44,483 nt of DNA from Candidatus Poseidonia sp. GTDB lineage: Archaea; Thermoplasmatota; Poseidoniia; Poseidoniales; Poseidoniaceae. The translations under genes and the position numbers were made by a program. The notes under the pieces are model-generated. The model had not been told where the DNA came from, did no database searches, and saw only the letters and a program-made list of their open reading frames with translations. Below are positions 1 to 44,483 of this stretch, piece after piece; position 1 is the stretch's first letter, and each line of letters begins with the position of its first letter. The stretch lies in contig JAURDW010000007.1 in the NCBI GenBank assembly GCA_030827745.1, forward strand, positions 1 to 44,483, written 5' to 3'.

Positions 1-1
1 C

Positions 2-199
2 ACGGAGAAGGTGGATTCACGTTCGTTGGACGAAGGGCTGGGCATCGTTCGCACCCCGCTTTCAACCTACCCTCTCCTCCGAACCATGTTGGAAACCGAA
101 AGCGAAATTGAGGCTCTTGGGGCTCAATCTCTCACGGCCAGCGGAAAGATTCGACTTGTGAGGGAACGCCTAGGCCTTCCTCAACCAAAACGAAGGTGA
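2..199 (+). CDS. C-terminal end of an unidentified protein (5' truncated)
   Basis: The frame is open from the window edge to a TGA at 197-199, so this is the last ~65 residues of a gene that begins outside the window. A GTG at 11 could start a 62-residue protein, but the frame continues upstream and no ribosome binding site precedes it. The tail is charged and ends in a basic stretch (PQPKRR). I recognise no family. The stop codon overlaps the ATG of the next gene by one base (TGATG), which suggests translational coupling and one transcript. Confidence 0.5.
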   Translation, partial: TEKVDSRSLDEGLGIVRTPLSTYPLLRTMLETESEIEALGAQSLTASGKIRLVRERLGLPQPKRR

Positions 200-771
200 T
201 GCTCAACCCAACGGCCTTTGTTCGGGAAGGCGACGCCGAGAGAATCAAGAGCAAACTCCGCTTCGACGTTAACATGGCAGGCGGCGGCACGGCACCGAAG
301 ATGAAGATGAACGAGGTGTTCATCCTCACCGGAACCACCCTGTTGTTGGGGGCCCTCTTCATGCACGCTTGGGTCTCGCCCGTGGTGCTGGAGGAAGGTG
401 CTGAAGCGTACACGAACGGCGCATCCATGATGAAAGGTGATGCCTTTAGCATCACGTTTGAAGTTGAGAACGAAACGACGGTGAGATTGGTTTTCTATGA
501 CGAAAACGAGAACATCATCAGCGCAGAATCCGTTGTTTTGGCGGCGGGCGACTCCGCTCAACGCACGCTCGAAGCAGAACAAGGCGGATACTACACGTAC
601 GAAGTGGACACCAAAGGCGTAGGAGCCACCTTAACCCTCGACATTGACCGAAAACTGATGATCGACCTTCTCCCTTTCCCTCTCGGAGCGTTTTTCCTCG
701 CCTTTGGGATTTACCAGCGAAAGGCATACGAGGAAACAGAGGAGCCTCTAGACGCCGAGTTAGATGTTTGA
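199..771 (+). CDS. Small membrane protein of unknown function, two predicted membrane helices
   Basis: This 190-residue protein starts at ATG 199, overlapping the upstream stop codon; a GTG just before it at 196 is the only nearby alternative. A basic N-terminal stretch is followed by a hydrophobic helix (about residues 38-57, starting NEVFILTGTTLLLGALF). Then comes a ~90-residue polar, beta-strand-like domain rich in Val, Glu and Thr, a second hydrophobic helix (about 153-172, LLPFPLGAFFLAFGIY) and a short acidic tail. The topology suggests both ends in the cytoplasm and the middle domain outside. No catalytic motif is visible. The end overlaps the 3' end of the convergent minus-strand gene by 12 bases. 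Confidence 0.6.
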   Translation: MLNPTAFVREGDAERIKSKLRFDVNMAGGGTAPKMKMNEVFILTGTTLLLGALFMHAWVSPVVLEEGAEAYTNGASMMKGDAFSITFEVENETTVRLVFYDENENIISAESVVLAAGDSAQRTLEAEQGGYYTYEVDTKGVGATLTLDIDRKLMIDLLPFPLGAFFLAFGIYQRKAYEETEEPLDAELDV

Positions 772-2229
772 CCAGGTCAGCAGGTTGCCGTCCTCAACGG
801 TAAGGCCGCCGTCCAACACGAGTTCCCCTTCCTGATTTAATCCCAAAATGCTCCGTTTTTTATTTCTATAGAGGATGGGGCCAAGGAGATATCCGCCTCG
901 CAACACCTCGGCCTCAACGACTTCACGCTCCACCTCGCAAGCTTGCTCACCGTGCTTCTCAAAAACCGAAGCCACAAGGGCATGAATTGCGTTGTGGAGC
1001 TCAAACAACGAGAGGTCAAGGCCCAACAAATCGAGGCCACCGAAGCCAACCCCCTTCGGAACGCTTGTGTTGAGTCCAAGGCCAACCACGACGGCCGTGT
1101 TGGCGCCCTTTGTTACACCTTCCATGAGCGTGCCGGCGGCCTTTCTCCACCCACCTTCGCCAGCCAACACGTAGAGGTCATTGGGCCATTTCATGCAAAC
1201 AGCCGAACTATGGTTCGGACCAGCCAGATACTCGAAGAGGCGGGTCATCGCCGCCCCTAAACGAACTTGGCCCCATGTTGGCTGGGGCAAGACCGGTCCT
1301 TCGCCTATTTTCCACGAGGCCATGAACGCGTTGTCAAGGGACGCCCAAGAACGCCCTCGTTGGCCCTTCCCCGCTGATTGACGGAGGGCCCGAAGACTGG
1401 TCCCAACGGGCGCATCGGTGGCGAGCAGCGTGCTATTTGTGGACGGAAGTTCTTCAACAACCTCCAAGGAGCGACCGGCATATGGCCGCCAGATTTGGAC
1501 GACAAACAGCCGTTCGCCATCCTCAAAATGCTCCGATTCGACCACCCTCGCTGCAAGCCCACGGGACCATGCCCGCTCACACGCCGTATCACCAATGTGG
1601 AGCGACGATATCACCACATAGGCGGTGCCTGTAGCATGAAGCAGGCTCCCGTTTGCGAGGATGTCAAGGAATCGGTCGTAGAGGCTTCTTCGGCCGGTGT
1701 CGATCATTCCCGCTTCTTCCATCGGCCCGAGATGGAGGGCCTCATCGCCGGGTGCCGGCAGATAGGGCATGTTCCAAACGACCGTGTCGTAGAGGCGATT
1801 GCCTCCCCATTGGGAAACATCGCCATCCTTGGACGGACCAGGGCCTCCTTCGAGCACTTCACCTCGGCCGCCCTCAGAGGCCAGCAGTCGCTTTGTCGCT
1901 GCGACTGCAAAGGGATTGATGTCGCATGCGGTCACCAAACAGCCGTTTCGAGCGGCAAAGAGCGTCAGGACCCCACTGCCACAACCGATTTCCAGCCATG
2001 TGCTGGAGGGCCGAGGAAACGTTCGTGCAACCACCTTTGCCAGCAAGTTGGTGTCCTCCCGCGGAGGGTACACGGTCGGCGGAACTGGAACCGTGAACTT
2101 GGAACCGAAGGGGTCGGTCCACACCACAACCTCGGCCGAGCGTGCCAGACCCTCGATTTCCCGGTCGGCATGACTGCGGTCAAACGGCGGGGCTGGCTTC
2201 ACATGCTTCACCGGTGGACGCTGCCTCAT
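760..2229 (-). CDS. Fusion of Mtq2/HemK2-like methyltransferase with biotin-protein ligase
   Basis: The protein is 489 residues from ATG 2229; an in-frame TTG at 2253 would add eight residues. Residues ~1-245 are a class I SAM methyltransferase: a YPPREDTNLL segment like the N-terminal signature of release-factor glutamine methyltransferases of the Mtq2/HemK2 type, motif I LEIGCGSGVLT, acidic loop DINP, and NMPY where the family normally has NPPY. Residues ~250-489 are a biotin-protein ligase: GKGQRGRSW (biotinyl-AMP loop), MKWPNDLYV, VVGLGLNTS, and a small C-terminal beta domain. The ligase part would biotinylate a carboxylase carrier domain; the methyltransferase part would modify the GGQ glutamine of aRF1. 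Both roles come from family knowledge. There is no N-terminal HTH, so it is not a BirA-type repressor. Each half looks complete and the frame is continuous, so this reads as a true fusion. Confidence 0.85.
   Translation of the reverse strand: MRQRPPVKHVKPAPPFDRSHADREIEGLARSAEVVVWTDPFGSKFTVPVPPTVYPPREDTNLLAKVVARTFPRPSSTWLEIGCGSGVLTLFAARNGCLVTACDINPFAVAATKRLLASEGGRGEVLEGGPGPSKDGDVSQWGGNRLYDTVVWNMPYLPAPGDEALHLGPMEEAGMIDTGRRSLYDRFLDILANGSLLHATGTAYVVISSLHIGDTACERAWSRGLAARVVESEHFEDGERLFVVQIWRPYAGRSLEVVEELPSTNSTLLATDAPVGTSLRALRQSAGKGQRGRSWASLDNAFMASWKIGEGPVLPQPTWGQVRLGAAMTRLFEYLAGPNHSSAVCMKWPNDLYVLAGEGGWRKAAGTLMEGVTKGANTAVVVGLGLNTSVPKGVGFGGLDLLGLDLSLFELHNAIHALVASVFEKHGEQACEVEREVVEAEVLRGGYLLGPILYRNKKRSILGLNQEGELVLDGGLTVEDGNLLTWSNI
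856..861 (+). terminator. Possible T-tract terminator for the 199-771 gene
   Basis: Six T residues, followed by ATTT, lie 85 bases past the stop of the plus-strand gene and inside the 3' part of the convergent gene. Archaeal termination often uses plain T-tracts. The short tract and coding location make this weak. Confidence 0.2.
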
Positions 2230-2272
2230 AGGCCTATGGATGCCCGACCGCAAGAAGAAGTGTTTTCTCCCC

Positions 2273-2295
2273 TTTGTGGCCGTTTACGCCACAAA
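2273..2295. promoter_or_regulatory. Perfect inverted repeat upstream of the methyltransferase-biotin ligase gene
   Basis: Arms TTTGTGGC (2273-2280) and GCCACAAA (2288-2295) pair perfectly around a 7-base loop, 44 bases upstream of the minus-strand ATG. On the minus strand the loop reads GTAAACG, an A/T-rich patch in reasonable position for a promoter element. It could be an operator or a leader hairpin. Confidence 0.4.
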
Positions 2296-2353
2296 CTGAG
2301 GAAGATGATTCTCCGGGCCCGCTGCGGTGCATGGCTCACCTCCAACACGAAAC

Positions 2354-2360
2354 GTATAAG
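2354..2360 (+). promoter_or_regulatory. TATA-box-like element for tRNA-Lys / rpo operon
   Basis: GTATAAG lies about 45 bases upstream of the tRNA-Lys 5' end. With archaeal TATA-to-start spacing near 26 bases, transcription would begin near 2384, shortly before the tRNA. No other clear TATA element lies between here and rpoH, so the tRNA and the polymerase operon may share it. Confidence 0.4.
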
Positions 2361-2401
2361 AACACCATGAAGGTCGGACCAAAAGCCCAAGTTGCTACAT
2401 T

Positions 2402-2475
2402 GGGCCTGTAGCTCAGTCAGGTAGAGCGTCGGACTTTTAATCCGATGGTCGCGGGTTCGAACCCCGTCGGGCCCG
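2402..2475 (+). tRNA. tRNA-Lys (anticodon TTT)
   Basis: The cloverleaf is complete. The acceptor stem GGGCCTG pairs with CGGGCCC (one G-T pair). The D arm is GCTC/GAGC, the anticodon stem TCGGA/TCCGA encloses loop CTTTTAA with anticodon TTT, and the T arm GCGGG/CCCGT encloses TTCGAAC. The discriminator base is G2475. CCA is not encoded (CCT follows) and there is no intron. rpoH starts 49 bases downstream. Confidence 0.97.
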
Positions 2476-2524
2476 CCTGACTGGGCTGCAGGCTCTGTGT
2501 GGGAGGGCGATCCGGGGTGTAAAA

Positions 2525-3175
2525 ATGGTCGTAAAAAGTGCAACGAAAAAGCGGTTGATGGAACTCGGCGTCTCCGAAGAGTACGCTCACAAACTCGCTA
2601 CCGACCGAAACATGACCGATATCAAGAACATGAGCCACGACGACGTGGCTTCCACCCTCGGCGTTTCCAAAGATGCTGAAGAATTCATCAACACCATGAA
2701 CATCATTGCCGAGCAAGGCTCCCGGCGTCGTGCTGCGAAAAAGAGCACCAAAATCACCATTCGAGCCAAGGCCATTGACGACTTGGACCGCCCTGAAATC
2801 ACGTCCCGATTCAACGCCCTCAACCACGTACTGGTCCCCCACCAGGAACTGGTCGGCGGTGCGAACATTTCCCCCGACGAGCAACTTTCCATCGAAATGG
2901 AGGAATTGGCCCCGTGGCAAATGATGCAACCTGACCCCGAAACGGGCGAGGAGCGCCTCGCAAAAGAACTGCTCCCCAAGATTTTGATCACCGACCCCGT
3001 GGTGCAGGTCATCAAAGAAACAGAAGAAGCAAAAGACGCTGCCGCCAGTTTGGCGGACCCCGATTACAAACCGCTCGCTGCAGGCTGGATTGCTGACCGC
3101 GTGCTGAAAGTCGTTCGCCAGTCACCATCCGCTGGACGAACGATCGCTTACCGACTCATCGTCGAGGGGAACTGA
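2525..3175 (+). CDS. rpoH: RNA polymerase subunit H (RPB5-like) with extra N-terminal domain
   Basis: This encodes the archaeal counterpart of the RPB5 assembly domain, part of the lower jaw of RNA polymerase. The recognisable H core is split over residues ~90-216: FNALNHVLVPHQELV, LPKILITDPVVQVI, and the C-terminal VLKVVRQSPSAGRTIAYRLIV (family pattern IIRKSPTAG...YRLV). At 216 residues it is far longer than the usual ~75-85. There is an N-terminal ~70-residue domain ([16 protein letters not shown]...), a ~35-residue acidic insertion after HQELV, and a ~20-residue insertion before the last strand. The N-terminal domain is clearly homologous to the N-terminus of RpoA'' in the same operon. The ATG is preceded by GGGAGGG and GGGGTG stretches. 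rpoB follows after 14 bases. Confidence 0.9.
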   Translation: MVVKSATKKRLMELGVSEEYAHKLATDRNMTDIKNMSHDDVASTLGVSKDAEEFINTMNIIAEQGSRRRAAKKSTKITIRAKAIDDLDRPEITSRFNALNHVLVPHQELVGGANISPDEQLSIEMEELAPWQMMQPDPETGEERLAKELLPKILITDPVVQVIKETEEAKDAAASLADPDYKPLAAGWIADRVLKVVRQSPSAGRTIAYRLIVEGN

Positions 3176-3189
3176 AGGAGGCCAACAAC

Positions 3190-6100
3190 ATGCAAGAAAT
3201 CATTCAATCATTTTTCAAAGAACGCAGCCTGGTCAACCACCAACTGGCATCCTACAACGATTGCATTCCAGCATCCGAAAACGCCATCTCTCGTATGGAG
3301 CGCATCATCCGCAACATCCGCGTTGGAACCGACGAAGACTTTGACGACGACGAGGGCGGTTACATCAAACTCGATGTACACGACCAGGACATCGTGATTC
3401 GCCTCAAAAATGTCAAACTTGGCCAACCTACCGTCAAAGAAGCAAACGGTGCGCTCAACCCATCCACACCCATGGAGTGCCGCTTGCGAAAGCTCACCTA
3501 CATGTCACCCGTGACCATCGATTTCACCATCAAGCGCAACGGCGTCCCATCGCCAACTGAAGCCGGCGTTCCCGTCGGCTCCATGCCCATCATGGTTCGC
3601 TCCGAACGGTGCAACCTCCACCCCAAGCACATCGCTGGAGACCGAGTTCTTGCCCCCACCACCTCCAACGAGGACAAGGGAACATGGCACGACCTCCTTC
3701 GTAAGAAGGGCGAAGACCCGCTCGACCCTGGTGGTTACTTCATCATCAACGGAACCGAACGCGTCCTTATCTCGATGGAGGACCTCGCTCCAAACCGGGT
3801 GACCGTGGAAATCAACAAGCGGTATGCGAAGCAAACCGAAGTGGCCAAGATTTTCTCTCAGAAAGACGGCATGCGGAAGCCGTTGACCGTCGAAAAGCGC
3901 CGTGACGGCATGCTCATGGTGAAGATCAGCACGGCCGGCACCACCGCCATCCCTGTCGTCCTCCTCATGCGAGCCCTTGGCGTAGAGAACGACCAACAAA
4001 TTTTCCAGGCCATCGCCGGAAACACCGATTCATTCAAGTTCATCGTGGCCAACATCAACGAAGTGAACGACAACGAAGAATACAAAGTGGTCACCACCGA
4101 GGAGAGCCATCAATGGCTTGAGAAGAAATTCGCTGCAGGGCAGCAAAAAGAGTACCGAGAAGCACGCGTGAATCAGTTGCTGGACCGTGAACTCTTGCCT
4201 CACTTGGGCGACCAAGTGGCTGACCGGGAAAAGAAGGCCATTTACCTTGGCCGAATCGTCCGACAGGTCCTCGAAATGGCTATCGAAGGTCGCGACCCCA
4301 ACGACAAAGACCACTACGCCAACAAGCGCGTTCGCCTCGCAGGCGACCTCATCGAAGACCTCTTCCGCGTCTCTGCTGGCCAACTCGCCCGGGATTTGAA
4401 GTACCAACTCGAGCGCCACCACAACCGCAAGCGCGAGCTCAAAATCACCTCATGCCTTCGCCCGGACGTCCTCACCTCGAAGATCATGCACGCCCTCGCC
4501 ACCGGGAACTGGGTTGGTGGACGCTCTGGCGTCAGCCAACTCTTGGACCGCACGACCTACCTCGCTGCGCTCTCCCACATGCGGCGTGTGACCTCGCCTC
4601 TGGTGCGAAGTCAACCTCACTTTGAGGCCCGTGACCTTCACCCGACCCAATGGGGCCGACTCTGCCCCAACGAGACCCCCGAAGGACAAAACTGCGGTCT
4701 GGTGAAGAACGCAGCCCAAATGATCGACATCTCTGAAGACATCAACGAGATCGAGATTCGGGAACGGCTCGACGAATTGGACGTGTACCAACCGGACGAC
4801 TGGACCGACGGTGACCGCGTCCACGTGAACGGCGACATCTACGGCATCCACAAGCGTGGGACCAAACTCGTTGACCACTTCAAATCATCACGCCGACGCG
4901 GCGTCATCCCCTCCGAGGTTTCGATCCGCCACGACGTGGACAACAAAGACATCTTCATCAACACCGACAAAGGCCGGATTCTCCGACCTTTGCTCATCCT
5001 CTACGACGGTGCACCGCGCTTGACGCACGACCATCTGGCCAAACTGACGAGCGGTGAAATGAACTTCCGTCAACTCGTCATTGAAGGCGTTGTGGAATGG
5101 GTCGATGCAGAGGAAGAAGAAGACCTCTACATCGCTCCCCGTCCGTTCGTTCTTCCAGAGACCGTCCCCGAAGGCGACTCAGCCGGCTTGGCCGGACGGG
5201 TCGTCAAGCACGAAGACGTGGAGTGGATGAACCTCGGCGAACCTCGGGCAACCGTGGCATCGTTGAAAGCCAAGGTGAGCATGCCCAACGGAACGGTTGA
5301 GACCACCACCTTTGATGTCCCGCTCCACTACACCGACGAGCACACGCACTGTGAAATCGACCCTCAGCTCGTGCTGGGTGTTTGCGCATCGCTCATCCCC
5401 TACCCCGAGCACAACTCAACGCCTCGCGTCACCGGTGGAACGGCCATGGTCAAGCAATCCCTGGGCCTGCCCAGCGCCAACTACCGAATGCGGCCGGACA
5501 CACGCGCTCACATCCTGCACTACCCACAGCGCTCCATCACCAAGACCCGAGCCATGGAAACCACCCACTTCGACGACCGCCCCGGCGGTCAGAACTTCAT
5601 CGTGGCCATCATGTCGCTTCACGGCTACAACATGCAAGATGCAGTCATCATGAACAAGGGATCCATTGACCGAGCGCTCGGCCGCTCAACGTTCAACCGG
5701 ACCTACAACGCTGAGCGACGCCGATTCCCTGGCGGACAAGTTGAGGAAATCGAAAAGCCCGGCACCTCCAAGCAGGAAATCAAGGGACTCAAAACCCCTG
5801 AAGCCTACTTGCACCTCGAGGGTGACGGCTTGCCTGTGCCCGAGTCCCACTTGACCGGAGGCGATGTTTTGGTCGGAAAGACCAGCCCGCCACGCTTCCT
5901 TGAGGAATCCTCCGGCGGCCACTTCTTAATGGCTCAAGAGCGACGTGAATCCTCGATGCTCGTTCGCCATGGCGAGAAGGGTTGGGTGGACAACGTCTAC
6001 GTCACCGAATCGTTGGATTCAGGCCGTTTGGTCCGCGTGATGGTGCGCAGCCACAAAGTCCCCGAGGTTGGCGACAAGTTCGCCTCCCGACACGGACAGA

Positions 6101-6803
6101 AAGGTGTCATTGGACGCTTGGTTGAACCCGAAGACATGCCGTTCACGGCCGATGGTGTCGTCCCCGACCTCATCATCAACCCCCACGCCATTCCTTCCCG
6201 AATGACCGTTGCCCACGTTCTCGAAATGATCGGCGGTAAGGTCGGCGCTATGGAGGGGCGACGGATTGACGGCACGGCCTTCCGAGGTGAAAAGGAATCC
6301 AGCCTTCGTGACGGATTGGTCCGAAACGGCCTTGCTCACACCGGACGGGAAACCATGATCAACGGTGAAACCGGTGAGATGTATCCCGCTGAAATCTTTG
6401 TAGGATGCATTTTCTACCAACGGCTGCACCACCTGGTAAGTTCCAAGATCCACGCCCGTTCCCGCGGTCGTGTGCAAATTTTGACCCGTCAACCCACTGA
6501 AGGGCGTGCTCGACAAGGTGGATTGCGGTTCGGTGAAATGGAACGTGACTGTCTGATTGCCCACGGGGCTTCGATGGTTATCAAAGACCGCTTGCTCGAC
6601 GAATCCGACGGCATTGACATGTACGTCTGCGCACAGTCCGGCCACATCGCTTGGTACGACCCCAAGCGAGGCACCTACGTTAGCCCCATCCACGGTGATG
6701 GTGCTGAAGTCTACAAGGTGCAGACTTCATATGCGTTCAAGCTGCTCTTGGACGAAATGAAGAGTTTAGGTGTGGCCATGCGTCTTGAACTGGAGGACCG
6801 AAA

Positions 6804-6807
<4 letters not shown>
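3190..6807 (+). CDS. rpoB: RNA polymerase subunit B (unsplit B'+B'')
   Basis: This is the second-largest catalytic subunit of the archaeal polymerase, 1205 residues and not split into B' and B''. Visible family blocks are RSERCNLHP...GGYFIINGTERVLI near the N-terminus, the HPTQWGRLCPNETPEGQNCGL segment, GQNFIVAIMSLHGYNMQDAVIMN, GDKFASRHGQKGVIG, and the C-terminal PTEGRARQGGLRFGEMERD anchor region. An oddity lies in the C-terminal clamp zinc ribbon, normally C-x2-C...C-x2-C: it reads C1147-A-Q-S1150-G and later S1165-P-I-H1168, so only one canonical cysteine remains. The rest of the ribbon fold sequence (HIAWYDPKRGTYV...YAFKLLLDEMKSLG) is conserved. The start has a GGAGG ribosome binding site. 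The stop overlaps the rpoA1 start as ATGA. Confidence 0.97.
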
Positions 6808-11545
<4,738 letters not shown>

Positions 11546-11589
11546 TGTTCCAACCATGAGAAACACATGTGGAGAATGGAGGAAGAAAA

Positions 11590-11889
11590 ATGGATCTAAG
11601 CCGACAATTGAAGAACGCTATCGCAACAGGACACCTGTTGTTTGGACAACGACAAGCCAAAGACGCCTGCGCAAGCGGCGAGGCCAAGATGATTATCTTG
11701 GCCGCCAACTGCCCCGAGGCGTACACCACGGCGCTCCGTGCTGCTCACCCCGAAGTGACGATGCACCGGGCACGCATGGTGAACCGCGAATTGGGCATCG
11801 CTTGCGGGAAGCCGTTTTCCGTGTCCACCATCACCGTGCTTAACCCCGGTGACAGCGATTTGATGGCGCTCGACACCAACCTCGAGTGA
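11590..11889 (+). CDS. rpl30e: Ribosomal protein L30e
   Basis: This 99-residue protein matches the family length and pattern: DLSRQLKNAIATGHLLFG, GEAKMIILAANCP, ELGIACGKPFSVSTITVLNPGDSDLM. It is an RNA-binding protein of the large ribosomal subunit. ATG 11590 is preceded by GGAGGA, which sets the start; an in-frame ATG at 11569 lies upstream of that site and is less likely. It ends the polymerase operon. In many archaea nusA, rps12 and rps7 follow at this point, but here an unrelated surface-protein gene comes next. Confidence 0.95.
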   Translation: MDLSRQLKNAIATGHLLFGQRQAKDACASGEAKMIILAANCPEAYTTALRAAHPEVTMHRARMVNRELGIACGKPFSVSTITVLNPGDSDLMALDTNLE

Positions 11890-11946
11890 GCCTCAGCGGG
11901 GCAACCCGTCAAAGCCTTGATGTCCCTTGGGCGTTAGCCTTGTTTC

Positions 11947-14900
11947 ATGGGTCACCGAACCTTCGCCACGAGTGCCGCCCTTGCCACCTTGTTGCTCCTG
12001 AGCGTGCTCCTCACCGCACCTGAATCTCCAGCAGTGCTGGCTGACCCAAATCCCTCAACGGCCTCAGGACGTTCATCCAGCCCAGAGGTGTTCCTCGCCA
12101 GCGGGGGTTCAACATCCCACGATGAGTTCACCGGGGCCATCGTCGCTTCAGACAACGGATATTTTGTTGCAGGCGAGGTCAATTCGTCCGCTCAAGCCTT
12201 GACGTTTGGCACCCACACCTACACCCCGACCTCGCCGTACTCCAACGGGAACGACTTCTACCTCGCTTCGCTCGATGAAACGGGAGGTTGGACCTTCCTC
12301 GTCGGTGCAGACCACAGCCAAGGCGGTGTTTCCTTCATGACCGACGTGGCCGCTTCAACCGGGAAACCCGTTCTCTCTGGCTACATGTACGGACCGGTTT
12401 CCTTCGGCCAAACAACGCTCAACACCGCCGTTCAATTCGATGGCTTCATCGCCTCAACCGATGCTGCGGGCAATTGGATGTGGGCCAAAGGCTTCCAAAC
12501 CAAACCCAACTCGTCCACCGATTCGAGCATTCCACAAGCCATCGCCGTCGACCAGACGGGGGACGTCATCGTGGCAGGTTACTTCTCAGGGGAAACGGAC
12601 TTCGGTGGAACGTCGATCAACGTCTCCAATGCGGAAATTTTCGTCGCCAAACTGGACGGCATGAACGGAGCGCTGAAGTGGGTCGTCAGCGGCGGCGGCA
12701 TCGGCAGCCAGCAAGTGACCGACGTGGTTGTTGATGCGGGCGGTTCCATTTACGTCGCTGGCCTGACCCAAAACAACATTCTCTTTGGCACCAACAGTTA
12801 CACGACGGTGGGCACACAAGATTCGTTCCTCCTCAAAGTGTCCCCCTCAGGTGCTTTCCAATCGCTGACCGGATACGGGATTGCCAACCAAGCCGTGACG
12901 CTAAACAATTTGGCCATCGATGGTTCAGGTAACCTCTACCTCGGCGGGTCGTTTGAAGGAACCATGGCCAAAAACGGATGGTCCATCACCGCCAACAAAG
13001 GCGGGGCGGATTTGTTCTTCATCAAGGAAGGAACCACGCCTGCCAACCAGTGGGCGGCAACGGGCGGCTCAAACACCGGCGATGGGCTCCAGGGCATGGA
13101 AGTCACGTCAAAGGGGGAAATTGTTTTCACCTCGTTTTTCCTTGATGGAACCTTCAGCGCCGGCACAAAGTCGACCACAGGAACGAGCAGCTCGTGGATT
13201 GCCTCCCTCGATGCAGACAGCATGATGGGTGGCTTGACCGCATCGGGGGGGTGGTCCTGGCTTGACGTGACCGCCAGCAACGCCCTTGAAGTGGGCTGGG
13301 ACATCGCTGTGAATGCAAGCGACGTGGTGGCCGTCGTAGGTTCATTTGCTGGACCTTCGGGCTCCAACACCATCACCAAAGGAACCGACAGCGTCAGCAG
13401 CACGGGTGGCTGGGACACGTTCGTGTGGGCCGTTAACCCCGACCTCAAAGCGGATTCAGACAACGATGGAATACCGGATTACACCGACAATTGCCCAACG
13501 GACTCCAACCCGCTCCAGGAGAACACCGATGGCGACGCGCAAGGGGATGCCTGTGACGTCGACGACGACAACGACGGCATCACCGATAATTCCGGTGACA
13601 ATTGCCCACGGTCTGGAGAAGCCAACTGGGATTCCACGCAAGATTTCGACAACCCTGCCAACTCTTCAGACTGGGACCGGGACGGTTGCAAAGACGGGGT
13701 TGAAGACAACGACATCGACAACGACGGCGTGGAGAACGACGCTGACCTGTGCCCTCGCTCCGCCTACCAACCCCCACGGCCGACATGGCAGTCCGACGGC
13801 ATCACCGACGTTGACGGCGACGGTTGTCGGGACGCCGATGAAGACACCGACGACGATGGCGACGGCTTTGAGGACGTGAGCGATGATTGCCCCACCGTGG
13901 TCGGAACTTCCACGCTTGGGGAAGAAGGCTGCGTGGACAGCGACGACGACGGCTGGTCGGACAACTTCGACGATTGCCCCAATCAAGCCGGAAACTCAAC
14001 GCTTGGCGGAAAGAACGCCTGCCCCGACACTGACGGCGACGGGTGGGCCGATGAGGACGATGCCTTCGACCTCGACCCGACGCAATGGTCCGATACCGAC
14101 GGGGACGGCTACGGAGATCATCCAGACGGCACGACACCGGACGAATGCCCCACCGTTGCCGGCACATCCACGCTTGACCGGCTGGGTTGCACGGATTCCG
14201 ACGGCGACGGGTATTCCAACCCCGACAGCATGCACGACACAGAAAGTGGCGCCGATGCCTTTGCAGACGACCCCAACCAGTGGTCAGACTTTGACGGTGA
14301 CGGCTACGGCGACAATTACGCGAACACTTCGTGGGAAGACCGCAATCCTTCATGGCCCGGTGAATTCAACGCCGAGGCAACTCAACAGGACGCCTGTCCG
14401 ACCCAAGAAGGGACCTCATGGCAAAACGGCATGGTTGGCTGCCCGGACCAAGACGGCGACGGGTGGTACAATCTGCAAGACGCCTTTCCCTCTGACCCAA
14501 CCCAATGGGAAGACAGCGATGGCGATGGTTACGGCGACAATGCTACGGGCAACGAAGCCGACGCCTGCCCGAATGTTGCGGGAACATCAACCGAAGACCG
14601 TCTGGGATGCGCTGACAGCGACGAGGACGGCTTTTCAGACCCTGAGGTCACGTGGACACCGCTGCAGGGTGCGGATGCTTTCATGTCAGATGCTACCCAA
14701 TGGGAAGACCAAGACAACGATTTCTTTGGCGACAACCCCAACGGAGAGCGCCCGGACGCCTGCCCTACGGTTCGAGGGACGTCCACCATCGACCGGTTTG
14801 GCTGCGAAGACAGCGACGGCGACGGGCGTTCCGATGCAGACGAGCTTTGGACTTTGGAACAAGGTGCCGACGCTTGCCCGCTCGCCTTTGGAAACTCCAC

Positions 14901-15414
14901 TGCCGACCGCTTAGGCTGCGTTGATACCGACGGCGACAATTACTCCGACCCCACACCCGACTGGCGTGCAGGAGACGGCGCAGATGCCTATCCAGAGGAC
15001 GCCTCGCGGTGGATTCTCGAGCCCGAAGCCGAGGGCATCTCCTTGGCCTCGCCAACCGTGATCATTGGCGGTGGCGTCGGTATTTTGGTGATGGTGGCTC
15101 TGCTTGCAGTTCTCTTGCGCCGACGTGGTGGCCCCAACGAAGGCGAATGGGCCGTGACCCAACTCAACATGGAGGCCCCTGCTTACGGTGCCTCGGCTGG
15201 TTACGTCGCTGCGCCCCCCGGCTTTGGAACACCTCCGCAAATCGGCCAACCCACGGGTACGGCCCCGCAAGCGACTGCTCAGCCGTTCTACGCTCCACCG
15301 CCGGTTCAACCGGACCCGTCAACCGAGTACTACAACGGCCTCATTGCGCAGGGGTATCCGCATGAAGATGCCGTTCGCTACACGCAACAGTACTTCGCTG
15401 AATTCCGTGGCTGA
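11947..15414 (+). CDS. Membrane-anchored surface protein with propeller-like repeats and TSP3 calcium-binding repeats
   Basis: The protein has 1155 residues. It begins with a signal peptide (hydrophobic TSAALATLLLLSVLLTAP, ~residues 8-25). Residues ~45-495 hold repeated units of the type G-x-I-Y/L-V-A-G...FG...T with recurrent VVAGYF, IYVAGLT and LYLGGSF strands, resembling SBBP-type beta-propeller repeats. Residues ~502-1015 are TSP3-like repeats (DSDNDGIPDYTDNCP, DGDGYGDN, GCxDSDGDG), with recurrent 'CPTVAGTSTLDRLGC' modules. These Asp-rich loops bind Ca2+ in known families. One membrane helix follows (~1036-1058, VIIGGGVGILVMVALLAVLL), then RRR and a Pro/Gln-rich cytoplasmic tail ending in an amphipathic segment (YYNGLIAQGYPHEDAVRYTQ). 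The likely role is a cell-surface adhesin or scaffold; the substrate is unknown. No Shine-Dalgarno is visible before the ATG. Confidence 0.85.
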   Translation: MGHRTFATSAALATLLLLSVLLTAPESPAVLADPNPSTASGRSSSPEVFLASGGSTSHDEFTGAIVASDNGYFVAGEVNSSAQALTFGTHTYTPTSPYSNGNDFYLASLDETGGWTFLVGADHSQGGVSFMTDVAASTGKPVLSGYMYGPVSFGQTTLNTAVQFDGFIASTDAAGNWMWAKGFQTKPNSSTDSSIPQAIAVDQTGDVIVAGYFSGETDFGGTSINVSNAEIFVAKLDGMNGALKWVVSGGGIGSQQVTDVVVDAGGSIYVAGLTQNNILFGTNSYTTVGTQDSFLLKVSPSGAFQSLTGYGIANQAVTLNNLAIDGSGNLYLGGSFEGTMAKNGWSITANKGGADLFFIKEGTTPANQWAATGGSNTGDGLQGMEVTSKGEIVFTSFFLDGTFSAGTKSTTGTSSSWIASLDADSMMGGLTASGGWSWLDVTASNALEVGWDIAVNASDVVAVVGSFAGPSGSNTITKGTDSVSSTGGWDTFVWAVNPDLKADSDNDGIPDYTDNCPTDSNPLQENTDGDAQGDACDVDDDNDGITDNSGDNCPRSGEANWDSTQDFDNPANSSDWDRDGCKDGVEDNDIDNDGVENDADLCPRSAYQPPRPTWQSDGITDVDGDGCRDADEDTDDDGDGFEDVSDDCPTVVGTSTLGEEGCVDSDDDGWSDNFDDCPNQAGNSTLGGKNACPDTDGDGWADEDDAFDLDPTQWSDTDGDGYGDHPDGTTPDECPTVAGTSTLDRLGCTDSDGDGYSNPDSMHDTESGADAFADDPNQWSDFDGDGYGDNYANTSWEDRNPSWPGEFNAEATQQDACPTQEGTSWQNGMVGCPDQDGDGWYNLQDAFPSDPTQWEDSDGDGYGDNATGNEADACPNVAGTSTEDRLGCADSDEDGFSDPEVTWTPLQGADAFMSDATQWEDQDNDFFGDNPNGERPDACPTVRGTSTIDRFGCEDSDGDGRSDADELWTLEQGADACPLAFGNSTADRLGCVDTDGDNYSDPTPDWRAGDGADAYPEDASRWILEPEAEGISLASPTVIIGGGVGILVMVALLAVLLRRRGGPNEGEWAVTQLNMEAPAYGASAGYVAAPPGFGTPPQIGQPTGTAPQATAQPFYAPPPVQPDPSTEYYNGLIAQGYPHEDAVRYTQQYFAEFRG
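13453..14985 (+). repeat. TSP3-type Asp-rich protein repeat region
   Basis: Degenerate in-frame repeats encode D-x-D-x-D-G calcium-binding loops separated by CPTVAGTST-like modules. The DNA copies are too diverged to be exact tandem repeats, which points to old protein-level duplication. Confidence 0.8.
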
Positions 15415-15452
15415 GTTCAAGAGCGACATGCTGCTCCTCGCTTGGCCTTTCG

Positions 15453-15499
15453 TGCGGTTGACCGCATCGCACCCTTGTCACCACGTGGGTTGGCCAACC
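15453..15499. terminator. Two inverted repeats between convergent genes
   Basis: The 183-base gap between the TSP3 gene and gdhA holds TGCGGT-TG-ACCGCA (15453-15466) and the 12-base palindrome GGTTGGCCAACC (15488-15499). No T-tract follows either. They may act as a two-way terminator or be chance. Confidence 0.3.
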
Positions 15500-15597
15500 A
15501 CCTGTGCGGTGCTTTGGCGAATGTTCATCTCCACCCTATCGGCAAGGTGGCTCTGGAGGGCAAGGCTTGGACGCCAACGGTCGATGAACCGTGAACA

Positions 15598-16981
<1,384 letters not shown>

Positions 16982-17067
16982 ATTGGCCCGCCCTAATGCA
17001 GACCCTTTCTAATGGTTGTCCTCTCTTGGCCTCACCTTTTGGGTGTTCGGCGGGTTTTGGGATGATG

Positions 17068-17595
17068 TCAATAAGGGCAAACGGAGATGAACCGTTCAAG
17101 GCGTTCCACACGCCGTTGACCGTGCTCATTTGTTTCCCCCATGGCCCGAATGGCCTCTTCAATCAGGGCGTGTTCATTTTCCTGGAGACCGATGACCCGA
17201 CGCAAGCGATCGAGCATCGCCCACTCATCTTCCGTGATCACATCGTCGTCCAATGCGGCGATGAGGGCTGACTGATAGGTCGTGGCATCCCCCATGTGGT
17301 GGCCACCGTAGCTGGAATCCTCTGAAAAAGGCGAGGGTACCTCGCCTTCAACCACCGCACGGCACTCGGCCGTGTCGGCGGGCGCAACCCCCAAGGCTTG
17401 TGCAAGAATGTGGAGGATTTGCGCTTCGTCATCGGTCACGATGTTGTCATCAAAGGCAACACGGAGCGTTTCGAGATAGAGATAGAGACCACGGGAAGGT
17501 TGGAGAGGCATGAATTGATTGACGGCCCGCTCGTCTTTGAAACTTCCCAAGCGCTGAAACGGGATGAGATTTGGGTGGATGTTTTCCTTTGTCAT
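17068..17595 (-). CDS. Small helical protein with two related halves, TerB-like in appearance
   Basis: This is a 175-residue soluble protein without signal or membrane segments. Two segments resemble each other: YLETLRVAFDDNIVTDDEAQI (~residues 40-60) and YQSALIAALDDDVITEDEWAM (~107-127), each followed by a Leu-rich helix ending near 'ALGV' or 'VIGL'. The pattern of a helix, a D-D-x-I/V-T-x-D-E turn and another helix recalls TerB/DUF533-type or EF-hand-like folds; I cannot assign the family. It is divergent from the ribbon-helix-helix gene and may share its regulatory region. gdhA lies downstream on the same strand. Confidence 0.65.
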   Translation of the reverse strand: MTKENIHPNLIPFQRLGSFKDERAVNQFMPLQPSRGLYLYLETLRVAFDDNIVTDDEAQILHILAQALGVAPADTAECRAVVEGEVPSPFSEDSSYGGHHMGDATTYQSALIAALDDDVITEDEWAMLDRLRRVIGLQENEHALIEEAIRAMGETNEHGQRRVERLERFISVCPY

Positions 17596-17599
17596 ACAG

Positions 17600-17620
17600 A
17601 TAATGTCAATTTGTCATTAT
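17600..17620. promoter_or_regulatory. Candidate operator between divergent genes
   Basis: ATAATG and CATTAT arms flank a core in which TGTCA is directly repeated (TGTCA-ATT-TGTCA). Ribbon-helix-helix regulators bind short repeats like these in tandem, and the adjacent gene encodes one. The site lies 5 bases from the minus-strand ATG. Confidence 0.45.
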
Positions 17621-17630
17621 TTGAGTTACG

Positions 17631-17637
17631 TTTATAG
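17631..17637. promoter_or_regulatory. TATA-like element usable in both directions
   Basis: TTTATAG on the plus strand reads CTATAAA on the minus strand. It sits 37 bases from the plus-strand ATG (17675) and 35 bases from the minus-strand ATG (17595), so a single element could serve both divergent promoters with leaders of about 10 bases. Confidence 0.4.
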
Positions 17638-17674
17638 GGTGGTCATGGGTGTATAGGTTTACGAGGGAACAGGA

Positions 17675-18049
17675 ATGACCCAGCCAACCACCGCCGTATC
17701 GTTGCGAATTACCGAGGAGGACTTGGCCCTGCTCGACGCACGTGTGGGCTTTGACGGGGCTCGAAACCGTTCGGATGTCGTACGCCTCGCCATCCAAGAA
17801 TTCCTTCACAACCAACCGCTTCTCGCCGACATGAAATCCATTCGTATCCCCTTGGGCCGCCACGATCAGCTCCAGCTCGGAAAACTCTACGAGTTGCAGG
17901 GCACCACGCCCGAGGTCGCTGCTCAAGAGGGTTTGAAATTGTACATCAAGAAGGCGACTGCAGAATTGCAGGTCGTCAGTGACACACTCGATTCGGTTCT
18001 GGAGGCGTCCAGAGCCGAGACGATACGACGCAGCGAATACCAACAATAA
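17675..18049 (+). CDS. Ribbon-helix-helix DNA-binding protein
   Basis: The protein has 124 residues. The N-terminus TAVSLRITEEDLALLDARVGFDGARNRSDVVRLAIQEFL has the typical beta strand followed by two helices of the CopG/MetJ/Arc family. The C-terminal ~75 residues form a separate, mostly helical region that could bind a ligand or partner. Likely a transcription regulator acting as a dimer. It is divergent from the 17068-17595 gene, with an inverted/direct repeat in between, so autoregulation of the divergent pair is a reasonable inference. GAGGGA precedes the ATG. Confidence 0.85.
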   Translation: MTQPTTAVSLRITEEDLALLDARVGFDGARNRSDVVRLAIQEFLHNQPLLADMKSIRIPLGRHDQLQLGKLYELQGTTPEVAAQEGLKLYIKKATAELQVVSDTLDSVLEASRAETIRRSEYQQ

Positions 18050-18124
18050 GTGGTGAGAGAACGGAGGGGATGGGATGAATTGGCAGAACCATGGCTACAA
18101 CCACGGCGATGCCACCCCTTGGGT

Positions 18125-18321
18125 CATGCAAGACCGGCCAGTCTTGCATGGCTTTGCCTCGCTGTGTCGGCGTGCCCGTCTTGCACGTCTTGGCCGCCTT
18201 GGTTCCCAAAACCAAAACACCCCACACACCTCCCTGGAAGACGGCCAGGGAGGCTCAGATTCCACCCCTGTCAGTTGACGGGATGGTTCCCCCGTGCCCA
18301 GCCCCCCACACTTCTGGGCAC
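18125..18321 (+). other. Non-coding stretch with five consecutive hairpins
   Basis: The 334-base gap 18050-18383 has no credible gene. It holds five inverted repeats in a row: CATGCAAGAC (18125-18134 with 18141-18150); GGCGTGC paired with GCACGTC by six Watson-Crick pairs and one G-U (18169-18189); TTGGTT/AACCAA (18199-18215); CCTCCCTGG/CCAGGGAGG (18229-18253); GTGCCCAG/CTGGGCAC (18294-18321). Arms differ in sequence but are perfect or nearly so. It could be a structured leader of the helicase gene, a small RNA, or a terminator array for the upstream regulator gene. Confidence 0.45.
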
Positions 18322-18383
18322 ATTGATTCCATCCAGTGAAACCTGTCCCTTGCATGCGAATCCTTTAGGAGGGTCGCCGTTGG

Positions 18384-20498
18384 ATGGTGCCTATGAACAA
18401 GGGTGTTGAAGCGACCATCAACACCGAATTTCCATATCTGGCACATGCCACGCCACGGCCCGGCCAACTCGAGATGATTCAAGACGGTATCAAAGCCTTG
18501 AAGGAACGAAATTTTCACCTTGCGGCCGCACCCACTGGCATCGGAAAAACGGCGGCCTCTTTGGCAGCCGCTCTGCATGTTGCAAGCCAAGCAAGTTTGA
18601 AGAAGACCGTGTTCTTTCTAACCTCCCGTCAAACACAACACCGCATCGTGGTGGACACCGTCCGCCAAATCAATGCCATGCGCAAAGGCGACACTCCCGT
18701 CCGGTTGGTCGATATGGTCGGGCAAGCAGGCATGTGCGTGCAACCCTTTGCAAAAGAATCGCCTCTTGTCTTTTCCCTGCTGTGCAGTCAACATCGGAAA
18801 ACCCGGTCCTGCAAACCATGGATAACGCCCGCGCCTGGTCTAAAGCGTCGCATCCTTGCCTCGCCCCTCCACGTCGACGAACTTGTCGGGATCAGCCGGA
18901 CCCACACCGAAAACGGCGCACCTGCCCAGACCTGCCCTTGGAAAGCCGCTCGGGAGGCTGTGAGCGGTGCGGACGTCTTTGTGGGGGATTACAACCACCT
19001 CTTCGACGACGGCGTAAGGGATTCCAGCCTCAAAGCCATGGGGCTCTCTCTCGAAGACATCATCGTCATTGTCGATGAAGCGCACAACTTGCCCGACCGC
19101 ATCCGCATGACCTTGGAGAAGCGGTTGACACTCACGATGATTCGCAACGCCCAGATTGAACTCGAAGAATACGGCGGTTTGCTCGCCCAAGCCATGAAGG
19201 CTCCGGGCGGAGAAACGTTGGCCGTGAGCCACGACCTCGCCGTTTGGGCCTTCGAGGTGATGAAGGCGGCTCGGGCCGGGTTCACGCAACTGTTTGACGG
19301 CCTGCGACGGACGGTTTCTGGGCGGGACGAAGAATGCCCCGTGGCGGTGGAAAAGGTCCTCCACGTGCTTCAACGAGCCTGCGACGAGGTGGACGGCACT
19401 GCAGGCCAACAACACCTCGCCCCGACCGAAAAGCGCCCCGTTGTGGACGCTGCCATTCGCATGCACACGTTGCGCGACGTTCTCGCCAGCGTTGACGTTG
19501 ACATGGAGGCGGGCGATGATGGCAACCCCATGGAACCCAACGCCCACAAAGTGGCTGAGATTCTTGATTGTGTCCTCCGATTCGGAACCAGCACCGCCCT
19601 GACGATGGTCTTTGACACCAAGGGGAGAGACGGACGCATCACGACCCACCTGCTTGACCCCGGGCTTGTGTCTCAACCTGTCTTTGAGAAGTCTGCAGGG
19701 GCTGTTCTGATGTCGGGGACGCTCTATCCCCCGAGCATGTACGCCAACATCCTTGGCCTTCCAAGCGCCCGTACCACCTCGGTTGCCTACCCGTCGCCGT
19801 TTGCCGCCATGAGGAGGCCGGTGTTGGTGGCCAAAGACGTGACCACCAAATATTCAGAACGCTCACCTGACAACACGGCGTTGATTCGGCGTCACCTCCA
19901 AGCATTGATTGACGAAACCCCTGGTCATGTGGCCGTGTTTGCGCCATCGTATGCCATGCTCAACGACATGGTTGACCAAGGGCGATTTTCAGGCGTTCGA
20001 GTCATGGTCGAACAGCGAGAATGGACCAAGAACGACTTGGACCAAATCGTCGATACGCTTCTTGCGGAAAAAGAAGCAGGCCGCAAGATCCTTCTGGCAG
20101 GGGTCTTCGGTGCCCGGCTTTCCGAGGGCGTTGACTACCACAGCGGGGCGTTGGATGCGGTTGCCTGTATCGGCATTCCCAATTCGCCGCCATCGGTCCT
20201 TTCCAAAGCCCTCAAGGCCTATGCAGAGGACAGGTTTGGACGGAACCTGGCTTGGAAGTACACCGTCTCTCAACCCGCCATTAACGCCATTCTCCAGGCC
20301 ATGGGGCGACCCATCCGAGCCATTGGCGACAGGGCTCTCATCGTCTTGCTTGACCGGCGTGTGACCGACCGAACCTACACCACCTGCTTTCCAGACGATT
20401 TGCGCATGAACGAAGCCAGCGACCCCGTGTCCACCGCTCGGTTTGCTCGACGTTTCTTTGGTCGAGTCCACCGGTCTGATGCAGCCGATGGACAATAA
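18384..20498 (+). CDS. XPD/Rad3-like superfamily 2 helicase with iron-sulfur cysteines
   Basis: The protein has 704 residues. Walker A APTGIGKT (~48-55) and Walker B VDEAH (~229) mark a DEAH helicase. Four cysteines near 118, 134, 143 and 184 lie between them, as in the 4Fe-4S domain of XPD, FANCJ and DinG relatives. Later motifs include SGTLYPP, a GARLSEGVDY motif V, and QAMGRPIRAIGDRALIVLLDRR (motif VI, Q..GR..R). Family members are 5'-3' DNA helicases in repair or recombination; whether this one does nucleotide excision repair is not shown. AGGAGGG precedes ATG 18384. The end overlaps the next gene by 11 bases. Confidence 0.92.
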   Translation: MVPMNKGVEATINTEFPYLAHATPRPGQLEMIQDGIKALKERNFHLAAAPTGIGKTAASLAAALHVASQASLKKTVFFLTSRQTQHRIVVDTVRQINAMRKGDTPVRLVDMVGQAGMCVQPFAKESPLVFSLLCSQHRKTRSCKPWITPAPGLKRRILASPLHVDELVGISRTHTENGAPAQTCPWKAAREAVSGADVFVGDYNHLFDDGVRDSSLKAMGLSLEDIIVIVDEAHNLPDRIRMTLEKRLTLTMIRNAQIELEEYGGLLAQAMKAPGGETLAVSHDLAVWAFEVMKAARAGFTQLFDGLRRTVSGRDEECPVAVEKVLHVLQRACDEVDGTAGQQHLAPTEKRPVVDAAIRMHTLRDVLASVDVDMEAGDDGNPMEPNAHKVAEILDCVLRFGTSTALTMVFDTKGRDGRITTHLLDPGLVSQPVFEKSAGAVLMSGTLYPPSMYANILGLPSARTTSVAYPSPFAAMRRPVLVAKDVTTKYSERSPDNTALIRRHLQALIDETPGHVAVFAPSYAMLNDMVDQGRFSGVRVMVEQREWTKNDLDQIVDTLLAEKEAGRKILLAGVFGARLSEGVDYHSGALDAVACIGIPNSPPSVLSKALKAYAEDRFGRNLAWKYTVSQPAINAILQAMGRPIRAIGDRALIVLLDRRVTDRTYTTCFPDDLRMNEASDPVSTARFARRFFGRVHRSDAADGQ

Positions 20499-21012
20499 GG
20501 CCCGTCCGAAGGTTCATGTGGGCTCGTACGCTCCAAGCCGTATGGACGAATGGACCTCGCTTGATATTGAGACCGTGACAACGGAGCCCACCAAGCCCGA
20601 GGACGATGGATTGACCGGCCTCAGCACCAATGCCGCCACGCTCCAAAGCGAGTTTGAGGGGCGTCCCACCCACCTTGACGAGGTGAAACAACGCCATCTC
20701 GAAGTTCTGGTGACCGCTGGAATGCTTCCCGAATCCGGCTTGGCCGATGTTCATCCCGAGCGCGCTCTTTCTTGGGTCGTCAATTCCATCAACGGTCGAT
20801 TGAACCCCGACGGACTGACCATCCCGCTCTTGGGCAGTTCCCTCGAAAATGTTCAACTGAAAACGAAGGTCACCGATGAGGCCACCGTGGTGATGTTGAC
20901 CGTCGAAGACGGCGAACACCCCGAACTTGTCCGCGAACTCCCGCTCCCTCTCGACGCTGCATCAACGCTCGAAGCCACCTTTCACCAAGGGCGCCTTCAC
21001 CTTCGTTGGTGA
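20488..21012 (+). CDS. Small protein with HSP20/ArsA-C-like C-terminal domain
   Basis: This 174-residue protein starts at ATG 20488, inside the end of the helicase gene; ATG 20479 is an alternative. The first ~100 residues are acidic, low in hydrophobics and unrecognised. The last ~60 residues (LKTKVTDEATVVMLTVEDG...RELPLPLDAASTLEATFHQGRLHLRW) have the strand pattern of alpha-crystallin/HSP20-like domains found at the end of some ArsA proteins, with the LPLPLD...A.F..G.L.L signature. The overlap implies co-translation with the helicase, so it may be a partner or chaperone for it. It ends 15 bases from the convergent giant gene. Confidence 0.6.
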   Translation: MDNKARPKVHVGSYAPSRMDEWTSLDIETVTTEPTKPEDDGLTGLSTNAATLQSEFEGRPTHLDEVKQRHLEVLVTAGMLPESGLADVHPERALSWVVNSINGRLNPDGLTIPLLGSSLENVQLKTKVTDEATVVMLTVEDGEHPELVRELPLPLDAASTLEATFHQGRLHLRW

Positions 21013-21027
21013 TTCTTCGCTGGCGAT

Positions 21028-24000
21028 TCACCGCTGTGGAAGCGACTGCATCTGGGAGATTTCCCCACTCATTCGGTTCAGGGCCTGGACCGCCACTTGT
21101 TGGTGCTGAGCACCCATCTCTTCCCGGCTGTATCGAGCCATCTCAAAGGTGTTGTCAAGGGCCGTCAACGCTTCTTCCGAAACACCTTCGAGAGCTTGCC
21201 GGATAGCGAACTCAAATTCACGGACCGTCTCAAAGTCACGGCGCAAGAAGCCCCGCTGTTGCAACAAGGAACAGAGGTCCTGATAGCACGTAAAGATCGC
21301 TTCCCGTGTTGCATCGCCGGCAGCCAGCAGTTCTGCGGTGTAGGCAAAGACCTCAGCCGCATCCTTCAGGAGGTCATCCGAGGCTTTCTTGCGACGGTAA
21401 AGCACCACACCACCTGCCGCCAAGGCTGCGATCAATGCGATGATGGCGTAAGACCACCACGGCGTGGCAACCTGCTCGGCTTCGTAGGCGTATGCCGGAG
21501 CAAACCCTTGGTCACGGAGGAGTTTGAACGCCTGAAGCGATTGGTTGGAGAGACGAGCGTCTTGAACCACGATGTCCAAGGTCAATTCACCGTACTCATC
21601 GGTATCGCCGTAAGGAGGGTCGGCGACGAAATCCATGGAAATCTTCCCGTTGCCGTCGCTCAACCATGTCTTTGAAGCCAGTTGTGAATTGGTGTCGTTG
21701 TAAAGGTAAACCGAAACACCGATGCCTTGCAACCCTGCACGGGTGTCTTGAGCGATGATGGTAACGGTTCCACCGACGTTCTCTTGACTCCCCTCAACGA
21801 CTTCGAGGAGGTCAACCGTGATGTCAGCATTAACCTGAACAAACATCAATTTGCTCACACTGGCAGCGTTGAGGTACAGGCTGTCGTTGCGAGCGACATC
21901 CACATGGAAATACTGCGAGCCAACATTCAGCCAATAAGGAGCTGTTGAGGACAGAGCAAAGTTGCCGTTTGACCACTCCACGCTCGTGCTCGGGAAACAA
22001 CGGGCGCCTTCACGCTCGTTCGTGCAATCCGAGCCGTTGCCGATGGCAATCGTGAGCCCTTCAAAGACCTCGCCCGAACCACCGACTTCTTGAACGGAAC
22101 CAACGAAGTACACGGGCGCAAACACGTTGTCGGAACGGGTAACCCACGAAGTGGATTGGTTGGTATCGAGAACGATCTGGAGGTCAGACCAGACATGGAC
22201 CGTCGAGGAGGCTGAGGCGGCAAGATGGGCTTGCGTCCCTTCAAAGTCAACTCGAAGTGTGTGGTCACCTCGGGCAAGATCCATGGTCACAGGCACGGTA
22301 GCGCTCCATGCACCGTCGGCACCTGTCGTGGTCGTAAACAGCGCCACACCGTCGAGGCTCACGACCAAGGATTCGCCGACCAGTCCGTCGCGGTCAACGG
22401 TGTCGAAGTCGTAGAGACGCCCGCTGATGTCCCAGGTGTCTCCTCTCGTGGCATCAATGCCGTCTTCAAAGAGCAGCGTGACCCACGCTCGGTGAGCGAG
22501 GAAGAAGGACACGTTTCCTACATCCCCTCGATAATACCCTTGGGGAGCAACTTCGGCGTAGAGAGTTCGGTCGCCAAAGTCGAAGATATCGGGTACGGTC
22601 CATTCGTAAACGAAGATGCCGCTTGCATCGGTTTGTACCGTGGAGATGACGATGCCCTCAACCACCAGCTGCACTTGGTGGTTCGCAACACCGACCACCT
22701 GATTGTCCACCACTGAACCGCTGATGGTGACGGTTTCGTTGACGGCCACGGGCGTGGTGATGTCCACCGTGACGAGAACAGGACTGAAAATCTCCCAGAG
22801 GCCGGTCGCATTGCTCGGCAAGTAGGCCGTTGTTCCCGTGAAGCGGGTCTCAAGGGCCACGGGGCCCAACGGAGCGTCTGCGGGGACAGGATGAATCGCT
22901 GTGAACAACCCGGTGGCATCGGTGGTCGTGTTGGTCAACCAAGCACCGCCAAGCCAGACCTCGATGGTCAAATTGGCGAGCGGGTTGTCAACCACATCAA
23001 GCAAACGCCCCTGAATGGTCATCGTGGTCTCGCGGTCGGCGTCGCCGGTGGCCGTGATGAGCAAAATTTTGGTTGGAACACTGACGTTGAAATCGACCGT
23101 TGCCGAACTTGGCAGATAATACTCGGGGTTGTTGATGTCGCCAAAGCCAACAGGGTCGACCCATTCTCGGCCTCCCCGGAACTCGACGCTGATTTGATGG
23201 GGACCGGCGGCCGTGTCTTCTGGAAGCGTGTAGGCAAAGGCAAACGTCCCGTCGGTGCTGTTGGTTTCCATGCTCGCCACGGGAATCCCGTCGATGAGCA
23301 GGTGGACCACAGCGCTTGCATTCACGCCATTCCTTTGCAAGGGGAGGGCCAAATCGTCAAGCAATTGACCGTTTACAAGCAGGGTCTCTCCAGCAGTCAA
23401 GACGCTCGGGGCACTCAGGATGGTGAGATCGGTTGCTCCAAGCACGACGAATTTCGTTGAGGCGTTGGCGCCCACAAGACCGGTGCTGCCTGCGATGCCG
23501 TTGTAGCCTGCATGCATGTCAGCAGGCCCGACACTCATGTTGGCGGGAACGGTGAGGTTGCCCCAAGCTGTGCCGTTGGCGGCCGTCAGAACCGTGATTT
23601 GAACCGGGGAGGCGTCATTCAGCGTGGCGGCGAGAGACACCACGATGCTTTGGTTCGCAAGCGGCAAGCCTTGGTTGTCACGCAAAAGCACCGAGAACTC
23701 CACGAGGCCACCTCGTTCGGTTCGGTCGTTGAGGGACGGCTGGCCGATGCCATCCAAGGTCGGTTTGATGAAATTCATGACCGAGAAACCTCGGGCATCG
23801 AACGTGGTGTTGTTTTCCGAACCAACATAGAAATTGACGTTTGGAATGTAGGATGCCTCAAGAAGATGCGTCCCTGCTGCAAAAGTCTCGCTGAGACGGA
23901 CCGTGGCGTTCCACAGACCGTTTGCACCCACCGCACCCCCTGTCACGGTGAATCCAGAGGGAAGACCATCGATGGCAAAGAGAACGTTGGCGTTGGGCAG

Positions 24001-27000
24001 GACGCTGCCGTCCCTTTGCTCCAATCCTGAACCGTTATCGGAAACGATTTGCCCGCTGACGTTGAACGAAGTTCCCGCAACGGGGTTGGCGGTCACGTTG
24101 TCAATGACCATGAAGGTCAACGACCGGACCGTGATGCTGGTTAAGTTGGCGCTTGCAGCCAGCAAATCGCTTGATCCGTTGTAAACAAACTGGACGACGA
24201 TAAGGCCCAAAGGATGGTCGTACGGGACGGTGTAACTGAAGTTGGCAAAGCCTTCGGGGTCGGTGTTGGAGGGCGAGAGCCAAGTTTCATGGAACTTCAG
24301 ACCTACTTCGTAGGCAGAAAGCGGAGCAAACATGTCCGAGGCTTCCACCAGCTTCGCCGACATGTTAACGGTGTTCCCTCGGTTGATCACAACAGCATTC
24401 AGCGGCACCAAGTTTTCGAGGCGAGAAACGCCCATGACCTGAATCGGTGCTTGAGCCGTGTCGGTCAAGTAAAACGGAGAGGATTCGTTCACGACCGAGA
24501 TAACAAGCGTGTGCGGGCCTCGTGTTGTTCCGTTGTTGGCGGTGTCGGTGGGGACGCTCATGTTGAACGTCCCGTTGCTCGTGGTGGCGTAATTGCTCAA
24601 GAGCAATTCCTCTGGATTCTCCAGCCAGAACACGTTCAAACGAACCGCTGAAATGAGGGGGCGACTGCCGTTTTCTGCATCTTCAACCTGTCCTGAGACG
24701 GCGAACGGTACGCCTGCCGTCACCGTGGTGGGGATGCTGACGATGTTGATGCTGCTCGTGACCTGAACGGTGACGTTGACCACGGTGGAGTTTCCATAGC
24801 GTCGGGTGTTCCCTGCGGTCAATGCTGCACTCAGGTCGTCTTGGACGACGATGCCCACATCGTAGTATCCTGGAGCGATGCCCGAGGGCGTGAAGGTGTG
24901 CGTGGCGTTGCCTTCACCGTCGGAAGTGACGGTCGCCAAGGAAGCGTTCGTGTTCCCATAATCCCAAATGAATTCGACAGAGGCCCCCGAAACATTGGAC
25001 GCATCGGCCACATCGGTGATTTTCGCCGTGAAATCCACCGACGTGTTCATTTCAACGATGTAAACGGGACGTTCGGCCTCAACGACGACTTCGGTGACGA
25101 GGCCACCTTCCACGGAAATTTGGGTCGGTGGCGAGGGGGGTTGAGCAGGGTCAACGTAGGCATAATACGCCCCGCCGGGCGGGGCGAGGGTAAGGAAATC
25201 AAAGTCCAGAACGATGTCGTAAACACCCGATGGAAGGAACGTCGGCATCACAAGAGGGATGTCAAAGGCTCCCGTTGAATTGTTGAGGGAGGCCTGCGCG
25301 AGGTCGATTGGGCCGTTATCGGTAACCATGGACACGAGAATGCGGGTATCGTTGTTCACCACGGGCGTGAGGTGAACGGCATCGAAGAGGTCACCAAACA
25401 CACGCGTGCTGTTGCCCATAAAGGTCCAGTCTTGTCCGAGGGAGAGGTTCCAATCAATATCGGCTTGGACCCGCATCGACCCGTTTCCTATCGAGGGTTG
25501 ATAGAAGTCAGACCCGTTAAAGGAAATGTCGATTGGGTAGTCGCCAGCGAACAGGTTGGAAGCGAGGGCCACCGCCGTTTGGATGTTGTCGGTGTCCGGG
25601 TCCACCGTTGTGTTGAACCAAGACCCGTTGAAACTGAAGTCGAAATTGCCCAAGGTGTTGGGGGCTGCAGAAACCCCTCGGTGATCGTTGACTTGCACCG
25701 TGACGCTGGCATCTTGACCACGAATCTGAGCCGATTCCTCCACAACAAAGGTGAGGAAGCCCCGCAAGAAGTAAGGCGCTCCCGAACTGACGTTTGCATC
25801 GTCGGTCGCCGGCAGGGTCGTCGGGAAGAAGCGAAGCCGAGTTTCAATTTCACCTGCCGCCACCATCAAAACGTTGGGGAGGAGGTATTGAATCGAAAAC
25901 GTCCCCGTCACGCTGATGTTGAAGACCTCCAACCAAGCATCACCCGAACCGTTCGCCCGGACTGCGAATTGAAGATCACCTGCAAGAGCCACGGGAGAAG
26001 CACTGATGGAAAGCGCTGAACCGTTGATCCAAACATCGTCGTTCAAGAGCAAGATGCTGCTGTTCGTGAGTGGACCTTCAATGGTGGCTGTCAAGTTCGG
26101 AGCATCGGTCACGTTCAGGACGATGGAACTCGTTGTCGGCAGAAGATGGAAGGTTGCAGGAGTTGACCCCGCCACCGAAGTATCCTGCCATCCTGAAAAG
26201 CCAAGCGTCGCCGCCAAGTTTCCACGAGTTTCCTGGGCACTCAAGTTCAAGGAGATGGTCCAAGCTCCGCTTGCATCGGTTTGCGCCGTGAAGTTTTGAA
26301 CACCATCAACCGACGATGTGTAGTTCAGCCAGACGGTCTGAGAGGGCAGAGAGGTGAAGACCTCCGTCGGTTGATTGGCGAGCATCAACATACCCTCGAG
26401 TACCGTGGTCGCACCCGCCCCTGCGACAGGGGCGTTGATCGGTTGAGGGGCGGTGTGGACCACGGTGGCATTGTCCGTCAAATTCACATAACCGTCAAAG
26501 ATGACTCCGTCGTTTGATACGTAACCGGACTGCCGATGTTCAACGACAATGTTGTGCATGCCGGGTGCGGTGGGTGCTGCGGGGAAACCGATGAGGGTAA
26601 ACGTCCCGTTGGCATCGGTGACATTCTCGTCAAGTTGGCGCTCTGGGGTGCCGCCGAATCCAGGGACAAACTCAGCATCTGCCACGGGCGTGAGGTAGCC
26701 AAGAACGCCGATGTTGGGGATGGGGGTCCCGTTTGCAGCGTAGCGGAGTTGTCCGGTCACGGTCACGGTCTGGGTTCCGTCCCGGGACAGCGTCAAGTTG
26801 GAAACGGTTTGGTTGACGATTTCAATCTCTTCGGCGGGAGGGCATGGGTCAAAAGCGACCCATCCCAAATCCGTGTTGCCATTTGCACTGTTTTGTTGCA
26901 GCCGTACTTCCGACCATGTCGCAGCGTTGCTCGAATAGACGGCGTACCCGTCTCCAGTCCACGCACCGCCGATGTAACCGGTGACTTGGCGGGCGGGCAG

Positions 27001-29955
27001 ACCTGCGAGGCGGGCCATCGTGACGAAAACGGTGTTGAATTCACGGCACGAACCCTCCTTGATCGCTTCGAGAATGTTCTGAACAACGTCAACCGGCGCA
27101 ACCGTGCCCGAGGAGTTGTAATTGCGCTTGAATTCCGTGGTGGCGTTGCCGTTGATGATGAAATCCTCGAGAGCCAGCGCCGAACTGTAAGCATCGTTGG
27201 CGCCCGATTCGCTGATGATGGCCGAAGTGATGTTGGCCACCACCGACATCGGGTTGCTGGGGTCGGTAAAGCGAACATCGGTCTGCAGCTCGTAAGGGAA
27301 TCCTTGGCCCGGAACGGTGGTCGCAGCGAGGGTGGACCAATCAAAGTAGTATTCCGGCTGTTCGAAGATGACTTGGTCAATGGCGCCCGAGTCGGCCGTC
27401 AGTATGTGGGTGTCGTTGGACCGTGTCATGTTTGACGAGACTTCAAAGTAAAACGAGATGTTGGAATAAGAAGCAGGCGCCGGTATTTGACCGCCGGTGA
27501 TGGGTTGAGCGAATTTCACGTTCCACTCCACGGTGTCGTTGGCGAACGAGGTTGAGGCAAGGTGGGTGAAATTTTCCATTGGAAGTGCAATTTGTTCCGC
27601 AGGATGGACGCTTGAAAGGTGAGCATAGGTGGTGCCTGTGTAGAAATCGTTGGTCACGCTGCGCCATCGTCGGTCGAGATTCAAGTCAACGGTTCCCGAG
27701 GTGTTGTTGGCCCAGAAGACAATGCCGTTGGTCACGATGTCATCGGTTGGATCCCACGGGTCAAAAGGTGCACCTGCACAGTCCACGAACCAGAAAATCT
27801 CCGGACATTCTTGCCCGTCAAGCATGCCGCCGCCGTCGGTGTCGGGGTTGGTCCAATCCGTGCCCGTTTGGTTTTCCACTGCATCGGGAATACCGTCACC
27901 GTCGAAGTCATCGGGTTGGATGTCGTCGGAAGGGTCGTTTTCGGGGTTGGTTCCATCAAAGTATTCTGTACGGTCGTCCACACCGCCTTGGTCCGAATCA
28001 AACGAAGAAGACGAGGTGGTCCAAACATCGGTCGACCCGTTGCTGATACCGATGTAGATCAAGTCGCACCCCGTGGTGTTTTCGAAGTAGTTGTTCAAAC
28101 CGTCCCCGTCATCGTCGAGCAGGTTGGTGCAGGGCTCGTTGGGGTCGGTGTTGTCCTGTACTTCATCGAAGTCGTTCACACCGTCCCCGTCAGAATCCGC
28201 CATGCTTGGATTGGAGAACCAACCAAAGGTGCCCAGCAATTCTTGCCAGTCCGCCAATCCGTCTTCATCGGTGTCCTCGTAATCATCGTCGCAATACTGC
28301 TGGGTTGTACCGATGGTACCCGCGTTGACGGCATTGGTGTGGCAAAACGAACCGTTACGGTTCGCCACTTGCGTGGTGGAGGCCTCCGAGGAGGGACCGT
28401 TGGAAACGCCTTGGAGAATGTTGTTCACCACCGAAGCATAGCCAAAGGACTCCCACGTCCCTGAAACGTTGTACCAACCCACTCCCCCGGCCGGGTTGAA
28501 ACCTGAACCGTTACCGATTTCAATCCGGTTTGAGGTCAGCGATTGAACGAAGGTGGTCTCAAAATTCACCAAAGAGTCGCACGGGTCGGTGCTGTGGCTG
28601 ATGTTCCGCTCGTCGCCGTCGTTGACACCACCGAAATCGGTATCCGCCACATTCCACAGCGTACACGTCAAGTTCTCTTCCCAGTTTTGAATCCCGTCAC
28701 CGTCTGCGTCGCCAGCGTCTTCACGCCGTGTGGGGTCGGTCTCGCCAGGGTCGAGAACGCCGTTGAAGTTCGCGTCCTCTTCGCCGTCATCAAAGGCGTC
28801 GCCGTCGGTGTTGTTGTTGCGAGGGTCGCTGGCTTGGGCAGGGTTCCCGTACGCCCCGTTGACCTCGACACCGTCGTTGATGCCATCGTTGTCGGTGTCG
28901 GCTGAAGTGGGGTCGGTCAAAAGGGTCAGGGCTTCGTAAGAATCGTTTAGACCGTCGCCGTCGGTGTCGGCCCGAATTGGGCTGGTGGAGGTCACGCCAT
29001 CAACTTCGGCGGTGTAGGTGGCGCAAGCGCCCGGCCCGATACCCTGGACGGGGTCGCAAGGCGAGGTGGTCTCGGTGACGATGCCGTCGGGACCGTTTCG
29101 GAAACACGGAGAGGAACCGCACATGGTGGTCCATGTTGGGTTCACGTACTCCATCAGGTTCACCAGGCCGTCACCGTCGGGGTCGCCGTTGGGGCCGTCG
29201 GCGTTGGAAGGGGAGGTGGCGTTGAGGCCGTTGGCAGCTTCCCATCCATCCGGCATCCCGTCGCCGTCGGTGTCCCAGCCTGCGGGATCTTCGTCGATGT
29301 CACCGTCACCGTCGTCATCGTCGCTCAGACAGTCAGCATCGCCATCACCGTCCGAGTCCGCTGCATCCACAAAGCCGTCCTTGTCGTCGTCAAAGCCGTT
29401 GGCGCAGATGTTGCCAACCGGGTCCTCGTCGCACAAGATGGTGTTGCCGTTGCCGTCGGAGCCGGCCGCACCGCATGCGGGTTGGTTAAACTGCATGGCG
29501 TCTTCTTCGTTCCAGTCGTTCACCGGAATGGTTCCGTTCCACCAAACTCCGTTATCGAGAACGGAGGTCGTCTGGCTGTTGTCCCATCCTGTCGGCTGAA
29601 GATAGAGGTATTCCTGAAGGTTGGACATACCGTCACCGTCCGGGTCAGCCACGGCACCGTCCATGCCTGTGGAGGAAAGTGGGTCAAGCCCGTACTTCCA
29701 TTCCCAACCGTCGGGAAGGCCATCGTTGTCGGAATCGGGGTCGTTGGGCTGCGTGTTCATGAGGTACTCCAGCCCGTACGTGAGCCCATCTCCGTCTTGG
29801 TCCGAGGCCGCTTGAACATCCACGGCCACGTACTGGATGGCCGAGAGGGTCGAGATGACCATCAGGGCGGTGAGAAAAAGCGACTGCGCTGCTTTCTTTC
29901 GCTCAGCAGGTGTGAAACGAGGCGCGGCCGAGGAGGAGTTTGAGCCTGTCAGCAT
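21028..29955 (-). CDS. Giant surface protein: TSP3 repeats, degenerate transglutaminase domain, Ig-like repeats, DUF4129-like tail
   Basis: The protein is 2975 residues from ATG 29955 (GTG 29964 would add three). The order is: signal or anchor helix (~23-45, [16 protein letters not shown]); Asp-rich TSP3-like repeats ~50-740; a linker; a transglutaminase-like domain ~930-1045 ([26 protein letters not shown], then ATWSEVRL and WVAFDP); about fifteen Ig-like/CarboxypepD-reg-like beta repeats ~1050-2800 with many N-x-S/T sequons; one membrane helix (~2833-2852, [19 protein letters not shown]); and a cytoplasmic helical domain ([25 protein letters not shown]...[12 protein letters not shown]) resembling DUF4129. 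In active enzymes the triad is C-H-D. Here C970 and D1036 remain, but the His position is A1012. It is probably a binding or scaffold protein rather than an enzyme, a relative of bacterial TgpA in domain pairing only. Confidence 0.85.
27740..29810 (-). repeat. TSP3-type Asp-rich repeats in the giant protein
   Basis: These are in-frame degenerate repeats encoding D-x-D-G-D/L-x-D loops ([36 protein letters not shown]). DGxPDxWE-type units alternate with spacer segments containing TDPT-like motifs. They probably bind Ca2+ outside the cell. Confidence 0.75.
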
Positions 29956-29957
29956 GG

Positions 29958-29978
29958 TTCTCACACATCATGGTGTGT
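29958..29978 (-). promoter_or_regulatory. Inverted repeat and GTGTGAGAA element at the start of the giant gene
   Basis: CACAC/GTGTG arms (29962-29966 and 29973-29977) surround ATCATG. On the minus strand the element GTGTGAGAA ends 2 bases before ATG 29955. The same nonamer beside a palindrome is found at the gdhA start (16963-16981). Confidence 0.35.
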
Positions 29979-30041
29979 CCAATGCCTCATAAGGGAAATG
30001 GTACGATGTTCATACAACCGCAGTTCAGGCCACGGTTTGGC

Positions 30042-32987
30042 TCACAAATTCTCGAGTTCCTCGAGGAGTTCCAAATCGTCATCGTCGTCGGTGTGAATCA
30101 CGGGAGGGGGCAGGTCGTCCTCCTCCTCAAAGAGAGCGTCTTCTTGGGTTTGAAGCGCATCGGGCTGCTCGTAGAATTCACCAGGCTGACGACCGCCACG
30201 CCGAGCAGCGTAGAGGACGAGGGCACCGAGAAGCACGTAGAAAACCATCGTCTGTGGTTCGGGGTTGATGAGTTCCCTCAGCAGACACGAAGCTCCTGAA
30301 CACTCCGTCATGTAGGCAAAACTGAATTTCTGAAGATAATCCTCACCGTAGGGCGTTTCGTTGTCCATGGGCGTGACTTTGAACTGGAATTCAACCTCTT
30401 CGCTGTCCTTGAGGTTCTCAGGCGAGAGCATCGTCACACGGAAGTCCTTGGAACTGTACGCCGGCAGGTTGAGAATCAAGAAGTCGCTGCCAAGTTGGCT
30501 CGATGTGGCCCGGATGGCTCCGGTCCACCCGTCGGGTTGATCCAGCCGAATGACAACATCAAGAGGGATGTTGTTTTGGTTGCTGATGCGGTATTCAAGC
30601 ACCTTTTCTTCATCGGGCGTGAACCGGGAACGTTCCGTCTTGTCCGTGATTTCGATGCGGCCGGGGACGACCTCTTCTTGAATAACAACCTTGACAGGGA
30701 GGTCAAAATAGCGAGCGTCTTCGACGTCCACCCCCTCTTCGATAATCCGTGTGTACACGGTGTGCGTACCCGCCTCAACTTGGCCTCGTAGCGTGATTTC
30801 GAGTTTCATGTCGCTGTATTCATCGGGCGCGAGGTTAACGGCCACCAGATTGCTGTTGCTGCCGTTGGAAATAACGTAATCCCAGGCCGTGTATTTGGGG
30901 TTGGTGTCGCCGTTTTGTTCCACATCTCGGGGGTTGACAATTCTCCAGGTGGTGACGCCCGACCCTTCGTTGCTTGAATCGGTGATGCGCAGGTTGTAGA
31001 ACACGGTTGCGTCACCCCGTACGGGTCCAACTTGGCCCAACGGATTGTCGTCCCCAATGCCATCGCTGTCCGAGAGCACTTCAACCAGGATGCCAAAGGT
31101 TCGGTGAACCGTGAACGATACATCCGTTCGCAATTCGGAGTCTTCTTTGCTCACCACGGAGATTTTGAACAGCCCGATGTCGACGCCGTCTCGGTCTGCC
31201 GGCGGATAAACCTCCATTCGAATCGTAAGAATTTGTGTTGACCCGATATCTGGCGTGATGGAATAAATCCCTTCCTCAACCAAATCCAAGCCCGTGTCGT
31301 TGTCGTAGAACCGGTACTGCCAGTCGTCAGGCTGCTCAAGCACACGGATCTTGAACGCATCGGTTTGGAAACCGGTGTTGAAGACATCGAGGTAAAAGTC
31401 CCCGATCTCATCAGCATCCACGTAGTGAGAAAGGGTTTCATCGTAAGCTTCGGGCCGGGTTGAATCCGCAATCTGTTTCTGGTGTTCATCGTCTTCGTAG
31501 ACATACAAACGGGGGGGAGCGAAGACATCCACTTCCTCAAAATCAAGCGAAATGGTGCGGATGGCTACTTCCTCGGTTTGGCCCTGGTCGTTTTGAGCGT
31601 AAACTCGAGCCTCAATTTCCAACGAATCCGGGGCGTTGTCCAAATCACCTTCTGGAACGTTGATTTGGAGTTCAGGGAGCACCGAGGAACCACCGGTGTT
31701 CAAGGTGTAGGTGCTGCTTGGAGCACTCCAAATAGGGTCGGACCACGATGAGGGCAAATACGTCTCCAAATCGAAGACCACGTCAATGCTGCTCGATGAC
31801 GACCCCGTGTGTTCAACCAAGAACTCAACTTGTACCGCAGCACCGGGTGCAAAGAGCACCACATCAGGTTGGTTTGAGGGGAGAGTAAGGTAGACATCAT
31901 GCTCAAGCATCGTTAGCCCCGGGTGTTCAAAGATGACCGAGTGACCCTGAACATCCTCAACCTCAAGCCGAACGGGGTATTCTCCATCAGCGATGCCAGC
32001 CTCGTAAGTGTAGGTAAAATTCCCCACCAGTCCGTTGTTGTCCAGTTTGAAGTCGTCGTCGTCAAAGTTGTGGTCAAAGACGGAATTCGCCCCGTTTGGC
32101 GTGTCCATAATCAGATTGACTTCTTCAATGTCATCTCTTCCAAACGCATCCCGGACCTCAACGGAGAATTGCATTTCGCGGAATTCGGGCCGATGGTTCG
32201 GCGACCATTCCAGTTTTTGTGCGTCGTTCCAATTGCAACCGTACTCCTCGTGACAAGAGTGCACCCGAACGCTCGAACCGGAAAGGGCGTTGGTCATGAC
32301 TTGAAGGCGGGAGAAACCACCCGAGCTTTCCATTTTCCCGAAGGCGATGTCAACGGCACAGTCTCCTCCACCGATGCCTCCGCCAGTGTTCCCTTCGCAG
32401 GTGGCTTGTGCATCGATGCGAATCTTCAATTGTTTGCCTTTGGGAACCATGAATCCGTTGGACCCGATGTCAAACTCAACCTCAATCACGGTCCAGGAAC
32501 ATCCGCCACCAAAGGGGTTGGGGGAACACGGGTCTTCGAGTTGCCGGCTTTCAGAAGTGATTTGCGAATCCCCAGCCTTGAGAGAAAACGTTACGTCGGC
32601 GGTGGATCCGTCGGTTCCTCTGAATTGAATGTAAGCGGAGAGCCGAGCGGTGTTTGATGAACCGCTTCCGTTGACGTACAGGTCGCTGATCATCTCGACA
32701 CTCCGAAATTCAAGACCGTCGATGGCGCTGCCCTCTTCTTGCCCCCCTGTAGGTTCAAGCGTTGTGATGGAGCCTTGCCCCCCGGTTTCGGAGTTCGGGG
32801 CATCCAAGTAAAGTTCGTAGGTCTGTTGAGGGACGGGAGCCGCGGCGACAACGGGTCCGTCCTCAAGAATCAATGCCGTGGACGAGGGCGATGGAAGAAC
32901 CATCGAGGAGGCCAGCGAAGCGAGAAAAAGGGCGACCAAAAACAACGCAAGGTGTTGGCCGCGGTTGCCCGTTTGACCCGCATGCAT
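30042..32987 (-). CDS. Large surface protein, single C-terminal membrane anchor, unknown function
   Basis: The protein has 981 residues from ATG 32987, preceded at correct distance by GGTGA; the GTG inside that site (32996) would add three. A signal peptide (LALFLVALFLASLASSMVL) is followed by a beta-rich ectodomain. Its first part has a cysteine-containing Gly-rich loop (CEGNTGGGIGGGDC), followed by several Ig-like domains of NEW3/CARDB appearance (FKIRVLEQPDDWQYRF; NIPLDVVIRLDQPDGWTG). Near the C-terminus are CSGASC and a membrane helix (~905-925, TMVFYVLLGALVLYAARR), then a strongly acidic cytoplasmic tail of ~55 residues. It is 86 bases upstream of the giant gene's start on the same strand, so they may be co-transcribed and act together at the surface. 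Confidence 0.8.
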   Translation of the reverse strand: MHAGQTGNRGQHLALFLVALFLASLASSMVLPSPSSTALILEDGPVVAAAPVPQQTYELYLDAPNSETGGQGSITTLEPTGGQEEGSAIDGLEFRSVEMISDLYVNGSGSSNTARLSAYIQFRGTDGSTADVTFSLKAGDSQITSESRQLEDPCSPNPFGGGCSWTVIEVEFDIGSNGFMVPKGKQLKIRIDAQATCEGNTGGGIGGGDCAVDIAFGKMESSGGFSRLQVMTNALSGSSVRVHSCHEEYGCNWNDAQKLEWSPNHRPEFREMQFSVEVRDAFGRDDIEEVNLIMDTPNGANSVFDHNFDDDDFKLDNNGLVGNFTYTYEAGIADGEYPVRLEVEDVQGHSVIFEHPGLTMLEHDVYLTLPSNQPDVVLFAPGAAVQVEFLVEHTGSSSSSIDVVFDLETYLPSSWSDPIWSAPSSTYTLNTGGSSVLPELQINVPEGDLDNAPDSLEIEARVYAQNDQGQTEEVAIRTISLDFEEVDVFAPPRLYVYEDDEHQKQIADSTRPEAYDETLSHYVDADEIGDFYLDVFNTGFQTDAFKIRVLEQPDDWQYRFYDNDTGLDLVEEGIYSITPDIGSTQILTIRMEVYPPADRDGVDIGLFKISVVSKEDSELRTDVSFTVHRTFGILVEVLSDSDGIGDDNPLGQVGPVRGDATVFYNLRITDSSNEGSGVTTWRIVNPRDVEQNGDTNPKYTAWDYVISNGSNSNLVAVNLAPDEYSDMKLEITLRGQVEAGTHTVYTRIIEEGVDVEDARYFDLPVKVVIQEEVVPGRIEITDKTERSRFTPDEEKVLEYRISNQNNIPLDVVIRLDQPDGWTGAIRATSSQLGSDFLILNLPAYSSKDFRVTMLSPENLKDSEEVEFQFKVTPMDNETPYGEDYLQKFSFAYMTECSGASCLLRELINPEPQTMVFYVLLGALVLYAARRGGRQPGEFYEQPDALQTQEDALFEEEDDLPPPVIHTDDDDDLELLEELENL

Positions 32988-33102
32988 GAAGTTCACCGTA
33001 TCGCCGTGGGGCAGGGGGTGTTAAACGGTTTTGTATGGTTTGTGCGACAACTGACCCTTTGATTGGTCGCCCTGTACCACGAAAACGACGAGGTCAATGT
33101 GG

Positions 33103-33186
33103 TGCAGGGGGTGGGATCCGAACCCACGAACTCATACGAGACCGGATCTTAAGCCCGGCGCCTTTGACCAACTCAGCCACCCCTGC
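33103..33186 (-). tRNA. tRNA-Leu (anticodon TAA)
   Basis: This is a class II tRNA with a long variable arm. The acceptor stem GCAGGGG/CCCCTGC is perfect. The D arm starts TGGCTGAGTTGG, the anticodon stem CCGGG/TCCGG (one G-T pair) encloses CTTAAGA with anticodon TAA, the variable arm contains TCTCGTATGAG, and the T loop reads TTCGAAT. The discriminator is A33103, and the three bases after it (33102-33100) read CCA, so the tail is encoded, unlike the tRNA-Lys here. It lies between the reductase gene and the surface-protein gene on the same strand. Confidence 0.96.
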
Positions 33187-33225
33187 TGGTGCTTGCTGGG
33201 CTGCGCCACAGCACTTGAAGACATC

Positions 33226-33969
33226 TCATTGCTCGTGAATGGACCAGCCTCCGTCCACATGAAGCACATGTCCAGAAAGCGTGGGATGCGTGAGCAAGAA
33301 AGCGATGCCTGCTGCAATATCATCGGCCTTGCCCGAGCGACCAAGTGGAACTTTTTCAAGCACGGATGCAAAGTGGTCGGCTTCCCAATCTGCCGCCATG
33401 ATGGCCCCCGGGGCGAGGCAGTTCACGCGGACACGCCCCGCCAACTCGCCCGCAAGGTTGAGCATCAACTGACGAAGGCCGGCCTTGGTCGAGGTGTAGT
33501 GCGCCAAGCCACCCCAAGCCCGACCCCACGAAGTGTCCACCACCGCAACCACCGAACCGCCTGCCCGCTCCAGGGCAGAGAGCAAGCCCTGCGTGAGTGC
33601 GTACGGGGCATCCATGTGAAGGCGAGCGAGTGAACGGTACGTTTCAAGTGGCGTTTCTTCGAAATTTGATTGGCTATAGAACGAAGCGTTGTGGACCAAC
33701 CCGAAAAGTCCTGCCCCCTTGACCAGGTCGTGATCGGAAACCGTTGAGATGAGCCCATCAACCGCATGATCAACGGTGAGGTCGGCCACCACCACCTCGC
33801 CACAGGCCCGCCCGTTGCGCTCGGCAGCCGCCTGAACCAGAGCCGTGGCTTGTTCGATAGATGACCGAACATGCACAAAGACGTAATACCCTTCATCCAT
33901 CAATCGCGTGGCGGTGGCGGCACCAAGGCGCTGCCCTGCACCCGTGATGAGGACCGCTCGCTCGTTCAT
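33226..33969 (-). CDS. Short-chain dehydrogenase/reductase, pteridine-reductase-like
   Basis: The protein has 247 residues from ATG 33969; a TTG start at 33990 is less likely. The N-terminal nucleotide motif is TGAGQRLGAA, with an HVRSS stretch after the second strand as in NADPH-using members. The middle has VHNAS. The active site is DTSWGRAWGGLAHYTSTKAG (Ser, Tyr-x3-Lys). The C-terminus is VNCLAPGAIM...GHVLHVDGG. The TGAGQRLG motif and the overall pattern recall PTR1/FolM dihydropteridine or dihydrofolate reductases, but a 3-oxoacyl reductase or other SDR cannot be excluded. It is divergent from lipA over a strong inverted repeat and precedes tRNA-Leu by 39 bases. Confidence 0.8.
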   Translation of the reverse strand: MNERAVLITGAGQRLGAATATRLMDEGYYVFVHVRSSIEQATALVQAAAERNGRACGEVVVADLTVDHAVDGLISTVSDHDLVKGAGLFGLVHNASFYSQSNFEETPLETYRSLARLHMDAPYALTQGLLSALERAGGSVVAVVDTSWGRAWGGLAHYTSTKAGLRQLMLNLAGELAGRVRVNCLAPGAIMAADWEADHFASVLEKVPLGRSGKADDIAAGIAFLLTHPTLSGHVLHVDGGWSIHEQ

Positions 33970-33990
33970 GGCCTCGACAGGGAGGGCCAA

Positions 33991-34033
33991 CTCATGAAGG
34001 CTCGTATTCGGTTTTGCAGGCGAGCCTCATGAG
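33991..34033. promoter_or_regulatory. Long inverted repeat between divergent reductase and lipA
   Basis: CTCATGAAGGCTCG (33991-34004) pairs with CGAGCCTCATGAG (34021-34033) over 13 base pairs with a single bulged base, across a 16-base loop. It starts 22 bases upstream of the reductase ATG and ends 59 bases before the lipA ATG, where a regulator could control both. A T6 run at 34049-34054 may be the lipA promoter element. Confidence 0.45.
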
Positions 34034-34092
34034 CGAGCCGGCACACCTTTTTTGGACAACAGCATTTGGGCGAACTGAAAGGGGGCGCAACA

Positions 34093-35109
34093 ATGGTCGG
34101 AAAACCCCTCCCCATGGCCTCCAATAGCAAACCTTCGGCTCCTCGGCGACGCCTGCCGGATTGGTTTCGCACCAGCCTGCCAACCGGTGAGCAGCAAGCG
34201 GCGTTCAACCTCACAAAATCAGCGGTCAAGGACAACAAACTGCACACCGTTTGCGAAGAAGCGCGATGCCCGAACATCCACGAATGCTGGGCGAGCGGGG
34301 ACGCCACCTTCATGATCGCCGGACAAGAATGCACCCGTGGTTGCCGTTTTTGTGCAGTGGGGACCATCAAACGACCCCCGCCTCTTGACGCTGAAGAACC
34401 GGCCCATCTCGCTGAAGCCGTGGCCTCCATGAGCCTGCGCCACGCAGTCATCACCGTCGTCAACCGAGACGACCTCCCCGACAGCGGCGCCGACCACTAC
34501 AAACAGTGCTTGGAGGCTGTTCACGCATCGTCTCCAAACGTCACGCTTGAATTGCTTTGTTCGGACCTGGCCGGTGACCTCGAGGCATTGGCCCATTTGC
34601 TGGACCAGAGCCCTTTGTCGGTGTTTGCTCACAACGTCGAGTGCGTCCCCCGCCTCGACAAAACCGTTCGCGACGCTCGAGCCTCGTTCGCTCAATCCCT
34701 CGCCATTCTCAACGAGGCCAAACGCCTTCGACCCGACATCGTGACGAAATCCTCGCTGATGGTCGGCGTAGGGGAAACCGATGAGGAGATTGATGAGGCG
34801 CTGGTGCTGCTCAGGGAGGCGGGCGTTGACCTCGTCACGATTGGGCAGTACCTCGCACCCTCTGCACAACATTTGGCCGTGGACCGCTTTCCCGAACCTG
34901 AGCGTTACGATGCATGGGCTGACTTGGCTATCGAACTTGGGTTTGCTGGCGTCGCCAGCGGGCCTCTCGTTCGGTCGTCCTACAAAGCAGGCTTGTTGCT
35001 GCGAAAAACACTCGACCCTTCAAACGATGAAACCATGCTCGGCGCTTATGTTCGCGTGACGCCGCCCCAAACCAGCCCACCGACACCACTTAAGACGGAC
35101 GAGCCCTGA
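34093..35109 (+). CDS. lipA: Lipoyl synthase
   Basis: The protein has 338 residues from ATG 34093, preceded by a G-rich AAAGGGGG; an upstream TTG at 34066 would add nine residues. This radical SAM enzyme inserts two sulfurs into an octanoyl group bound to a carrier lysine. It has the auxiliary cluster motif C-x4-C-x5-C (CEEARCPNIHEC, ~residue 53), the radical SAM motif CTRGCRFC (~79-86), MVGVGETDEEI, and a terminal RSSYKAG segment containing the cluster-binding serine of the family. It starts the operon for the 2-oxoacid dehydrogenase complex, whose E2 lipoyl domain is the obvious substrate. No LipB, LipM or LplA gene is in the window, so octanoyl or lipoyl transfer must be encoded elsewhere. 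Confidence 0.96.
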   Translation: MVGKPLPMASNSKPSAPRRRLPDWFRTSLPTGEQQAAFNLTKSAVKDNKLHTVCEEARCPNIHECWASGDATFMIAGQECTRGCRFCAVGTIKRPPPLDAEEPAHLAEAVASMSLRHAVITVVNRDDLPDSGADHYKQCLEAVHASSPNVTLELLCSDLAGDLEALAHLLDQSPLSVFAHNVECVPRLDKTVRDARASFAQSLAILNEAKRLRPDIVTKSSLMVGVGETDEEIDEALVLLREAGVDLVTIGQYLAPSAQHLAVDRFPEPERYDAWADLAIELGFAGVASGPLVRSSYKAGLLLRKTLDPSNDETMLGAYVRVTPPQTSPPTPLKTDEP

Positions 35110-35118
35110 GGTGAAACA

Positions 35119-36360
35119 ATGACGGAGCGAAGCACGGTGACCACCTCGCCTTACACCATCGGTGTTGCTCCGTTCCGACCCGGTGACGAACCCACCTTCG
35201 GGGGTGCATTTGAGCAGCAACCCGAGGACCTCAACCGCCCCGACCCCGCCACCTGCACGGCCCAAGACACTGTGCCCCACGCTCAAGGATTGATTCGAGT
35301 GCTCACCGATGAGGGCGAGGCAAAAGGCGAATGGGACCCCAAGTTGGACAGAGAGACCATGATTCAGGGCCTTGAGTACATGATGCGCCTGAGAATTTTT
35401 GACGACCGAATGATCAAAATGCAACGCACGGGAAAACTCTCGTTTTACATGCGGTCGTTTGGGGAAGAAGCCATCGCTATCGCCCAAACCATGGCGCTTG
35501 AAGAACAGGATTGGCTGTTTCCCTCTTACCGGCAACCCGGCGCACAGTTCGTCCGCGGAAGGGACATGGTCAGCATGATCTGCCACTGCATCGGCAACAC
35601 CGAGGACAACGTTCGTGGACGACAGATGCCTGTTCACTATACCTGGAAACCCGGCCGCTTCATCTCCATCTCCTCGCCCGTCGGGACGCAGTTCTCTCAA
35701 GCCGTTGGCGTGGCCATGGCGAGTGCCTACAAAGGCGACGACGAGGTCTGCATTTCGTGGTTGGGCGATGGCACATCGGCTCAGGGCGATTACCACTACG
35801 CTTTGAATTTCGCCTCCACCTTCAAGCCCCCTGTCATCCTCAACGTCGTGAACAACCAATGGGCCATTTCCACCCACGTTTCGCTGGCCACAGGAGGTCG
35901 GACTTTTGCCGAGCGTGGACTGGCTTACGACATCCCATCCTTCCGCGTCGACGGCAACGATTTCCTTGCCTTGTACAGCGTGACCAAGTGGGCTCGTGAG
36001 CGGGCTTCCGCCGGCCACGGTCCGACCCACATTGAGGTCTACACCTACCGAGCCGGCGCCCACTCATCCTCTGACGACCCCTCGGCTTACCGCCCGGGGA
36101 ACGAGTTCGAATCCTGGCCCGGCGGCGACCCGGTTCAGCGGCTTCGTGACCACCTCATCAAAATTGGCGATTGGGACGAGGAACAAGACCAAGCTCTCGC
36201 CGACAAAATTGACAAAGAGGTCATGACGGCCTACAAAGAAGCTTGCGAATTCGGAGATTTGGCTTCCGGGCCCTACCCGCCAGCATCAACCATCTTCACC
36301 GAGGTTTACGAGAACGTGCCTTGGCACATCCAAGAACAACGAGAGGAACTCGGCAAGTGA
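35119..36360 (+). CDS. bkdA1: 2-oxoacid dehydrogenase E1 alpha subunit (branched-chain type)
   Basis: The protein has 413 residues. It is the thiamine diphosphate half of the E1 decarboxylase, with the ThDP motif GDGTSAQGDYHYALNFASTFKPPVILNVVNNQ (GDG...NN, ~216-248; shown as key ends only by GDG and VVNNQ). The phosphorylation-loop region YRAGAHSSSDDPSAYR and the preceding RVDGNDFLALYSVTKWAR look more like branched-chain E1 alpha than pyruvate E1 alpha. A ~75-residue N-terminal extension precedes the catalytic core. The start has GAGGTGA. Substrate preference (branched-chain oxoacids or pyruvate) cannot be fixed from sequence alone. E1 beta follows after 9 bases. Confidence 0.92.
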   Translation: MTERSTVTTSPYTIGVAPFRPGDEPTFGGAFEQQPEDLNRPDPATCTAQDTVPHAQGLIRVLTDEGEAKGEWDPKLDRETMIQGLEYMMRLRIFDDRMIKMQRTGKLSFYMRSFGEEAIAIAQTMALEEQDWLFPSYRQPGAQFVRGRDMVSMICHCIGNTEDNVRGRQMPVHYTWKPGRFISISSPVGTQFSQAVGVAMASAYKGDDEVCISWLGDGTSAQGDYHYALNFASTFKPPVILNVVNNQWAISTHVSLATGGRTFAERGLAYDIPSFRVDGNDFLALYSVTKWARERASAGHGPTHIEVYTYRAGAHSSSDDPSAYRPGNEFESWPGGDPVQRLRDHLIKIGDWDEEQDQALADKIDKEVMTAYKEACEFGDLASGPYPPASTIFTEVYENVPWHIQEQREELGK

Positions 36361-36369
36361 GGTGAGACC

Positions 36370-37380
36370 ATGGCGAAAATGAACATGATTGCTGCCCTCA
36401 ACTCAGCCTTAGAGATTCAGCTTGAGAACGACCCCAACATCGTCATTTTTGGCGAAGACGTCGGCTATTTCGGCGGTGTTTTTCGCGTCACTGCCGGCCT
36501 TCAGGAAAAATTCGGCCCCCATCGGGTTTTCGATTCACCCTTGGCCGAAGGCGGCATCGCTGCCATCGCCATGGGCATGGGTTTGAACGGTCTTCGACCG
36601 GTTGCAGAAATCCAATTCGCCGACTACATTTTCCCTGCCTACGACCAAATTGTGAATGAGATCGCAAAACTTCGGCACCGCTCCGGCGGCGAATTCTCAA
36701 CGCCTGTCACCTTCCGGACCCCTGCGGGCGGCGGCATCAAAGGCGGCCACCATCATTCCCAATCGCCAGAAGCCCAGTTCACCCACACACCGGGTTTGAA
36801 GGTGGTGTACTGCTCCAACCCTCGAAACGCCAAAGGGTTGCTCACAAGCGCTATTGAATCCAACGACCCTGTCATTTTCTTTGAGCCTAAACGCTGTTAT
36901 CGAGGCCCGTTCTACGGCGACCCGCACAACGTCCCAACATGGAACAACCACCCCGAAGGCGAGGTCCCCGAAGGGTACTACGCCATCCCGCTTGAACAAG
37001 CCAACATCGTCCAGGAAGGAAGCGCCTGCACCGTCATCGCTTGGGGCGCTATGGTCCATGTTTGTGAACAAGCCATTCGCGACTCCGGCATTGATTGCGA
37101 ACTGATCGACCTGCAAACCTTGGTCCCTTGGGACCGGGACACCGTGGTGGACTCCGTCAAGAAAACAGGTCGCTGCGTCATCGTTCATGAGGCACCAAAA
37201 ACCAGCGGCTTTGGGGCGGAGATGAGCGCCTCCATCCAAGAGCGTTGTTTCTACCATCTCGAGGCCCCCATCCAGCGCGTCACAGGATGGGACACCCCGT
37301 TTCCCCACACCACCGAATGGGATTATCTACCCAGTCCATCTCGCATTGCAGAAGCGATACAAAAAACACAGGAGGAATAA
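36370..37380 (+). CDS. bkdA2: 2-oxoacid dehydrogenase E1 beta subunit (branched-chain type)
   Basis: The protein has 336 residues. It completes the E1 active site: FGEDVGYFGGVFRVTAGL, DSPLAEGGIAAIAMGMG, AEIQFADYIFPAYDQIVNE, and HHHSQSPEAQFTHTPGLKVV, with C-terminal LIDLQTLVPWD and VHEAPKTSGFGAE. The block FADYIFPAFDQIVNE is typical of branched-chain E1 beta. The start is preceded by GAGGTGA and lies 9 bases after the E1 alpha gene; the stop lies 2 bases before the E2 ATG, so the products should be made in step. Confidence 0.94.
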   Translation: MAKMNMIAALNSALEIQLENDPNIVIFGEDVGYFGGVFRVTAGLQEKFGPHRVFDSPLAEGGIAAIAMGMGLNGLRPVAEIQFADYIFPAYDQIVNEIAKLRHRSGGEFSTPVTFRTPAGGGIKGGHHHSQSPEAQFTHTPGLKVVYCSNPRNAKGLLTSAIESNDPVIFFEPKRCYRGPFYGDPHNVPTWNNHPEGEVPEGYYAIPLEQANIVQEGSACTVIAWGAMVHVCEQAIRDSGIDCELIDLQTLVPWDRDTVVDSVKKTGRCVIVHEAPKTSGFGAEMSASIQERCFYHLEAPIQRVTGWDTPFPHTTEWDYLPSPSRIAEAIQKTQEE

Positions 37381-37382
37381 GC

Positions 37383-38678
37383 ATGGGATCATTTGAATTC
37401 AAACTGCCCGATATCGGGGAAGGCGTCGTCGAAGGTGAAATCGTTGAATGGATGGTGGCCGTTGGCGATACGGTCAAGGAAGACGACCCGATTTTGTCCG
37501 TGATGACCGACAAAGCCACGGTGGAAATTCCTGCCCCCTGCGACGGCACCGTCACCAGCATGGTTGGTGAAGCCGGGGACATCATTCCCGTCGGCGGCGT
37601 CTGCATCGTTTTCGAGGTCGATGGCGAGGGCAACGCCAGCCAAGCCTCAGAACCTGCAGCGCCAAAGTCAGCCCCGGCTGAACAATCCGCTCCCGTGCAG
37701 GAAAAAGCCCCTGAGGCGCCTCCAGCACCCGACCTCCCACCCGTTGCTGCGCCGACCGCCCCCGCCGCTGCTGCCCCTGTCGCCCGGGCTGCTGGCACCA
37801 AGGCCCTCGCTTCACCTGCCGTCCGCCAACGCGCACGAGCCGCCAACATTGACCTTCAGCTCGTGGCCGGTTCGGGACCTGCCGGCCGCATCAGCCACGC
37901 TGACCTTGACCGCCACATTGCAGGAGGTGCTTCATCCGCCACGCCCTCCATGCCAATGGGCGGCGTCGCCAAGGTCGCGCGCAACGGCACCGAGGACATC
38001 AAAGTCATCGGCCTGCGCCGTAAAATTGCCGACGGCATGATGTCGTCGTACAGCACCATCCCTCATTTTTCGTACTTTGAGGAAGTCGACGTCACCGAAC
38101 TCGAATCCTTGCGTCAGCACCTGAACGCCACTCGACCTGAGGGTGCGCCCAAACTCACCTACCTGCCCTTCATTATGCAGGCTCTGGTGAAAGCCTTGGC
38201 TCAGCGCCCCGAATGCAACGCCGTGTACGATGACGAAGCGGGCGTGGTCACTCGCCACGAAGCCATCAACCTCGGCATTGCAACGCAAACCGATCGAGGC
38301 CTCTACGTCCCTGTTGTGAAGCATGTTGAAGCCATGGACATTTGGCAGGCGGCATCCGAAATGGGCCGTGTAACCCAGGCAACGCGTGACGGGAAAGCCG
38401 GTGTCGACGACTTGAGCGGGTCCACGTTCACCATCACGAGCCTCGGCCGACTTGGCGGACTGGGAGCCACCCCCATCATCAACAAACCCGAGGTTGGAAT
38501 TTTGGGAGTTCACAACGCCACGGACCGGGCCGTTGTTCGCAACGGGAACGTCGTTGTTCGACGAATCATGAACCTCTCGTCCTCCTGGGACCACCGGGTG
38601 GTCGACGGCCACGACGGGGCCAGTTTGGTGCAGTTGGTGAAATCTTACTTAGAGCACCCCGCCACGATTTTCATGTGA
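37383..38678 (+). CDS. bkdB: 2-oxoacid dehydrogenase E2, dihydrolipoyl acyltransferase
   Basis: The protein has 431 residues. ATG 37383 is fixed by AGGAGG before it and by the start of the lipoyl domain. Residues 1-80 form the lipoyl domain, with the lipoylated lysine in VMTDKATVEIPAP (~K43). An Ala/Pro-rich flexible linker follows (~85-135). Then comes a peripheral subunit-binding domain (SPAVRQRARAANIDLQLVAGSGPAGRI, described here by its ends SPAVRQRA and GPAGRI, ~145-175), and the catalytic domain, which ends in SWDHRVVDGHDGA (~H404, D408). It passes the acyl group from lipoate to CoA and forms the core of the complex. There is one lipoyl domain only. Confidence 0.96.
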   Translation: MGSFEFKLPDIGEGVVEGEIVEWMVAVGDTVKEDDPILSVMTDKATVEIPAPCDGTVTSMVGEAGDIIPVGGVCIVFEVDGEGNASQASEPAAPKSAPAEQSAPVQEKAPEAPPAPDLPPVAAPTAPAAAAPVARAAGTKALASPAVRQRARAANIDLQLVAGSGPAGRISHADLDRHIAGGASSATPSMPMGGVAKVARNGTEDIKVIGLRRKIADGMMSSYSTIPHFSYFEEVDVTELESLRQHLNATRPEGAPKLTYLPFIMQALVKALAQRPECNAVYDDEAGVVTRHEAINLGIATQTDRGLYVPVVKHVEAMDIWQAASEMGRVTQATRDGKAGVDDLSGSTFTITSLGRLGGLGATPIINKPEVGILGVHNATDRAVVRNGNVVVRRIMNLSSSWDHRVVDGHDGASLVQLVKSYLEHPATIFM

Positions 38679-38688
38679 GGTGAAGTGA

Positions 38689-40119
38689 GTGAAGACAAAA
38701 AATTGCCAAGTTCTCGTCGTCGGCGCAGGCCCTGGCGGCTACGTTGCTGCCATCCGTTCTGCCCAACTCGGTCTGAAGACCATCATCGTCGAGGGTGAAC
38801 GAGCCGGCGGTACATGTCTTATTCGAGGATGCATCCCCAGCAAGGCCCTCATCCATGCCGCCCACACCTTCCACAACTTGGCCAAGCACGCCAGCAAGGA
38901 CGGCCACATGGGCATCTCCATCCCTGGCCCTGCGGAACTTGACATGAGCAACCTCGTCGGCTGGAAGGAAGGCATTGTCGACCGCCTCAACAAAGGCGTT
39001 GAAGCTCTCTTAAAGAACGCCGGTGCCGAACTCGTAACGGGTTGGGCCGTCTTCCAAGATGCGAAGACCGTCAAGATCGGTGAGGGCAAAGACGCCACGC
39101 TGATTCAAGCCGACCACGTCATCATGGCCCAAGGTTCCGTGCCCATTGAGCTCCCGTTCATGCCCTTTAGCGAACATGTCCTCTCCTCCCGCGAAGCCTT
39201 GTCGCTGGAGACACTCCCCGACCATGTCGTGGTCGTGGGAGGCGGGTACATCGGGTTGGAACTCGGCATTACGTTCCGAATGCTCGGCTCTGAAGTCACC
39301 GTGGTTGAAGCCATGGACTCCGTGCTCCCGTTGTTTGACAAAGAACTGCGACGTCCTCTCGAACTCTTCCTCAAAAAGAACAAAATCACCGTCCACACGG
39401 GTGTCTTCGCCAAAGGTGTTGAAGATGCAAAAGGCGGAAAAGTCCAACTCAACTTCATCGATAAAAACGAAGAAGACGAAAAGAACATGCAAAGCATCGT
39501 TGCCGACAAAGTGCTTGTAACCGTAGGGAGGAAACCAGCCTCCAACGGGCTCGAGAGCACCGGCATCGCCTTGAACGACCGAGGCTATGTCAAGGTCAAC
39601 GAGCGCTGCGAGACCAACATGAAGGGTGTTTACGCCATCGGAGATCTGTGCGACCTCGGTGAAATGCTGGCTCACGTGGCCTCCTTCCAAGGAGAGATGG
39701 TCGCCGAACTCATCGCCGGACAAAAGCGAGCCTACGACCCTGTGGCGGTCCCTGCCATCGTGTTCACCGAACCTGAAATCGTGTCCGTCGGCCTCTCACC
39801 CGATGAAGCGAAGGAGGCTGGCCACCCGATCATCGTTGGAAAATTCCCCCTTGCAGCAAACGGACGGTCGTTAACCCAAGAGGCTGAGAAAACAGGTGGC
39901 TTTGTTCGCGTCGTGGCACGAGAAGACGACCACCGCATCCTTGGGATTCAAGGCGTTGGCACGCACATCAGCGAATTGGTGGGCGAATGGACCTTGGCGC
40001 TTGAAATGGGCGCCGTGCTCGAAGACATCGCCCACACGATTCACGCTCACCCAACGATGACGGAGATGACCCACGAGGGCGTCCTTGACACGTTGGGGCA
40101 CGCCATCCATAAGATGTGA
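38689..40119 (+). CDS. lpdA: Dihydrolipoamide dehydrogenase (E3)
   Basis: The protein has 476 residues. GTG 38689 follows GAGGTGA. It reoxidises the E2 lipoyl group with NAD+. FAD site VVGAGPGGYVAAI, redox-active disulfide GGTCLIRGCIPSK (C43/C48), NAD site VVVGGGYIGLELG, FAD motif GVYAIGDLCD, and the C-terminal His-Glu pair HAHPTMTE are all present, so the enzyme should be active. It is the last gene of the lipA-E1-E1-E2-E3 operon, 10 bases after E2, and is followed by a bidirectional hairpin. Confidence 0.97.
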   Translation: MKTKNCQVLVVGAGPGGYVAAIRSAQLGLKTIIVEGERAGGTCLIRGCIPSKALIHAAHTFHNLAKHASKDGHMGISIPGPAELDMSNLVGWKEGIVDRLNKGVEALLKNAGAELVTGWAVFQDAKTVKIGEGKDATLIQADHVIMAQGSVPIELPFMPFSEHVLSSREALSLETLPDHVVVVGGGYIGLELGITFRMLGSEVTVVEAMDSVLPLFDKELRRPLELFLKKNKITVHTGVFAKGVEDAKGGKVQLNFIDKNEEDEKNMQSIVADKVLVTVGRKPASNGLESTGIALNDRGYVKVNERCETNMKGVYAIGDLCDLGEMLAHVASFQGEMVAELIAGQKRAYDPVAVPAIVFTEPEIVSVGLSPDEAKEAGHPIIVGKFPLAANGRSLTQEAEKTGGFVRVVAREDDHRILGIQGVGTHISELVGEWTLALEMGAVLEDIAHTIHAHPTMTEMTHEGVLDTLGHAIHKM

Positions 40120-40121
40120 GC

Positions 40122-40159
40122 GTAGAACGCTTCGGATGCTTTCGTGTCCCTCGTTCTAC
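40122..40159. terminator. Bidirectional terminator-like hairpin
   Basis: GTAGAACG (40122-40129) pairs with CGTTCTAC (40152-40159) between the convergent lpdA and permease genes. The right arm contains the permease stop codon. A T-rich patch follows on the plus strand. Confidence 0.4.
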
Positions 40160-41217
40160 TCTTCTTCCACATCGTTGGCCATCATGACAGCAATCGGGCG
40201 GGTTCGCTCGTTTTCGTCAAGAATCAATCGGGCCATGATGATCATCGGCGCACCGATGATGGCGCCTGCGATGCCCCAGACTTGGGAAAACACCATGACC
40301 GTGAGCAGGAGCACCAACGGTGAAATTCCAATCTTTGAACCTGAGAGGTTTGGCTCAACAAAGGAACCGAACACCTGTTGGTTGCCGATGAGGAGCGCCA
40401 GCATCAAGAGCGCCGTCAACGGCTCCAGCATGATGAAGCCAATGAGCACGGGAGGTATGGTCGCAAACAATGCACCGAGAATGGGAATGAAATCCAGCAG
40501 AAAGCACAAGACCCCAAACAAAAACCATCCGGGAATATCAAAACCAACGGGCGAGATGATGAGGGTCATCACGATGGCCTGCCCTCCACTGCAGGTGACT
40601 TTTGAGACAACGTAGGCGCTGATGGATTCCATGGAATCGTGAACGATGCTTCGTGCTCGACCCGATGACTGCGGGAAGGCCGCGTTGAATCGCTTGGCGA
40701 TGGTGTGCTCTTCAAGGATGATGAAGAGTAAGAAGATGAGGACGGTGACCATCGTCCCCACAAAGGCTCCCAGCGAACCAAGAATGGCCAGGACAAAGGT
40801 CTCAATGTTGCTCGGTGAGGCCAACACATCCACCCAACTCGAGTCCGAAAAGATGATTTCCAACCCATAGAGGTCGGACTGTGCATACTTTGCTCGTTTC
40901 TCTTCGAGCGCAGCGGTGATTTCAGGAACCTCATCAACAAAGAAGGAGAGTTGTTCGTAAAGGAAAATGGAAATGACGTACATCGTGATGATGAACGTAA
41001 GCAGCACCGTTCCGTACGAGACCGCTTGGTTGCCAACCTTGCCGTGGATGTAGTGCTCAACGGGTTTGATCAAGAAAAACAACAAGACGGCGATGGCCAA
41101 GGGCATCAGTATCGGTTTGAGATGAACAAGGGCAAGGTAGACCACCACCCCAACGATGGCCACGCTTGCTGCCGTGGTTCGCTTGGAGTCAATGCCAACT
41201 TTAGAAGCGGCTTCCAT
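40156..41217 (-). CDS. AI-2E family (PerM-like) membrane permease
   Basis: The protein has 353 residues and about eight hydrophobic segments. The family layout is visible: an N-terminal helix pair (VAIVGVVVYLALVHLKPI and MPLAIAVLLFFLIKPV), a long soluble loop (~95-145), then LIISPVGFDIPGWFLFGVLCFLLDFIPILGALFATIPP and the closing ISPLVLLLTVMVFSQVWGIAGAIIGAPMI. The family includes autoinducer-2 exporters and Na+/H+ antiporter relatives. The cargo is unknown, and nothing here points to quorum sensing. The DoxX-like gene ends 4 bases upstream, suggesting one transcript. Confidence 0.9.
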   Translation of the reverse strand: MEAASKVGIDSKRTTAASVAIVGVVVYLALVHLKPILMPLAIAVLLFFLIKPVEHYIHGKVGNQAVSYGTVLLTFIITMYVISIFLYEQLSFFVDEVPEITAALEEKRAKYAQSDLYGLEIIFSDSSWVDVLASPSNIETFVLAILGSLGAFVGTMVTVLIFLLFIILEEHTIAKRFNAAFPQSSGRARSIVHDSMESISAYVVSKVTCSGGQAIVMTLIISPVGFDIPGWFLFGVLCFLLDFIPILGALFATIPPVLIGFIMLEPLTALLMLALLIGNQQVFGSFVEPNLSGSKIGISPLVLLLTVMVFSQVWGIAGAIIGAPMIIMARLILDENERTRPIAVMMANDVEEE

Positions 41218-41221
41218 GACC

Positions 41222-41647
41222 TCATCTCTGAAGAGAGACTCCTATGGTTTCTTCCGTTTTTTCCTGCGAAAACGGTCCGATTTCAGCAACCCAAGCGATG
41301 AAGCCAATCAGCAGTGTTTGAGCCATCAATCGACCGATATGCCATCCCGTTTCGTAGCGAACACCGTTGAGCGGGATGTCGTTCGCCCACATGTTGAGGT
41401 TGGCCCAGTACAAGGCAACCAACATAGCGATGCCGAATATTCCGGCGCGAGCCCGCCATCTGCTCGTGATAAAAGCAGCACCGAATGCCACCTCAGCCAG
41501 ACCGCTGAGGTACACCCAAACACCCGGCCGACCAAGAACATCGGGGACAATCGGTTCGTACCATGCTGTTCGCAGAAAGTGGTCAACGCCAATCAAAATG
41601 AAAGCGACACCAAGCGCGATGCCAGAGACGTGTCGGACTTGATGCAC
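41222..41647 (-). CDS. DoxX-like membrane protein
   Basis: The protein has 141 residues from GTG 41647. The open frame reaches GTG 41749, inside the end of nrdA, but those 34 extra residues look non-conserved and a T7 tract separates nrdA from the chosen start. Four helices are visible: SGIALGVAFILIGVDHFL; VWVYLSGLAEVAFGAAFI; AGIFGIAMLVALYWANL; and GRLMAQTLLIGFIAWVAEI. The pattern matches DoxX/SURF4-like four-helix proteins, often linked to quinone or sulfur redox, although no function is proven for most. The start choice is uncertain. Confidence 0.7.
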   Translation of the reverse strand: MHQVRHVSGIALGVAFILIGVDHFLRTAWYEPIVPDVLGRPGVWVYLSGLAEVAFGAAFITSRWRARAGIFGIAMLVALYWANLNMWANDIPLNGVRYETGWHIGRLMAQTLLIGFIAWVAEIGPFSQEKTEETIGVSLQR

Positions 41648-41677
41648 GGTGACCGATTTTCGATAGACTGACCTCGT

Positions 41678-41684
41678 AAAAAAA
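41678..41684 (-). terminator. T7 tract downstream of nrdA
   Basis: Seven T residues on the minus strand lie 53 bases after the nrdA stop, with no strong hairpin, as in typical archaeal T-tract termination. Confidence 0.4.
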
Positions 41685-41736
41685 CAGGTGTTCCGCACGC
41701 ACGCTCTGTTGAGCGGCGAGGTGGTGGCGAAAGGCT

Positions 41737-44130
41737 TCAACTGCCGCACATCAAACAGTCGTCAGGACTGTCGAGGCTGCAGGCGATGGCGTCCATGCTG
41801 TCCACGTCTTCGGCCCGCTCGGCGAGCCCGCCCACCGTCTGGTCATCCTTGTTTGAGGCTTCAACGGTGAACTGGATGGCGTCGGCTGCGGCCTTGGTGC
41901 GGAGGTAGTACATGCCCGTCTTCAGGCCCTGCTTCCACCCATAGAAGTGCATCGAGGTCACCTTGGCGGGGTTGGCGTCCACCATGTGAATGTTGAGCGA
42001 TTGGCTCTGGTCAATGTAGGCACCTCGGTCGGCAGCCATGTCGAGGACATGGCGTTGTTTGATTTCCCACGTTGTCTTGTAGAGATCCCGGAGATACTCA
42101 GGGATGCGATGGATCGCTTGAATGGACCCCTTGTGGCGGAGGATGTCGTCTTTCATCTCGAGACTCCACATGTCTTCGGCGATGAGGTCTTGAACCAGAT
42201 GCTTGTTCAGCACGACAAATTCACCCGAGAGGGTGCGGCGGACGTAGAGGTTGGAGGTGAACGCTTCAAAGCACTCGTTGTTGCCGAGGATTTGTGAAGT
42301 CGAAGCGGTTGGCATAGGGGCAAGAAGCAACGAATTGCGCATGCCCTTGGCCATGATATCTGCCTTGAGCGAATCCCAATCCCAGCGGCCGCTGTGCTCG
42401 TTCATACCCCAGAGGTCAAATTGAAGCAAGCCTTGGCTGGCGGGCGACCCCTCAAAGGTTGAATAGGGACCCTCTGCCACGGCAGCGTCCTTTGAAGCGG
42501 TGCATGCAGCAAAGTAGATGGTCTCAAAGATCTCCTTGTTCAACCTGCGAGCTTCGGGACTCTCGAAAGGCATCTTGAGCATGGCGAACACATCCGCCAA
42601 ACCCTGGACACCCAGGCCGATAGGGCGGTGGCGCATGTTGGAGTTCCGAGCTTCTTCCACGGGGTAGTAGTTGACGTCGATGACGCGATTCAGGTTGCCT
42701 GTTGCGTGGTAGGTGACATCGTAGAGAAGTTGGTGGTCAAACTCACCGGCGCTGCTGTTGACAAACTTGGGCAACGCAATGGAAGCCAGGTTGCAAACGG
42801 CCACTTCGTCCTTTGCGGTGTACTCCATAATCTCCGTGCAAAGGTTGGACGAGCGGATGGTGCCGAGGTTTTTCTGGTTGGATTTCTCGTTGGCGGCGTC
42901 TTTGTACAACATGTACGGCGTGCCGGTTTCGATTTGGGCTTCGACAATTTTGTCCCAAACCACACGGGCAGGGAGGGTTTCTCGAGCCAGGCCACGGCGT
43001 TCGTAGTCCTCGAACATGGCCTTGAACTCCGCACCGTAAACGTCCTGCAAACCAGGGCATTCGTTGGGGCAGAAGAAGGACCAGTCGGCGTTGTTTTCAA
43101 CGCGCTCCATGAACAGGTCGGGCGTCCACATGGCGTAGAACAGGTCGCGAGCTCGCATCTCTTCTTTGCCGTGGTTCTTCTTCAAGTCAAGGAAGGCCAA
43201 GATGTCCGGGTGCCACGGCTCCAAATAGACGGCGATGGACCCCTTGCGCTTGCCGCCGCCTTGGTCGACGTAGCGTGCGGTGTCGTTGAAGACCCGAAGC
43301 ATGGGGACGATGCCGTTTGAGGTGCCGTTGGTCCCTTTGATGTAGGAACCCTTGGAGCGGACGTGGTGAATGGAGAGACCGATGCCGCCCGCCGATTTAG
43401 AAATCAACGCACATTGCTTGAGCGTGTCGTAAATCCCATCGAGTGAATCGTCTTGCATGGTCAGCAGGAAACAGGAGGACATCTGCGGCATCGGGGTTCC
43501 GGAGTTGAAGAGGGTGGGCGTGGCGTGGGTAAAGTAGCCTTGACTCATGAGATCGTAGGTTTTCAATGCCTTCTCAATGTTGCCGTGGTGGATGCCAACA
43601 GCAACCCGCATGAGCATGTGCTGAGGACGCTCGGCAACGACGCCGTTGAGCTTGAGCAGGTAGGACCGTTCAAGAGTCTTGAAGCCGAAATAGTCGTACG
43701 TGTGGTCGCGAGTGTAGTCAATGTGGTTGTTGAGCACCTCAGCATTCGCCATGATCACTTCGTACACCTCTTCCGAGATGAGCGGGGCGTGCTTGTTGGA
43801 TTCGGGGTCGATGTACTCACGAAGGTCGGTGATGACGTCGGTGAACACGTCTTTTGTGGAGCGGTGCAGGTCATCAACGCAAATACGAGCCGCCAAGCGG
43901 CTGTAGTCTGGATGGTGGGAGGCAAGGGAAGCGGCCGTTTCGGCGGCGAGTTGATCCAACTCCCGGGTGGTGACGCCGTCATACAGGCCCTCAATGGTCA
44001 ACTTCGTCACGTGACCGGGGTCCACCCAGGTCTCGTCCAAACCTTCGGCGAGCACAACCAACTTTTCGTGGATGGCATCAAACCGTACATCTTCTCGCTC
44101 GCCTTTTCGATTCACAACTTGCATAGCCAT
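41737..44130 (-). CDS. nrdA: Ribonucleoside-diphosphate reductase large subunit, class I
   Basis: The protein has 797 residues. An N-terminal ATP-cone allosteric domain ([20 protein letters not shown]) is followed by the R1 catalytic barrel. The substrate cysteines and radical site are visible: [10 protein letters not shown] (~217), [11 protein letters not shown] with the N-x-C-x-E triad (~430), and [10 protein letters not shown] (~444). [18 protein letters not shown] is the specificity/phosphate loop region, and the C-terminal tail ends in C-L-M-C-G-S, the redox shuttle pair. The style is close to eukaryotic R1 (RRM1-like). GGAGGATGA at 44134-44142 sets ATG 44130. It is downstream of nrdB by 57 bases. 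Confidence 0.97.
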
Positions 44131-44133
44131 ACT

Positions 44134-44142
44134 TCATCCTCC
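44134..44142 (-). promoter_or_regulatory. Strong ribosome binding site of nrdA
   Basis: GGAGGATGA on the minus strand ends 3 bases before the ATG and complements the 16S rRNA 3' end well. It decides the start over the second in-frame ATG at 44124. Confidence 0.6.
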
Positions 44143-44187
44143 GGTGTTCATTTGAGTGCGTGATATCTTTCTTTGTTCGCGTACGGT

Positions 44188-44483
44188 TCAAAAGTCTTCG
44201 TCCACAGAAAATCGCTGTTGGACGCTTCCCAAGGAGGCGCTCTCCATGACGCCAGCCTTCTGGTATTCCGCCACGCGCTTCTCGAAGAAGTTCGTCTTGC
44301 CCTGCATGGAGATCATCTCCATCCAAGGGAAGGGATTGCCGACGTTGTAAATCTTGGAGCAGTTCAGCTGCACCAAGAGGCGGTCGGCAACGAACTGAAT
44401 GTATTGCTTCATCAAATCGGCGTTCATGCCGATAAGGTTGACAGGGAGCGCCTGGGTGACAAACTCAATCTCGATGTCAACGG
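44188..44483 (-). CDS. nrdB: Ribonucleoside-diphosphate reductase small subunit, class I (3' part only)
   Basis: The frame is open to the window edge, leaving ~97 C-terminal residues of the R2 radical subunit. [53 protein letters not shown] (family [17 protein letters not shown]) and the acidic end FSVDEDF closely follow eukaryotic R2, whose last residues dock onto R1. The diiron and tyrosyl-radical residues lie in the missing part, so metal type cannot be judged. Confidence 0.95.

Follow-up and report, generated by a model that had tools for sequence, protein, structure and literature searches.

Poseidoniales (Marine Group II) is an abundant marine archaeal order. In the window, that is, the whole stretch of 44,483 nucleotides of Candidatus Poseidonia DNA analysed here (contig C97 of a draft genome that is 81.5% complete), two subunits of the RNA polymerase, RpoH and A'', open with the same nine residues, MVVKSATKK. 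The locus raises the question of how two subunits of one enzyme came to share an N-terminal region, and of what this region does on the polymerase.

Archaeal RpoH has been described without an N-terminal extension (PMC3906176), and the absence of a jaw from archaeal Rpo5 is given as a main difference from eukaryotic Rpb5 (PMC2675907). A 2026 survey of archaeal RNA polymerase small subunits treats variation in Rpo6 and Rpo8, with no mention of an RpoH domain in the passages located (PMC13257274); likewise, the passages located in a study on lineage-specific families name Poseidoniales-specific modules but not this one (PMC9258230). Searches of the open-access literature gave no earlier account of such a domain on either archaeal subunit.

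The N-terminal domain shared by RpoH and A''

The genes lie on the + strand in the order tRNA-Lys(UUU) (2402-2477), rpoH (2525-3175; an ORF of 216 aa), rpoB (3190..6807), rpoA' (6804..9992) and rpoA'' (9992-11545; an ORF of 517 aa), followed by an L30e-type gene. The tRNA gene is located directly 5' of rpoH, and the stop codon of rpoA' and the start codon of rpoA'' overlap by one base (TGATG). In relatives, the upstream open frame of rpoH often runs through tRNA-like sequence. On the opposite strand of the window (760-2253, -), a methyltransferase domain and a biotin/lipoate protein ligase domain are fused in one 497-aa ORF.

Residues 1-67 of RpoH and A'' could be aligned without gaps. The initial annotation had stated that both proteins start with MVVKSATKK and that about half of the first 45 positions are identical; the actual numbers are 25 of the first 45 and 28 of the first 62. 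The local BLOSUM62 score of the pair was 136, compared with a mean of 24.9 (SD 4.7, maximum 57) for 5000 shuffles, and it was still 95, against 23 for the shuffles, when the nine-residue MVVKSATKK motif was left out. Among 231 N-terminus pairs of long ORFs in the window, used as a control, the next best score was 39. A search with the single RpoH sequence recovered the A'' copy at E = 1.3e-11, and a profile-profile comparison of RpoH copies with A'' copies gave an E value of 1e-24. The likeness of the two N-termini is real and far beyond chance, chance similarity being ruled out by the shuffles and the ORF-pair controls. Recent gene conversion between the genes is also unlikely, since 11 of the 28 identical residues are encoded by different codons.

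In RpoH, the domain covers residues 1-62 (2525..2710, +), as delimited by the homology to A'' 1-67, the predicted helices and the conservation in both Poseidoniales families, so that the span 2525-2740 given in the initial annotation contains the domain (to about 2710) and the start of the basic linker. This linker (residues 63-94; 2711..2806, +) is poorly conserved in sequence and has a net charge of about +8 over residues 66-82. The remainder (2807..3175, +) is the RpoH/Rpb5 assembly-domain core, with a match to PF01191 at residues 144-212 (E 6e-8); its motif RFNxLNH starts at residue 93-95 in 105 of 107 sequences. At about 122 aa, the core exceeds the usual length of about 80; its conserved C-terminal part is both preceded and interrupted by insertions, and the PF01191 scores of RpoH are low across the whole order.

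In A'', the corresponding domain covers residues 1-60 (9992..10171, +), as judged from the alignment with RpoH and the predicted structure, and, with homologues on the A'' of 14 other families, A'' is taken as the ancestral carrier. It is followed by a variable basic linker of low identity (residues 61-130; 10172..10381, +), with a net charge of about +6.6 over residues 66-105, and by the canonical core including the trigger-loop motif (10382..11545, +; TIGR02389 from residue 134). The solved archaeal Rpo1C (A'') chains, from Sulfolobales and Thermococcales, could be aligned only from about residue 141 of the A'' in the window.

We modelled the two regions separately with AF2, residues 1-75 of RpoH using RpoH sequences only and residues 1-75 of A'' using A'' sequences only. 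Helices were predicted at residues 6-13, 18-25, 30-34, 38-45 and 52-66 in RpoH (mean pLDDT 83.7) and at residues 6-13, 18-25, 30-34, 38-45 and 49-67 in A'' (pLDDT 78.9), and in both models they make up two helix-hairpin-helix (HhH) units and a connector helix. The same five-helix fold was predicted for both copies, against the possibility raised in the initial annotation that the folds might differ. In Foldseek searches, NusA (4mtn) and FANCM-FAAP24 were at the top of both lists, RadA/RAD51 appeared in both, and UvrC appeared in the RpoH list; TM scores were about 0.5-0.67, and the E values of 0.3-4 were weak, as is usual for 60 residues. The A'' model also matched E. coli NusA in a paused complex. 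A profile built from 24 A'' N-terminal domains from outside Poseidoniales (A4) matched topoisomerase V repeats (1.8e-18), DisA, ligase, XPF and NusA in the PDB, and Pfam HHH_5 was found in 8 of its 24 members (E 6.8e-6). On the Poseidoniales copies alone, no Pfam HHH match was significant (best E 0.044 among 31).

The models with their Foldseek matches, together with the A4 matches to HhH proteins in the PDB, suggest that both N-terminal copies very probably have a degenerate (HhH)2-type fold, in agreement with the small, helical and HhH-like domain of the initial annotation. The second glycine of GhG in hairpin 1 was absent from all 25 RpoH and all 16 A'' copies, which counts against canonical DNA binding; neither copy has the hxGhG hairpin with which the canonical DNA-binding HhH contacts the phosphate backbone, and the copies are not classed with that type. 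Matches of the domain to Sigma70_r4, HTH and other Pfam families were scattered and below the cut-off, and Foldseek matches to SAM domains (SARM1, liprin) were rejected as a generic likeness of small helical bundles.

The domain within Poseidoniales and its third carrier

Two Poseidoniales families (f1 and f2) were sampled. The RpoH frames were about 200-250 aa long in both (59 close relatives; genes that were detected and lay entirely within a contig), and the domain was seen in the sequences of RpoH and A'' from both. In a phylum-wide sample, the domain profile A1 had matches in 34 of 34 Poseidoniales genomes, usually exactly two per genome, in the RpoH and A'' frames; in the exceptional genomes, the RpoH or A'' gene was absent from the assembly or disrupted in it, or a further fragment or low-scoring match was seen. 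All Poseidoniales RpoH sequences that were read full-length had the domain. Since the pair is found in both families, both copies are older than the split of f1 and f2.

The domain is not confined to the polymerase operon, because a third carrier exists. The initial annotation had proposed a search of the genome for a stand-alone third copy, and a third copy was found in a zinc-ribbon protein, whose profile had matches in all 34 Poseidoniales genomes (in two of them as contig-end fragments). In the window genome, this protein has 361 aa (L273:3135-4217:-, corresponding to G000:C28:20634-21716:-) and its N-terminus is MAKKDTYLALLRRGID. It was detected only with a broader profile (A6); the single RpoH sequence and A1 found two copies only. 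The protein consists of the N-terminal (HhH)2-like domain, an apparent coiled coil, a CxxC...CxxC zinc ribbon and a conserved C-terminal segment, and its size was 361-367 aa in the window genome and in eight further loci (L275-L282). A Pfam or NCBIfam family for it was not found. Outside Poseidoniales, nearly all matches of its profile were to the A'' N-terminal domain alone. In the nine loci that were read, from both families, the gene is located 3' of pus10-L21e-rpoF-DUF655-ksgA. The domain of the third carrier is an older-type copy, and the protein is a candidate for a Poseidoniales-specific, polymerase-associated factor.

The domain outside the order and the direction of copying

In the sister family f3, RpoH is bare, with open frames of 81-88 aa, and elsewhere in the phylum the RpoH open frames are mostly 80-150 aa, in which upstream sequence may be included. 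The longer RpoH frames of family f6 were rejected as carriers, having short basic extensions without the domain. On A'', an N-terminal domain of the type MAKKDTINALVKRGVSEEVANLLL was read in families f3, f5, f8, f17, f18, f19, f29, f30, f31, f32 and f36. Profile A4 placed the domain and A'' in a single open frame, with agreeing frame lengths, in 40 genomes from 14 families beyond Poseidoniales (E <= 7.1e-10), a count that includes the 24 sequences from which the profile was built. These results strongly support the A'' copy as old, since A'' opens with this domain in many lineages of Thermoplasmatota. The view of the initial annotation that neither subunit family normally has the domain thus holds for RpoH, which is bare outside the order, but not for A'', on which the domain occurs in 14 or more additional families of Thermoplasmatota. 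Its idea of a duplication within the operon that gave related modules on two subunits can be kept, except that the domain was not newly fused to both: the survey of when each copy appears, which it had proposed, indicates that the A'' copy is ancestral in the phylum and that the RpoH copy is specific to Poseidoniales.

The domains of other Thermoplasmatota resemble the Poseidoniales copies in their position at the A'' N-terminus, in their length (about 60 residues) and in being alignable from MAK-DT through helix 5, including both hairpins. They are found on A'' only, some lineages having extra canonical HHH_5 copies, whereas the Poseidoniales copies have a derived signature (VKSxTKK[RK]L / AHxLAxD) and occur also on RpoH. 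Profile A4 matched the RpoH N-terminus in the window genome (E 5.4e-5), and in profile-profile comparisons it matched the RpoH copies at E 6.6e-8 and the Poseidoniales A'' copies at E 1.3e-5.

The A'' N-termini of the phylum are diverse. Tandem canonical HhH repeats were found in f4, f15, f21, f23 and f29, with HHH_5 E values of 1e-22 to 1e-36 in the three families tested; f16 has Lys-rich tails; and among the A'' N-termini read, those of f13, f20 and f34 apparently have no such domain. Throughout the phylum, then, domains have repeatedly been gained at the A'' N-terminus, which makes this end of the A'/A'' split a hot spot. Another kind of domain, beta-looking, was seen at the A'' N-terminus of f24, f27 and f35 (L113, L130, L131, L154 and L158), and two A'' sequences of f3 (L143 and L144) have an extension of 400-450 aa with an HhH-like domain at its start.

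We reconstructed a tree of RpoH, A'' and third-carrier copies (70 rows, 68 columns). RpoH and Poseidoniales A'' grouped in a single clade (100/100) that excluded the remaining A'' and the third carrier, and Poseidoniales A'' was itself a clade (100/100). The tree leaves the root between RpoH and Poseidoniales A'' unplaced, and the direction of copying therefore rests on the distribution. Because the sister family has a bare RpoH and a domain-bearing A'', the simplest history is one A''-to-RpoH duplication in the Poseidoniales stem, and a common origin of both copies with copying in this direction is highly likely. It is extremely unlikely that the domain was first on RpoH and then moved to A'', or that it originated independently on both: the RpoH copies do score closer than the Poseidoniales A'' copies to the A'' domain of other lineages, and the unplaced root would allow it, but the bare RpoH and domain-bearing A'' of the sister family already disfavour these histories, and parsimony requires one transfer from A'' to RpoH and more for the alternatives. 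With the A''-to-RpoH direction, a copy of the segment encoding the A'' N-domain would have been joined to the rpoH 5' end within the operon, in the Poseidoniales stem. The whole order breaks the rule of a bare RpoH, and it does so with a domain that very probably came from a second polymerase subunit, providing a dated case of a multisubunit polymerase gaining accessory modules.

Placement on the polymerase and possible roles

The mean pairwise identity of RpoH within the order was 63% in the domain, 65% in the core and 50% in the linker, and that of A'' was 72%, 76% and 38%, respectively. Helix 1 (VKSxTKK[RK]L) was the most conserved part of the RpoH domain, and the net charge of residues 1-11 was +4 in both Poseidoniales copies versus +1 in other A''. 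The linkers of RpoH and A'' were strongly basic. The net charge of residues 1-60 was about -1 to -2, which counts against the reading preferred below. The identity values strongly support core-like purifying selection on both copies since the duplication. Conservation of the domain like that of the core, while the linker drifts, speaks for a function and not a passive fusion, and, being kept as faithfully as the enzyme core, the domain pair is probably a working part of the Poseidoniales polymerase.

We infer the placement of the domains on the enzyme from the subunit topology. The RpoH copy would most likely sit where the downstream DNA enters, in the groove that the clamp head forms with the assembly domain of Rpo5. 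It could reach this groove on about 30 basic residues, and its basic first helix and basic linker may hold the downstream DNA or a nearby partner. The A'' copy would be a second arm, hanging from the A'/A'' split on a longer tether. Both copies would be accessory modules on flexible basic tethers. As the hairpin glycines are lost, docking onto protein is the more likely use of the hairpins, much like that of the NusA acidic repeats and the bacterial alpha-CTD; the target would be the other copy, the third carrier or a factor, and the basic residues would add nonspecific nucleic-acid contact. The account as a whole, that is, an ancestral A'' domain copied to RpoH with both copies serving as tethered accessory modules, seems reasonably likely to us, and an accessory role of the RpoH copy on the downstream-DNA side is proposed tentatively.

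Near the downstream DNA, the groove that separates subunit 5 from the clamp head is occupied by the Rpb5 jaw in eukaryotes and by Rpo13 in Sulfolobales (PMC2675907), and the RpoH domain may be a testable parallel to both. Like the domain, the Rpb5 jaw extends this subunit at its N-terminus, and it lies towards the downstream DNA (PMC2675907, PMC3906176); unlike the domain, which is all-helical, it is eukaryote-specific and has about 130 residues, and neither the domain profile nor full RpoH beyond its C-terminal core gave a match to it. Rpo13 is similarly a small helical module with a basic tail that docks by Rpo5 near the downstream DNA (PMC2675907), but it is a separate subunit with a helix-turn-helix, and its chain was not matched by the domain profile at E<=10. 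Both models have their best structural match in the C-terminal acidic-repeat (HhH)2 of bacterial NusA (4mtn), which is likewise attached to the transcription machinery; it differs in belonging to a separate factor, whereas the Poseidoniales domains are fused to core subunits, and the Poseidoniales copies could not be assigned to it at the sequence level. The bacterial alpha-CTD is also an HhH-type helical domain on a flexible RNA polymerase linker, with weak profile similarity to the arrays on other A'' (PF03118 E 2.8e-6), but it is located on another subunit at the opposite terminus and has no direct match to the Poseidoniales copies. As the hairpin glycines are lost, protein docking, whether like that of NusA or the alpha-CTD or by HhH-HhH pairing that may include the third carrier, is nearly as likely as a downstream-DNA module.

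If pairing were the main role, the (HhH)2 surface of each copy would bind that of the other copy or of the third carrier. This would clamp A'' to RpoH or bring the zinc-ribbon protein to the polymerase, and DNA contact would be secondary. Such a model draws on the (HhH)2 pairing of XPF-ERCC1 and FANCM-FAAP24; the latter heterodimer also ranks near the top of both Foldseek lists. The loss of the DNA-contact glycines from the hairpins and the occurrence of three related domains in every sampled Poseidoniales genome, with the third gene near rpoF in the loci read, also agree with it. However, the proposed HhH-HhH contact is an analogy, the top Foldseek match is NusA, which is not a dimer, and most of the phylum has the domain on A'' with no partner on RpoH. 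Pairing as the main role is rather unlikely in our view.

Alternatively, the domains may be docking arms that occupy no set position on the core and bind transcription or translation factors (e.g. Spt4/5, a ribosomal protein or a repressor). The match of both models to NusA, and of the A'' model to E. coli NusA in the paused complex, is consistent with such arms, as are the long, unconserved linkers and the weakly alpha-CTD-like HhH arrays on other A'' (PF03118 E 2.8e-6). On the other hand, there is no known partner, and the basic tethers and basic helix 1 point at least partly to nucleic acid, so that we regard this alternative as unlikely. A neutral or assembly-only fusion of the RpoH copy, with no function of its own, is very unlikely: other archaeal polymerases function without an RpoH extension (PMC3906176), but the RpoH domain is as conserved as the core in two families while the linker drifts, and it is present on all Poseidoniales RpoH read full-length.

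We prefer the reading of tethered accessory modules. The third carrier is a candidate new polymerase-associated protein. A three-part HhH system, with one domain on the downstream jaw (RpoH), one at the A'/A'' split and a third on the lineage-specific zinc-ribbon/coiled-coil protein encoded beside the rpoF cluster, which would dock to the polymerase through HhH-HhH contacts, is conceivable but distinctly improbable; if it were true, the third carrier would be a new archaeal general transcription factor, and the system would be the archaeal counterpart of the Rpb5 jaw and also of alpha-CTD/NusA docking.

Separately, the window genome encodes a 156-aa protein with HHH_5 (E 2.6e-8) and a Lys/Ala-rich tail of linker-histone-like composition (contig C42 of G000, L274:1617-2087:+). 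It may be a chromatin protein, and similar frames of 160-200 aa were matched in several relatives.
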